A DNA stretch of 64,000 nucleotides, taken from NCBI RefSeq assembly GCF_900156895.1, contig NZ_FTPD01000045.1, positions 62,001 to 126,000 of the forward strand, read 5' to 3'. The notes beneath the pieces are model-generated. The model saw nothing but the letters and a program-made list of their open reading frames with translations, did not search any database and had not been told where the DNA came from. The position numbers were made by a program, and so were the translations under genes. This document shows, one piece after another, positions 1 through 64,000 of the stretch. Every line of letters begins with the position of its first letter. Position 1 is the first letter of the stretch. Origin of the DNA: Mesorhizobium prunaredense (GTDB lineage Bacteria > Pseudomonadota > Alphaproteobacteria > Rhizobiales > Rhizobiaceae).

Positions 1-120
1 GGTATCGGAATCGATCGTTCGGCTCGCGACGCCCTGAAGGGAGGCGGATTCACTTTGACTGGCAAGTGTCGAATTGACGTAAGCGGTGTTTCGGGGGCGG
101 TGTCGAGACTTGCCGCTGGG

Positions 121-256
121 CTCTAAAGCGCGTCGCATTTGAACGGATTCAGGCGGCGCGCTTTAAGTTCTTGTTTGCTACATGTCGTCATCACAAAACC
201 GCTGCGCACCCTCGGTTCAATCCCGAGGGCATGCTTTTGCGCGACATGCATTAAAT
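121..256. repeat. RIME-like intergenic repeat with two palindromes
   Basis: An AAAGCGCGTCGC arm at 125-136 is matched by GCGGCGCGCTTT at 153-164 (one mismatch). A second arm pair, CATGTCG at 181-187 and CGACATG at 242-248, follows. Two successive palindromes with this AAAGCGCG start are the layout of the RIME-type mosaic repeats scattered between genes in rhizobia. The family assignment is from memory of that layout, not from a search. It lies at the 3' side of the chain-length gene and could act as a transcript-end structure. Confidence 0.5.
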
Positions 257-283
257 CGACACCGCCGCGAGGAAGACAGGATG

Positions 284-2146
284 TCAGCGCGGCGCTTGAC
301 CTGCGCGCTTCCGGTAACGATGTGCCGAGACAGTACGAACACGTGTCATCAACACGCCAAGGACGGAGGAATTGGTGTTTTTGAGTGTCTGCGTCAGGTC
401 TTCCAATTGATCAAGCGACGTCTCGCCCCACTGCGCCACCACAATCACGCCATCAAGAAGCGGGCAGAGAGCAAGCCCTTCGGCACCGGAACTAAACGGT
501 GGCAGTTCAACAATGACGATACTGTAACTACCGACCTCGCCCAGCAATTTCTCCATATTATCGGGAACCAGCAAATTCGCCGAATTCGACACATCGTTCT
601 TCAGGTAATAAAACGATGTCTTTTCAATGAATCGGATTTGCTTGCCGATGTCTTTAGGGCTCGCGGAATCCCGATCGATCGCGTTGAAGTCGGCGGAAAA
701 GAGCCGTTCGTTGGCCAGTGCCGACTTATCGTCGGCGTTGATCACGAGGGTCGCTGTGCCCGTCGCCCCACACAGCGCCGCCAGATTGCTTACAATGGTG
801 CTCTTTCCGTCACCGGGGGACACGGATGTAATTCCGATGCGACGCCTTGAAGGGGTGGCCCCGGCCAGGCCCATGATCGCCTTGACGCTCCTGAGGCTGC
901 CGCTGAATGAAGAGTCCGGATTCCTGAGCACCTCGTCAAACCGGCCAAAACCACCGCGCCTGAAACTGACCGTCGGCAATTCTCCAATACAGGCCAGGCC
1001 CAGTTCGCGACGGATCTGACGCGGGGTCCTCACGTTCCGATCGAGGCCGCGCCGCGCCACGGCGAACCCGATGCCAGCCACCATTCCGGCAAGCGCGCCA
1101 AAGGCGAGGATCAGCGTCTTGCGCGGCCGACTTGCCTTCTTGGGACTCGTCGCGGACGTGATGACGCGAGCATCGGCGATCAGATAAGGCTGTTGGTCGA
1201 CCGAGTTTGTATACGCCGCGAGCAGGCTTTCATACATCTTTCGATAAGTGTCGGCGGTAACCTCCAACTGCTCCAGCGTAATCTGGTGTGTTGGCTGTGC
1301 TTCGCTGAGCGCGGGGTCCTGTCCCGCGACGGGCGTCTCGTCCTGACCGATGCTGTAGTCGTGTTTTGCGCGAAACTCCTGGGCGACCCGGGTCGCCCTG
1401 TTCATCTGATCACCGACCTCCCGCATCCGCCTTTCCAACCATGCGATGCCTTCGCTAGCCGTTGCTGTTGTCGTTTGCACTTGCTCGCGCACGAACGCTT
1501 CCGCTGTGGCGTTTGCGATGCGTGCCGCCAACGCCGGATCCTGAGACTGGAATGTAATGTCCATCGCATAGGAGACACCGACACGCTGGACATCCAAGCC
1601 ATCGCTGAATATCTCCACTGCGAGACGCCGACGCTCGGATTCCAGCTGCGGGCTGTTCGCCTCCATTCGATCCGGCCAGGGCAGCACGCGATGGAAGAAA
1701 TCCGTCAGTCCGCCGGCATCAACGATGCTCATCCAGGCTCTGCGAAACCTCTCGCCGATGGTCGGACCGCCCAGCCCCCTGAAGGTTGGATTGTCCATGA
1801 GTCCAAGGTCATCGATCACCATCATCGCGATCTTCTGGGAGCGCAGAACTGCAAGTTGGCTCTCGACCTGAGCGGTGTCGAGCGACAGGTTGACTTCGGC
1901 CGGTTGCTGCTGAAGGTTTCTGGGTATCTTCGGTTCGATCAGGATCTGGGTGCGCGCGGAATAAATAGGATCCGAGGTAGCAAAGTAAAACGTGGCGCAA
2001 ACGATTCCGGCGACGACGAACGCAAGAATCGAGAGAAGATACTGCCGAGCAAACGAGACAACGTCAGCGAGGCTGATAAAGTCCTGCGGTGCATCCGCCT
2101 CGAGCCATGGCTTGTGAGCAATTGCCGCGGACGGCCGGTCTAGCAT
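284..2146 (-). CDS. Wzz/BY-kinase-like exopolysaccharide chain-length protein
   Basis: Likely polysaccharide co-polymerase of the inner membrane that sets exopolysaccharide chain length and couples it to export. From the ATG at 2146 the protein has about 620 residues: a first membrane segment near residues 30-50, a long periplasmic coiled region, a second membrane segment (KTLILAFGALAGMVAGIGFA) preceded by proline- and lysine-rich sequence, then a cytoplasmic P-loop domain with Walker A PGDGKST. The Walker A' segment reads TLVINADDKS and the Walker B segment IVIVELPP, so the usual acidic positions are altered (N for D, E for D), and the C-terminus lacks a tyrosine cluster. It may therefore be a kinase-dead relative. 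GTG 2209 or ATG 2203 are other possible starts. It heads the polysaccharide locus and lies downstream of the LuxR gene on the same strand. Confidence 0.85.
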   Translation of the reverse strand: MLDRPSAAIAHKPWLEADAPQDFISLADVVSFARQYLLSILAFVVAGIVCATFYFATSDPIYSARTQILIEPKIPRNLQQQPAEVNLSLDTAQVESQLAVLRSQKIAMMVIDDLGLMDNPTFRGLGGPTIGERFRRAWMSIVDAGGLTDFFHRVLPWPDRMEANSPQLESERRRLAVEIFSDGLDVQRVGVSYAMDITFQSQDPALAARIANATAEAFVREQVQTTTATASEGIAWLERRMREVGDQMNRATRVAQEFRAKHDYSIGQDETPVAGQDPALSEAQPTHQITLEQLEVTADTYRKMYESLLAAYTNSVDQQPYLIADARVITSATSPKKASRPRKTLILAFGALAGMVAGIGFAVARRGLDRNVRTPRQIRRELGLACIGELPTVSFRRGGFGRFDEVLRNPDSSFSGSLRSVKAIMGLAGATPSRRRIGITSVSPGDGKSTIVSNLAALCGATGTATLVINADDKSALANERLFSADFNAIDRDSASPKDIGKQIRFIEKTSFYYLKNDVSNSANLLVPDNMEKLLGEVGSYSIVIVELPPFSSGAEGLALCPLLDGVIVVAQWGETSLDQLEDLTQTLKNTNSSVLGVLMTRVRTVSAHRYRKRAGQAPR

Positions 2147-2262
2147 GGCTTCAATCCATATCTGCAACAAAAAGAGCGGCGAACTGCAACGGTCGAGCAG
2201 CATCGCCACCGATGGGTCCCGCTACGAGCATGCAGCCGCGCCACTGTTACGATGACAACCGT

Positions 2263-3033
2263 TTAGCTCGATCGGCCCAACAGCTGGGCGCCAGGAAACA
2301 TCTCGTTGAGCTTGTAGACGACCTCCGTCCTGTTCGTCGCCTTCAGCTTTTTCATGATGTTGCGGATATGGACCTTGACCGTGCTCTCTCGAAGGTTGAG
2401 CTCATGAGCGATTATCTTGTTCGCCTTCCCACGCCTGAGAGCCTGGACGACCTCTTCTTGCCGCTCCGTGAACACACTCGCCATGGGCCTTGTCATTTCG
2501 ACCGTTGTGTCGATTGCCTTGTGCTGGGCAAGCACGCTGCTTGCAGGGACAAATGTGCCACCGGCGAGGACAAGATTTACGGCTTCAACACAGATCTCGA
2601 AACGGATCGATGAAGGGATGTAGGCTTTTGCGCCATAATTCAACGCCTTCAGAATCTGCTCTAGATCGTCGGTATCGGCCAAAATCACCACTGGAACCGG
2701 GTGGGCCTCATTCACGAGATCGGCGATTTCGCTGCCGGTCCTTGCATCTGTCACCTTTCGGCTGCCCACGTTCAGCAGAATAGCCGATATCGACAGTGCA
2801 TTCTCTTGATGCCGCCACTCTTCGATCGAGCCGAACGACAGGATTTCCTTCCCGATGCCATAGGCGGTCAGGCATTGCGCAAGACATTGTCGGTCAAGCA
2901 CTCGCTCGTCCAGCAGAGCCAGGCAAGATTCGGTCAAGCCATGTCTATGAAGATGTATTCCATTCCCAGCCTTGCGCGATACGAATTCAAGTGCACCGGG
3001 TGATTTGCTATCCAGTTGAATTGTCGGAACCAT
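2263..3033 (-). CDS. NarL/LuxR-type regulator with degenerate receiver
   Basis: DNA-binding regulator of about 256 residues. The C-terminal third is a clear LuxR/GerE helix-turn-helix (FTERQEEVVQALRRGKANK ... STVKVHIRNIMKKL). The N-terminal domain is receiver-like in layout, but the phosphoacceptor position reads AILLNVG (Asn where Asp is expected) and the usual Lys after GAKAYIP is Ser. It probably does not work by phosphorylation. The ATG at 3033 was chosen because GGGGAG lies seven bases upstream; an in-frame TTG at 3048 has none. It is adjacent to and codirectional with the chain-length gene, so a role in controlling polysaccharide genes is likely but inferred. Confidence 0.85.
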   Translation of the reverse strand: MVPTIQLDSKSPGALEFVSRKAGNGIHLHRHGLTESCLALLDERVLDRQCLAQCLTAYGIGKEILSFGSIEEWRHQENALSISAILLNVGSRKVTDARTGSEIADLVNEAHPVPVVILADTDDLEQILKALNYGAKAYIPSSIRFEICVEAVNLVLAGGTFVPASSVLAQHKAIDTTVEMTRPMASVFTERQEEVVQALRRGKANKIIAHELNLRESTVKVHIRNIMKKLKATNRTEVVYKLNEMFPGAQLLGRSS

Positions 3034-3440
3034 GAACTTACTCCCCAAACTCTACCCAACGTTTCGAGACCAGTACGAGATGTACTGCAGGCAAATACTA
3101 TTTCCCGCGAACGATGTTCTGTTCGCGTCGCCTTCACTATATCTGCGGGAGTTCCCAAGCCCCACCTTGGACAGCACTACCCCGTCAATAATGTTTATCG
3201 CCGAAAAGGTGCGCCTTCACTAATTTAGGTTAATAAAACGTAAAAAAAATTTTACCCCTTCACTTGGCCCTACCAATTTGGTCTAGGAGGAGGGTAGCCA
3301 GAGAACACCCGACTGGAATCTGGGCCTCGCGTTGTTTGCCAGGCGCGGGTGGTCCGTCGGTAAAGACAGCCGGCGTCGCCGATGGCAGTGCGGCTTCAAG
3401 GTGCGTCGCGCCGCCTTTGCATCGTGCGCCAAGGTAAGTG
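3034..3440. other. Intergenic control region between LuxR and Crp/Fnr genes
   Basis: No convincing gene. The stretch contains an AT-rich patch (about 3221-3255) followed by a perfect 11-bp palindrome ACCAATTTGGT at 3272-3282, a plausible operator. It must hold the promoter of the LuxR gene. Short ORFs here on both strands show no protein-like sequence. Confidence 0.5.
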
Positions 3441-4160
3441 TCAGCCATCGATATACCTGTCATCGAACTCGGCAAACTTCGTTACGCCCAGCCGATCCAG
3501 CACGCGGACATGACCTTGGCGGAACTCCAGAAACCCGCGTTCCCGTAATTCCCGCAGCATTCGATTGACATGGACCGGCGTCAGGCCGAGCGCGTCCGCG
3601 AGGTCGTACTGGGTAAGAGGGCATGCAAAGCCAGTGCTGCTGGCAGCGCCGACGCGCTCCAGGCGCGCTCTCAGTTCGAGCAGCAAGTGCGCTGTACGCG
3701 CCAAGGCGCTGCGTCGGCCTATATTGGTGAGGTGTTGGGCAACAAGCGCTCGCTGGCGCGCGAGCGTTTCAAGAAAAAGCGAGGCTATGTGGGGCGACTT
3801 CGCCGCTCCAAGAGCAAGCGTCTTGGCCGAGGCTTCCAGCACCGCAAGGTCGGTTTGAGCCACAAATGTCTGAAGAGCAGCGCCGGTGTACGTCTGTGGC
3901 AGGACAATGTCGCCCTTCAGGGCAAAGTCCAAAATCTGTCGCTGTCCACTGGCAAAGTCATGAGAAATGCAACCCCAGCCAGACTCGATTATGAAGACGC
4001 GATCGCCGTCCTCCCCCTGATTGACGATAGCGGTTTCCGCCGCATATCGCTTCGGTACGAAGCCTAGCGCCTTGATATACGCCTTATCGTCGCTTTTGAC
4101 TGCGACTGACGTCGGACGGTTTTCATTCTCACTCAATGAAAGGCTTGTAGCATACGTCAT
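3441..4160 (-). CDS. Crp/Fnr-family transcription regulator
   Basis: 239 residues: an N-terminal cyclic-nucleotide-binding-like beta-roll (about 30-150, with GEDGDRVFIIESGWGCISHD) and a C-terminal winged helix-turn-helix (about 170-230; LTQYDLADALGLTPVHVNRM as the recognition region). There is no N-terminal cysteine cluster, so an Fnr-type iron-sulfur sensor is unlikely. The beta-roll resembles the rhizobial Crp-like group without the standard cAMP-contact motif. The gene stands alone between two intergenic regions and next to the polysaccharide locus. Its targets cannot be told from the sequence. Confidence 0.88.
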   Translation of the reverse strand: MTYATSLSLSENENRPTSVAVKSDDKAYIKALGFVPKRYAAETAIVNQGEDGDRVFIIESGWGCISHDFASGQRQILDFALKGDIVLPQTYTGAALQTFVAQTDLAVLEASAKTLALGAAKSPHIASLFLETLARQRALVAQHLTNIGRRSALARTAHLLLELRARLERVGAASSTGFACPLTQYDLADALGLTPVHVNRMLRELRERGFLEFRQGHVRVLDRLGVTKFAEFDDRYIDG

Positions 4161-5063
4161 TCGAACCCCGCCAATCCTCCCCTAGATACCTCCCTAAGCA
4201 AAAACGTACTCCAGCTTTGACGTGTTGAGTACCCTGCACGGGCTACAACCATTGGGTGATATTGCACTGCACTCTCACAAGAAAGCAAGGATCACGCCTG
4301 ATCGAGCGCAGTAGGACCCGAATTCATCATAAAGTTCGATCGACTTTCTGCACCATCCATTCGAATGGCGAGGTCTCCGGCGGTGGGAAGCGCATGGTGA
4401 CACCGTGCAACTTTCGAACACGCCACTCTTACGGATCGCTTACGGCTTTCGGCGTGACTGGCCGCCCTACCGACTGCAGCCCAGGCATTGCTGCTGACTT
4501 GCGGTCGCGCTGACGTTGTCGGGGCGAACCGACGGTCGTTCAAATCGGGCGGAACGTGCCGCTACCCCATGGGTGCAACCTTCTGACTTCACTCGCAGAT
4601 AGCACCTCGGGTTCCCCCGGGGTTCCCGCAGACCTGGTGCAACCGCTGCAGGTCAGATGCCTCACAAAACCGGCAGGTCGCGCTGGGCCTGGGACGAGAA
4701 TTCCTCATTGCCGTGACGACGTTTCAACGGACAAGAGCGTTCGTTCACAGGCTCGGGCCACTTCGGCTCGATGACTAACCTTGGCTGCAGTTCCAGGACC
4801 GGAGCAGGCCGATTGACGCCCCCAACCCTGTCTCCGGGTTCAGCCGCGACACAAGGGGGCGAGGTATATACCCCATTCGCGTTAGCTATGAGCCCCCTGA
4901 TTGCCTCGCACTTGCGAACAGACCGCTCGCCACGTACCCGGTACCCGGAAGAGATGTATCCGAAATTGTCGCCAGGCTCGGCGCTGGAGTTGACGTAGTC
5001 GGCCGGCATCCCACTGCTCACCACGCAAAAGCCGTGGGATTTCCTGCCCTCCTCTCGGAGACG
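4161..5063. other. Gene-poor 900-bp stretch with possible remnants
   Basis: No confident gene. On the minus strand a frame open from about 5063 to 4662 (possible GTG start at 5024) reads protein-like in part (NSSAEPGDNFGYISSGYRVR, VYTSPPCVAAEPGDRV), and a GAGAGGAGGG ribosome-site-like stretch sits at about 5046-5055, further upstream than usual. It might encode a small 120-residue protein or be debris. Near 4340-4430 another minus-strand frame (MRFPPPETSPFEWMVQKVDR) is interrupted upstream by a stop. The function of either is unknown. Confidence 0.3.
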
Positions 5064-6203
5064 CTAAACTGCCATTTGATCTCGTTTGGCGTCGGGTCTA
5101 GGGAACCCTCGCCTGATGGCGTTTTGAATCCGCTTTTCCAGCGACATGACCGCCATGCTCAAAGCCAAAACGCATAGCACAGACAGTACAAATGCAATGG
5201 GCGTCGGAAAACCTAACGAAAATAACCACCAGACCACAACCATGCCAACCGAGTAATGATTCAAATATACTGGATAGCTAATTCCCCCAATGTATCTAAC
5301 GAAATTACGGCAGCCTGAAATCTTGTACTTTATAACTTCATTATACCTTATTCCTGCTGCCATTGCATACATGCACATCAACCACACGATCACGGCGGCG
5401 GTTTTATACGCATAACCGCGTTCAACCGAGACAAAAATCTCAGCGGTGCCCATACAGCCAAAAAACAACATCAATCCTGTCTTCCCCGCATGCCCCATTT
5501 CGCTACGGCCATCACCGCCGTTCCTGACAAGAAAGAAGATCATGCCTGTCGCGAAGAAAACGCCGTGCTGCAGCAGAAGCAGTTTGAAGGGGAACCGCGA
5601 AAGCACTGATATCGCTTCTTCCGGCCGCGTGGACGGCGGCAGAAAGTGCAACCCGGAGAGAATGAGAAGGTATACCGAGCTCGAAAACCCTATTATTTTG
5701 GCCAGATCATAGAGTGATACGCGAAACCTCGACAAAACTGACGCGGCCACCAGGACGTAGAATACGGCCTCGACGACGAGAGACCATACGACCCCGTCGA
5801 TGTAAGGGCCCTTGGGAGACAAGGTTACCGATCTGCAAAAATCCATCAGCAGATTGGAAAAATCCTCGCCATAGAGAGTTCGTGCGGCCAAGCTGATGAG
5901 CGCGGACAGCCACAAGGCGGGCAAAATACGTGTAGCGCGCATGCGCGCGAAACGCAGCGCTTGCGACGCGCCGCCTTCGCCTGCGGCGCTCATGGCAATG
6001 ACGAACCCGGAAATTACGAAAAAAATTTCGACCCCTACAGCACCCAAACCGGCAAACGCCGACAGAAAACCGAAGGCGACATCGCTTCCCTCGGTGACTG
6101 ACGCACTGCTCCAGGCGAATGTCGCGAAATGGTTCAGTAACACCAAGAGCGCTGCAAAGATGCGCAAGAAGTCCATGACGTGGTAGTGGACATTGCGTTC
6201 CAT
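5064..6203 (-). CDS. Membrane acyltransferase (Acyltransferase_3, ExoZ/OafA-like)
   Basis: About 379 residues with roughly ten hydrophobic segments and the family N-terminus FLRIFAALLVLLNHF, whose His is the expected catalytic residue, followed by the FVISGFVI motif near residue 75. This integral inner-membrane family transfers acetyl or other acyl groups to sugars of exopolysaccharide, O-antigen or Nod factor. Given the surrounding glycosyltransferases, decoration of a surface polysaccharide is the likely role. The ATG at 6203 is preferred to an in-frame TTG at 6233. Base composition is visibly more AT-rich than the neighbours, consistent with horizontal acquisition. Confidence 0.88.
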   Translation of the reverse strand: MERNVHYHVMDFLRIFAALLVLLNHFATFAWSSASVTEGSDVAFGFLSAFAGLGAVGVEIFFVISGFVIAMSAAGEGGASQALRFARMRATRILPALWLSALISLAARTLYGEDFSNLLMDFCRSVTLSPKGPYIDGVVWSLVVEAVFYVLVAASVLSRFRVSLYDLAKIIGFSSSVYLLILSGLHFLPPSTRPEEAISVLSRFPFKLLLLQHGVFFATGMIFFLVRNGGDGRSEMGHAGKTGLMLFFGCMGTAEIFVSVERGYAYKTAAVIVWLMCMYAMAAGIRYNEVIKYKISGCRNFVRYIGGISYPVYLNHYSVGMVVVWWLFSLGFPTPIAFVLSVLCVLALSMAVMSLEKRIQNAIRRGFPRPDAKRDQMAV

Positions 6204-7015
6204 ATAATGTTTCCGAACCTTGCCAGAGGCCAAGGTCGAATACTATCGTGAAACGGTCAGTAAGCCTGCTACTACATTCGGACATAGCCGAATTGATTAA
6301 CCGTCGGATATGACCTGTTTCGTGAGCAGATCCACCAATCTGCCACGCCTGGATTGCTCGGCGCCTTGATATGTTGAGCAGCGTTGCGTCCGATCGCTGC
6401 CATTGACGAAGGAATGTTACGCGCCGTCTTCCAAGGTGACCGCATGGCTGTTGCTCATCGCCGTCTTGGGCGCGACCTCGCAAGCGATAGCTGGTTGGAT
6501 GGCGGTGACGCTCCTACTACTCCACCCGCTCTACTCCTAATTGGTATCGCCCTCCTAAATGATGCCGTGCTAATGTTCTAGCCGGCTTGGGAGGTTCCAA
6601 TCGACCTCATTGCGAATGTTTTCGCCGGCACGTGGGCTGCCGGGGCGCTTGCTGCCATCTGGTATGTCTGGAGGCGGCCCTCGCTGCCCATTGCCGAAAA
6701 CAAGCAGGACCGCGATTTGCGGGAATGGCTGGACGGGCAGGTGTAGAGGGCGCTTGTGCCGGGACGAAGCAGCACCCGACCCTGGTCGAAACGACACGGG
6801 CCGTCCCGGTGCCCGCGAAGAGCCCGTCCAACCCGGTGTTCGGCGAGGCCATGCCGCAGAACAGCGCGACCTCGAAATAGCGAAGACCGGCCGTCAGCGC
6901 GGCGTGTTAGCCAAGCCTGGCAAGCACGCGCGGTCAGTTCACATATCTGCACGAACCGCCTTGCCGACGACCTCGACGAAACGTCCGATATAGTCGAGCC
7001 GATCGGTTGGATTGG
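6204..7015. other. Gene-poor stretch between acyltransferase and GT8-like gene
   Basis: Aside from the decayed reading frame described at 6573-6880, nothing recognisable was seen here. Several overlapping ORFs on both strands are low-complexity Arg/Ala/Pro translations of GC-rich sequence and are treated as noise. The promoter of the acyltransferase should lie near 6204-6330, where the sequence is AT-rich. Confidence 0.4.
6573..6880 (+). pseudogene. Decayed small membrane-protein gene (stop plus frameshift)
   Basis: An ATG at 6573 is followed two codons later by TAG. The same frame then reads a protein-like hydrophobic segment (IDLIANVFAGTWAAGALAAI, then WYVWRRP and DRDLREWLDGQV) up to TAG at 6744. 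Immediately after, the frame two positions over reads protein-like sequence (TLVETTRAVPVPAKSPSNPV ... EAMPQNSATSK) to a stop at about 6880. The simplest reading is a single small inner-membrane protein broken by a nonsense change and a frameshift. No family was recognised. It could also be two chance open stretches. Confidence 0.3.
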
Positions 7016-7747
7016 CTACCGGCTCGCCGAGCGCGAAAGAGCAGCGTCTGCTTGATCGGCACTGCTCAGGATTTCGTCGCGTTCGGCTATCCACAGATCC
7101 GCATAATCGACATTCTGCCACTCGGCAAACCACGGACCGCCGCTTGTATAGTGGACCGCCTTGGGTGTGCCATGCGCCGGCTTTTCGTTCCAACCTTCAA
7201 GCCAGTTCCACTCTACCGGCAGCGAGCCCAAATCCTCATCGGCGACCCACTGCATTCGGTGGAGGTAGGCGCCACTTTCGCGGTTCACGACCTCCGGCGT
7301 AAGCGATTTAACCGCAGGATGCGCGCAATTGAACAGCATCAGCGAGGACCAGTTTTTTCGAGGGTAGGATGTCTGGACCACGCCATCCATCTTGGTGGTG
7401 GCCTTCGGCGTATAGTCGTGCTGGACGCAATAGACCGCCTTGTTCGACTTCGTGTATTCCAGCAAACCGGCGACGTCGCCGAGCCACAGGAAGTCGCAAT
7501 CGCAGAACAAAGCCCAGCCCGTATAGTCGGCGAGAAAAGGCGTGAGAAACCGCGTATAAGTGAACTCTGTTGACGCGAGCGGATCTTTTTCCCTCCAATA
7601 CAGTTCACGGGCACGCAGCTCGTCCTGTTTGATTGGAATGACGGAGACAGGCACCGAAGCGTTTTTGAGCAAAGAGTGCCGCGCCACGTCGTAGGCGATC
7701 GGCTCACGGCTGTCCCATCCAACGAATACCCTAAACGCATCAGTCAT
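7016..7747 (-). CDS. Glycosyltransferase, GT8-like
   Basis: 243 residues from the ATG at 7747, which has AAGG eight bases upstream; the frame extends to a GTG at 7786. The protein starts RVFVGWDSREPIAYDVARHS and has FCDCDFLWLGDV, an acidic DxD-type metal and nucleotide-sugar site, near residue 85. This matches the small alphaproteobacterial GT8-like transferases in polysaccharide loci. It is cytosolic, with no membrane segment. The donor and acceptor are unknown. It is transcribed in the same direction as the following GT2 gene and is probably part of the same assembly pathway. Confidence 0.75.
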   Translation of the reverse strand: MTDAFRVFVGWDSREPIAYDVARHSLLKNASVPVSVIPIKQDELRARELYWREKDPLASTEFTYTRFLTPFLADYTGWALFCDCDFLWLGDVAGLLEYTKSNKAVYCVQHDYTPKATTKMDGVVQTSYPRKNWSSLMLFNCAHPAVKSLTPEVVNRESGAYLHRMQWVADEDLGSLPVEWNWLEGWNEKPAHGTPKAVHYTSGGPWFAEWQNVDYADLWIAERDEILSSADQADAALSRSASR

Positions 7748-7825
7748 ATTCAGTACCTTGGCTCCAATTTCAAAACGGTCATACACTAACTGTCTGGCAA
7801 CAACTCGGCAACAATGGCGCGGAAA

Positions 7826-8641
7826 TTAGCCAGGGCGATTTCTGAAGCCCGCGGATTTGCCCTTCACCCCGGCCCGGCTTTCCTCGGCGCACCTCGACTT
7901 GCGGCCCAAAGCGACAAGCGCCCATTTCTGATAGGTGTAGCCGGCCGAATAAGCGGCGACCATCGCACCGGTCGCACCGTCCAGAAACCCCAGCCTGAAG
8001 ACATAGCTGTTCATATAAGCCCAGACCGAGCGCAAAACCGCCTTGCTGATCGAGCTTTTTTTCCCCTCGGCAAGCATCCGCGCGGCGGACGCTTGCGCGT
8101 ATCTGCCGATCTTGTCATGCGCGTCCGCCAGGTCGGCGATCGAGTCATGCTCCATGGGATGGGACAATCGCGAGACCTTGCCATTCACCACCACCTTCTC
8201 ATGCACGGTGTCGTTGCTGAAGCGGCCGGACTGGCGACGGAAAAGCCTAAGCACCAGATCCGGCGACCAGCCGCCATGGCGGACAATGCGCCCACAAAAG
8301 CGCGATCGTCTTGGTATTTCGAAGCCGTCACAGCCTTTCGGGTTGGCGATGGCGGCCCTGATTTCCGCGGCCAGCGGCGGCTCGACCCATTCGTCGGCAT
8401 CAAGCGAAAGGACCCAATCGCCTGTCGCCGCGGCGAGGGCGCGGTTTTTTTGCGCACCGAAACCCGGCCAATCGAGGGTGATCAGCACCTTGGCCCCGAG
8501 CCCACTGGCGATGTCCCTGGTCTGATCGGTACTGTTATTGTCGAGGACGACGATTTCGTCGGCAAAATGTACCGAGCGAAGGCAACGTGCAATGCACGCT
8601 TCCTCATTGCGGCTGATTATGACGACTGAGAGCGCCGGCAC
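7826..8641 (-). CDS. Glycosyltransferase family 2, WaaE/LpsC-like
   Basis: 271 residues. The N-terminal GT-A fold is clear: LSVVIISRNEEACIARCLRS, DNNSTDQT and the metal-binding SLDADEWVEPPL near residue 85. The pattern FGAQKNRAL with RRSRFCGRIVRHGGWSPD and HEKVVVNG is characteristic of the WaaE/KdtX group, which adds glucose to the lipopolysaccharide inner core. A hydrophobic C-terminal stretch suggests membrane association. It lies between a GT8-like and a WaaG-like gene, so assembly of the core or a linked polysaccharide is likely. Confidence 0.85.
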   Translation of the reverse strand: MPALSVVIISRNEEACIARCLRSVHFADEIVVLDNNSTDQTRDIASGLGAKVLITLDWPGFGAQKNRALAAATGDWVLSLDADEWVEPPLAAEIRAAIANPKGCDGFEIPRRSRFCGRIVRHGGWSPDLVLRLFRRQSGRFSNDTVHEKVVVNGKVSRLSHPMEHDSIADLADAHDKIGRYAQASAARMLAEGKKSSISKAVLRSVWAYMNSYVFRLGFLDGATGAMVAAYSAGYTYQKWALVALGRKSRCAEESRAGVKGKSAGFRNRPG

Positions 8642-8749
8642 GGTCAGACGGTTCCGGCATCAAAACTGCAACTGTCGTTCAAATGAAACTGCCCCCCCGG
8701 CCGGTTGACGCTCCGGTGATACTAACGGATTCAAAAAATATGTCGAAAA

Positions 8750-9919
8750 TCATTTCAGGTCGAGACTTTCGTACAGCGCTATCATTCTCCTGATCATGAC
8801 GTTGAAATCGTAGTGTTCGGCTGCCGCCCTGACCCTGGCCGCAGTCCCAGGCCGTGACGACAGCTGCAGCGCGCGGGCAAGCCCGGCGGCGAGGTCGTTT
8901 ACGCTGGCTGCGTCGCAAACAAGCGTCGGCTCGAAGCGATCGACAAGCTCGCGCGCCCCACACCCGGTGCTGACCACGGTGGGCAAGCCGCTGGCCATGG
9001 CTTCGATCACCACTGTGCCGAATGGATCATAGATGGAAGGCAGCACCGCAATGTCGGCGGCGCCGTACCATGGCAGCGTATCTTTTTGCGGCCCCAGCAT
9101 GCGGAGCCTTGCACCAAGACCAAGCCTGTCGCCGGCCCGCTGGAAGGCATCGGCGCGCGAATCGTGGCCAATGACCCATAACTCCGGCTCACCATCGAGC
9201 ATTGCGACAGACTTCATCAAGGCAAGAAGTCCTTTTCGCGCAAAACCCGAGCCTACGAAGAGAACGACCGACCTGTCATCGTTGACGCCAAGCCGTGAGC
9301 GAACCGCGGCCCGATGCTGTTGGCGCAACTTAGGGTTGAAGCGGTCCAGGTCGACCCCGTTGGGAATATGGTGCACGCGCTCGGCCGGATAGTCGTAGTG
9401 ACGGACAACGTCCTCAGCCACCATTTTCGAAATGGCAATCACAGCTTTAAGCCGTGGGCTGGCATAGGTCGCGCGCTCGAGGCGCAGCGTCTGGCGGTGA
9501 AACGGGCTCAGCGCTATCGCTGCCCTGCCAAGCCGCGTCTCGAAACGCCGTCGCTCGGCAAGATAGGCGGCATGGACGCCTTCCCCGGCCCGGAAGACGT
9601 CGCAGCACGGAAGGCGATCGTTGCTCTGCACCAGGGCCGGCGGCATTTCGGCGATCTTGCGGCAGACGGCTCGTGCAAAGGACGTCGCCCGCAGGTAGCG
9701 GGGAAAGCGGCGGCCGGCGCACTGAATGAACTCTATGCCTTCGTGTCGCGGCCAGTCGCCGGACAGCACGGCCACCGGTCGTTGCCGCGCGGCGAACGCG
9801 GCCATGATGTTTTCCAGCATGATCTCGCCTCCGCCAAAAGGCGCATAGCGCTGGCGTACAAACAGGATAGGCGTCTTCGGTTCAGCTTGAACCGGTTGAT
9901 CATGCCGTGACAAACCCAT
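8750..9919 (-). CDS. Glycosyltransferase family 4, WaaG-like
   Basis: 389 residues with a two-domain GT-B fold. The N-terminal half carries the glycine-rich RYAPFGGGEIM loop and SNDRLPCCDVFRAGEGVHAA. The C-terminal half carries IPNGVDLDRF, FVGSGFARKGL and the donor-binding YDPFGTVVIEAMASGLP. The ECDVFRAGdGxH-like segment and RKGL loop are typical of WaaG, which transfers glucose to heptose in the LPS core. It is cytosolic or peripheral membrane. The end of the gene is followed by about 100 bases without features before the WaaE-like gene. Confidence 0.85.
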   Translation of the reverse strand: MGLSRHDQPVQAEPKTPILFVRQRYAPFGGGEIMLENIMAAFAARQRPVAVLSGDWPRHEGIEFIQCAGRRFPRYLRATSFARAVCRKIAEMPPALVQSNDRLPCCDVFRAGEGVHAAYLAERRRFETRLGRAAIALSPFHRQTLRLERATYASPRLKAVIAISKMVAEDVVRHYDYPAERVHHIPNGVDLDRFNPKLRQQHRAAVRSRLGVNDDRSVVLFVGSGFARKGLLALMKSVAMLDGEPELWVIGHDSRADAFQRAGDRLGLGARLRMLGPQKDTLPWYGAADIAVLPSIYDPFGTVVIEAMASGLPTVVSTGCGARELVDRFEPTLVCDAASVNDLAAGLARALQLSSRPGTAARVRAAAEHYDFNVMIRRMIALYESLDLK

Positions 9920-10030
9920 GCGATCTCGATACGCCCTTTTGCATTCCGGAACTGGCGAATTTGATCAGTCGCGCACATGAGCGCACTTTGACCAGTTTGG
10001 TTATCCGCGCGCTGCTGGAGTAAAGACTAT

Positions 10031-10750
10031 TCATTTATAGGAAGATACACCATAACTTTCCATGACCTTTTCGCAGTATAAAATTTCTTCTTCGGTAAGA
10101 TAATCCTTATACCCGCCAACTAGGCCGCGTCTAACTTTAAAGCTATCGGAATCGGTTGCGTCTGCTGTTCTTAAGCGATGCCCATAGCGCTCGTCGTATT
10201 GCCCCGAGGACTCCTTGCTTTTCATGGAGTCAAATCGACCGGCGTCAATTGCTTTCCCAATTTTGTCCTCGTCTGGTTCTACTTTCAACCATTTTGCGAT
10301 TCGTCTAAGCTCGGAGACGGCATCGCTGTGGAGCGTTTCGTAGCGTGTGATCAACACATCATCCCTTTCGCTTATTGCCGCCAGCCACATTGCGTTGAAG
10401 CGGAGGGTCCTCTCGATACCAAACCGTGGGTCGCGTACAAAGCTTGACAAATCGCCTTGGAATAAGTCGCGCCATGCTTCGCGTTTGGTGACGTGAAAAT
10501 ATCCGGAAATCGTTGTGTCGATCGGATTGCGATGCAAAAAAAGCAAGGGCCGTTTTCCCAAAAAAGCTTCGGCCGAGCGGAAAGATTTGCTGTGAAACGC
10601 GCTGCCGCCGTGGCTATAATCAAGGCAGACCTCAAGCTGGTCAAGCATGACTCTTAACCACGTCCGCCCTGACTTTGGGTAGGAAATGCAAAGGCCCAAA
10701 TTACTGGAGCTTTCTTGTGCCTTCGGCCTGAGCCACCGCAGTAATTTCAT
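10031..10750 (-). CDS. PAPS-dependent sulfotransferase (paralogue of 12584-13372)
   Basis: 239 residues. The 5'-phosphosulfate loop SYPKSGRTWLRVMLD is near residue 25 and the 3'-phosphate site LFLHRNPIDTTISGYF near residue 75. These mark a classical sulfotransferase that moves sulfate from PAPS to a hydroxyl or amino group. The ATG at 10750 has GAGGTG just upstream. The C-terminal SFKVRRGLVGGYKDYLTEEE is shared with the gene at 12584-13372, so the two are paralogues. The gene is AT-richer than its neighbours. The neighbourhood suggests sulfation of a lipopolysaccharide or capsular sugar, but the acceptor is unknown. Confidence 0.85.
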   Translation of the reverse strand: MKLLRWLRPKAQESSSNLGLCISYPKSGRTWLRVMLDQLEVCLDYSHGGSAFHSKSFRSAEAFLGKRPLLFLHRNPIDTTISGYFHVTKREAWRDLFQGDLSSFVRDPRFGIERTLRFNAMWLAAISERDDVLITRYETLHSDAVSELRRIAKWLKVEPDEDKIGKAIDAGRFDSMKSKESSGQYDERYGHRLRTADATDSDSFKVRRGLVGGYKDYLTEEEILYCEKVMESYGVSSYK

Positions 10751-10961
10751 GATCACCTCGCAAACACCCTATCAGTTGCCGGCTGCTAGGGACCCGGCTT
10801 CCGGGCCTTATGACATGACGGGTGATCTCGATCAAACTTAGCCAATGAGCAACCACATATTTTGTCGCGCCTCGTCCGTAAGCGCTTTCCAATCATGGCG
10901 GCGGGTGTTGCTTGCGGTTTTCCCACTGGTGAGGCATTTAGAAATCAACAGGAAACAGCGG

Positions 10962-11882
10962 ATGAACACCAGCACCCCCCACCTCTCGTATGAGATTCCC
11001 GTCCCGAAATCGAAGCAGGCTCGTGGATTGAGGAGAATCGAGCGCCAGTTGAGGCCCAAGCTGCGGTCGCTCCGGTGGCGGGTTGTCGAGCAGGTTTTGA
11101 GCTGGCGCAATCCCGAGGCGCTGGCATTCTACCGCAGGGCGATGGAAACCGCATATCTGCCGGACGACCTGATCGACGTGGTGCCGCAACTCAAAATCCT
11201 GTACCTCGCCATGCCGAAGGCGGCGAGCAGCCGCATTCGAAGCAACCTTGCAGCCATGATCGGAAACGACACCGTGTCGGGGTGGCGCAGCGACCAAAAC
11301 TGGAAGGTGCACAACCGAAAGGCGTCGAACTTGCAGGCGCCTCGCCATGGCGTCGTGCAGTTCTATCGCATGGCCACAAGTCCCGACGCCTTGCGATTCA
11401 CCTTCGTTCGCAATCCCTATACAAGGCTGTTGTCGTGCTGGGCCGACCAATATCGCGACCGTCCTCTTGTGCCTGGTTACGGCAGGGTGGAGGTCTATCT
11501 AGCCCACCGCGAAATGGCTGATCCGGCACTGCCTGTAGGTGCTGACAAGAGCCTGTCCTTTGCAGATTTCGTCGCCTTTGCCTGCACGACGTCCACATGG
11601 CGCATCGACAAGCATTGGCAGAGCCAAAGCGACATCGTCGACCTCCCAGGCGTTGCGTTCGACCTTATTGGCAAGACCGAAACTTTCGCAAAGGATTTCG
11701 AACGGGTTCTCGATCATGTCGATGCGAGCGACGAGGTGCGACACGCGGCGATGCCACCTCTGCACACCTCCTCGCGCCGCAGGCTTGCCGACTATTTCAC
11801 GCCGGAACTGGCGGACACCATCTATCGTGCGTATGAGCGCGACTTCGATCAGTTTGGCTATGCGCGCGCGCTTCCAGCGTAA
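10962..11882 (+). CDS. Sulfotransferase family 2-type (carbohydrate sulfotransferase-like)
   Basis: 306 residues from the ATG at 10962, chosen for AGGA eight bases upstream; the open frame extends to 10845. It carries LYLAMPKAASSRIRSNLA as the PAPS 5'-phosphosulfate loop and FTFVRNPYTRLLSCWADQY as the 3'-phosphate site, the pattern of carbohydrate sulfotransferases (HNK-1/chondroitin type). It is the only plus-strand gene in this part of the locus and diverges from the sulfotransferase at 10031-10750, so the 210-bp gap holds two promoters. The product probably sulfates a surface glycan. Confidence 0.8.
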   Translation: MNTSTPHLSYEIPVPKSKQARGLRRIERQLRPKLRSLRWRVVEQVLSWRNPEALAFYRRAMETAYLPDDLIDVVPQLKILYLAMPKAASSRIRSNLAAMIGNDTVSGWRSDQNWKVHNRKASNLQAPRHGVVQFYRMATSPDALRFTFVRNPYTRLLSCWADQYRDRPLVPGYGRVEVYLAHREMADPALPVGADKSLSFADFVAFACTTSTWRIDKHWQSQSDIVDLPGVAFDLIGKTETFAKDFERVLDHVDASDEVRHAAMPPLHTSSRRRLADYFTPELADTIYRAYERDFDQFGYARALPA

Positions 11883-11900
11883 AGCGGTCGCGCCGCTGTC

Positions 11901-12587
11901 TCAAAGATATCCGAACGCCTGCATCAAGGATTTCCCACGCCCCTCGGTAAGCTCCGTCAATTCCTGCTGACCCAGTTCGGTCTTCCAGCGGCCGCGGCCA
12001 TCATAAATTGGCTGGTTCACCTGCTGGTTGCGCAACGCTGCATGTTGGGGTTGCGCATCAAGTGTGAACCATCGTTGCGGGCTCCGATGATAGTCGAGCA
12101 AACTCTGGTCGAACGACAATCCCAGGAAGGTGCAGATCTTTTCGACGGTTGCTTCCGGGTCATCGACAAGATCTTCGTAGCGGTAAATCAGGACGTCCGT
12201 GCTGCCGCGCTCGGCAAGCACCATTGTGTTGTCCGAAATCCAGCGATCCAGGCTCTCAGTCGCATCGCCAAGCCGCCTGGTCAGCGATGCAACGGTATCG
12301 CGCCCATCGCGTACCGGCATCACGAACTTCGCGCCCGGCACCAGGCGCCGTATCCGGTCGACACGCCTGATATGACGCGGTGTCTTTTCAAGCAGCACCG
12401 ACTTGCCCGCCCCAATGGCCGCCCGTTTCAGCTTCGAGTAGCGATACAGCGCAAGTGGAGCCCATTTGAAAAACACGTTGGTTTCTTCGAATGGCAAAAA
12501 GACATCGGCATGCGAAGCAAGAATCGTCGCTATCAGCGTGGTGCCGCTATGTCCGCATCCGCAGACAAAGCCTTTGCATCGGATCAA
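11901..12587 (-). CDS. Sulfotransferase (Sulfotransfer_3-like)
   Basis: 228 residues. GCGHSGTTLIATILASHADV at residues 9-28 is the phosphosulfate loop and FVMPVRDGRDTVASLTRRL near residue 90 the 3'-phosphate site. The start appears to be a TTG overlapping the TGA of the upstream sulfotransferase (TTGA), with AGGTG ahead of it, so the two are translationally coupled. It belongs to a different sulfotransferase subfamily from its neighbours. It converges with the plus-strand sulfotransferase across 18 bp. Confidence 0.8.
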   Translation of the reverse strand: MIRCKGFVCGCGHSGTTLIATILASHADVFLPFEETNVFFKWAPLALYRYSKLKRAAIGAGKSVLLEKTPRHIRRVDRIRRLVPGAKFVMPVRDGRDTVASLTRRLGDATESLDRWISDNTMVLAERGSTDVLIYRYEDLVDDPEATVEKICTFLGLSFDQSLLDYHRSPQRWFTLDAQPQHAALRNQQVNQPIYDGRGRWKTELGQQELTELTEGRGKSLMQAFGYL

Positions 12588-13372
12588 TTCACACCTGCCC
12601 TGTCGTCGGCATAAGATATGCCATGCCGCTGAAAGGCTTCATCGAGCCGCCTCCAGTAATCGAGCCGCGCAAGCACGTCGTCACAGAAGGCTACGTCGTC
12701 CGCGCTGAGGTAGTCCAAATAACCACCGACCTTACCCTTTCGAACCTTGAAGCTTTCCGGGTCGTCAGGATCGCGCGGTTGCAATCTCCCGCCGTAGCGC
12801 GCACCCAGTTCTCCTGAGATTTCAGATTGCTGCATTTGTTTGAACGATCTGCTGACAGCAACATCGGCAAGCTGGGACTCGTCAAAAGATCTTCCCAAAA
12901 ATTTTCCGATGCTGCGCAATGCGTCGTTTGTATCCCGCTGCACATCTTCATAGCGCAGAAGCGCAATCTTTCGCATGTGAGTTGCGGCTGCGAACCACTG
13001 CAGATTGAAAAGCGCGATCTTCTCGACACCGTGTTTGGGGCTTCGTATGCAATCGCCGATCGGACCTGCTTCCAGCCCATGGCGTTTGTTGACCTGGAAA
13101 TATCCTGACACCGCAGTGTCGCGGGGGTCTCGCGTCAGGAACAGAATCCGTTGCCGTTTGTAGCGGGTTTTGTCGGCGCTGATCTGCGTCATGTCACGCA
13201 GATCCTTGTGATCGGAACCGTCATGCGTGTAGGCCGCATCAACGCCCAGGTCGTCAAGCATTACGCGCAGCCAGGTCCGCCCGGATTTGGGAAATGAGAC
13301 GACAAGCAGCGACGGCTTTCTTGCAAAAAAGTTGGACAACAAACTCAACGTGCGAACTCCGATTGCGGGCAC
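12584..13372 (-). CDS. PAPS-dependent sulfotransferase (paralogue of 10031-10750)
   Basis: 262 residues starting at a GTG. VVSFPKSGRTWLRVMLDDLG near residue 23 and ILFLTRDPRDTAVSGYFQVN near residue 75 are the two PAPS-contact motifs. The C-terminal part (SFKVRKGKVGGYLDYLSADD) matches the paralogue 2.6 kb away. No strong ribosome site was seen before the GTG. It is followed with a 4-nt overlap by the Sulfotransfer_3-like gene, suggesting a two-step or dual-position sulfation unit. Confidence 0.83.
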   Translation of the reverse strand: MPAIGVRTLSLLSNFFARKPSLLVVSFPKSGRTWLRVMLDDLGVDAAYTHDGSDHKDLRDMTQISADKTRYKRQRILFLTRDPRDTAVSGYFQVNKRHGLEAGPIGDCIRSPKHGVEKIALFNLQWFAAATHMRKIALLRYEDVQRDTNDALRSIGKFLGRSFDESQLADVAVSRSFKQMQQSEISGELGARYGGRLQPRDPDDPESFKVRKGKVGGYLDYLSADDVAFCDDVLARLDYWRRLDEAFQRHGISYADDRAGVN

Positions 13373-13386
13373 TTTGATCGAGCAGA

Positions 13387-14469
13387 TCAGCGATTGTAGA
13401 TATCGATTAGGGCATTGGCGATCCGTTGCGAAGCCGGCACCTTTGGATCGATCGACAGATTGGCATTGAGGAAGTCCCGGCTTTGCTCAAAATAAGTCGG
13501 TCTTGACCTGACCGCAGCATGGATATCCTCGGCGAGGTCATGCTCCGACAATGTTGGTTTGAAGGCGCCCATGGGCCTATCGAACTCGACCATGGGCGAA
13601 ACCAGCGGAAACAGCACCACCGGAATGCCGCAGGCGATTGCTTCGTAAACAGTGGTGCTTGGGCGCGTTACCAGCGCCAGAGCGTCGGGGAGCAGCTGTG
13701 CGAAATCCAGGGGCGATTTGTTCGGCATATCGACTTTTGCGAACATTGTGGGGTGGACGCTAACGATATGAGCCAGGCCGAGTTTCGCACAGGCGGCTGC
13801 CACGGCTTCAATCGCGTGGCGATCTGCGGCATCCTCGATATTCCCTTTGAAGTTCACCAGCACAAACAGCCCTTCATCGTGCCTGGCGCCGGCACTTCCG
13901 ACGGCGCGCTCAATTACCGGGGAACCGACAACGTATGTCGGCTGTCGTCTTTGCTGCAGCGCCGCTGGTCCCATCGACAGGATGTAGTCAGCTCTCACAA
14001 ATCGATGCGGCTGCAGCAGGCGCGCACCTCCGATGAGGCCGACCACACGGACCATGCCGAAGTTGATGGAATCTATGAATCGCCTAAAGAATTGTGGCGC
14101 ATAGTCATTTCCAGTCACCAGCATGTCGCCGGGCCTGATCATCCGCTCGAGTTCGGCAAAGCCGATATGCGACATTTTCCGGGCGTCGAGTTCAGGTCGT
14201 GCTACGCCGCCGCGTTTCAATCCATCAAGATGCGCGAACACGCATCGGATGCCGCGATCAGCCAGAATTTCTGCTGCGTCGGCCAGCAGACGAACATTGT
14301 TGCGGTTGTGTGGGACGAAGTAGACGGTCCTTGTCGCTGCCCTGCCGCGAGCGTAGATACGCCCACGCTTCAACAGATTTCCTGGATGCACAAGCCGATA
14401 CGCCGCGAGGAGCCGCTGCACGACGCCTTCGCTGACAGGAGAAGCCGCCTTGTTTCCCAACCTACCCAA
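13387..14469 (-). CDS. Putative GT-B-type glycosyl/phosphotransferase
   Basis: About 360 residues from a TTG; no ATG is available in frame upstream and no good ribosome site was found, so the start is uncertain. The first half has TVYFVPHNRNNVRLLADAAE. The second half has a conserved GT-B C-terminal look: HIVSVHPTMFA, ALVTRPSTTVYEAIACGIPV and VVLFPLVSP. This resembles CDP-glycerol glycerophosphotransferase or UDP-GlcNAc epimerase-like folds used in capsule synthesis. The exact family could not be named. It ends 14 bp before the sulfotransferase gene at 12584-13372 and is probably cotranscribed with it. Confidence 0.6.
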   Translation of the reverse strand: MGRLGNKAASPVSEGVVQRLLAAYRLVHPGNLLKRGRIYARGRAATRTVYFVPHNRNNVRLLADAAEILADRGIRCVFAHLDGLKRGGVARPELDARKMSHIGFAELERMIRPGDMLVTGNDYAPQFFRRFIDSINFGMVRVVGLIGGARLLQPHRFVRADYILSMGPAALQQRRQPTYVVGSPVIERAVGSAGARHDEGLFVLVNFKGNIEDAADRHAIEAVAAACAKLGLAHIVSVHPTMFAKVDMPNKSPLDFAQLLPDALALVTRPSTTVYEAIACGIPVVLFPLVSPMVEFDRPMGAFKPTLSEHDLAEDIHAAVRSRPTYFEQSRDFLNANLSIDPKVPASQRIANALIDIYNR

Positions 14470-14618
14470 AGATATGCATCGCCTCTTATCCGTGAAATTT
14501 AGAACGGCCGCCCGCCGGGTAGTTTACAATCCCCCCGCCGTCAAGAAAGGCGCTTGACCACTCCGCCGGTTGTGAGCTGCCTTTCACACTCGCGATCGCG
14601 ATGCCTTGCATGGTGGAT

Positions 14619-15791
14619 TCAAATAGCGCTGATGAGTAAGCCCATGTGGTTTTGTGCGTCTTCCATCACCGCGGCCCAAGGCCGTTCCCGTTTCGAGACA
14701 AGCACGGCGGAAGGATAGTAGGGCGTGCGATCGCCCTCGACCGGCCAGGAGCGTTTGAAACCGTCACCAAGAATAAAGACCGACGGGATGCCGAGCGCGC
14801 CCGCCAGATGCGCCCCGGTATTGCTGATGGTTACCACGGCGTCCATCGCGGCCACTTGCGCCGCGAAAAGGTCCATATCGACGAGTTGGTCGATTGACCC
14901 GTCATGCAGGATACGCGCGAGCCCGCCATCGGTCAGGATCTTCAGGTCGGACTCGACTTGGCCATATTGCAGCGAAACGAACCGGAGGTCCGGACGACTG
15001 ATAAGCCCGCGCCATGCCGTAAGTGGCGGCAGGTCCTTGCCAGGATTGGAGCTGCCCCATGCGACGCCGACCAACGGCCGTTCATCCTTCCGATAGCGGG
15101 CGCGAAGTTCAGCGACCCGCGCCGGATCCGGCTTCAGGGGAACGAAATGCTCCCGGATCGTGGTCTCATCGGTCTCGAACACGGCAGTCAGATGCTGAAC
15201 GCCCGCAAAGGCCTGGGCCTCGCCATAGGCGGCCTTGTTCCCGGGACCGACCGCTCGCACATCGGCCGCGGGAAATGTCCGCTGAAAGAGCGGCACCAAG
15301 CGGTGCTCGACCAGGACGATCAAACGAGCAGCCCGGGCGAGCGCACGGCCGACGGAACTCGCATGATGGATCGCGGTGGCCAGACCCTGCTTTTCGGTCT
15401 CCATCAGATCGACGAGGAGGACCTGGCCCGAGATATCCTGGCCGAGCCATTCGCCGCTGACGCGGCCTTCAACAATATGGCGCCGGGCGATCTTGAGCTC
15501 GGCCGCCGGGCCGTACGCGCCCATGCGCATCAACGCCTTGCTAAGCTCGTCGAGCAGGTGAACCTCGCCCCTCGACTTCGCGATCGACCCAAGAGCCAGG
15601 GCTTTCGGCAGCGCGGCCGACCAATCGCGCGCCTCGATGCTTCGCCGATAATCCGCCATCTGGTCGGCAATGTCGCCATCACGCCAGCGAAGGAAAAGCT
15701 GCCGCCGGTGGCGTCGGAACCAGACCTTATATTTGTAGCCTGCAAGCGCGACAACGCCGCGGAACCGGCGAAGGAGTTGGCTACCGGCCAT
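14619..15791 (-). CDS. GT9/GT41-like protein, tandem paralogue 3
   Basis: 390 residues from the ATG at 15791 with GGAG six bases upstream; it overlaps the end of the preceding paralogue by 11 nt. An N-terminal helical basic region (about 1-130) precedes a Rossmann-like half. PLVGVAWGSSNPGKDLPPL and VVTISNTGAHLAGALGIPSV are the donor-site motifs seen in the C-terminal domain of GT9 heptosyltransferases and of bacterial TPR-linked GT41-like proteins. It is most similar to the two genes directly upstream. It is probably a cytosolic transferase of the polysaccharide pathway, with an unknown sugar. Confidence 0.72.
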   Translation of the reverse strand: MAGSQLLRRFRGVVALAGYKYKVWFRRHRRQLFLRWRDGDIADQMADYRRSIEARDWSAALPKALALGSIAKSRGEVHLLDELSKALMRMGAYGPAAELKIARRHIVEGRVSGEWLGQDISGQVLLVDLMETEKQGLATAIHHASSVGRALARAARLIVLVEHRLVPLFQRTFPAADVRAVGPGNKAAYGEAQAFAGVQHLTAVFETDETTIREHFVPLKPDPARVAELRARYRKDERPLVGVAWGSSNPGKDLPPLTAWRGLISRPDLRFVSLQYGQVESDLKILTDGGLARILHDGSIDQLVDMDLFAAQVAAMDAVVTISNTGAHLAGALGIPSVFILGDGFKRSWPVEGDRTPYYPSAVLVSKRERPWAAVMEDAQNHMGLLISAI

Positions 15792-16968
15792 CACCAACTC
15801 CACCGACGATTTGCATAACCCGTCCGCCTGCTTCCTGCATTGCGGACGCCCATTCCTGGCCGCCCTTTCGAACCAGTCGAACGGTTGGATATGTGGCTAC
15901 TGTGTCGCCGAAGGCAGGCCACGACAGCCGAAACCCATCGTCGAGCATGACGACAGTCGGAACGCCAAGCGCTCCTGCCAGATTGGCGCCGGTATTGCTG
16001 ATCGTCACCACCGCATCGAGTGCTGCGATTTGCGCGGCAAAGCGGTCCATATCCGACAGCTGGTCGACGGAAGCGTCATGGATGATGCGTCCCGGCGCCC
16101 AGCGTTCGAATTCGGCGAGCGCTGGCCCGACATCGCCATATTGCAAACTGATGAGACGTCCCGGCAGATTGCCGAGCAGCGCCCGCCAATCATCCAGAGC
16201 CGGCAAATCCTTGCTCTTGTTCAGGCTTCCCCAGGCGAAGCCGATCAGAGGCCCCGAGCCACGATTGAGATAGGTGCTGCGTAGCTCGGCTACCAGCCGC
16301 CGGTCCGGCTCCAACGGAATGAATGGCGCGCGCGCTGTCGGCTCATCCGGCCAGAAGAACTTCGCCAATGTCTCGAAACTGGCGAAGACATCGGCGTCTA
16401 CCGCCGCCACCTCCCCTTCTCCCTCTAGCCTGACATCAAGCGCAGGATATGTTCGGCGATAAAGTGGCGCGAGTCGCGGCTCGACCAAGACGGTGCATCG
16501 GTTGGCAGTTGCGACCACCGGGCCAAGCAGCGACGCGAACTGGAAGAAGATTGCAAGATCGCCTTCGCGCCGCTCGACGGCAAGCTTGCAATCTGCAAGA
16601 TCACCGCCATCCCATTCGGGCCGGCCGGGTACTTGCTTGCTCGACGCAATCAACTGCCAGGCACGATTCCCGCCGCCGAGGCGTCTCAGTCCACGCCCGG
16701 CTTTCTTGACAAGCCCGGGATCGCCAAGCTGCTCACCGAGCAGGCCGAGTGCCAGCGCATGATCCCGGGCCGCATGCCAGTCACGCCGCTCGACACTCTG
16801 CGCCATCAGGCTGACATGCCGTTCGACGCTTTCTTCAGCATGGCGCGAGGGACGCCTAAAAAACTTTTTCGCCCGATCGAGAACCTTCTTCAGCCCCTTG
16901 CCGTCAACGCCTTGCGGGCGCAGGTCGGCGGCTTTCGCCTTTTCAAGGATGGATCGTCTGTTCGGCAC
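15781..16968 (-). CDS. GT9/GT41-like protein, tandem paralogue 2
   Basis: About 395 residues. The start is uncertain: GTG 16968 has GAGGG five bases upstream, whereas the longer TTG 16980 overlaps the previous stop (TTGA). The layout matches both neighbours: a basic helical N-terminus (EESVERHVSLMAQSVERRDW), a middle Rossmann-like part, and the motifs PLIGFAWGSLNKSKDLPAL and VVTISNTGANLAGALGVPTV. Divergence from its paralogues is substantial outside these motifs, so the triplication is not recent. The acceptor is unknown. Confidence 0.72.
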   Translation of the reverse strand: MPNRRSILEKAKAADLRPQGVDGKGLKKVLDRAKKFFRRPSRHAEESVERHVSLMAQSVERRDWHAARDHALALGLLGEQLGDPGLVKKAGRGLRRLGGGNRAWQLIASSKQVPGRPEWDGGDLADCKLAVERREGDLAIFFQFASLLGPVVATANRCTVLVEPRLAPLYRRTYPALDVRLEGEGEVAAVDADVFASFETLAKFFWPDEPTARAPFIPLEPDRRLVAELRSTYLNRGSGPLIGFAWGSLNKSKDLPALDDWRALLGNLPGRLISLQYGDVGPALAEFERWAPGRIIHDASVDQLSDMDRFAAQIAALDAVVTISNTGANLAGALGVPTVVMLDDGFRLSWPAFGDTVATYPTVRLVRKGGQEWASAMQEAGGRVMQIVGGVGDGR

Positions 16969-16976
16969 GGCGACCC

Positions 16977-18155
16977 TCAACTATCGCTAGACAGCGTCGA
17001 ACGCGCCGTCAAAATCGACGAGAGCCGGCGGCCGACGTCGTCGAGCACCACCGGCCACGCACGGCCTTCCTTGCGAATGACGACGCCGTTAGGATACCAT
17101 GGCGTTCGATCGCCAATCACTGGCCACGCCGTCTGAAAATTGTCATCGATCAGGAAAACGGTCGGAACACCGAGTGCTCCAGACAGATGGGCCGCCGTAT
17201 TGCTGATCGTTACGATGGCATCGAGCGCGGCGATCTGCGCGGCAAAACGCTCCATATCAACCATCTGGTCGACACTGTCGTCATAGATAAGCCGCGCGTC
17301 ATTGCCGTTGCGCAGGCGCCGCAGCGCCGGCTTGATCTGTCCATACTGGAGGGAAACGAATGTCGCGCGTGTCTGGGCGATGAACCGTGCCCATTCGGGG
17401 AAATCGGGCACGTCCTTGGTGTGTGATTTGCTGCCCCAGGAAAGACCCACCAGTGGCAGATCCGTCATCGAGCGATAGCGCTTGCGGAATGTCTCGACGA
17501 GTTCAGGATCAGCTCGCAGCGGCACGAAATCGGCGGCAAGGCTTTCGGCATCGCGGCCGAAAACCCAGGCGAGATTTTCGAAGGTCGCAAATTTGTCGCC
17601 TACGACATTCTGCTGCGCTGGGACCACGGTCGCATTCGGGAATGTCCGCTGCACAAGTGATACGAGCCGAGGCTCGACCCGAATGGTCGCGCTTTGCGCA
17701 CATGCAGCGGCGGCGCCGGCCAGTCGCGCATGACGGATAACCCGGCCAAGACTGCGAGGGTCATCCTCTACAAGATCGATCAGCAGTGTATCCGAACCGA
17801 GGTCTTCTCCAGTCCACTCATTGGCACCTTTCCCTTTTCGTTGCCGGCGAGCGGAAAGCCGAAGCTCGGCCGCGCGCGCGAAGTTGCCCAGCCGTTCGAA
17901 TGCCTGGCCCGCCTTCTGCATCATTTCAGGGTCGCGGGCACGATCGGCCATGATGGCCATTTCATTGGTACTTGCTTCAAGCCCTGTCCAGTCCCTGCGC
18001 GCGATCAGCGCGTCGGCCCTGGCCTGCTGCTCAAGAACGGAACGAGGTTTGGAGCCGGTAAACAGCCTCCGCACGGCCTTTGTGTATCGGCGCAACTGCA
18101 GGCCCAATCCGCCAATCACGTACCGGATATAGGAACCGTGGTAAAAGCTGGTCAT
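16977..18155 (-). CDS. GT9/GT41-like protein, tandem paralogue 1
   Basis: 392 residues. The ATG lies just behind the stop of the upstream ABC exporter gene, with AAGG bridging them, so exporter and transferases form one operon. The helical N-terminal domain has TPR-like character (DWTGLEASTNEMAIMADRAR ... AFERLGNFARAAELRLSAR). The C-terminal domain has PLVGLSWGSKSHTKDVPDF and IVTISNTAAHLSGALGVPTV. The sequence supports a glycosyltransferase fold but does not fix the substrate. Being first in the run, it may be the most expressed. Confidence 0.72.
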   Translation of the reverse strand: MTSFYHGSYIRYVIGGLGLQLRRYTKAVRRLFTGSKPRSVLEQQARADALIARRDWTGLEASTNEMAIMADRARDPEMMQKAGQAFERLGNFARAAELRLSARRQRKGKGANEWTGEDLGSDTLLIDLVEDDPRSLGRVIRHARLAGAAAACAQSATIRVEPRLVSLVQRTFPNATVVPAQQNVVGDKFATFENLAWVFGRDAESLAADFVPLRADPELVETFRKRYRSMTDLPLVGLSWGSKSHTKDVPDFPEWARFIAQTRATFVSLQYGQIKPALRRLRNGNDARLIYDDSVDQMVDMERFAAQIAALDAIVTISNTAAHLSGALGVPTVFLIDDNFQTAWPVIGDRTPWYPNGVVIRKEGRAWPVVLDDVGRRLSSILTARSTLSSDS

Positions 18156-18161
18156 CGGCCT

Positions 18162-19967
18162 TCAGCGCAATACGCTCTGACGCAGCTTTTTGCCGCCCTC
18201 GACGCGCGGGGCGGACGCTTCCAGATGGAAGATCGAGCGATAGATTTCGCTGCGCCCGGCAAGCTCGTCATGAGTCCCGGAGTCCGCGAGCAAGCCTGCG
18301 TCGAATACGAGGATGCGATCGGCCGCCTTGATGGTTGAAAGCCTGTGCGCAATGCAGATCACCGTGCGCTGAAATGCATCGTCGAAGGCTGCCTCCATGA
18401 CGGCCCGCTCGTTTTCGCCGTCGAGCGCCGATGTTGCTTCATCATAGACAATCACGGGAGCATTTTTGAGCAGGGCGCGTGCGATGGCAACGCGTTGTTT
18501 CTGCCCGCCCGACAGATTGGTACCGCTCGGCCCGACAAGCGTATCGAGCCCGTTTTCCAGGTTAGAGGCAAAGCTGGTGACCCGGGCGAGGTCCGCCGCG
18601 GCCTCGATCTCCCGATCGGTGGCGTTCGGGCGTCCGTCACGAATGTTGTCACGGATCGAGCCTTCGAACAGGAAGACGTCCTGTGACACCAGTGCGATAT
18701 TGTCGCGAACGTCGGACAGGCTGATCTTCGAAATATCCTTTCCGTCGAGGAGAATCCTGCCCTTGTCCGGCTCCATCAGGCGCAGGACAAGATTGACGAT
18801 GGTTGTCTTGCCGGCGCCGGAGCGGCCGACGATCGCGAGCTTCTCACGAGGTCGCACCGCGAAGGAAACACCGTGCAGCGCCGGGCTGTTGCCGCCATAG
18901 GTGAAGGCGACATCTTCAAAACGGATGCTGCCCTCGACATCGGTGAGATGCTCGCCCGCAGTTGCGAGTTGTCGCTGTTCGGGGGTATCGATCAAATCAT
19001 ACATCTGCTCGACGGCCACCATTTGCTTCTGGATGTCGACATTGACCCGAGCCAACCGCTTGGCGGGCTCATAGGCAAGCAGAAAGGCGGTTATGAAGGC
19101 CATGAATTCGCCAGGCGTCTTGCCGTTGCCGAGCGTCTGCCAACTGGCATAAATGACGAAAAGCCCGATGATCACGCCGCCGCCGGTCTCCATCAATGGA
19201 CTCATCAACGCTGATGTCCGGTTGATCTGGATGCCGCGCCTTTCCATCTTGCGGACGGCCTTTGCGAAGCTGGCGGCAGCCTTGTCTTCGAGTTGGAATG
19301 ACTTGATTGTGCGGATACCTTCGACGGCTTCCGTGCCGATCGACTGGACCAATGCAGCCAACTCCGTCTCGCCCCTTGCCAGCGCCTTGAGCTTCCTGGT
19401 TATGACGCCCACCGATAGGAACAGCAGCGGTAGAACCGCCACGGATACCAGCGACATCACCGGATCCTGCTTGACCATGACGCTTGCCAGACCAATCAGC
19501 GTCAGCACATCGGAAACGGTGCTGCTCGTGAGGGTGAGAATAACGGCGGCCCCGGCGCGCGCGTTGAACATGATCTTGGAGACGAACTTCGCCGGATGCT
19601 GGTTGGCGAAGCGGCTGATGTCGAACCGCACCATTCGGGAAAACTGGCGGTTTTGAAGGTCCGAAACGATAGCCCGGCGAATCTTCCCCGTCGTAATAGT
19701 CTGGCAGTAGGCGGCGATCCCCTTGATCAGGAAAATGCCGATAATCACGGCGCTGATACCCGTTGCGGCGGCGGCGTTCCGATCCACATAGATGGAATTG
19801 ACCATGACACTCATGATCCAAGCCGCTGCGGCGGTCGCCGCCGCAGCGGCGATCGAACACAGCAAACCGGCGACATACAGCTTTATGTGCGGCGGCAGGT
19901 TCTCAATGATCAGGCGCTTGACCAGCGGGTATGCCAGGGCCGCTGAAATTCGTTTCTTTGCGCTCAT
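18162..19967 (-). CDS. MsbA-like ABC exporter (fused membrane and ATPase domains)
   Basis: 601 residues. A six-helix membrane domain (about 25-310) is followed by an ATPase domain with Walker A GRSGAGKTT, the signature LSGGQKQR, Walker B VIVYDEATSALD and the switch-His region IAHRLST. This is the full set of a type IV ABC exporter half-transporter that works as a homodimer in the inner membrane. MsbA-like proteins flip lipid-linked saccharides or lipids. Leading an operon of three transferase-like genes, it likely exports the glycolipid they build. The ATG at 19967 is the only good start. Confidence 0.88.
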   Translation of the reverse strand: MSAKKRISAALAYPLVKRLIIENLPPHIKLYVAGLLCSIAAAAATAAAAWIMSVMVNSIYVDRNAAAATGISAVIIGIFLIKGIAAYCQTITTGKIRRAIVSDLQNRQFSRMVRFDISRFANQHPAKFVSKIMFNARAGAAVILTLTSSTVSDVLTLIGLASVMVKQDPVMSLVSVAVLPLLFLSVGVITRKLKALARGETELAALVQSIGTEAVEGIRTIKSFQLEDKAAASFAKAVRKMERRGIQINRTSALMSPLMETGGGVIIGLFVIYASWQTLGNGKTPGEFMAFITAFLLAYEPAKRLARVNVDIQKQMVAVEQMYDLIDTPEQRQLATAGEHLTDVEGSIRFEDVAFTYGGNSPALHGVSFAVRPREKLAIVGRSGAGKTTIVNLVLRLMEPDKGRILLDGKDISKISLSDVRDNIALVSQDVFLFEGSIRDNIRDGRPNATDREIEAAADLARVTSFASNLENGLDTLVGPSGTNLSGGQKQRVAIARALLKNAPVIVYDEATSALDGENERAVMEAAFDDAFQRTVICIAHRLSTIKAADRILVFDAGLLADSGTHDELAGRSEIYRSIFHLEASAPRVEGGKKLRQSVLR

Positions 19968-20189
19968 TCCGTTTCCCGATGCGATGTATCGTTTTCTGAC
20001 GACCCTCGCTGCTGCCGATCCATGAAAATTCTCTCGACGCCGTCACACATGCGCCAAACTAATATCTGACGTCTGACTTCGTTCGAAGTTATAGTCAATC
20101 TTGAATCCTCCTGATTGCTGCTAGCGGCGAAGCGGACTACGTGTCAGGCATTGCTGTGGGCGGCCACCTATTATGATCATGGAGCGATA

Positions 20190-20520
20190 GTGACATTCCT
20201 AGAGCGAGTTCGACGAAAGTACCTTCGGCTCCGCCACCAACTCGGATACGTTAAACCGATCCGGTTGATGGCATCGAACAAATCAAACAAGAAGTATGAT
20301 AAATTTGTCAGTTCTGGCACCATTACAATCCAAAAAACCTCAATATTCACTTCTGACGATATATTCTTCACGATGGGGAGTTGCTTCGCGCAGGAAATTC
20401 GACGTGCCTTGACAAGCAGACAGATCGCGTGTGTTCCGTCTTACAGAAATATCAACTTCGACCCCACGCAGGCCATTGTAGATGAGTTGCCTATGCCGAG
20501 AATGGAACTCCCATGGAGTG
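20190..20520 (+). pseudogene. Truncated GSCFA-domain protein gene
   Basis: From a GTG at 20190 with GGAG five bases upstream, the frame encodes an N-terminus ending in IFFTMGSCFAQEIRRAL, which contains the name-giving GSCFA motif of that esterase-like family, then VPSYRNINFDPTQAIVDELP. Beyond about 20500 the sequence stops resembling the family and becomes Arg/Ser-rich, although the frame stays open to 20786 and runs into the gene on the other strand. A normal family member is roughly 300 residues or more, so about two thirds is missing. The segment is AT-rich compared with the window. It is read as a 3'-deleted relic of a polysaccharide-locus gene. Confidence 0.65.
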
Positions 20521-20641
20521 CGACTCAAGATCACGGGTCACTTGCTCGGCCGGTCCGGAAACAGACGCGGAGCCGGGCATCCCTGGCCGTTCTTCGGCAT
20601 GGCGCCCGGCCAAGCGTTGTCGATCCGCTAATTCGGGAGAT

Positions 20642-21268
20642 TCAGTCGACTGCCCCGACCAGTACATCGGGGTGTTCAACTATCGCGACCCAGCGCCCGG
20701 TATGCGTAGACGACTGCCTTTTTATAAATCGATATCCAGTTGCCGACCAAGGCTTCACATCGTTGTTGAGGTTGTCGAGCACATAGTCGCCTTTGTCGGT
20801 CTTGACGGTCAGCACCGCGTGCCCCTCGCCGTCCTGCTTCCTGACGACGGTGATCAGAAGGTTCGACAGCGATATGCCCTGCTGCCCGAGCAACCGGCGC
20901 TTGAGCAGGACATAGTCCTCGCAGTCGCCGAGCGCGTGGTCAGGATAGGACCAGAATTCCATCATGCCGTGAACGTCCAAATCGCTCGCGGGCCTGATCG
21001 ATCTGTTCACCAGCTTGTTGACGGAAGCGAGCTTGCCTTCCATGCCCGCGGACAGAAGGACTGGAGCGCTCTTGCCTGACCGTATTGCGCACTCCGCGGC
21101 CCGCCGTCTGCAGAATTCGATGTAGCCGACAGGGATGGAGGTTGGCTGCCCGGTGGCCATGGCGCCAGGCACGACGTCGGCCGAAGCCTTCTCCATCGGC
21201 GTCGCGGACATCATCAAGCCTATCAGTAGGCCGGCACACAGCCATGCCCGCGGTACCACCAATCCCAT
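20642..21268 (-). CDS. Bacterial transglutaminase-like cysteine peptidase (BTLCP)
   Basis: 208 residues. An N-terminal signal peptide (AWLCAGLLIGLMMSA) precedes a transglutaminase-like domain with the catalytic triad visible as Cys in GDCEDYVLLKRR, His in GEGHAVLTV and Asp in YVLDNL. BTLCP proteins are periplasmic and common in rhizobia; several sit next to secretion or surface-attachment genes. The ATG at 21268 is preferred to a TTG at 21301 that would lengthen the signal peptide. The gene is complete and abuts the GSCFA relic, whose loss of 3' sequence may reflect a junction here. Confidence 0.85.
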   Translation of the reverse strand: MGLVVPRAWLCAGLLIGLMMSATPMEKASADVVPGAMATGQPTSIPVGYIEFCRRRAAECAIRSGKSAPVLLSAGMEGKLASVNKLVNRSIRPASDLDVHGMMEFWSYPDHALGDCEDYVLLKRRLLGQQGISLSNLLITVVRKQDGEGHAVLTVKTDKGDYVLDNLNNDVKPWSATGYRFIKRQSSTHTGRWVAIVEHPDVLVGAVD

Positions 21269-21792
21269 TCGCCCCGCCCAAGAGGTAACAACCCGAAACA
21301 ATCTTTAATACCGCGTTACCATCTTTTCATGGGCGCATCAACACAGCCGACACACAATTTAAAGCGACGGTCGCGAACCACCTGACGGTGGACGCCGCGC
21401 GGTCGCCCGATCAGCAAATTGAGCGTTCACCCAATCAGGGGAATTGTCCCGCCTTTACGTCATCGGCGTTCTTCGGCAGCGCCGCTTACCGGACCTGATG
21501 ACGACGCCGACAGGTATTTGGCTGCGCCAACACCGACAGGCGGCCGAAAAAAATTGTAGCCAAATTTGTCGAAGTCCCAGAGCCACGGGACCTCGCATGG
21601 ATTCTCATACATTCGGATACACTTCGATAGCACTCGGGCAAACCTCTGCGACAGGCGTAGCGTAGTTTCATCCGTGAGCAGGAAGCCTCGTCATGGTGAC
21701 GAGACAGAGAGCCGACGGGATTTCGCAAGCAGGAGTGAATCCAACGCGAGCCGCCGTTGGCGGGCCTGCTCATTATTGAAAGGAAAAGTACG
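21269..21792. other. Intergenic stretch with one palindrome
   Basis: No supported gene in 520 bp. A perfect inverted repeat CTCGTCA-TGG-TGACGAG occupies 21687-21703, about 90 bp before the small secreted-protein gene, and is a plausible operator. The ribosome site AGGA for that gene lies at about 21780. The promoter of the BTLCP gene must also lie here. Confidence 0.4.
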
Positions 21793-22035
21793 ATGAACAA
21801 ACTTGTAACCGCTATCGCCCTCCTCGCCTTGTCGACAGGCGTCTCGCTCGCTGCCAATCAAAACCCGGATCGCGACCCGACCCGCGGCTTCGCTACTGGC
21901 GTCGACAACAGCGGAATGACCTTGGATACCAGTCACACGGCTTCCTTGCCTCAACCGGTGGTAGCTCCGAAAGAAGAACAGCCACAGCCCGGCAAGGTCC
22001 TTAGGGGTCGTGCGCCATGGGCGGGCAGCCGTTGA
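21793..22035 (+). CDS. Small secreted protein of unknown function
   Basis: 80 residues. A clear signal peptide (MNKLVTAIALLALSTGVSLA) leads into a short polar, proline-rich mature part (NQNPDRDPTRGFATGVDNSG ... PQPVVAPKEEQPQPGK). The ATG has AGGA about ten bases upstream, and a stem-loop follows at 22066-22101, so it looks like a complete monocistronic unit. No family was recognised. Small exported proteins of this type are common in Mesorhizobium and are usually annotated as hypothetical. It probably acts in the periplasm. Confidence 0.7.
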   Translation: MNKLVTAIALLALSTGVSLAANQNPDRDPTRGFATGVDNSGMTLDTSHTASLPQPVVAPKEEQPQPGKVLRGRAPWAGSR

Positions 22036-22065
22036 TACGCTGCACTTTTCCTCCCATGCAAAATT

Positions 22066-22101
22066 GTCCAATCACCCCGCATTCAGCGGGGGTGGTTGGA
22101 C
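22066..22101 (+). terminator. Strong stem-loop after the small secreted-protein gene
   Basis: GTCCAATCACCCCGC at 22066-22080 pairs with GCGGGGGTGGTTGGAC at 22086-22101 across a five-base loop, with one bulge and one mismatch or wobble. No T-run follows, so it may be a Rho-aided terminator or a transcript-stabilising hairpin. It is placed 30 bp after the stop codon. Confidence 0.6.
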
Positions 22102-22245
22102 AAGGGCGCCCAGGAAAATCGCGCCGTTAGGGTGAATTCAACATCTCAGGCGAGCGTGTCGAGGCGCATGGCGAACAACCATGCGACACGGTAGGCTCGG
22201 GCGACTTCTTCAGCGTCTCGGAAATGACCCTGGCAGCCGGGAAGA

Positions 22246-22494
22246 TCAAAGCTCAGGTCCCGAATCAACCTGCCGAGCGCCCCGGATCGCCGCTTCAAGG
22301 TCGATTTCGACGCCATAAGCGCTAGCGATACGCGAGTAGAACGTCGACGCCGGCTCATGACCGGCTTGCCGGACCTCATAGGATTCCAGCGCGCGCTCAA
22401 CCACGTCGGCGATCGAGCGGTTCTCGCGCCGAGCCAGCCGGTGCGCAAGATCACGCGCCTTTGCGCTGCGCACGGAAAGCCGCGGTTCGACCAT
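22246..22494 (-). CDS. VapB-like antitoxin without a partner toxin
   Basis: 82 residues starting MVEPRLSVRSAKARDLAHRL and continuing ENRSIADVVERALESYEVR, the N-terminal DNA-binding pattern of VapB (Rv0623/PSK-type) antitoxins. The C-terminal half (EIDLEAAIRGARQVDSG) is the expected toxin-binding tail. A vapC PIN-domain gene would be expected directly downstream (below 22246), but that stretch contains none. A short frame there reads MRLDTLA and stops, possibly the stump of one. It may be a solitary regulator or the surviving half of a lost module. Confidence 0.65.
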   Translation of the reverse strand: MVEPRLSVRSAKARDLAHRLARRENRSIADVVERALESYEVRQAGHEPASTFYSRIASAYGVEIDLEAAIRGARQVDSGPEL

Positions 22495-22731
22495 GTGGGA
22501 CTCCCTTTGCCGTTGATAGAGCTTAATGGCTTTGCTAGCGAGACGCCAGTTGATGGCGTTCTGATGGGGGGGCCATTCCGGGATGCCGTCGTTCAACCGA
22601 TCGCCGCAAACCGGCGCCGCGCCGTTTTGGTGGCACCCCCGCAATAGCGCAAGATGTATAGACAACCGGCCGCAACTGGTGTTCGTTTCCAATCCGACCG
22701 CATGGGTTTTTTCGGAATGCAGGAAACCGCC

Positions 22732-23505
22732 ATGGACGCCGCTCGCCTGTTCGACCTGACGGGAAAAAAGGCGCTGGTGACGGGCGCCAGCCGCGGCATC
22801 GGCCAGGCCATGGCGGAGGCGCTCTCGGCGGCCGGTGCCGATGTGGCGGTGACCGCCCGCGACGAAAATTCCCTTCGTGAGACGTCGGACCGAATTAGCG
22901 CACACGGGCGAAGGGCGCTTTGCCGGTCTCTGGACGTGCTCGACACCGATCGCATCCGCGTGGTGGTCGACGAGGTGGCGGATGCCTTTGGTGGGCTCGA
23001 CATTCTGGTCAACAACGCCGGCTACGAAAAAGTCCAGCCCTCGCTCGACGTGGACGTGGCGGTATGGGACCGCATCGTATCGACCAATCTGAAGGGCGCC
23101 TTCTTCTGCGCGCAGGCCGCGGCGCGGCGGATGGCTGCCGACAAGGGCGGCGGCGCGATCATCAATCTTTGCTCGCTGACTTCCTATGTCGGCATTCCGA
23201 CCGCGGTACCCTACGGCTCGTCCAAGTCTGGGCTTCTGGGCATGACCCGCGCACTCGCCGCGGAATGGGCATCGCTCGGCATCCGCGTCAACGCCATCGC
23301 TCCGGGGTATTTCCATACGGCGATGACGGATGCTTTTTATCAGGATTCCGACTGGCAGACGGCGATGCTGGCCAAGATCCCGCAGCGGCGCTTCGGCACG
23401 ATGCAGGATCTGGCCGGAGCCGTCGTGTTCCTGGCGAGCCGGGCATCAGCCTATGTCACCGGGCATTGCCTCCCCGTCGACGGCGGTTATCTCGCATCCA
23501 TCTGA
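22732..23505 (+). CDS. Short-chain dehydrogenase/reductase
   Basis: 257 residues from the ATG at 22732, which has AGGA seven bases upstream. It contains the NAD(P) loop VTGASRGIGQAMA, the NNAG motif (ILVNNAGYEK), the catalytic Ser in INLCSLTSYVG and Tyr/Lys in YGSSKSG, and the C-terminal LPVDGGYLASI. It is a complete classical SDR. It precedes an ABC importer and two more dehydrogenases on the same strand, so it probably oxidises the imported polyol or hydroxy-sulfonate. One candidate role is a DHPS-2-dehydrogenase of the HpsO/HpsP type (inference). It is separated from the importer by a 118-bp control region. Confidence 0.88.
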   Translation: MDAARLFDLTGKKALVTGASRGIGQAMAEALSAAGADVAVTARDENSLRETSDRISAHGRRALCRSLDVLDTDRIRVVVDEVADAFGGLDILVNNAGYEKVQPSLDVDVAVWDRIVSTNLKGAFFCAQAAARRMAADKGGGAIINLCSLTSYVGIPTAVPYGSSKSGLLGMTRALAAEWASLGIRVNAIAPGYFHTAMTDAFYQDSDWQTAMLAKIPQRRFGTMQDLAGAVVFLASRASAYVTGHCLPVDGGYLASI

Positions 23506-23548
23506 GCGACTGAGGTGTGGTGCAACAAGAACCGAGTAGACCCGACTT

Positions 23549-23566
23549 GTATATGGTTGTATATAC
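23549..23566. promoter_or_regulatory. Tandem HutC-type operator candidate
   Basis: GTATATGG at 23549-23556 and GTATATAC at 23559-23566 are spaced by one helical turn. GTATATAC fits the GT-N-TA-N-AC core described for HutC-subfamily GntR regulators. The site lies 58 bp before the first gene of the importer operon, which ends with a HutC-type gene, so autoregulation of the operon is the natural reading. Confidence 0.5.
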
Positions 23567-23623
23567 CACCTCACAGCGCCGGACGTTCTTGCATGCGACC
23601 GGCGACAAACAAGGGGAACCGCA

Positions 23624-24769
23624 ATGCAGGAGCCTTTCCGGGCCGTAGCTTCACGCGAAGCGGAAGGCGGCAGGGAAATCGCAGTCACGGTCCGCAACGT
23701 CGGGATGGACTTCGATGGGGTTCATGCCGTCAAGAATGCGTCCTTCGATCTGCCGAAGGGCCGGTTCCTCACCATTCTCGGGCCTTCTGGGTCCGGCAAG
23801 ACAACCCTCCTGCGGATGATCGCCGGGTTCCAGACCCCGAGCAGCGGCGAGATCTTCATCAACGGCGAAGCGGTGAGCGCGGTGCCACCGCACAAGCGGT
23901 CGATCGGCATGGTTTTTCAGAGGCTTGCGTTGTTTCCACATATGACGGCGGCCGAGAATGTCGCCTTCCCGCTGAAGATGCGTCGGCGCGACGCACGCAC
24001 CATTCCCGACCGCGTCGAGCGATATCTCGCGCTGGTGCGGCTCGGAGGCTACGGCGGCAGGCGCATTCACGAACTGTCCGGCGGGCAGCAGCAGCGCGTC
24101 GCGATTGCGCGCGCGCTGGTGTTTGAGCCCGACTTGCTGCTTCTCGACGAGCCGCTGGCTGCGCTCGACCGCAAGCTGCGCGAGGAAATGCAGCTCGAAT
24201 TCCGCCGCATCCAGCGTGAGCTCGGCGTCACCACGATCAATGTCACCCACGACCAGCGCGAGGCGCTGGTGGTTTCCGACGATATCGTCGTCATGGATCA
24301 GGGCGAGATCCAGCAGAAGGCACGGCCGATCCACACCTACCGCCAGCCCCGCAACGCCTTCGTCGCCAATTTCATCGGCGTCACCAACTTCATTGCCGGC
24401 ACGGTACGGGCCGTATCGGAAATGGGCGACGTCTCTATCTTTCGGGGCGATCTGATGCTTGCCGGAAAGCTCGGCGATCCGGCCAATCCGCCGGCCGAGG
24501 GCGACAAGGCATCGGGAGCGATCCGCGCCGAACAGATCCGTCTCGCCGGCGATGCTGCGCAGCTGTTGACGCTCGATTGCGTGCTGGCCGGGACCGTCAC
24601 CGACACGATTTTCGAAGGCGAGCGCATGGTCTACGAGGTCGCCTGCGCCGCGATTGGCGACGAGGTCATTCGCGTTTTTGACCATGATCCCGCCGCGCAC
24701 ACGCAGTTCGACATAGGCGAAAGCGTGTTCCTGGGGTGGAATGCCAGGGACATGCTTGTTTTTCGATAG
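23624..24769 (+). CDS. ABC importer ATPase, PotA-like
   Basis: 381 residues. The ATPase domain (about 20-250) shows Walker A GPSGSGKTT, signature LSGGQQQR, Walker B LLLLDEPLAALD and the switch-His region VTHDQREAL. A C-terminal TOBE-like domain (about 290-375; GAIRAEQIRLAG) is typical of PotA/CysA-type ATPases and may sense regulators or substrate. GGGGAACC precedes the ATG. It powers the two permeases encoded downstream. The five-gene order ATPase, binding protein, permease, permease, then dehydrogenases suggests uptake linked directly to oxidation. Confidence 0.9.
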   Translation: MQEPFRAVASREAEGGREIAVTVRNVGMDFDGVHAVKNASFDLPKGRFLTILGPSGSGKTTLLRMIAGFQTPSSGEIFINGEAVSAVPPHKRSIGMVFQRLALFPHMTAAENVAFPLKMRRRDARTIPDRVERYLALVRLGGYGGRRIHELSGGQQQRVAIARALVFEPDLLLLDEPLAALDRKLREEMQLEFRRIQRELGVTTINVTHDQREALVVSDDIVVMDQGEIQQKARPIHTYRQPRNAFVANFIGVTNFIAGTVRAVSEMGDVSIFRGDLMLAGKLGDPANPPAEGDKASGAIRAEQIRLAGDAAQLLTLDCVLAGTVTDTIFEGERMVYEVACAAIGDEVIRVFDHDPAAHTQFDIGESVFLGWNARDMLVFR

Positions 24770-24804
24770 AACCGGAAACCGGTCAAACCCAGAGGAGAAT
24801 GCAG

Positions 24805-25911
24805 ATGAAGCGCTTCAAGCCGACATTATCCCATCTTTCTCGCAGAACCTTCCTTCAGGCCACCGCCGCGCTCGGCGGCGCCTCGGCGCTCGGCCTGCGC
24901 GGCGCCTATGCGCAGGAGCCGGAAAAGCCGGCGGAGATCATCGTGCGCGCCTGGGGCGGCAGTTGGGTGGATAGTTTGAAGGCCGGCGTGTCCGACAGCT
25001 TCACCAAAATGACGGGGATTGCTGTTCGTCACGACCTGACCGAAGACAATGAGATCCAGCCCAAGGTCTGGGCGGCCGTGGCGCAGAACCGGGTCCCGCC
25101 GATCCACATCAACTGGGACACCACCACCAATGCCACGAAATCGGCACTGCGCGGCGTGACGGAAGACCTCTCCGACCTGCCGAACCTCGCCAATGTGACG
25201 GATCTTGCCAAGCCGGCCGGCCTGGAAGGCTTCCCGATCGTCAATACCTACGGCTATGTCTATGTGCTGGCCTATCGGCCCGCGGCGTTTCCGGACGGAC
25301 CGCCGAAGTCGTGGAAAGACCTGCTCGACCCGAAGTTCAAGGGCCGGCTTGCCTTCTACAATGACGGCATCGGCTTCCATTTCCCCGCGCAGGTCGCCGG
25401 TGGCGGCAAGCTGGAGGATATACCCGGCAACATGCAGCCGGCTTGGGATTTCATTACCAAGATGAAGGCGCAGCAGCCGCTGCTGGGCGAAGATCCCGAC
25501 TTCACCACCTGGTTCCAGAACGGCGAGATCGATGCCGCCTGCACCATCTCGACCAACGCCCGAGAGGCCCGCAAGAACGGGGTCAAAATCGAGTGGGTCG
25601 TGCCGGAGGAGGGTGCGAAATTCGACACGGACGGTTTGTGGATTCCCAAGGGCCTGCCAGAAAACGAACTCTACTGGGCCAAGCAATACATCAACCATGC
25701 GCTGACCAAGGAAGCCCAGCAGGTCTGGCTGGACGGCCTCGGCTTGCCGGGCGTGGTGCCGGGCCTCACGCCGCCGAAGGATCTGGTGGGCGATCCGTCC
25801 TATCCGACCACCGAAGCGGATTTCCAGCGCCTCATCCGCATCTCGTCGAAGATCCAGGTTGAGAATGAGAGCGAGTGGTTTTCCAAGTTCAAGGCGATCA
25901 TGCAGGGTTGA
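24805..25911 (+). CDS. Periplasmic binding protein, PotD-like, Tat-exported
   Basis: 368 residues. The start ATG at 24805 follows AGAGGAG. The N-terminus carries a Tat signal (SRRTFLQATAALGGASALGL), so the protein is folded before export. The mature part resembles spermidine/putrescine-type solute-binding proteins (IIVRAWGGSWVDSL, FPIVNTYGYVYVLAYRP, ITKMKAQQPLLGEDPDF). Such proteins also bind other small organic cations and acids. It delivers ligand to the two permeases downstream. The ligand is not readable from sequence; the neighbouring dehydrogenases suggest a diol- or sulfonate-like compound rather than a polyamine. Confidence 0.88.
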   Translation: MKRFKPTLSHLSRRTFLQATAALGGASALGLRGAYAQEPEKPAEIIVRAWGGSWVDSLKAGVSDSFTKMTGIAVRHDLTEDNEIQPKVWAAVAQNRVPPIHINWDTTTNATKSALRGVTEDLSDLPNLANVTDLAKPAGLEGFPIVNTYGYVYVLAYRPAAFPDGPPKSWKDLLDPKFKGRLAFYNDGIGFHFPAQVAGGGKLEDIPGNMQPAWDFITKMKAQQPLLGEDPDFTTWFQNGEIDAACTISTNAREARKNGVKIEWVVPEEGAKFDTDGLWIPKGLPENELYWAKQYINHALTKEAQQVWLDGLGLPGVVPGLTPPKDLVGDPSYPTTEADFQRLIRISSKIQVENESEWFSKFKAIMQG

Positions 25912-25977
25912 CGCCGGGTCGGCCGGTGCTGCGCTGGCGGCACCGGCTCCTTCACGACGTCGGAAACGGATTTTCTC

Positions 25978-26922
25978 ATGCGGGCAGCCAGGACAGCCTA
26001 TCCCCTCAAATGGCGCATCATGGATACGCTGGAAGGTGTTGCCGCCGCCATCTGGCCGGCGCGGTTCCGGCGCGCTACGCCCTATCTGATGCTGCTTCCG
26101 GCGGTGCTGCTGGTCGGACTGCTCGTGCTCGGTCTCATCCAGATCGCGGACGCAAGCCTGCGCACGCTCGACACCACCACCTTCCAATTCTCGGACAACT
26201 ATTCCATCGCCAACTTCCGGCGGGCGCTGACAGAGCCGCTGTTCCTGGTTGTCGCGCAGCGCAGCCTCATCGCCGCCCTGATCGTCACCACTGTGACACT
26301 CGTCTTCGCCTTTCCCTACGCCTATCTGATGGTGCGCACGCGTTCGCCAGGATTGCGCAAATTCCTGCTGATTGCGCTGTTCCTGCCGTTCTTCATCGGC
26401 CAGGTTGTGCGTGCCTATGGCTGGCTGATCATCCTCGGCAACCAGGGCATGGTAAACGAGGCGCTCGGCCTTGTCGGGGTCGCCCCGATGCGGCTCATCT
26501 ACAACTATCCCGCCGTGCTGTTCGGCCTCGTCCAGTACATGCTGCCCTTCGCCGTACTGATGCTGGCGCCGGCACTCACCGCCATTCCCGAAGAACTGGA
26601 GGCGGCCGCTGGATCGCTCGGCGCGAGCTGGGTTCGCACGTTCATCCATGTCGTGTTGCCACTCGCTCGTCCGGGCTTTATCGGCGCCGGCGTGGTGGTG
26701 CTGACGCTTTCGCTCACCGATTTCGCAGTCCCCGCGATCCTTGGCGGCGGCTCTCAGGACTTCATCGCCAACGCCATCTACGACCAGTTCTTCCGAACGT
26801 CCGATCAGGGCCTTGGCGCGACGCTGGCGCTTATGCTGGTCGCGCTCGGGTCAATCCTCGTCGGCTTGGTGTTCGCGCTGTTCGGAGCCGGAACGCTTGC
26901 GATGGGGAGGTCACGGGCGTGA
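25978..26922 (+). CDS. ABC importer permease, PotB-like
   Basis: 314 residues with six predicted membrane helices and the EAA coupling loop (EELEAAAGSLGASWVRTFIH) near residue 205. The N-terminal helix is preceded by a basic cytosolic stretch. It forms the inner-membrane channel with the next gene's product. The stop overlaps the GTG of the second permease (GTGA), indicating coupled translation. The ATG at 25978 is the annotated start; ribosome-site support is weak (GGAAACGG upstream), and an internal ATG at 26020 is possible. Confidence 0.88.
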   Translation: MRAARTAYPLKWRIMDTLEGVAAAIWPARFRRATPYLMLLPAVLLVGLLVLGLIQIADASLRTLDTTTFQFSDNYSIANFRRALTEPLFLVVAQRSLIAALIVTTVTLVFAFPYAYLMVRTRSPGLRKFLLIALFLPFFIGQVVRAYGWLIILGNQGMVNEALGLVGVAPMRLIYNYPAVLFGLVQYMLPFAVLMLAPALTAIPEELEAAAGSLGASWVRTFIHVVLPLARPGFIGAGVVVLTLSLTDFAVPAILGGGSQDFIANAIYDQFFRTSDQGLGATLALMLVALGSILVGLVFALFGAGTLAMGRSRA

Positions 26923-27719
26923 GCGGCTCGCGCAGCAAATCGGTTGTTCTGTGGACCCTGGTGACGATCGCCCTGGTGACGCTTTCGGCGCCGACGGTCG
27001 TCGTGCTCGGCGCTTCCTTCACCGGCGGCAACATCATCACGTTTCCGCCGGACGGGCTGTCGCTGCGGTGGTATGCGCGCATCTCGCAGGCCTCCGACCT
27101 GCGCAACGCTTTCCTGCGCACGCTCCAGGTTGCGACGGTCTGTACGATCGTTGCCATTCCCGTGGGCACGCTGGCTGGCATCGCGCTGGCGAAATATGCG
27201 GTGCGTTTTGAGAAGACGATCCAGATCTATCTGCTGCTGCCCTTTACCATCCCGCTGATCGGATCGGGCATCGGCCTCATGCTGATTTTCGGCAACGCCG
27301 GCATTCTCGGCCAGCTCTGGCCGGTCGGCATCGCCTGCTGCGTCATCAACCTTCCCTTCATGATCTGGGCGGTGACGGCGAGTGCCACCGGGCTTGACCC
27401 GGACCTTGAACTGGCCGCCGCCAATTGCGGCGCGCCGCCGCTCCAGGTGTTCTTCTCCGTCACCCTGCCGGCGGTTATGCCGGGGGTGATCACCGGCTCG
27501 CTGCTGATGTTCATCCTTGCGCTCAACGAGTTCCTGGTCAGCCTGCTGCTCGTCGATGCCCGCATCGTGACGCTGCCGGTGCTGATCTACAACTCCATCC
27601 GCTCGATCATCACGCCGGATCTTGCCGCGATCTCCGTGGTCTTCATCGCCTGCTCGGCTGTCGCCGTCTTCCTGCTCGACAGGCTGGTCGGGCTCGACAT
27701 CTTCCTGAAATCGAAATGA
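26919..27719 (+). CDS. ABC importer permease, PotC-like
   Basis: 266 residues starting at a GTG that overlaps the previous stop, with GGGGAGG eight bases upstream. It has six hydrophobic segments, and the coupling loop is seen in DPDLELAAANCGAPPLQVFF. The PotC-like end (NSIRSIITPDLAAISVVFIA) is intact. It pairs with the upstream permease in the inner membrane. The longer open frame upstream of 26919 is a shadow of the first permease. Confidence 0.88.
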   Translation: MSGSRSKSVVLWTLVTIALVTLSAPTVVVLGASFTGGNIITFPPDGLSLRWYARISQASDLRNAFLRTLQVATVCTIVAIPVGTLAGIALAKYAVRFEKTIQIYLLLPFTIPLIGSGIGLMLIFGNAGILGQLWPVGIACCVINLPFMIWAVTASATGLDPDLELAAANCGAPPLQVFFSVTLPAVMPGVITGSLLMFILALNEFLVSLLLVDARIVTLPVLIYNSIRSIITPDLAAISVVFIACSAVAVFLLDRLVGLDIFLKSK

Positions 27720-27754
27720 GGAATGCCGGCCCGCCGGGTCGAAAAGGAAATCCT

Positions 27755-29077
27755 ATGCCAAACGTATCGTTCCACGACTTGAGCCAACTCGACGCCGCCA
27801 GTCGAGCGGCACTGATGCGGCGCTCAGAGACAGATCTCTCCGGCTTTATGGAGAAGGCCGCACCGATCATCGAGGCGGTCCGAACAGAAGGCGACGCCGC
27901 GCTCGTCCGCTTCGCCCGCGACTTGGACAAGGCAGATCTCGATGCCGCGCGGCTGAAGGTCAGCCCCGCCGAGTTCGACGCGGCCTTCGGCATGGTGGAT
28001 GAGGACGTGGTCGCCGCCATTCGCTTCGGCATCGACAACATCCGGCATTTCCACGAAGAGCAGAAGCCGGAAGCGATGTGGCTTAAGGAAATGCGGCCCG
28101 GCGCCTATGCCGGGGACCGCTTCACGCCGATCCGCTCGGTGGCACTCTATGTCCCGCGCGGCAAGGGGGCGTTCCCTTCGGTGACAATGATGACCGCAGT
28201 GCCCGCCGTCGTGGCGGGCGTCCCGGAGCTTGCTATCATGACGCCGCCAGCGGCCGATGGTTCGGTGGACGCAGCGACACTGGTTGCGGCGCGCCTCGCC
28301 GGCGTCGAAACGGTCTACAAATGCGGCGGCGCGCAGGCGGTCGCCGCGGTCGCCTACGGCACGGAGACGATCAAGGCCGCGCTGAAGATCGTCGGTCCAG
28401 GCAGCCCCTGGGTGGTTGCGGCCAAGCGGCTGCTTGCGGGAGTCATCGATCCCGGGCTTCCCGCTGGTCCGTCGGAAGCGATTATCCTCGCCGATGACAG
28501 CGTGCATGGCGGACTGGCCGCGCTCGACCTCCTCATCGAGGCGGAGCACGGGCCGGACTCGTCGGCCTACCTGGTGACCCACAGCCGCCGCGTGGCGGAG
28601 GAGGCACTGGCGGCGCTGCCCGAGCACTGGGCGCGCATGACCGATCAGCGGGTAGCGTTCTCCACCGCGGTGCTGACCGGTGCCTGTGGCGGCATCGTGC
28701 TGACGGCATCGATCGAGGAGAGCTACCGTTTCATCAACGACTACGCACCTGAGCATCTGGAGATCCTCTCCACCGATCCCTTTGCGCACCTTGGCCACAT
28801 CACCGAAGCCGCCGAGATCCTGATGGGGCCGCACACGCCGGTTTCGATCGGCAATTTCGGGCTGGGCCCGAACGCCGTGCTGCCGACCAGCCGCTGGGCG
28901 CGTACCTGTGGACCGCTCTCGGTCACGGATTTCGTCAAGCGCTCTTCCATCGGCTACGTGACGGCGACGGCCTATCCGGAATTCGCGCGTCATGCCCGTA
29001 CGCTTGCCCGCTATGAAGGCTTTTCCTCGCACGAACACGCCGTTTCCGACGTGCGCGACCGATATCTGGTGCGGTAG
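27755..29077 (+). CDS. HisD-family dehydrogenase, HpsN-like candidate
   Basis: 440 residues, full family length. The start ATG has AAGGAAATCC upstream. Family motifs include VALYVPRGKGAFPSVTMM, PWVVAAKRLLAGVIDPGLPA, AGPSEAIILADDS and NDYAPEHLEI with the catalytic Glu-His. The zinc site usually written QAEH reads EAEH here (LLIEAEHGPDSS), a Gln-to-Glu change away from histidine-biosynthetic enzymes. It is not in a his operon but in a catabolic unit with an SDR, a zinc ADH and an importer. That matches HpsN, a HisD-like enzyme that oxidises (R)-2,3-dihydroxypropane-1-sulfonate to sulfolactate. The substrate assignment is inference. Confidence 0.8.
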   Translation: MPNVSFHDLSQLDAASRAALMRRSETDLSGFMEKAAPIIEAVRTEGDAALVRFARDLDKADLDAARLKVSPAEFDAAFGMVDEDVVAAIRFGIDNIRHFHEEQKPEAMWLKEMRPGAYAGDRFTPIRSVALYVPRGKGAFPSVTMMTAVPAVVAGVPELAIMTPPAADGSVDAATLVAARLAGVETVYKCGGAQAVAAVAYGTETIKAALKIVGPGSPWVVAAKRLLAGVIDPGLPAGPSEAIILADDSVHGGLAALDLLIEAEHGPDSSAYLVTHSRRVAEEALAALPEHWARMTDQRVAFSTAVLTGACGGIVLTASIEESYRFINDYAPEHLEILSTDPFAHLGHITEAAEILMGPHTPVSIGNFGLGPNAVLPTSRWARTCGPLSVTDFVKRSSIGYVTATAYPEFARHARTLARYEGFSSHEHAVSDVRDRYLVR

Positions 29078-29080
29078 CGG

Positions 29081-30088
29081 ATGATGAAGGCGGCCAGACT
29101 CCATGCGGCGGGCGATTTGCGGGTTGAGGACGTGCCATCTCCCGGCGAACCAGCGCCTGGCTGGGTGCGGCTCAAGGTGACGGCCGCCGGCATTTGCGGC
29201 TCCGACCTCCACAACTTCCGCACCGGTCAGTGGATCAGCCGCGCGCCGAGCGTCGCCGGGCATGAGTTCGCCGGCGAAGTGATCGCCGTGGGGGCCGGCG
29301 TGTCCCAGTTTGCGCTCGGAGACCGGGTTGTGGCCGATTCGCGCTTCTGGTGCGGCGAGTGTCCTGCCTGCCGGGCCGGCCGGCATAACGTCTGTGCCAG
29401 ACTTGGCTTTGTAGGCGAGGTCTGCGACGGCGGCTTCGCGGAAGAGACGCAGCTGCCGGCGCGGCTGCTTGTGCGCCACGACCCCACGCTCGATCCCGCG
29501 ACCGCCGCCATGGCGGAGCCGCTGGCGGTCGCCCTGCACGCGGTGCGGCGGCTGGCGGCGCCGGCCGGAGCGCCGGTGCTTATCGCTGGTTGCGGCCCGA
29601 TCGGCGGATTGGCTGCGCTGCTGCTGTCGCGGCCGGGCGAGAGACAGGTCCTCGTCGCCGACCGCAATGGCGCACGTGCTGAGCTTGTGGCCAAGGTGAG
29701 CGGCGCGACCGTCGTCGACCTGGACGCCCTGCCCTGCGATCCCAATCTGCGCCATGCCATCGACGCGACGGGCAGCGTGGCGGTGATGGCGCGGCTGCTC
29801 GATGTCTTGGCCGGCGGCGGCACGCTGGCGCTGGTCGGCATTTCGCATGGCCGCCTCGACCTCGACCCCAACTTGCTGGTCGAGCGCGAGATCGCGCTTG
29901 TCGGCTGCCACGCCTTCGCCGACGAGCTTGCGCCGGCCGTCGCGATGCTTGGCGATCTTGCCGCCTCGCTGTCGCGCTTCGTCTCCGACGAGATCGCGAT
30001 CGGCGAAATTCCCGCCGCCTACCAGCGCCTGATCGCCGGCGCGAGCGGCGGGTTGAAGACCATCGTCCGGATGGAGAGCGGACGATGA
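29081..30088 (+). CDS. Zinc-dependent medium-chain alcohol/polyol dehydrogenase
   Basis: 335 residues. Catalytic zinc ligands lie in AAGICGSDLHN and VAGHEFAGE; the structural zinc cluster is CGECPACRAGRHNVC. The nucleotide-binding loop is LIAGCGPIGGLAALLL. These define a threonine/sorbitol-dehydrogenase-like MDR enzyme. It starts 3 nt after the HisD-like gene and overlaps the GntR gene by 4 nt, so it is in the middle of one operon. With the SDR it could interconvert stereoisomers of a diol through a ketone before the HisD-like oxidation step. Confidence 0.87.
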   Translation: MMKAARLHAAGDLRVEDVPSPGEPAPGWVRLKVTAAGICGSDLHNFRTGQWISRAPSVAGHEFAGEVIAVGAGVSQFALGDRVVADSRFWCGECPACRAGRHNVCARLGFVGEVCDGGFAEETQLPARLLVRHDPTLDPATAAMAEPLAVALHAVRRLAAPAGAPVLIAGCGPIGGLAALLLSRPGERQVLVADRNGARAELVAKVSGATVVDLDALPCDPNLRHAIDATGSVAVMARLLDVLAGGGTLALVGISHGRLDLDPNLLVEREIALVGCHAFADELAPAVAMLGDLAASLSRFVSDEIAIGEIPAAYQRLIAGASGGLKTIVRMESGR

Positions 30089-30819
30089 TCAGGCTTACCG
30101 AAACCGCCGGGCCGCTCTACGAAAAGGTCAAGGACTACGTGCTCGGCAATATCGGCAGCGGCAACTGGCCGAAGGACCGCAGGCTGCCTTCCGAAAACGA
30201 GCTGGTCAGCACGCTCGGCGTCTCGAGGATGACGGTGCACCGGGCGCTGAGGGAACTGACCTCGGAAGGCCACCTCCTGCGCATCCAGGGCGTAGGCACG
30301 TTTGTGGCGCCGCCGAAACCGCAATCGGCCCTCATCGAAATCAGGAACATCGCCGGCGAGATCGCCGCGCGCGGCGCACGCCACAGGGCCGAAGTCGTCG
30401 TCCTCGAGAAGATCCGCAATCCGGCGCTGGACCTCGTCGTCGCCTTCGAGTTCACGCGCCGCAGACCGGTCGCCCATTCGATCATCGTGCATTTCGAGGA
30501 CGATGTGCCCGTCCAGCTCGAGGAACGCTTTGTCAATCCGGCGCTCGCACCGGACTACCTTCGGCAAGATTTCGTGGCGACCACCACCTACGACTACCTG
30601 CAGCGGGCGACGCCGCTGACGGAAGTGGAGCATGTGATCTCGGCCGTCGCGGCAGAAGAGACGGCGGCCCGCCATTTGATGATCCGACCCGGCGACCCCT
30701 GCCTGCTCCTGCATCGGCGGACCTGGTCGGGCGCGGCGGTCGCCACCGTCAACAAGCTCACCTATGTCGGCAGCCGCTATTCGCTGGGCAGCCGCTACGC
30801 GCCCTCACCCGCTGCATGA
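30085..30819 (+). CDS. GntR-family regulator, HutC (UTRA) subfamily
   Basis: 244 residues. The N-terminal winged helix (LPSENELVSTLGVSRMTVHR, then GHLLRIQGVGTFV) is followed by a UTRA ligand-binding domain (about 85-235) ending in LLHRRTWSGAAVATVNKLTY. This subfamily senses the substrate or product of its operon. The ATGA overlap with the dehydrogenase gene puts it at the end of the catabolic operon. A matching GTATATAC operator lies before the importer genes. The last ~97 coding bases and the following 64 bp recur at 51437-51598. Confidence 0.88.
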   Translation: MIRLTETAGPLYEKVKDYVLGNIGSGNWPKDRRLPSENELVSTLGVSRMTVHRALRELTSEGHLLRIQGVGTFVAPPKPQSALIEIRNIAGEIAARGARHRAEVVVLEKIRNPALDLVVAFEFTRRRPVAHSIIVHFEDDVPVQLEERFVNPALAPDYLRQDFVATTTYDYLQRATPLTEVEHVISAVAAEETAARHLMIRPGDPCLLLHRRTWSGAAVATVNKLTYVGSRYSLGSRYAPSPAA

Positions 30820-30883
30820 GCAGCGACGGCCCGCCAGGCAGGGCGGGCGGCGCTATCGGCCCAACGGCTGCCTTGATAGGGAA
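30723..30883. repeat. Direct repeat, left copy (gntR 3' end plus stub of small gene)
   Basis: This 161-bp segment matches 51437-51598 with about nine differences including one indel. It covers the end of the intact gntR, the short downstream spacer, and on the other strand the codons for SLSRQPLGR-stop, which are the C-terminus of the small gene that is intact at the right copy. It marks the left boundary of the 20.7-kb block. Confidence 0.85.
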
Positions 30884-31015
30884 CCGGTTCTGGCTGCGCC
30901 GCCGTTTTTCTTGTTGACGCCGACCAGATCCGGTTCGGGTGTCAAGCCTGGCCGCCGGTCAAGTTGCACCGGAGCGGCCAGACTGATTGGGAATGTCCGG
31001 GAAGCGGCCGACCGT

Positions 31016-32365
31016 TCAAACCAACCCGGGGACCACGAAAACCAGCCAGGCGATGACAGGGCCGATGATGGCGATAAGCGCGCTGTAGATCAGCAACGCC
31101 TTCAGCACGCTCTCGCGCTCTGCTTCCCGGGCATTGGCGACGACCAGCGCCCCGTTGGTCGAAAACGGACTGGTGTCAACGATGGTGGTGGAGATCGCGA
31201 TGGCGGCAACCACACCTATGGCACTGATCTGTCCCTGCAGGAGGAAGGGCACGGCCAGTGGAATGATGGCTCCCAGCAATGCCGTGGACGAGGCGAATGC
31301 CGATACAATGGCGCCGGTGAAGCAGAGGAGGAGTGCAACCAGCAGCGGCATGCCCAGGCTTGAAATGCCGTGGGCGACGTAGTCGATCGTGCCGATCTTC
31401 TCCATGACGCCGACATAGGTGATGATGCCGGCGATCAGGAGCACCGTCGACCAGCTGACCTTGTCGATCGCTGCCTTTTGGGTCTTCGGCGAGAGGAGCG
31501 CGAGCGCGACCGCGACAGTGATCGCCACCAGGCCGACATTGAATTTTAAGACAAGTGCGCCGACCGCGAGCGCGGTTAGGCCGACTAATGTCGTCAACCT
31601 TTCCGTAGTCAGGCCGGAAAGCGCCGACACATTTTTTGTCTGCTCCTCAAAGACGTGATGGCTGATCGGAGTAGCCGGCGTGCCGCCGTGGCCGACGATT
31701 GACTGCGTCACGCCCTCGGGGTGGAGGTCAGGCAGCGGTCCCGAGGCGACCGAATACTTACGCAGCACCTTCGAGCCGCCGAAGACGAAGAATACGAGGA
31801 CGGCGATGGCCAGGTTGAAGAAGAAGCTGGAGAGAAACAGTGATGTCGGCGCGAACGGCAACCCCGCCTTTTCGACGATCTGGTTGGTGATGCCGCCATA
31901 GACGCTGATCGGCGAAAAGCCGCCCGCCTGCGCACCGTGAATAACCATCAATCCCATCATGACCGGATTGATGCGGTACTGGAACGCAAAACCCAGCGCC
32001 ACCGGGGCCAGGATGGCGACCGCCGCAGGTCCGAGCGCACCGAAGCCGGTGATGACGGCGGCGACCAGGAACATGACCCAGGGAATCCACGCCACATGTC
32101 CGCGCACCAGTTTGACCGCGCCCTCGACCAGCCAATCGATAGTGCCGTTGATCTGGGCGATGGCGAACAGGTAGGTAATGCCGACCAGTGTCAGGAAGAG
32201 GTCGCTCGGAAAGCCAGCAAATATTTCCGCCGGCTTCATGGCCATGATGAGCGAGCCGACCAGAAAGGCGCACGCGAAGGCGAGCGCGCCCATATTGATC
32301 GGCTGCATGGTGGCGATCACGAACATGCCGACCAGCAGCGCAATCGACAGAATCTGGATGTTCAT
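31016..32365 (-). CDS. matC: Malonate/dicarboxylate carrier MatC
   Basis: 449 residues with about ten to twelve membrane helices. The N-terminus (NIQILSIALLVGMFVIATMQ) and the motif LGPAAVAILAPVALGFAFQY match the MatC N-terminal dicarboxylate-carrier family; a second conserved region reads ISTTIVDTSPFSTNGALVVA. It imports malonate across the inner membrane. GGGAGGAAGCT lies before the ATG. It follows matB on the minus strand, with hairpins between them. The order matA-matB-matC with divergent matR is the arrangement known from Rhizobium leguminosarum bv. trifolii. Confidence 0.92.
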   Translation of the reverse strand: MNIQILSIALLVGMFVIATMQPINMGALAFACAFLVGSLIMAMKPAEIFAGFPSDLFLTLVGITYLFAIAQINGTIDWLVEGAVKLVRGHVAWIPWVMFLVAAVITGFGALGPAAVAILAPVALGFAFQYRINPVMMGLMVIHGAQAGGFSPISVYGGITNQIVEKAGLPFAPTSLFLSSFFFNLAIAVLVFFVFGGSKVLRKYSVASGPLPDLHPEGVTQSIVGHGGTPATPISHHVFEEQTKNVSALSGLTTERLTTLVGLTALAVGALVLKFNVGLVAITVAVALALLSPKTQKAAIDKVSWSTVLLIAGIITYVGVMEKIGTIDYVAHGISSLGMPLLVALLLCFTGAIVSAFASSTALLGAIIPLAVPFLLQGQISAIGVVAAIAISTTIVDTSPFSTNGALVVANAREAERESVLKALLIYSALIAIIGPVIAWLVFVVPGLV

Positions 32366-32427
32366 AGCTTCCTCCCTCGGGAAACGCCTTCAGGCGCCCG
32401 TTCTCATTTCCATCGGTGGTAGATCAG

Positions 32428-32486
32428 CCTGCGTTGGTCTCGCTCCCAAGCACCAACGCAGGGTCGTCAGCGCCTCCTAGGAGGCG
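32428..32486 (-). terminator. Two palindromes between matB and matC
   Basis: CGCCTCCTAGGAGGCG at 32471-32486 is a perfect palindrome containing the matB stop codon. CCTGCGTTGGT at 32428-32438 pairs perfectly with ACCAACGCAGG at 32452-32462. Both lie in the transcribed spacer ahead of matC. No U-run follows, so partial attenuation or RNA-stability control of matC relative to matB is more likely than full termination. Confidence 0.5.
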
Positions 32487-33997
32487 GGCATGTAAAGGTT
32501 GCTGAACCGGTCGCGCAGAAGGTTCTTCTGCACCTTTCCCATGGTGTTGCGCGGAAGGTCCTCGGCGAAGATCACCCGTTTCGGCTGCTTGTAGCGCGCG
32601 AGGCGGTCGCGCAGCGCGTTCAGCACGGCCTTTTCGTCCATCGTGGCACCGGGCTTGAGCACCACGACGGCCGTCACCCCCTCGCCGAAATCCGGATGTG
32701 CGATGCCGATGACCGCGCTCTCGGCGACACCGTCGAGTTGATCGATCTCACCCTCGACTTCCTTCGGGTAGATGTTGTAGCCGCCGGAGATCACCAGGTC
32801 CTTGTCGCGGCCGACGATGTGGAGATAGCCCGCCTCATCGATCTTGCCGAGGTCGCCGCTGATGAAATAGCCGTCCTCGGTGAACTCCGCCGCCGTCTTT
32901 TCAGGCATCCGCCAATAACCCCGGAAAACGTTCGGGCCCTTGATCTCGATCATGCCGGTTTTGCCTGGTCCGAGCGTCTCGCCGGTGGCCGGATCGGTGA
33001 CCCTCACCGACACGCCCGGGAGTGGGAAACCGACTGTTCCTGCCCTTCGCTCGCCGTCATAGGGGTTTGAGGTGTTCATGTTGGTTTCGGTCATGCCGTA
33101 GCGTTCGAGAATGGCGTGACCGGTGCGCTGTTTGAATGCGGCGTGCGTTTCAGCGAGCAGCGGCGCGGAGCCGGAGATGAACAGCCTGATATTGGCGACC
33201 GTCTCCCGGTTCAGGCCCTCATGCTGAAGCAACCGGACATAGAAGGTCGGCACGCCCATCATCAGCGTCGCCCGCGGCATCAGAGATAGGATTTCCTCGG
33301 GCTCGAACTTTGGCAGCAGAAACATCGAGGCGCCGGAAATCAGCGTGACATTGGTCGCCACGAAGAGCCCATGCGTGTGAAAAATCGGCAGCGCGTGGAT
33401 CAGCCGGTCGGCTGCCGTCACCTGCCAGCATTCGCGCAGTGCTATTGCATTGGACAAAAGATTGTCGTGCGTCAGCATTGCGCCCTTGGAACGGCCGGTG
33501 GTCCCAGATGTGTACAGGATCGCGGCGAGATCGTGAGGCGCGCGCGCCGCGTCGAGAAAATCGGCAGACTCGTCCCGGGCCAACTCCATGAGCGACCCGG
33601 TGCCGTCGGCATCGAGTGTTTCGACAATCGCGCCGTAGCCGTGCGCGATCCTTTCGACATCAGTTCGCGACTTCGAGGAGACGATGACGAGCCGCGGTTC
33701 GGCGTCACCGATAAAATAGTCGAGTTCAACCAGCGTATAGGCGGTATTCAGCGGCAGATAGATCGCCCCGCAGCGCACGCATGCGAGATAGAGCATCAGA
33801 GCCTGCGGGCTCTTGTCCACCTGGACCGCGACGCGGTCGCCCGGGCGAACGCCGAGCACATCAATTGCGCTGGCGATCTGTCCGGAGAGCCGCAGCGCAT
33901 CTGCATAGTTCCAACGCCGACCATCAATAGTCTCGATGAAAATCGACTCGCCTGACTTGGCGGATGCTCGCATGGCGTCGAACAGGTGATTGCTCAT
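32477..33997 (-). CDS. matB: Malonyl-CoA synthetase MatB
   Basis: 506 residues from the ATG at 33997, behind GGGAGGAG. It is an acyl-adenylate-forming ligase: phosphate loop YTSGTTGRSKGAMLTHDNL near residue 160, GYWRMPEKTA and the hinge/core GYFISGDLGKIDEAGYLHIV, and the catalytic Lys in PRNTMGKVQKNLLR near the C-terminus. It converts malonate, ATP and CoA to malonyl-CoA in the cytosol. It lies 22 bp downstream of matA in the same operon, so malonyl-CoA is passed on to decarboxylation. Confidence 0.93.
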   Translation of the reverse strand: MSNHLFDAMRASAKSGESIFIETIDGRRWNYADALRLSGQIASAIDVLGVRPGDRVAVQVDKSPQALMLYLACVRCGAIYLPLNTAYTLVELDYFIGDAEPRLVIVSSKSRTDVERIAHGYGAIVETLDADGTGSLMELARDESADFLDAARAPHDLAAILYTSGTTGRSKGAMLTHDNLLSNAIALRECWQVTAADRLIHALPIFHTHGLFVATNVTLISGASMFLLPKFEPEEILSLMPRATLMMGVPTFYVRLLQHEGLNRETVANIRLFISGSAPLLAETHAAFKQRTGHAILERYGMTETNMNTSNPYDGERRAGTVGFPLPGVSVRVTDPATGETLGPGKTGMIEIKGPNVFRGYWRMPEKTAAEFTEDGYFISGDLGKIDEAGYLHIVGRDKDLVISGGYNIYPKEVEGEIDQLDGVAESAVIGIAHPDFGEGVTAVVVLKPGATMDEKAVLNALRDRLARYKQPKRVIFAEDLPRNTMGKVQKNLLRDRFSNLYMPAS

Positions 33998-34019
33998 TGA
34001 ACTCCTCCCAACTTGCTTA

Positions 34020-35414
34020 TTAGGTTTTCTGCATTTCGGTGCGGCGTCGACGAACCGGGGCGCCGATATCGGTGTCGGTCGAAGCGGTTGCCGCCAGTTT
34101 TCTGACCTCCGGCGAAGCAGCGATCTCGCCATGCTGCGCCAAGGCTTCGTGGTTCGCCTCGATGTCGTCCAACTTGTAAAAGTAGTTGACCATCAAGCCG
34201 TGGGACTGCCGCATCGCCTTGGCGGAGCGATCGGCGAGGAAGTTCAGCCGTTCAAGGCGAGCGCCGTTGCCCAAATGAAAACGCGCCACAGGGTCGACAG
34301 GCCGTCTGCCGGCGGCTCGTTCCCTAATGAAATAGCGTGCGGCGAGCGGGAGGAGCACAGCCTCGACGACCCGTGCCTTCTGCGGATTGTCCGCCCAGCT
34401 CGGATCGTCCAGCAGCTCGAGCGTCTTGAGGGTCCGATCATCGAGGCTGGCATCGGCCGCCTTGCGCAGTCTTGCCAGCCAGCCAGCGAAACCCGGAACC
34501 GGCGACAGCGTCACGAAGGTCTTCAAGCCAGGCAAGTCGCGGCGCAAATCCTCCACCACCTGCTTGATCAGAAAGTTCCCGAAAGAGATGCCACGCAGTC
34601 CGTCCTGGCAGTTGGAGATCGAATAGAAGACAGCGGTGGTGGCATCCTGGGCCGTGATCGGCGAACGGTTTACATCGAGCACATCAGCGATGGCAGACGG
34701 AATCGCCCGGGTCAGCGCAACCTCAACGAAGATCAGCGGATCGTCTGCGAGACGCGGGTGGAAGAACGCAAAGCACCTGCGGTCGGCTGGAGCTAGCCTC
34801 CGCCGCAGTTCCTCCCAGCCGGCGATTTCATGCACTGCCTCGTATCTGATGATCTTCTCCAGGATGTCGGCTGGCGTCGACCAGTCGATCGGACGCAGGG
34901 TCAGAAAACCGCGGTTGAACCATGAGCCGAACAGGTGGGCGAAGTCGGCATCGACGGCGCGAAACGGTTCTGTCGCATCCTTCATGGCTAACAGGCGCTC
35001 GCGCATCTCTACCAGTCTTGCCGTGCCTTTGGGGGCCAGGTTGAGTCTGCGCACCAGTTCCTGCCGACGCGGCTCGGCGGCCTGGTGCAGTTCGATGACG
35101 GCGTCCGAACTCCTGTCGCTGCGGTAGCGCTCGATGGCTTTGTCAAGCTTGGCCATGTCTGGGCCGAACTGTTCGTGCAGCATTCGCACGAAGTCTTGCT
35201 GACCGGCAGCGTCCAGTTGAGCCCAGCGCTGAAGGACCTCGGCGGCCAACGCCATGCCCGAGGCTTCGCCCCGGCTCGACAAAAGCATGTCGCAGAGGGT
35301 TTCGATACTCGTTTCGGCTTGGACCGGCTCGCTGCGCGCCCCTGCCGCAAGCAGCCTGCGGCCGCGATCGGTAATGCTTTGCACCATATCGCTAAAGAAC
35401 GAGATGCCTGCCAT
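34020..35414 (-). CDS. matA: Malonyl-CoA decarboxylase MatA
   Basis: 464 residues from the ATG at 35414 with GGAGGGG upstream. An N-terminal helical domain precedes the GNAT-like catalytic part. Family sequences visible include CFAFFHPRLADDPLIFVEVA, FYSISNCQDGLRGISFGNFL and FVTLSPVPGFAGWL, with the catalytic Ser and His in SPVPGF and FFHPRL. It converts malonyl-CoA to acetyl-CoA and CO2. It is first in the mat operon and directly faces matR across an operator-rich spacer. The C-terminal RRRRTEMQKT tail is basic. Confidence 0.93.
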   Translation of the reverse strand: MAGISFFSDMVQSITDRGRRLLAAGARSEPVQAETSIETLCDMLLSSRGEASGMALAAEVLQRWAQLDAAGQQDFVRMLHEQFGPDMAKLDKAIERYRSDRSSDAVIELHQAAEPRRQELVRRLNLAPKGTARLVEMRERLLAMKDATEPFRAVDADFAHLFGSWFNRGFLTLRPIDWSTPADILEKIIRYEAVHEIAGWEELRRRLAPADRRCFAFFHPRLADDPLIFVEVALTRAIPSAIADVLDVNRSPITAQDATTAVFYSISNCQDGLRGISFGNFLIKQVVEDLRRDLPGLKTFVTLSPVPGFAGWLARLRKAADASLDDRTLKTLELLDDPSWADNPQKARVVEAVLLPLAARYFIRERAAGRRPVDPVARFHLGNGARLERLNFLADRSAKAMRQSHGLMVNYFYKLDDIEANHEALAQHGEIAASPEVRKLAATASTDTDIGAPVRRRRTEMQKT

Positions 35415-35545
35415 GTCGGAGCCCCTCCTGGCAAAATCGAAATCGGCGCAAGCAGACCCGCCGCGCGGTCTCGACGCGTGCTGGTGCTCGGATGCGCCCA
35501 CCCATTTGTGTGCAACTTGCCTTTTGTGGTATCGTTATTAGACAA

Positions 35546-35601
35546 CCTTGTACGCAAAGTCAACATTCTTGCATACAAGATTTATCATCTTGCATTGAAA
35601 G
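35546..35601. promoter_or_regulatory. Three phased MatR-type operator boxes
   Basis: TCTTGCATACAAGA at 35567-35580 is a perfect 5+5 palindrome. Imperfect copies CCTTGTACGCAAAG at 35546-35559 and TCTTGCATTGAAAG at 35588-35601 flank it. The three starts are exactly 21 bp apart, two helical turns, so all would be bound on one DNA face. They fill the matA-matR spacer, with the last box ending 10 bp before the matR start codon. Confidence 0.7.
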
Positions 35602-35610
35602 GCCCAAAAA

Positions 35611-36261
35611 ATGTCGGAGAATGTCGTTCAGCGCCTACGTGACGAGATTGAAAACGGCATAATCTCGAACGACTTCGCCCCCGGTGCACGACTAGACGAG
35701 GTGCAATTGGCAACACGCTTCGGCGTGTCGAGAACGCCGGTGCGCGAGGCGCTGATGCAGTTGAACGCAATCGGGCTGGTGGAGATCCGGCCGCGCCGGG
35801 GTGCCGTGGTGATCGATCCGGGACCGCACCGCATTTTCGAAATGTTCGAGGTGATGGCGGAACTTGAAGGCTTGGCCGGTTCGCTGGCCGCGCGACGGTT
35901 CACCGATGCCGATCGCACAACCATCCTGGCCGCGCATGCAGATTGCGAGCGTTCGTTTTCGGCCGGCAACAGCGACGCCTACTATTACGATAACGAGCGC
36001 TTTCACAAAGCTATCTACGCTGCCAGCCACAGTGGTTTTCTGGCCGAGCAGTGCGTCGCACTGCATCGCCGTCTGCAGCCCTACAGGCGTCTCCAACTGC
36101 GCGTGCGCAACCGCGTTGCCACCTCGTTCGCCGAGCATGGCGCGATCGTGGAAGCAATCCTCGCCGGCGACGCGGAGCAGGCGCGCACGCTGCTGCGCCA
36201 GCATGTCAGCATCCAGGGCGAACGCTTCAGCGATCTTGTAGCGACGCTGGCGAGCAGATAG
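35611..36261 (+). CDS. matR: GntR-family (FCD) regulator MatR
   Basis: 216 residues. The winged helix is at about 5-70 (ARLDEVQLATRFGVSRTPVR, then GLVEIRPRRGAVV) and an FCD ligand domain at 80-205 contains the metal/ligand residues in DNERFHKAIY and FAEHGAIVEAI. MatR represses or activates mat genes in response to malonate in rhizobia. It is divergent from matA, and the close operator box suggests autorepression. GAAAGG precedes the ATG. Confidence 0.9.
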   Translation: MSENVVQRLRDEIENGIISNDFAPGARLDEVQLATRFGVSRTPVREALMQLNAIGLVEIRPRRGAVVIDPGPHRIFEMFEVMAELEGLAGSLAARRFTDADRTTILAAHADCERSFSAGNSDAYYYDNERFHKAIYAASHSGFLAEQCVALHRRLQPYRRLQLRVRNRVATSFAEHGAIVEAILAGDAEQARTLLRQHVSIQGERFSDLVATLASR

Positions 36262-36670
36262 TCCGTCGCAAATCGAGCCTCTCGCCTTTCACCGCCGCCT
36301 CAATGAAGCCAAGCCGCATGCCGAGGCCGGCATGGCAGCGGGCGTGCATTTGAGCAAGCGGGCGTTTCGCCCCGTTCGGGCGTGGTGATCGAACTGTAGG
36401 AGCGAGGCCTAGCCGAAGGCGTCGTGCGAAAGCGTGACGTGCGCGACAGGCAACAACTCGACAGCAAACCCTCGGAATTTGACGAACAAGGCAGCCTGAC
36501 AAGCGGGCATTACTCAAAACGTCCGATATCGGAAATCCCGTGTAGCAGCCACCTGCTACCAGCAAAGCAAATTTTGGCGCTATCTGATATGAATGGCGAA
36601 CTTCGCCGAGGCGGTGTAGGGTTCACCTCAAACGAAGAAACGGCGACGCGGGGCGAATCTGGGAGGATTC
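36262..36670. other. Intergenic stretch after matR
   Basis: No supported gene in 409 bp. A short minus-strand frame around 36290-36350 reads GMRLGFIEAAVKGERLDL and could be a remnant or a widespread intergenic repeat, but it has no start or context. The region also supplies the promoter and GGGAGG ribosome site of the gene at 36671. Confidence 0.35.
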
Positions 36671-37144
36671 ATGGTCGAGATTATCTCCAAGCGGGATGGC
36701 CCGCGGCGCGAGGACGCACAAGTCAAAAGACTGATCGAGCAGAACCGGTCGACCATCGTCCGCCTTGCCGACCAGATCAGCGGTGGCGGCTATTCAGCTT
36801 CCAGGAAGCCACGCCAGCAACCAAAGGCGGAAGGTCTGATCATCCATGTCGGCGGCAGTGCCGCGCCTGTGACCGAAGCCAAACCGTCCATCCATGTCAC
36901 CATGAACGGCCGCGTCATCTCGAAGGATCAGAACACCGGCCGCCAACTTCATCACCTCGGCGATATCCGAAACCGCGGCGGCGACCAGGTCTTCGTGCTG
37001 GCAACAAAGCAGAATGGCTTCTTCTCGCCGGTTGACGAAATCGTTGCCGAGGCGCTTGCCGACATGGACGGATCCCGCCTCGCTGCCACCTATACCGAAG
37101 AGCAGCTTGCCGCCGACATCGGCGCGAAACTCGGCATCGACTGA
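36671..37144 (+). CDS. Hypothetical protein between matR and the sigma-54 regulator
   Basis: 157 residues with GGGAGG four bases before the ATG. It is soluble and mildly basic at the N-terminus (SKRDGPRREDAQVKRLIEQN), followed by a strand-rich middle (LIIHVGGSAAPV, SIHVTMNGRVISK, GDQVFVLATKQNGFFSPVDE) and an acidic C-terminus. No family was recognised. The Gly/Val strand repeats suggest a small beta-structured domain. It is 100 bp upstream of the AcoR-type regulator gene in the same direction and may be coexpressed with it. Confidence 0.6.
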   Translation: MVEIISKRDGPRREDAQVKRLIEQNRSTIVRLADQISGGGYSASRKPRQQPKAEGLIIHVGGSAAPVTEAKPSIHVTMNGRVISKDQNTGRQLHHLGDIRNRGGDQVFVLATKQNGFFSPVDEIVAEALADMDGSRLAATYTEEQLAADIGAKLGID

Positions 37145-37244
37145 GCGACAGGCATGGGCGTGCTTCCTCACGTCCACTCCGCGGCAGCCTACGACCGCGA
37201 CATCATACAGAAATGGCATACCTCAAAGGTTCTGTGATGACTGA

Positions 37245-39317
37245 ATGAAACGCGAGATAGCCCCCAATCAGATGAAGATCGATGCCCCTCCGGCGCGTAC
37301 TTCGCTGGCCACCGGCCAAATGGCTCTGAGCAACATCGACTATGACGAGCGTGCCACCATGCGCGCCTGGGAAAGTTTTCTGGCTGACGAGCCCAAATGC
37401 GCCGGCGATCCTGTCCCAAGCCACGTCCGCTCCCTCATTCACGATTCCTGGTACCGCAGTGCCACCGGCGGCATCAACGCTCAAGGCATTGAAGCGCCGC
37501 TGAGCAGTGATCGCGACGCGATCGAATATCTGACTCGGGCCAATGCAGAACTGCTTTCGGCGGCGCGGCGGTCGTTCGCCTCGCTTGGCCAGTTACTGGA
37601 CGGGACCGGCGCGATGCTGGTTCTGGCCGACAGCGACGGCGTGCTGATCGACGCCATCGGCGACAAGAAGACGCTGCATGACGGCATGGATATCCACCTT
37701 GCCATCGGCGGCAAATGGAACGAGGATGCCGTCGGGACGAACGGCATCGGTACGGCGCTGTGGACCGGCGAGCCGACTTTCGTGCATGCGGCCGAGCATT
37801 TCTGCGCCGGCATCAAATCCTGGACCTGCGCCGGCGCGCCGATTCGCGACCCGTTGGACGGCAAGATCATCGGTGTGGTCGACCTGTCAGGCTATTCGCC
37901 GATCTTCAGGCCGCACAACACCGCGCTCGTCGCCGCGACAGCCCGGCAGATCGAAAAGGCATTGGCCGAACAGCAGCAGGAACAGCGCACGCGCCTGCTC
38001 GAAGCTTTCATTTCATCGGCTCCCGGCTACCGTCGAAAGGACGGGCTGGTAATCGTCGACCACCGCGGTCGTGCCATCTTCTGCAACAATGTGCCTGATG
38101 GCGAGGCCACTGAGATGATGGACGGCCCGATGGAGCCAGGCCGTGGCCGCTGGCTGATGAACCTTCCGTCCTCCGGCTCCGAAGCCGACCTTGCCAGGGC
38201 GCTGCCGGCCCATCTGCGATCCTGCCATATCACCCCGCTCAAGCTCGATGGCGACCTCCGCGGCGCGGCGCTGGTGTTCCCCTCCGTGCCGGCAGTCTCC
38301 AGCGCGGCGGTGGTCCACCGGGAAGTGAACAAGCATCTTCAAGATGCTGTCGCCATGATCGTCGGCGAAAGCGAAGCGCTGCATGCCGCCATCGACGTCG
38401 CCTGCCGCGTCGCCCGGTCGAGCAGCGTAACATCGCTGTTGGTCGAAGGTGAAACAGGGGTCGGGAAAGAGCTGTTTGCGCGGCTTGTCCATGCCGGCAG
38501 CCGGCGCACGGCGAACGATCCGTTCATCGCCATGAATTGCGGGGCGATCACCAGGGACCTGTTCGGCAGCGAGTTGTTCGGCCATGTCGCCGGCGCCTTT
38601 ACCGGCGCCTCGCGTGAAGGCAAACTGGGGGTTTTCGAGCTCGCCCATGGCGGCGTCCTCAGTCTCGACGAGATCGGCGAATTGCCGCTCGAGATCCAGC
38701 CGTTTCTGCTGCGTGTCCTGGAAGAGCGCGTGGTCAACCGCATTGGCGACAGCCGGGGCCGCCCGGTGGATGTGCGCCTGGTCGCCTCGACCAATCGCGA
38801 TCTCAAGCACGAAATTGACGCAGGCCGTTTCCGCCGCGATCTCTACTATCGAATTGGCGCGGTTTCGATCACTGTTCCACCGCTGCGCGCGCGCGGCGAG
38901 GATGTGCTGCTGCTGGTCGAACATTTCAACCGGCAGATCGCCACCGCAGCTGGCGAGGAGCCGCTGGAATTTTCGCAAGAAGCGCTCGATGCCCTGCTCG
39001 CCTATCATTGGCCGGGCAATGTACGCGAACTGAAGAACCTGATCGGGCGGTTACATGTCCTGGCGCGGGGCCGAGATATCGGGCTCCACGATCTCCCCGG
39101 TGAAATCGCGGCGCCCAGCGCCACGTCCGATGATGGTAAGACCCTGTCGGCCGAGTTGCCTGGAGGCACACTCGTCGAGGCGGAACGCCAGGCGATGAAG
39201 AACGCTTTGGCAGCCGAGGGCGGCAATCTCAGTCGGGTCGCGCGGCGGCTCGGCATTTCCCGGCCGACGCTCTATCGCAAACTCGACCAATACGGCATCC
39301 GGCGGGGTTTCCTCTAG
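37245..39317 (+). CDS. Sigma-54-dependent activator, AcoR/MimR-like
   Basis: 690 residues. An N-terminal GAF-type sensor region (about 70-330; LVLADSDGVLIDAIGD, NEDAVGTNGIGTALW, FCAGIKSWTCAGAPIRDP) precedes an AAA+ domain with Walker A GETGVGKE near residue 402 and the sigma-54 contact loop GAFTGA near residue 449. A Fis-type helix-turn-helix follows at the end (LSRVARRLGISRPTLYRKL). This is the AcoR architecture used for acetoin and for MimR, the activator of mimABCD in mycobacteria. It ends close to the convergent prm operon, whose promoter has a perfect -24/-12 element. The ATG at 37245 has only a distant ribosome site. Confidence 0.88.
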   Translation: MKREIAPNQMKIDAPPARTSLATGQMALSNIDYDERATMRAWESFLADEPKCAGDPVPSHVRSLIHDSWYRSATGGINAQGIEAPLSSDRDAIEYLTRANAELLSAARRSFASLGQLLDGTGAMLVLADSDGVLIDAIGDKKTLHDGMDIHLAIGGKWNEDAVGTNGIGTALWTGEPTFVHAAEHFCAGIKSWTCAGAPIRDPLDGKIIGVVDLSGYSPIFRPHNTALVAATARQIEKALAEQQQEQRTRLLEAFISSAPGYRRKDGLVIVDHRGRAIFCNNVPDGEATEMMDGPMEPGRGRWLMNLPSSGSEADLARALPAHLRSCHITPLKLDGDLRGAALVFPSVPAVSSAAVVHREVNKHLQDAVAMIVGESEALHAAIDVACRVARSSSVTSLLVEGETGVGKELFARLVHAGSRRTANDPFIAMNCGAITRDLFGSELFGHVAGAFTGASREGKLGVFELAHGGVLSLDEIGELPLEIQPFLLRVLEERVVNRIGDSRGRPVDVRLVASTNRDLKHEIDAGRFRRDLYYRIGAVSITVPPLRARGEDVLLLVEHFNRQIATAAGEEPLEFSQEALDALLAYHWPGNVRELKNLIGRLHVLARGRDIGLHDLPGEIAAPSATSDDGKTLSAELPGGTLVEAERQAMKNALAAEGGNLSRVARRLGISRPTLYRKLDQYGIRRGFL

Positions 39318-39504
39318 GATCAGAATCCGTCACCGGCGACGAAAAAGCCCCGCAGCATTCGCGCCGCTGGGTGGGGGGAAGTCATGCCAAGGCCAGCGAA
39401 ATCACCACAGCAGCGCCGATCTGGTGATGCCGCTTGGACCCTTTCTCTCCCTCAAAATGTGACCGGACACCGCACCCGTCCGCGCGAAATCCGGTCCATA
39501 TATT

Positions 39505-40548
39505 TCAGGGCACGATGACGCCGCGGCCGGTGAACCGCCGGTTCTTGAAATCGTCGAGTGCGGTGTTGATGCTGGCGAGATTGTACTCGGTGTAGTGCAT
39601 CTTCACCTTGCCATCGGCGTTCAGCTCCATCAGTTCGACAAGCTCGGTGAAGTTGCCGACGAGGCTGCCGCCGATGTTGATCTCCTCGATGACGAGATGC
39701 GCGGTCGGTACGTTGATATTGCCGCCATAGCCGACGACGAACAGTTGCCCGCCCTTGCGCACCATCTTCCAGCAGATGTTCTCGACACCGAGTTCACCGA
39801 CGAAATCGATGACGACATGGGCGCCGCCGCCGGTGATTTGGCTGACCTCCTCGACGATGTTCGGGCCACCATCGAGGACGAAGTCGGCGCCGAGATCCTT
39901 GGCCAGCACCTGTGCTGCCGGCTCGCGATCGACGGCGATGATGCGGCAGCCCGAGATCGCGTGCAGCGATTGCAGCGCGATGTGGCCGAGCCCGCCTATG
40001 CCGAGCAGCACACAGTGACTCCCTGGCCTTAGCAGCTTGGCCGCCCGCTTGGCGGCGCGGTAGGCAGTGATGCCGGCGTCAGCCAGCGGCGCCACCTCGA
40101 TCGGCGTGACGTTAGCGTTCAGCTTGATCAACGAACGCTCGCTGGTGATGAAATACTCCGCGAAACCGCCATTCATGCCGAGGCCCGGAAATTGGCCGTT
40201 ATCGCAGTACATATCCTCGCCGTGGCGGCAGTTGAGGCAGATGCCGCACGAGCGGAAGGGGTGGCAGATCACGGCGTCACCGCGCTTGACCGACCTGACG
40301 CCGCTGCCGACCTCCTCGACCCAGCCGGCATTCTCGTGACCCATGATGTAGGGCAACAGCGTGCCTTCGGGGTCCATGGTCGGCTTCCATACACCTTCTA
40401 TGATGTGGAGATCGGTGCGGCACAGGCCGGCGGCGCCGACCCGCACGATCACCTCGTCGGGGGCAGTGATAGTCGGTGCCCTGACCTCCTCGATCCTGAG
40501 CTGGACGTTCATCTTTGGGTCGTATTCGTACAGTCTGGCAGCTTTCAT
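39505..40548 (-). CDS. NAD-dependent zinc alcohol dehydrogenase
   Basis: 347 residues. Catalytic zinc ligands are in AAGLCRTDLHI and IMGHENAGWVE; the structural zinc cluster is CGICLNCRHGEDMYC; the nucleotide-binding loop is VLLGIGGLGHIALQSL. AAGGA lies six bases before the ATG. It is the last gene of the monooxygenase operon, where the Rhodococcus and Mycobacterium propane clusters also place an alcohol dehydrogenase. It would oxidise the alcohol made by the monooxygenase, for example 2-propanol to acetone or a diol intermediate; the exact substrate is inference. Confidence 0.9.
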   Translation of the reverse strand: MKAARLYEYDPKMNVQLRIEEVRAPTITAPDEVIVRVGAAGLCRTDLHIIEGVWKPTMDPEGTLLPYIMGHENAGWVEEVGSGVRSVKRGDAVICHPFRSCGICLNCRHGEDMYCDNGQFPGLGMNGGFAEYFITSERSLIKLNANVTPIEVAPLADAGITAYRAAKRAAKLLRPGSHCVLLGIGGLGHIALQSLHAISGCRIIAVDREPAAQVLAKDLGADFVLDGGPNIVEEVSQITGGGAHVVIDFVGELGVENICWKMVRKGGQLFVVGYGGNINVPTAHLVIEEINIGGSLVGNFTELVELMELNADGKVKMHYTEYNLASINTALDDFKNRRFTGRGVIVP

Positions 40549-40586
40549 CGTCGTATCCTTTCAACGTCGAGATTGTTCGGATTGCT

Positions 40587-42218
40587 TCAGGCGCGGCCGA
40601 GCTTTTCAGAGCCGCCACCGCGAGCCGGTCCGGCCGTCGGGTCCTCGTCCTCGGCGAGATGGCCGATCAGCGTTTCGGTGGTCAGGATCAGCGTCGCCAC
40701 CGAAGCTGCGTTGGCGAGTGCTGTGTAGGTGACGCGGACCGGATCAATGATCCCTGCCTCGAACATGTTCTGGTAGCTGCCGGCAGACGCGTTGTAGCCG
40801 TAGCCGCCGTTGATGCGCGTGACTTCCGCCACCACTGCCTCGGGATCGGCGCCGGCGTTGACGGCTATGCGCCAGAGCGGCCGCGACAGCACCGATCGCA
40901 CCAGGCGCACGCCTTCGGCGACATCGCCGTCGACGCCTGCCGCTACCTTGTCGAGCAGCGGCGCGATCTGGGCAAGCGCCGAGCCACCTCCGGCGACCAC
41001 GCCCTCTTCGGATGCGGCGCGCACCGCATTCAGCGAATCCTCGATGAGCTGAATGGTTCGCTTCTGCTCGACCGGCGTGACACCGCCGGCATAGAGAATC
41101 GCAGTGCCGCCAGAAAGCTTGGCCAGGCGTTCGCGCAGCTTGTCCTGATCGATATTCGGCGGCGAAGCTTCATACTGCCGCTGCACCTGAGCGCGACGCG
41201 ACGCGATTGCCGCGTGGTCGCCGCCGCCGCGGATGATCGAGGTGTAAGACGAACTGGTCTTCACCCGGTCAGCCGTTCCGAGGTCGTCGGCGGTGATGTC
41301 CTCCAGCCGGCCGCCGAGGTCGCGCGCGATCACCTTGCCGCCGGTGATGATCGCCAGATCCTCCATCATCGCCTTGCGCCAATGGCCATATTCCGGCGGA
41401 TGGACGACAAGGTATTTTCCAGGTCCCTGCCTGCCGAGCAGCGTCACCACGACTTCCGGCGACATTTCCTCGGACACGATCAGCAGCGGCCGACCGGCCT
41501 CGTCGGCAATGCGGCGAGCCGCATCCAGCGCCTCGGGCTCCTTGATCTTGAGATCGGTCATCAGGATGTAGGGCCGTTCGAGAACCGCCTCCATCTTCTC
41601 CTGATCGGTCACCATGTGGTGCGAGAGATAGCCGCGTTCGAAGGACATGCCCTCGACCACGTCAAGCGTGGTCTCGGTCGTCACGCTGAAGTCAGTGGTG
41701 ATGACGCCTTCGGCCCCTACCCGCTGATGGGCTTCGGCCACCAGTGCGCCAAGCTTGGCATTGGTCGCCGCGATGTTGGCGACCGAGGCGAGAATTCCGT
41801 TGCCCTTGGCCGGCTTGGCCGAAGCCTTGAGCGCCGCCACTACCGCTGTCACGGCAAGGTCGATGCCCTTGCACAGATCGACGGATTTCACGCCGCGTTC
41901 ATTCGCCTCCACACCGCCCTGGATGAGAGCGTTGGCGAGCACGATGGCAGTCGTGGTACCGTCGCCGGCGACCTCGTTGGTTTGCATCGACACTTCGCGA
42001 ACGACCTGCGCGCCCATGTTTTCGAAACGGTCGTGCAATTCGATCTCGGAGGCGATGCTGACACCGTCACGGGTCACCATCGGCGTGCCGATCGGCCGGT
42101 CGATCATGGCGTTCATGCCTTTGGGGCCAAGCGTCGGCTCGACGGCAGCGGCCAGCCGAAAGACGCCACGGGCGAGAGCGCGGCGGGCGTCGGAGTTGTG
42201 AAGCATTACTTTGGGCAT
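40587..42218 (-). CDS. GroEL-like chaperonin dedicated to the monooxygenase
   Basis: 543 residues, full GroEL length, from the ATG at 42218 behind GGAGGAATC. Conserved ATPase sequence GDGTTTAIVLANAL with the catalytic Asp, and EEGVVAGGGSAL near residue 405, are intact. The usual glycine-methionine tail is missing; it ends GGGSEKLGRA. No groES accompanies it. A divergent GroEL copy is a constant part of propane/mim-type monooxygenase clusters, where MimG was shown to be needed for folding the large hydroxylase subunit. A housekeeping role is unlikely. Confidence 0.9.
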   Translation of the reverse strand: MPKVMLHNSDARRALARGVFRLAAAVEPTLGPKGMNAMIDRPIGTPMVTRDGVSIASEIELHDRFENMGAQVVREVSMQTNEVAGDGTTTAIVLANALIQGGVEANERGVKSVDLCKGIDLAVTAVVAALKASAKPAKGNGILASVANIAATNAKLGALVAEAHQRVGAEGVITTDFSVTTETTLDVVEGMSFERGYLSHHMVTDQEKMEAVLERPYILMTDLKIKEPEALDAARRIADEAGRPLLIVSEEMSPEVVVTLLGRQGPGKYLVVHPPEYGHWRKAMMEDLAIITGGKVIARDLGGRLEDITADDLGTADRVKTSSSYTSIIRGGGDHAAIASRRAQVQRQYEASPPNIDQDKLRERLAKLSGGTAILYAGGVTPVEQKRTIQLIEDSLNAVRAASEEGVVAGGGSALAQIAPLLDKVAAGVDGDVAEGVRLVRSVLSRPLWRIAVNAGADPEAVVAEVTRINGGYGYNASAGSYQNMFEAGIIDPVRVTYTALANAASVATLILTTETLIGHLAEDEDPTAGPARGGGSEKLGRA

Positions 42219-42295
42219 GATTCCTCCTTCCGCCTTACGGGCGGGTTGTTGGTTAGGGGCCTCGTGCGAGGGAGGCCGTTGTTTTCGGCTCTGCT

Positions 42296-43096
42296 TCAGG
42301 CGGTCGGCGCGGCTCGTGCCGGCACGCGATCCATGATGAAATCGACCAGTGTCGGTTCGCCGTCGACCACATCCAGTTCCTTGTATCTGGTCTGCTTGAG
42401 CCCACGGCAAAGCGCGCCGTTGAACTCCATATTGACGCGCACACCGCGCAGTTCAGCGAGATGGGCGCCGAGTGCGGCAGTCGGTATGCGTTGCCCTTCC
42501 CAGGTCACGAAGACGGGATCATCCGCCCGGCGGTCGGGAAAACGCTCGATCAGAGCCGCCCGGTATCTCGGCTTCTGTTTGGCCGCTTCGCCCGCCTCGA
42601 GCCGCGCGACGTCGTATGCCGGCAGGTCCATGCCGAGGATTTCCCGATCCGTCAGACCATGCTGCCGGAGGCCCCGCAAAACCGCCTCCTGGCGCCGCTT
42701 GAATGCCTTCATCCTGAAGGTTTCGCGCAAGGCGCCGAGATCCTGATCCTCGGCAAGTTCAGCGAAAATATCGCCGAATGTCTTGCCGGCTGCCATGCCG
42801 CAATTGACCTCTTCCGCGAACATGTGGTCGTGCAGCTTGACGCGATAGGCCGGCGACCATGAGAGTTGGTCGAGCGCCTTGCGGACGCCGTCCAGCATCA
42901 GGAACGCGAAGTTGGGCGAGCACCAGTAGGTCGGCAGGCGGAAATCTATCTCCACGCTGCCATCGCCCGTCATCACGGCTCGCTCGACGAAGCCCATCTC
43001 GGTAATCGGTTCGTCGAGTTCGGGGTCGTTGACCTCACCAAGGCACCGCCAGAGCTCCTTCTCGCGGTTGCCGGAAACGCTGGCGGCGGTTGCCAT
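42296..43096 (-). CDS. DUF59/MIP18-family protein of the monooxygenase cluster
   Basis: 266 residues. The N-terminal 110 residues are a DUF59 (iron-sulfur assembly, PaaD/SufT-like) domain: LGEVNDPELDEPITEMGFVE, then RLPTYWCSPNFAFLMLDGVR with the conserved Cys. The C-terminal 150 residues (ETFRMKAFKRRQEAVLRGLR ... VFVTWEGQRIPT) are particular to this cluster type. DUF59 proteins help load iron or iron-sulfur centres, so it may mature the di-iron hydroxylase or the reductase. It starts 5 bp after the amidohydrolase gene ends. Confidence 0.82.
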   Translation of the reverse strand: MATAASVSGNREKELWRCLGEVNDPELDEPITEMGFVERAVMTGDGSVEIDFRLPTYWCSPNFAFLMLDGVRKALDQLSWSPAYRVKLHDHMFAEEVNCGMAAGKTFGDIFAELAEDQDLGALRETFRMKAFKRRQEAVLRGLRQHGLTDREILGMDLPAYDVARLEAGEAAKQKPRYRAALIERFPDRRADDPVFVTWEGQRIPTAALGAHLAELRGVRVNMEFNGALCRGLKQTRYKELDVVDGEPTLVDFIMDRVPARAAPTA

Positions 43097-43101
43097 GGCC
43101 C

Positions 43102-44124
43102 CTACTCCGCCGCGATGCTGAAGGGCGAACTGGCGAGCGCCTTCTTCTTGGCTGCGATGTCGATGTTGTAGAGACGCGCGGCATTAAGACCGAGGATCTT
43201 CTCCTTGATCTCGTCGGTCAGCTGCACGCCGCGTTCTGCGGCGATGTCGTCGGGGATCTGGTAGGCCCAGAATTTCTCGACCAGCCAGCGTGGCGTCCAG
43301 ATCGCGTAGTCGGAACCGAACAGGATTTTCTCCGGCCCGATCCAGAACAGCAGTTCGGCGATGACCTCGCCGAAATAGCGCGGGCGGGAATGGATGAAGG
43401 GCAGCGCTACCGCAAGCCCGCCATAGACGTTGGTTTCCTGGGTCGCGATCCAGCAGAAATCGTCAAGACGCGGCAAGCCGCAATGCTCGATGATCCAGTT
43501 GAGGCCCTGGAAATCCGTCGCCGCATGATCGACGTCATGCACGTCGAACGCATCCTTGCTGAGCGGCAGGATCGTCGGGCCCTTGTGGACGTGGATGTTC
43601 CTGATGCCAAGCTTGTCGCAGAGTTCGAAGCATTTGTAGGCATCGGGGTCGGTAAGCTTCCAGCCCTTGGAGGCGCCGTTCCATTCGGCCGTGTACATCT
43701 TCACGCCCTTGACGTTGTAGGTCTCCTTGAGGAAATGGATGTACTCAAGCGCCTTCTCACCGTCGCGCGGATCGAAGGCGCCGTTGACGATGAAACGCTC
43801 CGGATAACGCTTGGCCACCTCGGCGTTGCGTTCGATCGTGTTGAAGCCGTTCTTGTAGAAGTCCTTGAGATAGGTCGACTGGACGATCGCCATGTCATCT
43901 GGACCGTCGATGAACAGGTCGCGATAGAGATCGTCGGCGCTGTACTTCTCGAACTTGCTCTTCTCCCACAGCTGGTCCTTGGGGCTCAGCCCCGTGTGAT
44001 AGGCGTAGAAGCAATCGATGAACTGCTTGCCGTGGACATTTTTCTGGTTGTCCGGGCTGCCGTCCCAGAAATGGGTGTGGCCGTCGACCACGAAAATATC
44101 CTTGCCTTCCGGTGTCCTAAACAT
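43102..44124 (-). CDS. Amidohydrolase-family protein of the monooxygenase cluster
   Basis: 340 residues from the ATG at 44124 behind GGAGGAAAG. It is an amidohydrolase_2-type TIM barrel with the HxH metal motif in VVDGHTHFWDG near residue 15, a second His region (NIHVHKGPTILPLSKDAFDV) and the metal Asp in ILFGSDYAIWTPRW near residue 275. Relatives are decarboxylases and hydrolases. An amidohydrolase of this kind sits directly after mimD/prmD in actinobacterial clusters, and its function there is unresolved. An intercistronic hairpin separates it from the monooxygenase genes. Confidence 0.86.
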   Translation of the reverse strand: MFRTPEGKDIFVVDGHTHFWDGSPDNQKNVHGKQFIDCFYAYHTGLSPKDQLWEKSKFEKYSADDLYRDLFIDGPDDMAIVQSTYLKDFYKNGFNTIERNAEVAKRYPERFIVNGAFDPRDGEKALEYIHFLKETYNVKGVKMYTAEWNGASKGWKLTDPDAYKCFELCDKLGIRNIHVHKGPTILPLSKDAFDVHDVDHAATDFQGLNWIIEHCGLPRLDDFCWIATQETNVYGGLAVALPFIHSRPRYFGEVIAELLFWIGPEKILFGSDYAIWTPRWLVEKFWAYQIPDDIAAERGVQLTDEIKEKILGLNAARLYNIDIAAKKKALASSPFSIAAE

Positions 44125-44167
44125 TCTTTCCTCCGCAAGATGCGTGTTGATCGGTTCGGCGTGCCGC

Positions 44168-44188
44168 AATCAGGCGGCACGCCTGATT
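44168..44188. terminator. Intercistronic hairpin between prmD and amidohydrolase
   Basis: AATCAGGC at 44168-44175 and GCCTGATT at 44181-44188 form an 8-bp stem with a five-base loop. The T-run is on the plus strand, so for the minus-strand operon it is a hairpin without a U-tail, and more likely a transcript-processing or stability element than a stop. Confidence 0.5.
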
Positions 44189-44196
44189 TTTTGCCG

Positions 44197-44568
44197 CTAT
44201 TCGATGTATTCGAACATCTCGTCCATGTTGCCGAACAAGATCACGGTGTTGTCGTCGATGCGCACCATCCGCCCGTAGTGGGTCGAGCTGTTGACCTCGA
44301 AGGTTTCCGCCGTCATCTCGCGGCCGAGATATTCGCTGATCTCGTCCATTTTGAAGATCAGTTTGCCGGTGCCGTCGATCCGGATCATCGCCGGTTGGTA
44401 GGTTACGGTTACGTTCGGCTTCAGGCCCATGAATTCAGCGATGGCCCTGGCTTCCACCGAGTCGTTCATGGTGACGCCGCACTGATGCGAAATCGTCTGT
44501 TCGAAGGTGATGTCCTTCATCGCCCTGAAGATGTTGGATTGCGATGCGTCGCGTGCTGCAGTTGACAT
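44197..44568 (-). CDS. prmD: Propane/phenol-type monooxygenase coupling (effector) protein
   Basis: 123 residues from the ATG at 44568 behind GGGAG. The MmoB/DmpM-type effector pattern is seen in GVTMNDSVEARAIAEFMGLK and VTVTYQPAMIRIDGTGKLIF. These cofactor-less proteins bind the hydroxylase and tune oxygen activation and electron transfer. The acidic C-terminus (ILFGNMDEMFEYIE) is cluster-typical. It is the fourth gene in the order large subunit, reductase, small subunit, effector, the prmABCD/mimABCD order. Confidence 0.9.
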   Translation of the reverse strand: MSTAARDASQSNIFRAMKDITFEQTISHQCGVTMNDSVEARAIAEFMGLKPNVTVTYQPAMIRIDGTGKLIFKMDEISEYLGREMTAETFEVNSSTHYGRMVRIDDNTVILFGNMDEMFEYIE

Positions 44569-44585
44569 GACGGTTTCTCCCTGTG

Positions 44586-45644
44586 TCAGCGCTTGAGGCC
44601 AAGTTCGCGGAGTATCTGACCAATCCGTTCCTCGGATTTGGCACGGACATCCGCAAAGGCGACCGGCTTGGAATGCGGCATCGACCAGATCGGCTGCAGG
44701 CCGGTGGCTGCCTTGTCGGCGAGCGCGCCGTGTTTCTCTACCCAGCCCTGGAAGAGCTTCTTGTTCGCCGCGCCGTGCTTCTCGTCGTTGGCGAGCATGT
44801 GCATGAGGTCGATCGTGTTGGCGAGGTTGCGTTCGTAGTCGGCCTCGGCTGCCGAGATCACCGCCGGCGTTATGAAGTCGTGGTTGGCGGCGGCGATCTG
44901 CATCAGGAAGCCTGAGCGGAATGCTTCCCCGACCAGCGGCTCGAAGACGATGTTGATGGCGAAATACTGTTCGAGATAGTCGGTCGCGCCCATGATGGTT
45001 TCGACCGCCTCGCGGGTACCTTGCCAGTTGTTGTCCTCGAGCCAGGCCTTCTTGCCAAGTTCGTCGTCCCAGCCGGGAAGGTCCATGCCGATCTCGGCAA
45101 GGTAGAGCGTGATGTCCTGGGCAAGCCGCAGCTTGTAGGACGAGTTGGTCAGCGTCGCGTTGTTGATCATCTGGGTGTAGCCGTAACGCTGCGCCTGCAT
45201 CAGCGAGGTGCCGAGCCCGAATTCGGAGTGCTTCCAGGCGCCGAGTTGCGTCTGCAGAATCTTGACCCAGGCCTTGTCGAAGGTCTTGGGTGCCCCCGAC
45301 TTGCGGGCGTTGTTGATGACGCTCTGCACCATCGTCTCGATTTTCGACTGGCGCTGGTAGTGCGTGCGTTCCCACTCCTGATCGGGGGCGCGAAAGGCAT
45401 GCCAGTTGGAGCTCTGCGCAGCAGTGTTCTGCTTGACATAAGCGCCCTTGCCGTCGGCAAAGGAGATTATCCAGTCCTGGATCAGGTAACGCTCCGGGTC
45501 AGGCTGTACGTCGACCGTCATGTCTTCGTAGTGCGTGGCGCGCTGGCCCTTCGGGTCGAAATACCGGTACTTCCGGCTGTCGGAATCGGCAAAGATCGCC
45601 GCGCCGGCGGCTCCGGATCCGACTGAACTCGAGATAGCTGGCAT
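44586..45644 (-). CDS. prmC: Monooxygenase hydroxylase small (beta) subunit
   Basis: 352 residues; the ATG at 45644 with GGGAG eight bases upstream is preferred to a GTG at 45653. The fold is the metal-free ferritin-like beta subunit of soluble di-iron monooxygenases: long helices around NSSYKLRLAQDITLYLAEIG, GMDLPGWDDELGKKAWLEDN and FLMQIAAANHDFITPAVISA. It lacks the paired ExxH iron ligands found in the large subunit. It forms the alpha2-beta2 hydroxylase with the product of the gene at 46810. Confidence 0.92.
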   Translation of the reverse strand: MPAISSSVGSGAAGAAIFADSDSRKYRYFDPKGQRATHYEDMTVDVQPDPERYLIQDWIISFADGKGAYVKQNTAAQSSNWHAFRAPDQEWERTHYQRQSKIETMVQSVINNARKSGAPKTFDKAWVKILQTQLGAWKHSEFGLGTSLMQAQRYGYTQMINNATLTNSSYKLRLAQDITLYLAEIGMDLPGWDDELGKKAWLEDNNWQGTREAVETIMGATDYLEQYFAINIVFEPLVGEAFRSGFLMQIAAANHDFITPAVISAAEADYERNLANTIDLMHMLANDEKHGAANKKLFQGWVEKHGALADKAATGLQPIWSMPHSKPVAFADVRAKSEERIGQILRELGLKR

Positions 45645-45694
45645 AGTCTTCACTCCCTTGTTGCAGTTGTGGTTGCAGTTGCGTGGCCGTCCCT

Positions 45695-46756
45695 TCAGTG
45701 GGTCGGCGTAGCACCTGTCGATGTGGTGAACTTGTCGAAGAAGATCCGCTCAGTCTCGAACCCGTTCATGAACAGAACCGGCTGAAGCGCATCAATCATC
45801 GGTGGCGGGCCACAGGCATGGACATCGCCCTGCCCGTCGACCGCAAGTTGCTTGAGCTTGGCGTCGACACTCTGGTGTACGAAACCGCGTTCGCCTTCCC
45901 ATTCGGCGTCATCAGTCGCGTGCGACAGCACGGGAATGAAAGTGACATCCGAATGCTGGCCGATCAGCTCGGCGATCCTGTCGAGATAGAACAGGTCGTT
46001 GCGGGTCCTGGCACCGTAGAAGAAATAGACCGGACGTTTCTCGCCGCTCTTCAGATGGTCGTTGAGGATCGACCAGATCGGCGACATGCCTGAGCCGGCG
46101 CCGACCAGGACTAGGGGTCCTTGCCGTTCTTCCCGACGGAAACAGGTTCCGTAGGGTCCGACGACGGTAACTTCGGCTCCAACCTTGATTCCTCCGGAAT
46201 CGAGTTCTCCAGAGAACTTTCCCTCAGGGTATTTTTTGATGATGAAGCAGAGTTTTTCGGTTTGGTCCGGCGTATTTGCCATGGAGAACGAGCGCGTAAT
46301 CGTCTCCCCTTTTTCCGTGGTAACCGTGATGTCGACATATTGCCCCGCCCAGAACTTTATCGGCGAGCCGAGTTCGATCTCGATGCCGCGAATGTCGTGG
46401 GTCAGGTGCTCGATCAGAGCAATCCGGCCGTTGAACGTCTTCACGGCGATCGCTTTCGCCAAAATCTCCTCGTCGTAGTTGAGAAGCTCGACTTCCAGAT
46501 CGGAGTAGGCGATGCAGCGGCACAAAAGGACGTGGCCGCTCTCCTTCTCCATGTCGTTCAGCGCGAAAGTCGAGTATTTCAGCATGTCGACTTCGCCATC
46601 GAGCAACACGCTCTTGCAGGCCGAGCATTGCCCTTCCTTGCAGCCGTGCGGCAGGGCGATGCCCTGGCGGAACGCAGCGTTGAGCACCGTTTCGCCATGC
46701 TCGACATCGAATTCGACGCCGACCGGGCTGAGCCTGACCGTGTGGGTTTCCGACAT
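45695..46756 (-). CDS. prmB: Monooxygenase reductase (2Fe-2S, FAD, NADH)
   Basis: 353 residues; GGAGG lies five bases before the ATG. A plant-type ferredoxin domain has ligands Cys39, Cys44, Cys47 and Cys79 (HGCKEGQCSACK ... LLCRC). The FAD motif RSFSMA is at 155-160, and the NADH part has LVGAGSGMSPI near 217-227 and VHACGPPPM near the C-terminus. It passes electrons from NADH through FAD and the iron-sulfur cluster to the di-iron hydroxylase. It lies between the two hydroxylase subunit genes, as in mimABCD. Confidence 0.93.
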   Translation of the reverse strand: MSETHTVRLSPVGVEFDVEHGETVLNAAFRQGIALPHGCKEGQCSACKSVLLDGEVDMLKYSTFALNDMEKESGHVLLCRCIAYSDLEVELLNYDEEILAKAIAVKTFNGRIALIEHLTHDIRGIEIELGSPIKFWAGQYVDITVTTEKGETITRSFSMANTPDQTEKLCFIIKKYPEGKFSGELDSGGIKVGAEVTVVGPYGTCFRREERQGPLVLVGAGSGMSPIWSILNDHLKSGEKRPVYFFYGARTRNDLFYLDRIAELIGQHSDVTFIPVLSHATDDAEWEGERGFVHQSVDAKLKQLAVDGQGDVHACGPPPMIDALQPVLFMNGFETERIFFDKFTTSTGATPTH

Positions 46757-46809
46757 ACGGACCTCCAGTGAAAGGAAGAGGCGGGACGAACCCGCCCCCT
46801 TTGGCCTGA

Positions 46810-48483
46810 TCAGTTGCAGGGATTGATCGTGAAGCCGGCCCGGTATTCCGCCAGGTGCTTCTCACGGTCCGCGGGTGACATGGCACGCAGCGCGTTGAGC
46901 GGCGACCCGAGCTTGTTGCCGCGCACGTCGTCCAGCGTCCACATCTCTTTGTCGTCGAAACGCATATGTGGCTGCGGGACCAGCGTCTTGCCGTCGGAGC
47001 GGACGAAGTTCAGGTCCTTGATGGCATCGGCCAGATCCCAGCCGTCATAGAGCGTCTCCCATTCGCGCTTGCCGCTGAAGCGGCCCATCGCGGGCGTCGG
47101 ACGGCCCTGATATTCGTCGGCGAACGCCACGGTAGCAGTCCACTTGTCGAGTTCGTGGGCGAAGGTGTGCAACTGGCCGTAGATCTCGCCGACCACCATG
47201 TCCTCGCGGATCAGGCAGGGTACGAGACAGGACCAGCAGCGGTGCGGGTAGACGTAGCCGACGTCGCTGTTGAACAGCAGCACCTTCTCGCCCTTGTGGC
47301 TGAGCTTGGCGTACCATTTCCAGAAGTCGCCGAATTCGGCGTACCAGCCCGGATACTTGTGCTCGAACCACTCGAAGTCCTTGTCGGTCTGAGCTTCGAT
47401 GCGCCAGAAGTTGACCGGCCAGCCGACCGCGAAGAACTGCCCGACCTTGTGGACGTAATTCTTCTTGGTGATGCGTTCCCAGGCCGCCTGGACGTCGTCG
47501 TGATGGACCTTGATGCCGTATTTCTCGAGCGGCAGCATGTAGGTGCGGTAGTAGTCTTCATAGATCCAGCGGTGCCACATTTCCGCGTAAGACTCCTTGT
47601 TCTTGTCGCGGTTGGTGGTGCCGTATTCGATGAAGGTGCCTATGGCCGCATCGACGATCGCGTGGTTCTGCCAGAAGGCATAGCGCAGGTCGCGCTCGAG
47701 CAGCAGATGATTTTCCGGCTCCTTGAGAGCCGCCATCAGCAGTGAGTGGCCATTACCGATATGCCGGCTCTCGTCGGACTGCACCGACAGGAAGACGGTC
47801 GGCAGCGCATAGTCGCCGTTGCGGGCGGCTTCCGAAGGCATGGCGACAAAGAGCGTGTTGGTAAAGGCGGTTTCGGCCACCACCGTCAGGTACATGCAGG
47901 CGGCAGTCATGGTGTCGCCGGTGATGAAGCCTTCCGCGAACTGCCGGCCAATAGTCGTGGCGTAGCATTTGCCGAAGGCTTCCTCGGTGATGTCGAAGCC
48001 AGCCGGATCGATGTAGTTCTCCATGTACCATTTCTTCAGGTTCATCTGGATCGTCGAGTGCCGGAACTCGTCGATCATCTGCATCGTGAAACCGGTCCTG
48101 AGTTCCTCGCCAGGAGCGATACGGGCGACCATCGCCATCGAGCGGGCAGCCGAGATTTCCGGGAAGGGAATGATCGCCAGAAAGAGTTTCATCCACTCGA
48201 CCCAGCGCGGTTCGACATTGCGGAACATGTCGCCGCGCAGCGCCGCATCCAGCGCGCCGTAGACCCGGTTGTCCTTCTCTTCCTGCATCGGGAAGTAGGA
48301 CCGCAGGACCTGTTTCATCGGGTCGCGCGGTGTCTTGTTGATCTTGTAGTCCGTCGGAAACGTCATCGCTTCCTGAACGTAGGAAGGATTCCAGCCGAGA
48401 TCGGCAATCTTCTTGGTTGCCTCGCCGACGGAAATTCCGCGTTGCGAGGTAATCTTGTTGAGCGTCAGAGACGTCATGGTCAT
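46810..48483 (-). CDS. prmA: Monooxygenase hydroxylase large (alpha) subunit
   Basis: 557 residues. The di-iron site is complete: Glu109 (PFPEISAARS), Glu139/His142 (DEFRHSTIQM), Glu204 (VVAETAFTN) and Glu238/His241 (QSDESRHIGNG). Sequence and gene order match propane-monooxygenase-type enzymes (PrmA/MimA), a group that hydroxylates propane, acetone, phenol or N-nitrosamines depending on the member. The ATG at 48483 is three bases from GGAGG; the ATG at 48477 has better spacing and may be the true start. It is first in an eight-gene operon with a sigma-54 promoter about 290 bp upstream. Confidence 0.93.
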   Translation of the reverse strand: MTMTSLTLNKITSQRGISVGEATKKIADLGWNPSYVQEAMTFPTDYKINKTPRDPMKQVLRSYFPMQEEKDNRVYGALDAALRGDMFRNVEPRWVEWMKLFLAIIPFPEISAARSMAMVARIAPGEELRTGFTMQMIDEFRHSTIQMNLKKWYMENYIDPAGFDITEEAFGKCYATTIGRQFAEGFITGDTMTAACMYLTVVAETAFTNTLFVAMPSEAARNGDYALPTVFLSVQSDESRHIGNGHSLLMAALKEPENHLLLERDLRYAFWQNHAIVDAAIGTFIEYGTTNRDKNKESYAEMWHRWIYEDYYRTYMLPLEKYGIKVHHDDVQAAWERITKKNYVHKVGQFFAVGWPVNFWRIEAQTDKDFEWFEHKYPGWYAEFGDFWKWYAKLSHKGEKVLLFNSDVGYVYPHRCWSCLVPCLIREDMVVGEIYGQLHTFAHELDKWTATVAFADEYQGRPTPAMGRFSGKREWETLYDGWDLADAIKDLNFVRSDGKTLVPQPHMRFDDKEMWTLDDVRGNKLGSPLNALRAMSPADREKHLAEYRAGFTINPCN

Positions 48484-48775
48484 AAGCCTCCACCAGGTTT
48501 GAGCCGCAAGTCCCTTGACCCCGGCATGGAGCGGCGCACAGCACCGCTAGTGAGAGTGCGAACGGCACGACAAAGGGTTGCGCGTTCAGGCGCGACTCAT
48601 GGTCCGGCCATTCAAGTGGATCGTGGCAAAGGTTCTCGAGGCATCTGGCAGGGACCGCGGCGCCAACCGCATATGCGATGGGCGTATCGAAGCGGACGTG
48701 ACCTGCTTCCTCCGTTCCTTCGTTCTTTTGGCACCGCGTCAAAAGCGCGATGGGCTTCTTGTGAAAATGAGCAAC

Positions 48776-48790
48776 GCAAGCGCCGTGCCA
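48776..48790 (-). promoter_or_regulatory. Sigma-54 (-24/-12) promoter of the monooxygenase operon
   Basis: On the minus strand the sequence is TGGCACG-GCGC-TTGC, a perfect match to the TGGCACG-N4-TTGC consensus with GG and GC in the required spacing. It points toward prmA and leaves a leader of about 280 nt. A sigma-54 activator gene lies at the far end of the operon. Confidence 0.8.
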
Positions 48791-48860
48791 ACTTGAAAAT
48801 AGCACCCATGGCAAGGGCTCAAAACAAAATCGCTGCTCTTTCGGCACATAAGCAGATGGT

Positions 48861-48885
48861 CAACTGTAACATTCTTTTACAGTTG
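48861..48885. promoter_or_regulatory. Palindromic upstream activator site candidate
   Basis: CAACTGTAA at 48861-48869 and TTACAGTTG at 48877-48885 are perfect inverted 9-mers separated by 7 bp. The site lies about 70-95 bp upstream of the -24 element, the normal position for an enhancer bound by a Fis-domain sigma-54 activator. The likely ligand is the AcoR-type protein encoded at 37245-39317. Confidence 0.65.
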
Positions 48886-49045
48886 TAACGTACGTCTGTA
48901 ATATTTAACGCCTATTCGCAACTGCAATATATTTAGTTAGCAAGCGCAGCAAGTACAAAAACGAATATCATCTATTCAATTCTTCGTCTTTCTCCACTAT
49001 TTGGGGGTGACGGCCCATGGACGGGCCTCGCGCTGGAGAGAGACC

Positions 49046-49519
49046 ATGCCAAACGATAAAGACAGCCGGGGGCCACCCGAGCCAATGTCCAGTCAGACCG
49101 ACGGCGTCACCGGCGATCTTGTCAGGCTGATGCAGCGCGATCTGGTCTTTGTCATGCGCTTTATGGGCGAGAGCCAACATCGCCTCCAGAGCCACTTCCA
49201 GGACTTCATCCGGGCCGAGCTTGCCGCCGGCGGCGTCACCACGGAAACGCATCCGATGATCCATCTGTTCATCGAGAACCATGCGATCCTGTTGCGCGAC
49301 TTCGTGTTTTCCGGCGTTTCGCTGTCGCGGCAGTTCCGCGTCGAGGAGATCGAGCGCCTTACCGGCGATACGACATCGATGATCCGCGTCGACATCTGGG
49401 ATCAGCTCAAGAGCCACATCGAAACGGCCGAAAAACAGTTCCAGTCGCAGGCCGGCACATTGCCAAAATTGCTGTCGGCTTTCGAAAAACCGCCCGGATC
49501 TTTGGGGAGCGAAAAATGA
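49046..49519 (+). CDS. Unknown protein, first gene of four-gene operon
   Basis: 157 residues, ATG behind GGAGAGAG. It is soluble and predicted mostly helical: DGVTGDLVRLMQRDLVFVMR, then a His-rich middle (TETHPMIHLFIENHAILLRD) and an amphipathic region (IWDQLKSHIETAEKQFQSQA). No known domain was recognised. Its stop overlaps the next start (ATGA), so it is cotranslated with the coiled-coil protein. Sitting divergently from the monooxygenase operon and inside the repeat-bounded block, it may belong functionally to hydrocarbon metabolism, but no sequence motif shows that. Confidence 0.7.
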   Translation: MPNDKDSRGPPEPMSSQTDGVTGDLVRLMQRDLVFVMRFMGESQHRLQSHFQDFIRAELAAGGVTTETHPMIHLFIENHAILLRDFVFSGVSLSRQFRVEEIERLTGDTTSMIRVDIWDQLKSHIETAEKQFQSQAGTLPKLLSAFEKPPGSLGSEK

Positions 49520-49836
49520 CAGGAGGGTCCGATACTGCCAAGCGTGACATGTTGCTCGCTCGCCGGCTCGATCTTGTCGCCAACGTCTCCGCGCTGACTG
49601 CCGAGGCGCTGCGGCTCGATCAGAAACGCGCCGGTATCGAGATGGATGTGCTGCGCCTGGAACTCGAAATCGGCAGGAGCGGCGCCAGCGCGCAACTGGT
49701 GCAGGATTTGCATGAGGCGGAGGAGAGAGCCGCGGCGGTCATGCAGGAAGGCGCAAGGTGCGAGCAACGCATCGCCGCCGCGGAGGGTGAGGTCGAGGAC
49801 GTCGACCGCAGCCTCGCGGCGACGGTGGGTAACTGA
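49516..49836 (+). CDS. Small coiled-coil protein, second gene of unknown operon
   Basis: 106 residues, almost entirely helical with heptad character (VSALTAEALRLDQKRAGIEM, LRLELEIGRSGASAQLVQDL, ERAAAVMQEGARCEQRIAAA). No signal or membrane segment. The start overlaps the previous stop by 4 nt. Such short coiled coils often act as assembly partners or scaffolds. Together with the beta-propeller protein downstream it may form a complex. No family assignment. Confidence 0.7.
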   Translation: MTGGSDTAKRDMLLARRLDLVANVSALTAEALRLDQKRAGIEMDVLRLELEIGRSGASAQLVQDLHEAEERAAAVMQEGARCEQRIAAAEGEVEDVDRSLAATVGN

Positions 49837-49850
49837 CGAAGGGAATGGTC

Positions 49851-50978
49851 ATGAACCAGCACGCGATACAGAACCTGACCTTGTTCGACCTGCTGGCGCG
49901 AAGCTGGCGTCGCCCGTCGGCGATCGCCGACCTGCGCTTCAGCGCCGATGGCTCGACCGTCGCCTTCACGTGCGTGGATGGAACGGTCGCAATTGCCGCA
50001 GTCGCGGACCAGGAGCCGCCGGAGTCGCGGATCAGGGTGAGCGGCGATCTCGGCCGGACAACGATCCGCCCGCGAGAGAGGCCACAGGCACCATTGATCG
50101 CGACCGCTGCGTTGGCGGATGGAGACGTCCCGCTCGCCAGCTACCTTTCCTCCGGCTTCCTCGTTGGAACGGCGGCTGGCGAAGCGGTGCATCTGGCCGC
50201 GGACGGCAATATGATGGAGACGTTGGTCAAGATCGACGGGCCGGTCGTCGCCGTCGACCACAACCCCCGGACGGCCATAACAGCCGTCAGCAACCGGCAG
50301 GATGTCTTCCTGGCACGCGGCCAAGGCGATGCAGTACGACTGCGACACGATGCGACACCGTCCACGGATGCGCTTGCCTTTTCGCCAGGCGGAAGGCGCC
50401 TCGCCCATGGCCTAGGCGACGGATTGTCGATCTGGGCGGTCGACGGCGACGCTACCCCGATACGCGACGTTTCTTTTTCGGCGCGCCCGGTATCGATCCG
50501 CTGGAGTGGAGACGGCACATGGCTGGCCTGTGGGCTCGAAGCCGGAGGCTTTGCCCTGGTCAGCGCGGCCGATGGCCGGATTGACCTTGTCGAGGGATTT
50601 CCATCGCCGGTCCGGACACTGTGCTGGAGCCTGCCGGAGAATGCGCTGTTTGCGTCGGGCGCCTTCCGGATCGCCGGCTGGTCGATGACCGCTCCGCCAC
50701 TTGACGGCGACACCTCGGGCGCGCTGGAGACTGGCCGAGCCGGGCTGGTTCCGGTCGAGACAGTGGCTGCGCACCCGGAGAAAAAACTGATCGCGGCCGG
50801 CTATGCCAACGGCCGGATCACCATCGCCCAGATCGGCGCGCGAGACGAACTCCTCGTCAGGCCGCTGGGCAGCGCGGTGACCGCGCTTGCCTGGTCCGGC
50901 GACGGACGCCACCTAGCAGTGGGCGCAGTCGACGGCACCGCCGCGATCGTGACCTTTCCCGCACAGATGTTCAAATAG
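49851..50978 (+). CDS. Beta-propeller (WD40-like) protein, third gene of unknown operon
   Basis: 375 residues from the ATG at 49851 with AAGGG seven bases upstream. Repeated blade-like units are visible: AIADLRFSADGSTVAFTCVD, TDALAFSPGGRRLAHGLGDG, PVSIRWSGDGTWLACGLEAG and VTALAWSGDGRHLAVGAVDG, about six or seven in all. There is no signal peptide, so it is a cytosolic propeller, probably a protein-protein interaction platform. Cytosolic WD40-like proteins are uncommon in rhizobial catabolic loci. It lies 14 bp after the coiled-coil gene. Confidence 0.75.
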   Translation: MNQHAIQNLTLFDLLARSWRRPSAIADLRFSADGSTVAFTCVDGTVAIAAVADQEPPESRIRVSGDLGRTTIRPRERPQAPLIATAALADGDVPLASYLSSGFLVGTAAGEAVHLAADGNMMETLVKIDGPVVAVDHNPRTAITAVSNRQDVFLARGQGDAVRLRHDATPSTDALAFSPGGRRLAHGLGDGLSIWAVDGDATPIRDVSFSARPVSIRWSGDGTWLACGLEAGGFALVSAADGRIDLVEGFPSPVRTLCWSLPENALFASGAFRIAGWSMTAPPLDGDTSGALETGRAGLVPVETVAAHPEKKLIAAGYANGRITIAQIGARDELLVRPLGSAVTALAWSGDGRHLAVGAVDGTAAIVTFPAQMFK

Positions 50979-51009
50979 CAAAGGCAGCCGCATGCAAAAG
51001 GAGCACAAA

Positions 51010-51183
51010 ATGCAAACCGAACCCACCCCCGAGGACGAGAGCAAGGACGAATTCTTCGAACGGCTCGCCAAGCTGTCGGAAGAAATGGTGGCCAAACACG
51101 GCAAGGATTTCAGTATGGGCGCATTGGTGCTTGCCGCCCGCTGGATTGCCGAAAACCGCGTCGGCCAGTTGAAGACCAACTAA
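51010..51183 (+). CDS. Small acidic protein, fourth gene of unknown operon
   Basis: 57 residues from the ATG at 51010, which has AAGGAG eight bases upstream. The acidic start (TEPTPEDESKDEFFERLAKL) leads into a short helix-rich end (GALVLAARWIAENRVGQLK). It is 31 bp after the propeller gene. The size and charge suggest a small accessory or regulatory subunit. No relatives were recognised. Confidence 0.65.
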   Translation: MQTEPTPEDESKDEFFERLAKLSEEMVAKHGKDFSMGALVLAARWIAENRVGQLKTN

Positions 51184-51567
51184 ACTCACGGCCAATCAAT
51201 GCGCTCGAAAGCCATAGCTCCGAAGGAGCTTCAGGCGGATTCGCCGTACAGGTTTGCGCTGGCTGTGTATGCCATTCCTTCAGATTGCGACTTACCCTGG
51301 ATCGAGGGCTCATCCAGGCGCGACTCAATCCAGCGCTCGCAGATGCCGCACGGACGCTGGCGATCGGCGCAGGTATCAGTTGCGCCGTAGTCATTGATGG
51401 CAGTGTGCATCACGGAGCACATGGGGAGCCGGCCTGCTGGTCGGGCGCGGCCGTTGCCACCGTCAACAAGCTCACCTATGGCGGCAGCCGCTATTCGCTG
51501 GGCAGCCGCTACGCGCCCTCACCCCGCCGCATGAGCAGCGACGGCCCGCCTAGCAGGGCGGGCGGCG
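51184..51567. other. Junction region with gene fragments at the right end of the block
   Basis: No intact gene. About 51300-51430 reads protein-like in the plus direction (RLNPALADAARTLAIGAGIS, CAVVIDGSVHHGAHGEPAC) with no start, then runs directly into the gntR 3'-end copy at 51437. This looks like a fusion of unrelated gene fragments at an old recombination junction. Confidence 0.45.
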
Positions 51568-51598
51568 CTATCGGCCCAACGGCTGCCTGGATAGGGAA
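51437..51598. repeat. Direct repeat, right copy (gntR 3' remnant plus small-gene 3' end)
   Basis: The segment matches 30723-30883 with about nine differences. In the plus direction it encodes WSGAAVATVNKLTYGGSRYS as in the intact GntR protein, but an extra C near the end shifts the frame past the original stop, so this is a remnant. In the minus direction it contains the last ten or so codons of the intact small gene at 51568-51777. Confidence 0.85.
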
Positions 51599-51777
51599 AT
51601 CAGTTCTGTCTCGTCGATCACGCCGGCCATGTAATTGGCAATAATCCGAGACGCGAGCGCCTCACGCTGACCAGTCGATTGACCTTCAAGCTTGAGTTGT
51701 TCGAACGCTCGAGCCAGCAGAGCCAACTCGGACGGATCGAAAATACCAGCTTCCTCAGCTTTTCGACGGATCGCCAT
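51568..51777 (-). CDS. Small conserved protein of unknown function
   Basis: 69 residues; the ATG at 51777 has GAGGG five bases upstream. The sequence (RRKAEEAGIFDPSELALLAR, QREALASRIIANYMAGVIDE, ELISLSRQPLGR) is the type of small helical protein often found conserved across Rhizobiales. The last codons lie inside the direct repeat, and a stub of the same C-terminus is present at the left copy near 30850-30883. That implies that this gene and the intact gntR were once convergent neighbours. Confidence 0.72.
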   Translation of the reverse strand: MAIRRKAEEAGIFDPSELALLARAFEQLKLEGQSTGQREALASRIIANYMAGVIDETELISLSRQPLGR

Positions 51778-51926
51778 GGCATCCCTCAAAGACAATCGAT
51801 TGTCTTGGCAACGTTTGCCGCAACATTGCGTTCCGGGAGGTGGTTCAAGACGAGCCTGGGCGGCGCGCACCGTTGCTGGCCCTCTGCCGACAGCGGCTGA
51901 CGCCAGTGGCCACTTGCCGGCCAAAG

Positions 51927-54095
51927 TTATGAGCGCACCACCAGAGGCACCAGACCCTCATGGCGGTGGTCGAGATAACACACAACACGGTCGCCAATGC
52001 GCTCGAAGATGAGATCGACTTTCGCCTCGCCAATGGCCAGGTGGCGGATAACGATGTTGTCGATGCCGATAGGCAGCCGCGGGCGTTCCACAGTGATCTC
52101 GCGTTTCCAGCCGTCGACCCGAATGCCCAGGCAAGCCTGCAGCATCATGAAAGCGGAGCCAGCCGACCAGGCTTGCGGCAGACAGGCGACCGGGTAGGCC
52201 ACCGGTGAATCGCTGGCCGCACGCGTAAAGCCGCAAAACAGCTCTGGCAGCCGCATGTTGAAACGGACCGCCGCCTCGAACATACCGCTCATCAGCTTCA
52301 CGACGCTGTCGCGTTCGTGATAGCGGGCGAGCCCGGAGGCGCAGAGCGCGGTGTCGTGCGGCCAGATCGAGCCATTATGATATGACATCGGGTTGAATGG
52401 GATCTCGTCGTCGGCCAGTGTGCGAACGCCCCAGCCACTATGAAGATGAGCAGAGAGCAACTGGCTGGCAAGTGCCTGCGCCCGTTCCGCCGACGGCAGC
52501 CCGACATAAAGCAGGTGACCGGCGTTCGACGTGCGGACCGCGCATTGCTTGCCTTCTCCGTCGATCGCCAAAGCATAGAAATCGCGGTCCGGCATCCAGA
52601 AATGCGTCTCGACCGCATGACGGATCCTCTCTGCCAGGGCGCTCCAGTGCGCCGCCTTGGCGTCGTCGCCGCGCCTGGCGGCCAGCGCCGCCATCCCTTG
52701 GTAGGCGGCGAAGGCATAACCTTGCACCTCGACCAATGCGATCGGCCCTATGGGGATGGTGCCGTCGGCATGGAAGACGGCATCGGAACTGTCCTTCCAG
52801 CCTTGGTTGAACAGACCCGTGTCGGCGGCCCTGTTGTAGGTTACAAAGCCTTCCCCGTTGCGAGCTCCGACCTCTTCCATCCACGCGGTGGCAGCGCCCA
52901 GCGAGTCCCACATGCGATCCACAAACGCCTCGTCTCCGGTGCGATCGGCGTAGGACGAAGCCAGGTAGACATAGAGTGGCGTGGTGTCGACGCCGCCATA
53001 GTAGCGGCCGAACGGCAGTTCGCGCAGCACGGCCATTTCTCCCTTGCGGGTTTCATGCATGATTTTGCCGGGTTCGGCATCATCGAACACAGAGGTGTCG
53101 GTCGACTGATAGTGGGCAAGATAGGCCAGTACCCCACGGGCAAGCTCGGGATTGAGCCAGAGCATCTGCAAGGCGGAAATGACGCCATCGCGGCCGAAAG
53201 CCGTCGAAAACCACGGGATGCCGGCATATGGGTATGGCCCCGTCTCCAGATCCGTCGTCAGCAGCGCGATGTCGGCGCGCGTGCGTGTGAGCCAGTCATT
53301 GAACACGCGGCCGGAGCTGAACACGGTGGCGCCCTGCCGGCGCTTCGAGCGCATGGCAAAGCGGGCGCGCGCGGCGGCCGCGCGGAAGCGATCACTGGAG
53401 GGGACAGCTTCGCTGTGACCGACCTCCAGGTACAGTGCCCTGCTGTCACGCCTTGCCACGAGAATGAGGAAATCGGCGTGGTTGGGATGCAGCTGATCGG
53501 GCTTGAACGAGAATGCGATGACCGATTGACGGGCCACATTGTCGAGGCCTTCATATCGGAAGATTACGCTCGCCGCGCCGACCAGCGCGTCATGGGCGCG
53601 ACCACGGCGGCTGCGCGTCGTGCCGCGCACCTCGAACATGTCACGGAAATCGACGTCGAAATCGAGCCGAACCGGCAGAACCACCTCGCGCGCGGAGTAG
53701 TTGGTGAAGGTGATGCGCTCGAACATACGGTCCTGCCAGATGAACCGCGTCCGATCGATGTGGACGACGCCCGGCAAGGCTTCGCTGCCATTCGGCCCGA
53801 TAGTGGCCAGATTGGTGAGATTGGCGGTAAACAGGATGTTGTCTTGCGACAGCGAGGCGCCGAGCAGCGACGGCATCCGGCCGCCGATGAACAGACGGAA
53901 GCGCGACAGTACACGCGTGTCGTCGCGGAAAAGCCCGTCGCCGGTGCCGCGTATGTCCCCGTAGCTGTCTGAGACGACGAAGCAGTCCTCGTGCTTCAGC
54001 GCAAATTGCCGATGCGGCTCGCGCGGCGCCGTCTCGTCGATCGCCGGGAGCGCCACGGCTGGATCAAGCTTGCGGTCTTCCAGTTGACTGGTCAT
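51927..54095 (-). CDS. Amylo-alpha-1,6-glucosidase / glycogen-debranching family protein
   Basis: 722 residues from the ATG at 54095 behind GGAGAGG. The N-terminal beta-rich domain (about 20-220; FVVSDSYGDIRGTGDGLFRD, DDTRVLSRFRLFIGG) is the GDE-N-type domain. The C-terminal (alpha/alpha)6 domain includes YAGIPWFSTAFGRDGVISAL with the catalytic-region acid, VEVQGYAFAAYQGM, NPMSYHNGSIWPHDTALCAS and YPVACLPQAWSAGSAFMML. Family members remove alpha-1,6 branch points or act on related glucans. It is a single gene convergent with the block's right end. No other glycogen gene is nearby. Confidence 0.85.
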   Translation of the reverse strand: MTSQLEDRKLDPAVALPAIDETAPREPHRQFALKHEDCFVVSDSYGDIRGTGDGLFRDDTRVLSRFRLFIGGRMPSLLGASLSQDNILFTANLTNLATIGPNGSEALPGVVHIDRTRFIWQDRMFERITFTNYSAREVVLPVRLDFDVDFRDMFEVRGTTRSRRGRAHDALVGAASVIFRYEGLDNVARQSVIAFSFKPDQLHPNHADFLILVARRDSRALYLEVGHSEAVPSSDRFRAAAARARFAMRSKRRQGATVFSSGRVFNDWLTRTRADIALLTTDLETGPYPYAGIPWFSTAFGRDGVISALQMLWLNPELARGVLAYLAHYQSTDTSVFDDAEPGKIMHETRKGEMAVLRELPFGRYYGGVDTTPLYVYLASSYADRTGDEAFVDRMWDSLGAATAWMEEVGARNGEGFVTYNRAADTGLFNQGWKDSSDAVFHADGTIPIGPIALVEVQGYAFAAYQGMAALAARRGDDAKAAHWSALAERIRHAVETHFWMPDRDFYALAIDGEGKQCAVRTSNAGHLLYVGLPSAERAQALASQLLSAHLHSGWGVRTLADDEIPFNPMSYHNGSIWPHDTALCASGLARYHERDSVVKLMSGMFEAAVRFNMRLPELFCGFTRAASDSPVAYPVACLPQAWSAGSAFMMLQACLGIRVDGWKREITVERPRLPIGIDNIVIRHLAIGEAKVDLIFERIGDRVVCYLDHRHEGLVPLVVRS

Positions 54096-54203
54096 GGTCA
54101 ACCTCTCCTGTTCAGAAGCGGCCAAGTGGCTCAGGCGCTGATCCCTGCCAGCTAACGCCAGGCAGCCGAGCCATCTCCCTGCTCCATTAGGTAGATATAG
54201 TCA

Positions 54204-54377
54204 TTATTGCGGTGTTTTTAGCCGCCTGTTTCGAGAGCCAAGTGCTTTGGTTATGCCCTCCGGGAGCGAACGATAGATCGCCAAGCAGTCGCTGCACATG
54301 CGCTCGACCGTGAATCGCTCTTCAAAAGTTTGTCGAACCGACGCATCTGAAAAATTGCAGCCTTGACGCGATGTGCA
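54204..54377 (-). pseudogene. C-terminal fragment of a GT4 glycosyltransferase
   Basis: An open minus-strand frame ends SVRQTFEERFTVERMCSDCL, AIYRSLPEG and then a stop at 54204. The FEERFTVERM...YRSL pattern is the usual final helix pair of GT4 enzymes. No upstream part of such a gene is present, since a stop precedes it at 54378. It is therefore a 58-codon relic. Confidence 0.6.
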
Positions 54378-54419
54378 TTAGGTCGTTTGTTGCGGGGCGG
54401 GAAAGCCACAGGAGGAACC

Positions 54420-54479
54420 ATGGACGTCACCCTGGGGGCGGGCAGCCTCGCAGCCGTTTCCACGTTTTCACGCCGATGA
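54420..54479 (+). other. Possible 19-codon leader ORF before livG
   Basis: AGGAGGAACC directly precedes an ATG at 54420 that opens a 19-codon frame (MDVTLGAGSLAAVSTFSRR, then TGA), ending 19 bp before livG. The ribosome site is the strongest in the area and better than that of livG. It could be a leader peptide or a chance. Confidence 0.3.
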
Positions 54480-54498
54480 TGGGCGAAGGCTTTCGCGC

Positions 54499-55254
54499 AT
54501 GAGTTCCGGAGCGATCCTCGAAGCAACGGGATTAACTAAAGAATTCAAGGGTTTCGTCGCTATCAGTGGTGTCAACCTGACGGTCGAGCGAGGATCGATC
54601 CACGCGCTCATCGGCCCCAACGGCGCAGGCAAGACGACCCTCTTCAACTTGCTGACTAAATTCCTGCAGCCGACGCGCGGCGCGATCCGCTATCAGGGCC
54701 GGGACATCACCAGGATGCAGCCGGCCGACATCGCGCGGCTGGGCCTTGTGCGCTCCTTCCAGATATCGGCGGTGTTTCCGCACATGACGGCGCTCGAGAA
54801 CGTCCGCATCGCGCTGCAGCGCCGGCGCGGCGACAGTTTCGATTTCTGGCGCTCGGAGAAAGTGCTCTCCAAATTCAACAGCGAGGCTGCGGCTCTTCTC
54901 GCCGACGTCGGCTTGACCGAGTTTTCAGATACCCGCGCCAGCGATCTTTCCTACGGCCGCAAGCGCGCCCTTGAAATCGCGACGACGCTGGCACTGAACC
55001 CTGAAATGCTGCTTCTCGACGAGCCCATGGCCGGCATGGCGCAGGAAGATATCGAGCGCATCTCGGCGCTGATCCGGCGCATCTCCAAGAACCGCACGAT
55101 TTTGATGGTTGAGCACAATCTGTCGGTCGTCGCCTCGCTGTCGAACCGCATCACCGTGCTCGCGCGCGGCAAAGTCCTCGCCGAAGGCGACTATGCTGCG
55201 GTTTCCAAGGATCCGCGCGTTATCGAAGCCTATATCGGGGCCGGACATGCCTGA
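54499..55254 (+). CDS. livG: Branched-chain-amino-acid-type ABC importer ATPase LivG
   Basis: 251 residues. Walker A GPNGAGKTT, the LivG-type signature LSYGRKRALE in place of LSGGQ, Walker B MLLLDEPMAGM and switch-His region LMVEHNLSVV are intact. The protein forms the ATPase pair with LivF. Its end overlaps livF by 8 nt. In this importer family the real substrate is often not an amino acid; the CoA-ligase operon at 59-64 kb suggests an organic or aromatic acid (inference). Confidence 0.9.
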   Translation: MSSGAILEATGLTKEFKGFVAISGVNLTVERGSIHALIGPNGAGKTTLFNLLTKFLQPTRGAIRYQGRDITRMQPADIARLGLVRSFQISAVFPHMTALENVRIALQRRRGDSFDFWRSEKVLSKFNSEAAALLADVGLTEFSDTRASDLSYGRKRALEIATTLALNPEMLLLDEPMAGMAQEDIERISALIRRISKNRTILMVEHNLSVVASLSNRITVLARGKVLAEGDYAAVSKDPRVIEAYIGAGHA

Positions 55255-55993
55255 AGTTGAACTTGCAAGCAGGCCGGCTGCTGGCCCCTCGACGAGACCC
55301 CTGCTTCGCGTCGATGGCCTGCAGGGCTGGTACGGCCAGAGCCATGTGCTTCACGGCGTGAGTTTCGAGGTTGGCGAAGGCGAAGTGGTGACGCTGCTCG
55401 GCCGCAATGGCGCCGGCAAGACGACGACACTGAAGGCGATCATGGGGATTCTTTCCAGGCGCTCTGGTTCGGTCACCTATGACGGCCGGGAGACGATCAA
55501 GCTGCCGTCGCGGTTGATCGCACAGATGGGCATCGCCTACTGCCCCGAGGAGCGGGCGATCTTTTCCAGCCTCTCTGTCGAGGAGAATTTGATGCTGCCG
55601 CCGCAGGTGCGCCCTGGTGGGCTCACCGTCGAGCAGATTTTCGAGCTCTTCCCGAACCTGAAGGAACGGCTTTCGAGCCAGGGGACCAAGCTATCAGGCG
55701 GCGAACAGCAGATGCTCGCCATCGGCCGGATCCTGCGGACGGGCGCCAAGCTCTTGCTGCTCGACGAGCCGACCGAAGGGCTTGCGCCGGTCATCGTGCA
55801 GCAGATCGGCCGCACCATTGCCCGGCTCAAGGAGGAGGGATTCACGATCGTGCTCGTCGAACAGAATTTTCATTTCGCCGCGTTGGTCGCGGACCGTCAC
55901 TATGTGGTGGAACAGGGGCGCGTGATCGACACCATCCCCAACCACGAACTCGACGCCAACATCGACAAGCTGCACGCCTATCTCGGCGTCTAG
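55247..55993 (+). CDS. livF: Branched-chain-amino-acid-type ABC importer ATPase LivF
   Basis: 248 residues from the ATG at 55247, inside the end of livG. Walker A GRNGAGKTT, signature LSGGEQQM, Walker B LLLLDEPTEGL and the switch-His replaced by Gln in VLVEQNFHFA, as is usual in LivF, are visible. It follows the conserved LivF layout (VSFEVGEGEVVTLLGRNG). It pairs with LivG beneath the LivH/LivM membrane complex. Confidence 0.9.
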   Translation: MPEVELASRPAAGPSTRPLLRVDGLQGWYGQSHVLHGVSFEVGEGEVVTLLGRNGAGKTTTLKAIMGILSRRSGSVTYDGRETIKLPSRLIAQMGIAYCPEERAIFSSLSVEENLMLPPQVRPGGLTVEQIFELFPNLKERLSSQGTKLSGGEQQMLAIGRILRTGAKLLLLDEPTEGLAPVIVQQIGRTIARLKEEGFTIVLVEQNFHFAALVADRHYVVEQGRVIDTIPNHELDANIDKLHAYLGV

Positions 55994-56038
55994 ACAATCA
56001 TCAACGGCGCGTTGCGCCGCAATCGGAGGGAAGTAGCG

Positions 56039-57235
56039 ATGAAAAAAATGGGATTTGTCCTGGCTTCGACGGCGAGCCTGCTGATGGCCGGCGCGGCCTA
56101 CGCCACAGATGTCAAGATCGGCGTTCTGAATGACCGTTCCGGCATCTATGCAGACATCGCTGGCGAAGGCTCGGTCATCGCGGCCCAGATGGCGGTCGAA
56201 GACTTCAAGGCGACGGACAAGGGCATCAATGTGTCGATTGTCTCCGCCGACCACCAGAACAAGCCGGACGTCGGCTCGAACATCGCCCGCCAGTGGTACG
56301 ACACCGAAAATGTCGATGTAATCGCCGACGTGCCAACCTCGTCGGTGGCGCTCGCCGTCAACGAGATCACCAAGGAGAAGAACAAGATCTTCCTTGCCTC
56401 GGGTCCGGCCTCGTCCGACCTCACCGGCAAAGCCTGTTCGCCCAACACCGTCCACTGGACCTACGACACCTGGGCGCTTGCCAACGGCACGGGCTCGGCC
56501 ATGGTCGCACAGGGCGGCGATAGCTGGTTCTTCGTCACAGCGGACTACGCCTTCGGCCACGCGCTCGAGCGCGATACGTCGGCGGTCGTCGAAGCGTCGG
56601 GCGGCAAGGTTCTCGGCGCCGTCCGTCATCCTTTCCCCGGCCAGGATTTTTCGTCCTTCCTGCTGCAGGCGCAAGGGTCGGGTGCCAAGGTCGTCGGCCT
56701 CGCCAATGCCGGCGGCGACACGATCAACGCGGTCAAGCAGGCGTCGGAATTTGGCATCACGCAGGGCGGCCAGGCGCTCGCCGCCCTGTTGATGTTTATC
56801 AACGACGTGCATGCGCTTGGCCTTGAAGTGGCGCAAGGCCTCGTGCTCACCGGCGCGTTCTACTGGGACAAGGACGATCAAACGCGGGAATTCTCTGCCC
56901 GTTTCCAGGAGCGGAATGCCGGACAAAAGCCTTCGATGATCGAGGCCGGAGTCTACGCCTCGGTCCTGCATTACCTTAAAGCCGTCGAGGCCGTCGGCGA
57001 CAAGGATGCGGCCAAGGTGATGGCCAAAATGAAGGAAATGCCGACCGAGGATCCGCTGTTCGGCAAGGGCACGATCCGCGCCGACGGGCGCAAGTTGCAC
57101 GACATGTATCTGTTCCGCGTCAAGAAGCCGGACCAATCGAAGGCTCCATGGGACTATTTCGAGACGGTGGCCACCATTCCGGCCGACAAGGCGTTCCGCC
57201 CGCTCGCCGAAGGCGGCTGTTCGCTCGTCAAGTAA
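56039..57235 (+). CDS. Periplasmic binding protein of the Liv-type importer
   Basis: 398 residues; GGAGGG precedes the ATG at 56039. A Sec signal peptide (FVLASTASLLMAGAAYA) is followed by a type I periplasmic binding fold of the amide/urea/aromatic branch: KIGVLNDRSGIYADIAGEGS, DVIADVPTSSVALAVNEITK, FVTADYAFGHALERDTSAVV. Such relatives bind aromatic or other organic acids as often as amino acids. A hairpin with a T-run directly follows the gene, which would make it more abundant than the permeases. Confidence 0.88.
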   Translation: MKKMGFVLASTASLLMAGAAYATDVKIGVLNDRSGIYADIAGEGSVIAAQMAVEDFKATDKGINVSIVSADHQNKPDVGSNIARQWYDTENVDVIADVPTSSVALAVNEITKEKNKIFLASGPASSDLTGKACSPNTVHWTYDTWALANGTGSAMVAQGGDSWFFVTADYAFGHALERDTSAVVEASGGKVLGAVRHPFPGQDFSSFLLQAQGSGAKVVGLANAGGDTINAVKQASEFGITQGGQALAALLMFINDVHALGLEVAQGLVLTGAFYWDKDDQTREFSARFQERNAGQKPSMIEAGVYASVLHYLKAVEAVGDKDAAKVMAKMKEMPTEDPLFGKGTIRADGRKLHDMYLFRVKKPDQSKAPWDYFETVATIPADKAFRPLAEGGCSLVK

Positions 57236-57248
57236 GCGAGCCTCGCCA

Positions 57249-57282
57249 ACGATGCGCCGAACAGCTCGGCGCGTCGTTTTGT
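57249..57282 (+). terminator. Attenuator hairpin after the binding-protein gene
   Basis: ACGATGCGCCGA at 57249-57260 pairs with TCGGCGCGTCGT at 57266-57277 (one G-U-type mismatch) around a five-base loop and is followed by TTTTGT. This is a near-canonical intrinsic terminator 14 bp after the stop codon and 22 bp before livH. Partial read-through would set the usual excess of binding protein over permease. Confidence 0.8.
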
Positions 57283-57304
57283 CGATAAGTCAGCTGGAGC
57301 GACC

Positions 57305-58192
57305 ATGTTCGAACTGCTTGGAATTCCGCCACAGGTCCTGTTCGGGCAATTGCTGCTCGGGCTGATCAATGGGTCCTTCTATGCGGTTCTGAGCCTCGGG
57401 CTGGCGGTCATCTTCGGTCTGTTGAACATCATCAATTTCACGCATGGCGCGCAGTACATGCTGGGCGCCTTCGGCGCCTGGATGCTGCTCAACTATCTCG
57501 GCGTCGGTTACTGGTGGGCTGTGTTCATCGTCCCGCCGATCGTCGGCGTCACCGGCATCGTGCTCGAGCGCGTCCTGATCCGACGGCTCTATCACCTCGA
57601 CCATCTCTACGGGCTGCTTCTCACTTTCGGGCTGGCGCTGATCATCGTCGGCTTCTTCCGCCAGTTTTTCGGTGTATCCGGCCTGCCGTACCGGCCGCCG
57701 CCGCTTCTGAACGGCGGGTACAATCTCGGCTTCATGTACCTGCCCAATTCGCGCGCCTGGGTGATCGTGGCTTCCCTCATCGTGTGCCTCGCGACCTGGT
57801 TCATCATCGAAAAGACCCGGCTTGGCGCCTATCTCAGGGCTGCGACCGAGAACCCGACCATGGTCGGCGCGTTCGGCATCAACGTGCCGCTGCTGGTCAC
57901 GCTCACATATGGTTTTGGCGTCGCACTCGCGGGTTTCGCCGGCGTGCTCGCCGCGCCGATTTACGCAGTCAACCCGAACATGGGGGCAGACCTGATCATT
58001 GTCGTCTTCGCCGTCGTCGTCATCGGCGGCATGGGCTCGATCCTGGGCTCGATCCTCACCGGCTTCGGGCTTGGGCTGATCGAGGGTTTGACCCGCGTAT
58101 TCTATCCGGAAGGCTCGGCGGTGGTGATCTTTGTCATCATGGCGCTCGTGCTACTCGTCAAACCCGCGGGTCTGTTTGGACGGAGTGTGTGA
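57305..58192 (+). CDS. livH: Liv-type importer permease LivH
   Basis: 295 residues with eight hydrophobic segments. The opening FGQLLLGLINGSFYAVLSLG and LLNIINFTHGAQYMLGAFGA, and the later LRAATENPTMVGAFGINV loop, are characteristic of LivH. It forms the inner-membrane channel with LivM. The stop TGA overlaps the LivM ATG by one base (TGATG), so translation is coupled. Confidence 0.9.
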   Translation: MFELLGIPPQVLFGQLLLGLINGSFYAVLSLGLAVIFGLLNIINFTHGAQYMLGAFGAWMLLNYLGVGYWWAVFIVPPIVGVTGIVLERVLIRRLYHLDHLYGLLLTFGLALIIVGFFRQFFGVSGLPYRPPPLLNGGYNLGFMYLPNSRAWVIVASLIVCLATWFIIEKTRLGAYLRAATENPTMVGAFGINVPLLVTLTYGFGVALAGFAGVLAAPIYAVNPNMGADLIIVVFAVVVIGGMGSILGSILTGFGLGLIEGLTRVFYPEGSAVVIFVIMALVLLVKPAGLFGRSV

Positions 58193-59175
58193 TGACAACC
58201 GATACCAACCCGATCGCTATGGCTGCCATAACGTCCGTCGGCGCCGCGGGCATGCCCCGTCATCACCTTGCGATCTTCGCCGCGCTCTTCGTCTTCCTCA
58301 CCGCCGCGCCATTTCTGCTCTATCCGATCTTTGTCATGAAGGTGCTGTGCTTCGCGCTGTTTGCCTGCGCCTTCAACCTGTTGCTCGGCTTTGGCGGTCT
58401 CCTGTCCTTCGGCCACGCAGCCTATTTCGGCATGGCGAGCTACGTCTCGGCCCATGCGGCAAAGGTGTGGGGCCTGACGCCTGAACTTGCCATTATCGCG
58501 GGCACGCTGGTGGCAGCCGTGCTCGGTCTCGCCATCGGCTCCCTCGCCATTCGCCGCCACGGCATCTATTTCGCCATGGTGACGCTGGCTTTTGCGCAGA
58601 TGATCTATTTCTTCTCGCTGCAGGCGGCGTTTACCGGCGGCGAGGACGGCATCCAGGCCGTGCCGCGCGGCCATCTGTTCGGGCTGATCGACCTGCGTTC
58701 GAGCGAAGTTCTCTATTTCTTCGTCCTCGCCATCTTCTTCGCCGGCATATTGCTGATCTATCGGATCATCCATTCGCCGTTTGGACAGGTGTTGAAGGCG
58801 ATCCGCGAGAACGAGCCGCGCGCGATCTCGCTAGGCTATCGGGTCAACCGCTACAAGCTCGCCGTATTCGTGCTGTCGGCCACGCTCGCCGGCGTCGCCG
58901 GCGCAACCAAGGCCATCGTGTTCCAGTTGGCATCGCTTACCGACGTCTACTGGACGATGTCCGGCGAAGTCGTGCTGATGACGCTGTTGGGCGGCATGGG
59001 CACGGTGTTCGGACCGATCGTCGGCGCGGCAGTCATCGTCACGATGCAGAACTACCTCGCGAGGTTCGGCGACTGGGTCACGATCGGCCAGGGCATCATC
59101 TTCGTCGTCGCGGTGCTGTCGTTCCGGGAAGGCATCGTTGGCGTCCTGGCAAAATGGATCCGAAAACCGCTCTGA
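58192..59175 (+). CDS. livM: Liv-type importer permease LivM
   Basis: 327 residues starting at 58192; the longer open frame upstream is a shadow of livH. An extended N-terminal segment precedes eight or nine membrane helices. LLGFGGLLSFGHAAYFGMAS, RRHGIYFAMVTLAFAQMIYF and LKAIRENEPRAISLGYRV are LivM family motifs; VLMTLLGGMGTVFGPIVGA closes the domain. It completes a five-gene importer. The 3' end converges with the PPC gene across about 100 bp. Confidence 0.9.
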   Translation: MTTDTNPIAMAAITSVGAAGMPRHHLAIFAALFVFLTAAPFLLYPIFVMKVLCFALFACAFNLLLGFGGLLSFGHAAYFGMASYVSAHAAKVWGLTPELAIIAGTLVAAVLGLAIGSLAIRRHGIYFAMVTLAFAQMIYFFSLQAAFTGGEDGIQAVPRGHLFGLIDLRSSEVLYFFVLAIFFAGILLIYRIIHSPFGQVLKAIRENEPRAISLGYRVNRYKLAVFVLSATLAGVAGATKAIVFQLASLTDVYWTMSGEVVLMTLLGGMGTVFGPIVGAAVIVTMQNYLARFGDWVTIGQGIIFVVAVLSFREGIVGVLAKWIRKPL

Positions 59176-59271
59176 CCGGGTCGTGAAACCTGAATTTCGG
59201 ATGATCTTCGGTCGATCCGATCAAGTGGGGCCGCAGCAGACACGGGCGCACAGCGTGGTCAGCATCCTCAA

Positions 59272-60135
59272 CTATGCAAGTTCCTCATCGGATGCGACAA
59301 CCAGCAGTTCGAACGTCACGCAGACCGGGTTAGCGTCGCGGCGAAGGCGACCTGCTGATATCACACCGTCCATGCCGACCAGCGCGATGTCGAGCGTGCA
59401 GCGACCGGAGCGGATGCAACCATCCGTGACGAGAACTTCCGTCGCATAGGAGGAAACGTCCGAGCCGTCGTCGAAATCCGCGCCGACCAGGCTGCCAATG
59501 CCCTGGATCGAGGCGTGGTCAATGCCGTGCCGTCGGCAGACGGCTTCGATCGCCTGGCCGATATCCTCGTTGGGCTTTACCGTGCAGACGGCTGCGCGGC
59601 GGCCGCGGCGCTCACCCAGGACCGGAGCCTTGATCGGCACGAAAAGGCGAAAACTCGTCTCGGCGTCGTCGCGCACGTCGAACAGTGCGCCCTCGATACC
59701 CCAGGCCGTGACCTCAACCGGCTCCGCCAGGTGCGAGTCGAGCGGCAGGAGATGGCCCATGCGGCGCATGCCGTCAGGGGTGCGCCAGATGCCATGGCAA
59801 TGAAAAAATGGTCGCTCGTCGCGCCGGCCGGCGACGAGGCCCGCATCCTCGATGACCGTTATGCCTTCCGGTGCGAATGTATCGCTGTACCACGCGGCGT
59901 GCGTGCCATCGGGAGAGGCGGCGGGGATGACGTAGCGCATTGGGTCAACCCGCGCGTTGCGCAGGCGGATATACCCGCCGCTGAACCCGGCGACCGCGAG
60001 GGCCTGCGCCACGGCGTCATTGATCGAGCTGGCGGCTTCAAGCCGCAGCGTCAGCGGCTCTGCGGCGCAGGGCATCGCTGCGAAACGTTCCGACGCGATC
60101 GGACCGGGATGGCGGATGCTGCGCATCGGAGCCAT
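59272..60135 (-). CDS. Tandem PPC/DUF296-domain protein
   Basis: 287 residues from the ATG at 60135; an ATG at 60171 would overlap the upstream SDR, and one at 60126 is also possible. Two PPC-like halves are visible: PLTLRLEAASSINDAVAQAL ... FHCHGIWRTPDGMRRMGHLL, and AVCTVKPNEDIGQAIEAVCR ... CTLDIALVGMDGVISAGRL. PPC domains occur in plant AT-hook proteins and bacterial trimers of unclear role. In bacteria a two-domain version recurs next to CoA-dependent degradation genes. No DNA-binding AT-hook is present. It is the last gene of the minus-strand operon. Confidence 0.75.
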   Translation of the reverse strand: MAPMRSIRHPGPIASERFAAMPCAAEPLTLRLEAASSINDAVAQALAVAGFSGGYIRLRNARVDPMRYVIPAASPDGTHAAWYSDTFAPEGITVIEDAGLVAGRRDERPFFHCHGIWRTPDGMRRMGHLLPLDSHLAEPVEVTAWGIEGALFDVRDDAETSFRLFVPIKAPVLGERRGRRAAVCTVKPNEDIGQAIEAVCRRHGIDHASIQGIGSLVGADFDDGSDVSSYATEVLVTDGCIRSGRCTLDIALVGMDGVISAGRLRRDANPVCVTFELLVVASDEELA

Positions 60136-60136
60136 C

Positions 60137-60895
60137 TCAGGCGACAAGGCCGGCATGGATGAAGCCGCCATCGACGGCGAGAATCTGGCCGTTGATGTAG
60201 CTGGCCTCGCCTGAAATCAGGAAAGCCACCGCTGCCGCGATCTCGCGCGGCGTGCCGTAGCGGCGCTGCGGCACCCGATCCAACCACTGTCGGCGAACGT
60301 CCTCGGTGTGGACGGCCTGCGTCAACGGCGTATCGATCGGCCCGGGTGCGACGGCGTTGACGCGGATGCCATCGACGCCGAGCTCGTTGGCCATGACGAG
60401 CGTGAGCAGATTCTGGCCGCCCTTCGATGCGCCGTAGGCGCTGCGGCCCTTGTTGCCGCAAAGGCCAGAAACAGAGGTGATATTGACAATCGCTCCCGGC
60501 AGCTTCCGTTCGAGCCAGTAGCGCGCCGCAGCCCGCGAGACGATGAAAGTTCCGGTGAGGTTCACGTCGACAATGCGGCGGAAATCCTCGACGCTGGTCT
60601 CGACCGACGGCCGGTCCATCGCGATGCCGGCGCAATTCACGACCGCGGCGAGGCTGTGCGCGGCGGTGATCCGGCCGATGGCCTCGTCGACAGCCGCTTC
60701 GTCGACGACGTTGCAGACGATGCCGCGTTCCTCGCTCAGGCCGAGATCCGTGCAGGCCGAACCCAGCGCTGGCGCGGCGAGGTCGAGAAGGAAGACCTCG
60801 AAGCCGCGCTCGGTCAGCAGGCGCGCGGTCTCAAGGCCGATGCCCGATGCGCCGCCGGTGATCGCCACGGCGCGGCTTTGGTGGCTGCTGTTCAT
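60137..60895 (-). CDS. Short-chain dehydrogenase, 3-hydroxyacyl/FabG-like
   Basis: 252 residues. NAD(P) loop ITGGASGIGLETA, VNCAG (in AAVVNCAGIAMDRPS), catalytic Ser in VNITSVSGLCG, Tyr/Lys in SAYGASKGGQ and a C-terminal LAVDGGFIHAGL are intact. It starts 10 bp after the acyl-CoA ligase gene. The role is likely oxidation of a hydroxyl group on the CoA-activated substrate or its product. The stop lies just before the PPC gene's start. Confidence 0.88.
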   Translation of the reverse strand: MNSSHQSRAVAITGGASGIGLETARLLTERGFEVFLLDLAAPALGSACTDLGLSEERGIVCNVVDEAAVDEAIGRITAAHSLAAVVNCAGIAMDRPSVETSVEDFRRIVDVNLTGTFIVSRAAARYWLERKLPGAIVNITSVSGLCGNKGRSAYGASKGGQNLLTLVMANELGVDGIRVNAVAPGPIDTPLTQAVHTEDVRRQWLDRVPQRRYGTPREIAAAVAFLISGEASYINGQILAVDGGFIHAGLVA

Positions 60896-60905
60896 CGCCT
60901 GCTCC

Positions 60906-62531
60906 TCATGCCGAGAGCTGCCGCTCGGACGGTCCCAACTCGCCGCGGCGCTCCAGCTCTTCGCGAATCAGCTTCTTGGCGATCTTGCCATAGGCCGATT
61001 TGGGCATCGTCTCCCACCACACGAAGCGCTTGGGCATCTTGTAGCGGGCGAGCTTGCCTTCCAGCCAGCGCTCAATCTCGATCGTTTCGCGCACAACGCC
61101 GGCGCGGGCGACGCAAACCGCGACGCCGACCTCGCCCCAGACGGGATCGCGAATGCCGAGAACGGCGGCTTCGCTGATGTCGGGATGGAGCAGGATCTTC
61201 TCCTCGATCTCGCGCGGATAGATGTTGGAGCCGCCGGAGATATACATGTCGGACGAGCGGCCAGTGATGTAGACGAAGCCGTCCTCGGCCATGTGGCCCA
61301 GATCGCCGGTGCGGAACCAGCCGTTGCGGAACGCTGCGGCGTTGGCTTGCGGGTTGTCGTAATAGCTGGCGAAGACTGCCGGCCCGATCACGCAGATTTC
61401 GCCGGTTTCGCCCGGCGAGACGGCATTGCCGGCGTCGTCCTGGATCTCGACCTGCATGGCCGTGCGCTCGAAACCGCAGGTTCCGATGCGCGCTTGCGGG
61501 CCATCCTCGACGGAATGATAGGAAGGAGGCTGCACAGTGATATTGCCCGTGACTTCCCCCAGGCCAAAATACTGGACCAGAACCGGCCCCAGCTTCTCGA
61601 GCGCCCGCTTCTGGTCGGCGCGGTACATCGGCGCACCGGCATAGATGACATAGCGCAACGAGGAATGGTCGAACCGGTCGACGCTGTCGTCTTCGACGAG
61701 CATCTTGAGGATGGTCGGCACGGTGAAGGCGTTGGTCACCCGCCATTTTTCGATCAGCGTCCAGACCGTCGGCACGTCGAGCTTGTCGGTTGGCAGGAGG
61801 ATAGACTTGGCGCCGTGCGCCACCTGCACGAGTTGATGAATGCCGGCCCCATGCGACAGCGGCGCCACCACGATCGAGACGTCGTCGCGGGTCGTGCCGG
61901 GCATCAGGTCGCACAGATGATTGGTGATGACAAAGCCCATTTGGCCATGCGTGAGCACGGCGGCCTTCGGCCGGCCGGTCGTGCCGGAGGTGAAGAAGAA
62001 CCAGCAGGGATCGTCGCGATCAACGGCGACGCTGGCAACGGTCCGGCCGGCAAAACGGGCGGCGACGGCGTCGTAGTCATCGCCGAATTCGGCCGCGCCG
62101 ATCGACAGGACGAAGTCGATCCCGGGGGCTGTTTCCCGGCAGGCAGCAGCATGAGCCGGGAAGCCCGCGCCGCAGATCAGGCCACGCGCGCCGCTCGCCT
62201 TGGCGAGGTAGGCGACTTCGTCCGGCGACTGACGGTAGTTCGCAGGCACCCAGACGGCCCCGAGCCGGAAGCAGGCGAACATTGATTCGAACATCTGGTT
62301 GCAATTGGCCGACTGGACGAGGATTCGGTCGCCCTTTGTCACGCCGAACTCTTCGCGGAGTGCGGCGGCCATCGCGTTGACGCGCGCTTCCATCTCGCGC
62401 CATGTCCACTGCCGCTCGCGCCAGACGAAGCCAATATCGTGCGGATTGCGGCGTGCCGCCTGGGTCAAAAAATGCGAGAGGTTCATGACGCGCGTGGAGG
62501 AAGGCGTCACGCCGCCTGGGGCCATGGTCAT
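60906..62531 (-). CDS. AMP-forming acyl-CoA synthetase
   Basis: 541 residues starting at the ATG of a TGATG overlap with the reduced thiolase gene; an internal ATG at 62486 is a shorter alternative. Phosphate loop FFTSGTTGRPKAAVLTHGQM near residue 180, VQYFGLGEVTGNITV, the hinge GWFRTGDLGHMAEDGFVYIT and the catalytic Lys in PKSAYGKIAKKLIREE are present. It activates a carboxylic acid to its CoA thioester. The binding pocket suggests a medium-chain or aromatic acid but cannot be fixed. It likely acts on what the Liv-type importer brings in. Confidence 0.9.
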   Translation of the reverse strand: MTMAPGGVTPSSTRVMNLSHFLTQAARRNPHDIGFVWRERQWTWREMEARVNAMAAALREEFGVTKGDRILVQSANCNQMFESMFACFRLGAVWVPANYRQSPDEVAYLAKASGARGLICGAGFPAHAAACRETAPGIDFVLSIGAAEFGDDYDAVAARFAGRTVASVAVDRDDPCWFFFTSGTTGRPKAAVLTHGQMGFVITNHLCDLMPGTTRDDVSIVVAPLSHGAGIHQLVQVAHGAKSILLPTDKLDVPTVWTLIEKWRVTNAFTVPTILKMLVEDDSVDRFDHSSLRYVIYAGAPMYRADQKRALEKLGPVLVQYFGLGEVTGNITVQPPSYHSVEDGPQARIGTCGFERTAMQVEIQDDAGNAVSPGETGEICVIGPAVFASYYDNPQANAAAFRNGWFRTGDLGHMAEDGFVYITGRSSDMYISGGSNIYPREIEEKILLHPDISEAAVLGIRDPVWGEVGVAVCVARAGVVRETIEIERWLEGKLARYKMPKRFVWWETMPKSAYGKIAKKLIREELERRGELGPSERQLSA

Positions 62532-62707
62532 CACTTCGCGCGCTCCAGCAACGACACGTAGACGAAGATGGCGGCGACGTCGCCGGGCTCGACGTCGGCA
62601 TGAGCAAGCGTGGGCGCCGCTGCCGTCGCCATCGACTGCCCGGTGTTTTCCAATTCCGACTTTCCGAACGCGGAATGCGCCGATCCGACGATCTGAGCCT
62701 TCGTCAT
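62531..62707 (-). pseudogene. Thiolase reduced to its two ends by an internal deletion
   Basis: A 58-codon frame with a strong AGGAGG site nine bases before the ATG. It begins QIVGSAHSAFGKSELENT and continues PTLAHADVEPGDVAAIFV, the N-terminal pattern of SCP2/acetyl-CoA-acetyltransferase-type thiolases, then jumps to YVSLLERAK and stops, which reads like a thiolase C-terminus. A normal member has about 380-400 residues with an active-site Cys that is absent here. The reading frame and both overlaps (ATGA with iclR, TGATG with the ligase) are preserved, so translational coupling of the operon is kept. Confidence 0.65.
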
Positions 62708-63561
62708 TGTGACAACCTCCTGGTGCGCGGCTTTAAAGTGGGGTGCTCGCGCATATGCGCGCGCGAGGCGAACATCTGGGCAAGCCGTTCCTCGACGCGC
62801 TTTGCCTCCTGCATGAGATATCCGACGAGTTCGACCTGTCTTGCCGGCTGCATCCGGCTGTCGATCGCCGCGATCGACAGTGCGCCGACTGGCCTTGCGT
62901 CCGCGCTGCGAAGCACAACCCCGACCCCCCAGGAATTGGCGACGATGCGGCCGGGATTGAGCGAATAGCCGTTGGCCCGCGTCGTTTCGACGTCGCGCCG
63001 GATCTGCTCGACCGGGAGCATTGGGTAGTCGGATCTGAGCACCGCGTCATTGGCGGCCAGCACCGCTTCCACTTCCTCGTCGGGGAGTGCGGCGAGCATG
63101 GCGAGCGAGCCGGCGCCGACGCCCAGTGGATGCTCGAAGCCGGCCTGCAGCGCGTGGGTCCTGACCGGGTAGGTCCCTTCCTCGCGATAGAGGCAGACTG
63201 AGTATGTGTCGCGGCGAACCGAGAGGAAGCTGGCATCTTCGGTCTTCTTCGAAAGGCGCAGCAGACTTTCCATCGAGACCTGAAGCAAGCCGAAACGTCG
63301 CGAGGCGAGGCTGCCCAGCACGTAAGCCTCCTCGCCGAGATAATAGCGCCGCGTCGTCTCGTCCTGCTCGATCATTCCCGCGCGTATCAGCGCCAGGAGC
63401 AGGCGGCGCGTTGTCGGCTTGTTGAGCCCACTCTCTTCGACGATATCGGAGAGCGAAACGCCGCGGTCGGCGTGCCGGCCGACCATCGAAAGAAGGCTGA
63501 GCGCCCGGTCGACGCTCTGCGAGCCGGTCTGATCGCGTTCTGAGGGCGGCGCGATGTCCAT
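62704..63561 (-). CDS. IclR-family regulator
   Basis: 285 residues from the ATG at 63561. The N-terminal winged helix (SQSVDRALSLLSMVGRHADR, VEESGLNKPTTRRLLLALIR) is followed by an IclR effector domain (HALQAGFEHPLGVGAGSLAM, GRIVANSWGVGVVLRSADAR, GALSIAAIDSRMQPARQVEL). It probably controls its own operon in response to an aromatic or organic acid. It lies in the operon, 2 bp after the SDR stop (TGACCATG), rather than divergent from it. Confidence 0.9.
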   Translation of the reverse strand: MDIAPPSERDQTGSQSVDRALSLLSMVGRHADRGVSLSDIVEESGLNKPTTRRLLLALIRAGMIEQDETTRRYYLGEEAYVLGSLASRRFGLLQVSMESLLRLSKKTEDASFLSVRRDTYSVCLYREEGTYPVRTHALQAGFEHPLGVGAGSLAMLAALPDEEVEAVLAANDAVLRSDYPMLPVEQIRRDVETTRANGYSLNPGRIVANSWGVGVVLRSADARPVGALSIAAIDSRMQPARQVELVGYLMQEAKRVEERLAQMFASRAHMREHPTLKPRTRRLSQ

Positions 63562-63563
63562 GG

Positions 63564-64000
63564 TCAGCGCAGCTCGCAGACGGCGCAGCTTTGGCCGCCG
63601 TCGACAGGCAGGCAAACGCCGGTGACGAAGCGCGCCTCCTCGGAGGCAAGAAACACGGCCGCCGCAGCGACGTCCCACGCTGTTCCCATCCTGCCCATCG
63701 GCACCATGGCGTTGCGGGCGACCACCATCTCGTCAGCCGAGCCGTATTGGCCGGAAATCTGCTTATAGATCATCGGCGTGTCGATCAGGCCCGGCATGAT
63801 GCAGTTGGCGCGAATACCTTGCCGGGCATATTGCATGGCCAGCGCCACGGTGGCCTGGTTCACCGCGGCCTTGGCCGCACAATAGGCGAAATAGGGATAA
63901 CCGACGTAGCGTATCGCGGCGAGTGACGAGATATTGACGATCGCACCGCCGCCGCCCTTGAGCATATGCGGCAACACCGCCTTGGCGGTGCGGTAGACCG
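63564..64000 (-). CDS. Short-chain dehydrogenase, partial at the window edge
   Basis: Only the C-terminal ~145 residues are inside the window; the frame is open to base 64000. Catalytic Ser in IVNISSLAAIRYVG and Tyr/Lys in YFAYCAAKAAVNQA are visible, as is the C-terminal VCLPVDGGQSCAV. It is the most upstream gene seen of the overlapping minus-strand operon (SDR, IclR, thiolase relic, CoA ligase, SDR, PPC). The substrate is unknown. Confidence 0.85.
   Translation of the reverse strand, partial: VYRTAKAVLPHMLKGGGGAIVNISSLAAIRYVGYPYFAYCAAKAAVNQATVALAMQYARQGIRANCIMPGLIDTPMIYKQISGQYGSADEMVVARNAMVPMGRMGTAWDVAAAAVFLASEEARFVTGVCLPVDGGQSCAVCELR

Follow-up and report, generated by a model that had tools for sequence, protein, structure and literature searches.

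We found that four consecutive genes (g1-g4) in a stretch of 64,000 nucleotides of the Mesorhizobium prunaredense genome (hereafter the window) are probably undescribed helpers that build, steady, or control the propane monooxygenase encoded beside them, rather than a separate system. Judging from the genomes compared, g1-g4 share their inheritance, their location, and mostly their loss with prmA, the gene for the hydroxylase alpha subunit. This genomic tie is strong; the mechanism is inferred from it. A limited search of the open-licence literature returned no published description of g1-g4, and none of the papers searched there paired a propane monooxygenase with a WD40 protein.

The four plus-strand genes of the preliminary description were all confirmed as ORFs. 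The first two are ORF calls that overlap by 4 nt: g1 (49046..49519, 157 aa) encodes a helical protein of a family without a name, and g2 (49516..49836, 106 aa) a probably helical protein and possible coiled coil. They are followed by g3 (49845..50978), which encodes a WD40 beta-propeller of 377 aa, or of 375 aa from the ATG at 49851 that the alignment of relatives favours, and by g4 (51010..51183), an acidic protein that, of the four, is under the tightest constraint and the most widely distributed; its start at 51010 gives 57 aa, as in most relatives, with 50992 as the alternative (63 aa). Shine-Dalgarno-like stretches, judged by eye, lie upstream of g1, g3, and g4. Upon comparison with 17 Mesorhizobium relatives each, we obtained median dN/dS values of 0.151 for g1, 0.360 for g2 (up to 0.618), 0.222 for g3, and 0.058 for g4. 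Because of this purifying selection, together with a gene order preserved across genera, we regard g1-g4 as more than chance ORFs. Their divergence from prmA likewise held, with a 562-bp intergenic region (48484..49045) between, while their placement inside a repeat-bounded block gained no clear support within 34000-64000: at a repeat length of at least 28 nt, the sole direct repeat family (44680 / 46068) does not bracket the genes, and a single inverted pair (41416-41450 / 55385-55419; 35 nt, 77% complementary) does. We take that pair as chance, since its match is weak and one of its arms falls within the gene of the GroEL-like protein.

The neighbouring minus-strand operon encodes a propane monooxygenase of the di-iron type that is group V-like. 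It runs from prmA (46810..48483; SDIMO hydroxylase alpha subunit, 557 aa, PF02332 at 209.9 bits) through prmB (45695..46756; 2Fe-2S/FAD reductase), prmC (44586..45653; hydroxylase beta subunit), and prmD (44197..44583; MmoB/DmpM coupling protein, start provisional) to genes for an amidohydrolase (43102..44169; PF04909, start provisional), a DUF59/FeS_assembly_P protein (42296..43096; PF01883 at 34.6 bits, cut-off 23.5), and a GroEL-like chaperonin (40587..42323; PF00118, start provisional). The operon also takes in a zinc alcohol dehydrogenase (ADH) gene (39505..40548, minus strand), and the gene of an AcoR-like sigma-54 activator with GAF, AAA+, and Fis-type HTH domains (37245..39317, plus strand) lies beyond. 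The di-iron monooxygenase set is complete in this one operon (PF02332 twice, PF02406, and PF00111/PF00970/PF00175). PrmA is 64% identical to Rhodococcus and 76% identical to Methylocella plasmid copies, against 33-39% for eight other plasmid matches (pairwise identities). The prmABCD loci of Gordonia TY-5, Rhodococcus, and Methylocella, which PMC9213486 places in group V, share PrmA, PrmB, PrmC, PrmD, and a GroEL-like protein with the operon, and some of them an amidohydrolase and an Fe-S assembly gene. By contrast, the Azospirillum, Methylocella, and Rhodococcus loci that we fetched (PrmA 78, 76, and 64% identical) are without g1-g4, and the Skermanella locus has g4 only; hence, not every enzyme of this kind requires g1-g4.

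Of the 297 genomes compared within the window's order, 20 carry prmA (E ≤ 1e-120), 20 carry g4 (E ≤ 0.01), and 19 carry both (Fisher p about 9e-28, kinship not corrected for), on one contig in 17 of these and split between contigs in 2; the two mismatches are a contig end and a broken g4. Among 101 genomes (the window's own and relatives), 26 have g1 and 25 have prmA; the two sets differ by G007 alone, where the contig ends inside prmA. At 65 of 66 g1 loci, prmA or a piece of it lies alongside, and the remaining contig starts 56 bases before g1. Plasmid records gave a similar picture, with g4 in 10 of 10 that carry prmA at an identity of at least 83% (one of them partial) and prmA in 11 of 13 that carry g4. 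Counts were not taken from the iterated g5 profile, which caught over-long or spurious frames. Phylum-wide, 4 of 398 genomes, each from the window's genus, had prmA (E ≤ 1e-120), and 8 had g4 (E ≤ 0.01), namely 4 of that genus, G1003, G935, G910, and G1017; we judged the matches in the last three to be chance (E 2e-4 to 0.007, 18-27 positions aligned). Across 385 class-wide genomes the g1 profile matched only the window's own, and no g1 relative was found on viral contigs. The strong g4 matches that we examined lay with prmA or a decayed prmA relic, bar G650, where g4 is broken, and Phyllobacterium L156, where g3 is without a start, both showing no prmA trace in the stretch fetched. In co-occurring with prmABCD the four genes behave as a conserved unit, and the unrelated contexts that would have refuted this did not turn up, g1 being found only beside prm loci, contig ends aside.

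The arrangement of the genes varies stepwise. In L184, L185, and L151, g4 belongs to the same gene cluster as the hydroxylase subunits and lies immediately before prmA; in the outgroups L184 and L185 it shares the prmA strand and is preceded by a g2-like ORF, the g2-like ORFs of outgroups being weak matches to the g2 profile. The order in Caballeronia is g2-like, g3, g4, prmA, and g1 is present in addition in Rhizobiales and Gemmobacter, giving a natural series of no module, g4 alone, g2-like plus g4, g2-g3-g4, and g1-g4. The linkage outlasts rearrangement: the module is divergent from prmA at most loci, in Ponticoccus it lies on the prmA strand, separated from prmA by an RpoN gene, and in Bradyrhizobium CB82, G492, and G527 it is found downstream of the gene for the activator. 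Because g4, the g2-like ORF, and once g3 lie directly upstream of prmA in outgroups, the set has the look of an accessory to the monooxygenase; with that outgroup placement of g4, and with no prm-unrelated context found for the set, the loci examined lend no support to an undescribed system that stands alone. Decay tends to be joint: in Rhizobium CB3171 a single deletion seems to have removed prmA, g1, g2, and the beginning of g3, and in G1003 g4 has fragments of both prmA and g3 next to it. Speaking against the accessory reading, L076 (Mesorhizobium ES1-4) keeps the module beside a truncated prmA, the rest of the operon being absent. Tight co-evolution of g1 and g3 with prmA is disfavoured by L098, where prmA is 98% identical and g1 and g3 reach 61% and 50%.

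Judged by its family score and predicted fold, g3 is a WD40 propeller, in agreement with the beta-propeller of about 375 residues previously described: it passes the Pfam WD40 cut-off (49.5 bits, cut-off 27) and is folded as a propeller in a confident AF2 model (pLDDT 90.4, pTM 0.90). The closest structural matches of the model were TBL1XR1, ODA16, and Rsa4 (VIA Z 36.9, 35.5, and 35.3), with Sqt1 at 32.0, the eight-bladed design Tako8 at 31.5, and the PkwA WD40 domain at 25.7. The Foldseek TMq was 0.70 for TBLR1 against 0.59 for a design titled as seven-bladed, and the strands appear to fall into eight sets by count on the DSSP line. The predicted fold is best matched by eight-bladed propellers. 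The statement that none of the four proteins was recognised does not apply to g3 and stands for g1, g2, and g4, which have no Pfam family above cut-off. Weak matches of these three (ERM_helical, ImpA_N, SLFN_GTPase-like, TAFII55_N, and others; best E 0.012, 1-2 members each) were dropped as below the Pfam cut-off, as were NCBIfam matches below cut-off for g2 and g3 (E 0.012 at best).

For g1, neither Pfam nor NCBIfam gave a match, and 35 members searched against Pfam gave scattered weak matches, none above cut-off. Aligned, these 35 members keep His50, His69, His124, and R114-V-D-x-W-D119 invariant. We left g1 without a fold, because its AF2 model reached a pTM of only 0.44 (pLDDT 73.5) and none of 51 Foldseek matches had E ≤ 0.001; the described length of 157 aa is correct, and the label "His-rich" is mild (6 His in 157 residues). 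Homologues of g2 are present at 66 of 66 g1 loci, with sub-cut-off matches only in Pfam and NCBIfam. A coiled coil is plausible for g2, yet its helical periodicity of hydrophobicity, equalled by 247 of 2000 shuffles, is not significant and lends no support. The acidic 57-residue g4 was borne out (net charge -3), and alignments define its core as SKDxFFxxLAxLSEEMVAxHGKDFSMGALVLAARWIAE.

We propose, at about an even chance, that g1-g4 are dedicated accessory proteins of PrmABCD that would help, with the operon-borne GroEL-like chaperonin, to assemble, metallate, or activate the PrmAC hydroxylase. By analogy, g4 would be a small protein that binds the hydroxylase and takes the part of MmoD in methane monooxygenase or DmpK in phenol hydroxylase, and g2 would be a helical co-factor comparable to MmoE/Orf1; the g3 propeller may be the platform on which g2, g4, and the hydroxylase are held, and g1 would be a later addition whose detail we leave blank. 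DmpK is an accessory protein of phenol hydroxylase, and the placement of its small gene just before the hydroxylase gene is that of g4 in L184, L185, and Caballeronia, but when 29 g4 members were compared with the Pfam family models at E ≤ 10, no MmoD/DmpK-type family was among the matches. Nor did g2 or g4 match any named assembly factor in Pfam or NCBIfam. The available portions of PMC9324122 and PMC13045389 give, respectively, MmoD, MmoE, and MmoG as accessories of soluble methane monooxygenase and MMOD as a precedent for a hydroxylase accessory role; the likeness is a small hydroxylase accessory, a helical protein, and a chaperonin encoded with a di-iron monooxygenase, while the differences are that we detected no sequence match to the module and that those portions mention no WD40 partner.

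A narrower form of the proposal, which we hold only tentatively and consider unlikely, is a WD40-based complex that arose stepwise from a two-gene core, in which a private chaperonin and the eight-bladed propeller with its two or three small partners would build and metallate PrmAC, as a bacterial counterpart in the style of eukaryotic dedicated WD40 assembly chaperones. Rsa4 and Sqt1 are eukaryotic WD40 ribosome-assembly proteins with a chaperone role. They have their fold in common with the g3 model (VIA Z 35.3 and 32.0), but with 14% identity and with client and partners unrelated to those of g3, and a common fold is no proof of function.

It is similarly doubtful that g1-g4 form a regulatory module that senses substrate or enzyme state and tunes either the sigma-54 activator or the conserved promoter and leader of prmA. 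The divergent intergenic region holds a long conserved prmA leader, TGTAA/TTACA repeats, and a sigma-54 promoter, whose -24/-12 element toward prmA, TGGCACGGCGCTTGCG (48775..48790, minus strand), fits 11 of 12 consensus positions; putative activator-binding repeats, CAACTGT-N11-ACAGTTG and CTGTAAT, lie at 48861..48902, with parts conserved in 30 aligned regions. A site scoring at least 10 of 12 toward prmA was present in 68 of 68 intergenic regions. As a structured RNA the leader was rejected (z -0.55, no Rfam match). Regulation would suit the position of g1 across the divergent promoter at most loci, the sigma-54 activator gene near most prm loci, the location of g1 directly after that gene in Bradyrhizobium CB82 and G527, and an RpoN gene beside or one gene from g4 on three Rhodobacterales plasmids. 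Against it, g1, g2, and g4 have no DNA-binding or sensor domain above cut-off, Azospirillum and Methylocella retain activator and promoter without the module, and outgroup g4 and g2-like ORF lie upstream of prmA on its own strand. Toward g1, the best sigma-54 candidate was no better than mononucleotide shuffles, so that co-induction of g1-g4 with prmA gains no promoter support at divergent loci. An 11/12 site between g4 and prmA in Caballeronia means that the two may be separate transcripts there. In favour of the accessory reading, L185 has a 10/12 site upstream of its g2-like ORF.

Propellers of the WD40 kind serve generally as interaction platforms, and with a confident g3 model and an ADH gene adjoining the set in L184 and Caballeronia, g3 and its partners might instead hold PrmABCD together with the downstream enzymes ADH and amidohydrolase, or place it in the cell. 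We think this rather improbable: L184 and L185 have g4 and the g2-like ORF without g3, and L185 and L179 are without the amidohydrolase, so that there is no fixed partner set. Eukaryotic WD40 CIA1, which is seven-bladed, pairs with the DUF59 protein CIA2, and the island encodes both a WD40 propeller and a DUF59 protein above the Pfam cut-off, which together could load the reductase cluster or the di-iron site. Such metal delivery is very unlikely, as each of the two occurs without the other (L179 has g3 and no DUF59 gene between prmD and groEL, whereas L184 and Rhodococcus L155 have DUF59 without detected g3) and the g3 model is best matched by eight-bladed propellers. Mere hitchhiking of unrelated genes on a mobile island, which is found on plasmids and sometimes beside IS elements, is the remotest reading, given purifying selection on g1-g4 and the nearness of g3 and g4 to prmA, in more than one arrangement, throughout the Hyphomicrobiales, Rhodobacterales, and Burkholderiales loci compared.

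Propane, methane, and pollutants are substrates of di-iron monooxygenases, enzymes whose production in foreign hosts is hard. A conserved and so far unannotated helper set tied to one clade offers a testable explanation for part of this difficulty, and the natural series from no module to g1-g4 provides a means to test what each protein adds.

The four plus-strand open reading frames reported in the preliminary description at 49046-51183, divergent from prmA (the propane monooxygenase hydroxylase alpha gene), are present as described. We refer to them as g1 to g4. Only the starts of g3 and g4 needed correction, family comparison placing them most likely at 49851 and 51010, respectively. Values of dN/dS below 1 and an order conserved among relatives show that all four are genes, with g4 (0.058, the lowest of the four) being the most constrained. 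The closest named relatives by g1 are Mesorhizobium species. Beside the four genes, the minus strand carries a complete di-iron monooxygenase operon encoding alpha and beta subunits, coupling protein, reductase, an amidohydrolase, a DUF59 protein, a GroEL-like chaperonin and an alcohol dehydrogenase, beyond which lies an AcoR-like sigma-54 activator gene.

The notion that none of the four products is recognizable held for g1, g2 and g4, which gave no match above family cut-offs, but not for g3, a WD40 propeller by both its Pfam WD40 match (49.5 bits) and its AlphaFold2 model (pLDDT 90.4, pTM 0.90). A strand count in the model yielded eight sets, and VIA-align returned TBL1XR1 (Z 36.9), ODA16 (35.5), Rsa4 (35.3), Fbw7 (32.5) and Sqt1 (32.0), which we take to be eight-bladed propellers, as well as Tako8, titled an eight-bladed design (31.5), with the PkwA propeller lower (25.7). 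For g1, neither Pfam nor NCBIfam, nor a Pfam scan of aligned members, found a family; its AlphaFold2 model is helical and of low confidence (pTM 0.44), with zero Foldseek matches at E ≤ 0.001.

Upon examining the co-occurrence of these genes with the prm genes across genomes, we found a strong genomic tie between the module and prmA. Among 101 genomes (own and relatives), g1 was found in 26 and prmA in 25 (E ≤ 1e-100), the sole mismatch (G007) having g1 on a 3,339-base contig whose end falls inside prmA. In named records, which share species with the 101-genome set, prmA lies beside g1 in 65 of 66 g1 loci (as contig-end pieces in L103 and L105, and truncated in L076), and the contig of the 66th, L101, begins 56 bases ahead of g1. 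All 66 carry g2 and g3 and 64 carry g4, the two misses (L105, L118) being contig ends; the genome of L118 carries g4 on another contig. In 297 genomes sampled evenly from the window's order, prmA (E ≤ 1e-120) was present in 20, g4 (E ≤ 0.01) in 20 and both in 19 (Fisher p about 9e-28, in a test that ignores relatedness); 17 of these 19 have the two genes on a single contig, no more than about 12 kb apart, and G097 and G527 have them on separate contigs. The contig of the prmA-only genome (G629) ends just past g1. The g4-only genome (G650) has a g4 interrupted by stop codons, and its 8,917-base contig bears no trace of prmA. Across 398 phylum-wide genomes, g4 was matched strongly only once beyond the window's genus, in G1003 (E 2e-15), where it adjoins broken prmA and g3 pieces.

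In a plasmid collection, g4 occurred in all 10 records with prmA of at least 83% identity (the prmA of Shinella HZN7 being partial), and prmA in 11 of 13 g4 records. The remaining two look decayed: in Rhizobium CB3171, prmA is matched over its final 37 residues only, next to a g3 without a start, consistent with a single deletion. In Phyllobacterium, roughly 34 residues are missing from the beginning of g3, the reading frames abutting it are read as transposase pieces, and the stretch, flanked by ISL3 transposase genes, yielded no match to prmA. Genes for VOC-family proteins, Tat-signal or gluconate-dehydrogenase-like proteins and GMC oxidoreductases are repeatedly found near prm loci (L156 15251-17935; L152 10422-13055; L153 23636-26237; L149 21997-24543), and in Phyllobacterium genes of these VOC/oxidoreductase types lie near the module remnant alone. 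On Shinella plasmid pShin-04 (L148 8089-10405), an IS21 istA/istB pair adjoins the partial prmA, with g1-g4 and a further small gene, g5, retained downstream.

Two observations count against a perfect tie. Mesorhizobium ES1-4 (L076) keeps the module beside a truncated prmA with the remaining operon gone. L076 and L039, whose contigs are equally long and which are probably one strain, both have about 508 of 557 PrmA residues, no detectable prmC to adh, and retained g1-g4, reflecting either a decaying operon or an assembly join. In L098, prmA is 98% identical to that of the window, yet g1 is only 61% and g3 50% identical, which suggests exchange or recombination at the divergent promoter. Overall, the module depends genomically on prmA.

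The architecture varies stepwise. The module is absent from the loci retrieved for Azospirillum, Methylocella and Rhodococcus (PrmA 78, 76 and 64%); Skermanella has g4 alone, after GroEL; and in the outgroup loci L184 and L185, g4 lies immediately upstream of prmA on the same strand, preceded by a g2-like frame whose label leans partly on position because the g2 profile match is weak (E 1.7e-4 in L185 and 0.08 in L184, in a three-sequence search). The Caballeronia order is g2-like frame, g3, g4, prmA; Ponticoccus, Paracoccus and L177 have g2-g3-g4 plus an opposite-strand g5, with g1 not detected; and Rhizobiales and Gemmobacter have g1-g4 with or without g5. In Bradyrhizobium CB82, G492 and G527, the set lies downstream of the activator gene. 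On a 43-row PrmA tree, the full-module label required 6 changes, shuffled labels averaging 10.6 and none of 500 shuffles going as low, but this order of gain is a reading rather than proof, as near-copies favour a low count, the deep branching is unsettled and two rows carry an unknown label. The g5 gene (about 90 aa; L103 1109-1369, L096 10453-10713, L146 12381-12656, L150 10886-11161) is encoded on the strand opposite to the module, either between g1 and g2 or adjoining g2. It was seen at 13 of the 66 loci (Rhizobium, Aminobacter, Sinorhizobium, MAGs and more diverged Mesorhizobium) and on Rhodobacterales and Shinella plasmids. In L178, L179 and L185, groEL directly follows prmD, the coupling protein gene, with the amidohydrolase and DUF59 genes missing between.

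A -24/-12 element directed toward prmA matched at least 10 of 12 sigma-54 consensus positions in all 68 intergenic regions (12 of 12 in 57), while toward g1 the best sites scored 0-9, inside the mononucleotide-shuffle range. At 48861-48902, a TGTAA/TTACA repeat is conserved in part and is a candidate activator-binding site. A 10/12 site ahead of the g2-like frame in L185 suggests possible co-transcription of this frame with g4 and prmA. In Caballeronia these genes may instead be transcribed separately, as one site (10/12) precedes adh and a second (11/12) falls between g4 and prmA. The prmA leader (48484-48765, minus strand, about 280 nt) keeps the blocks AGAACGAAGG and CCTTTGCC in 15 aligned relatives, matches nothing in Rfam up to E 1 and has an ordinary folding energy (z -0.55). 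All three Rhodobacterales plasmid loci examined have an annotated RpoN (sigma-54) gene beside g4 or one gene away (L146 15383-16669; L149 10183-11442; L150 7834-9096), which hints that the prm operon may travel with a sigma factor of its own.

We hypothesize that the module acts in hydroxylase assembly or activation, because outgroups have g4 and a g2-like frame immediately before prmA, a GroEL-like gene occurs in the examined loci with complete prmABCD and enough flank, and di-iron monooxygenases require helper proteins. The eukaryotic CIA targeting complex pairs a DUF59 protein with a WD40 propeller, and the prm island encodes both. A CIA-like reading became less likely, as the presence of the two is uncoupled among loci: L179 has g3 with DUF59 missing between prmD and groEL, DUF59 occurs in L184 and Rhodococcus L155 with g3 not detected, and L185 shows neither. 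Our limited literature search found no earlier description of the module. For soluble methane monooxygenase, PMC9324122 states that hydroxylase (MMOH) production needs GroES/EL, that MmoE, predicted to form a pair of long helices, was considered a possible lid for the chaperonin, and that MmoD and MmoG have suggested roles in active-site assembly, activity and folding. According to PMC13045389, MMOD is an inhibitory component that binds in the canyon of the hydroxylase. By analogy of role and position, g4 may resemble MmoD or the phenol hydroxylase protein DmpK, and g2 may resemble MmoE; the Pfam test did not place g4 in the MmoD/DmpK family. Rather than the undescribed system suggested earlier, g1-g4 form a genuine and conserved accessory module belonging to an enzyme class that is already known.
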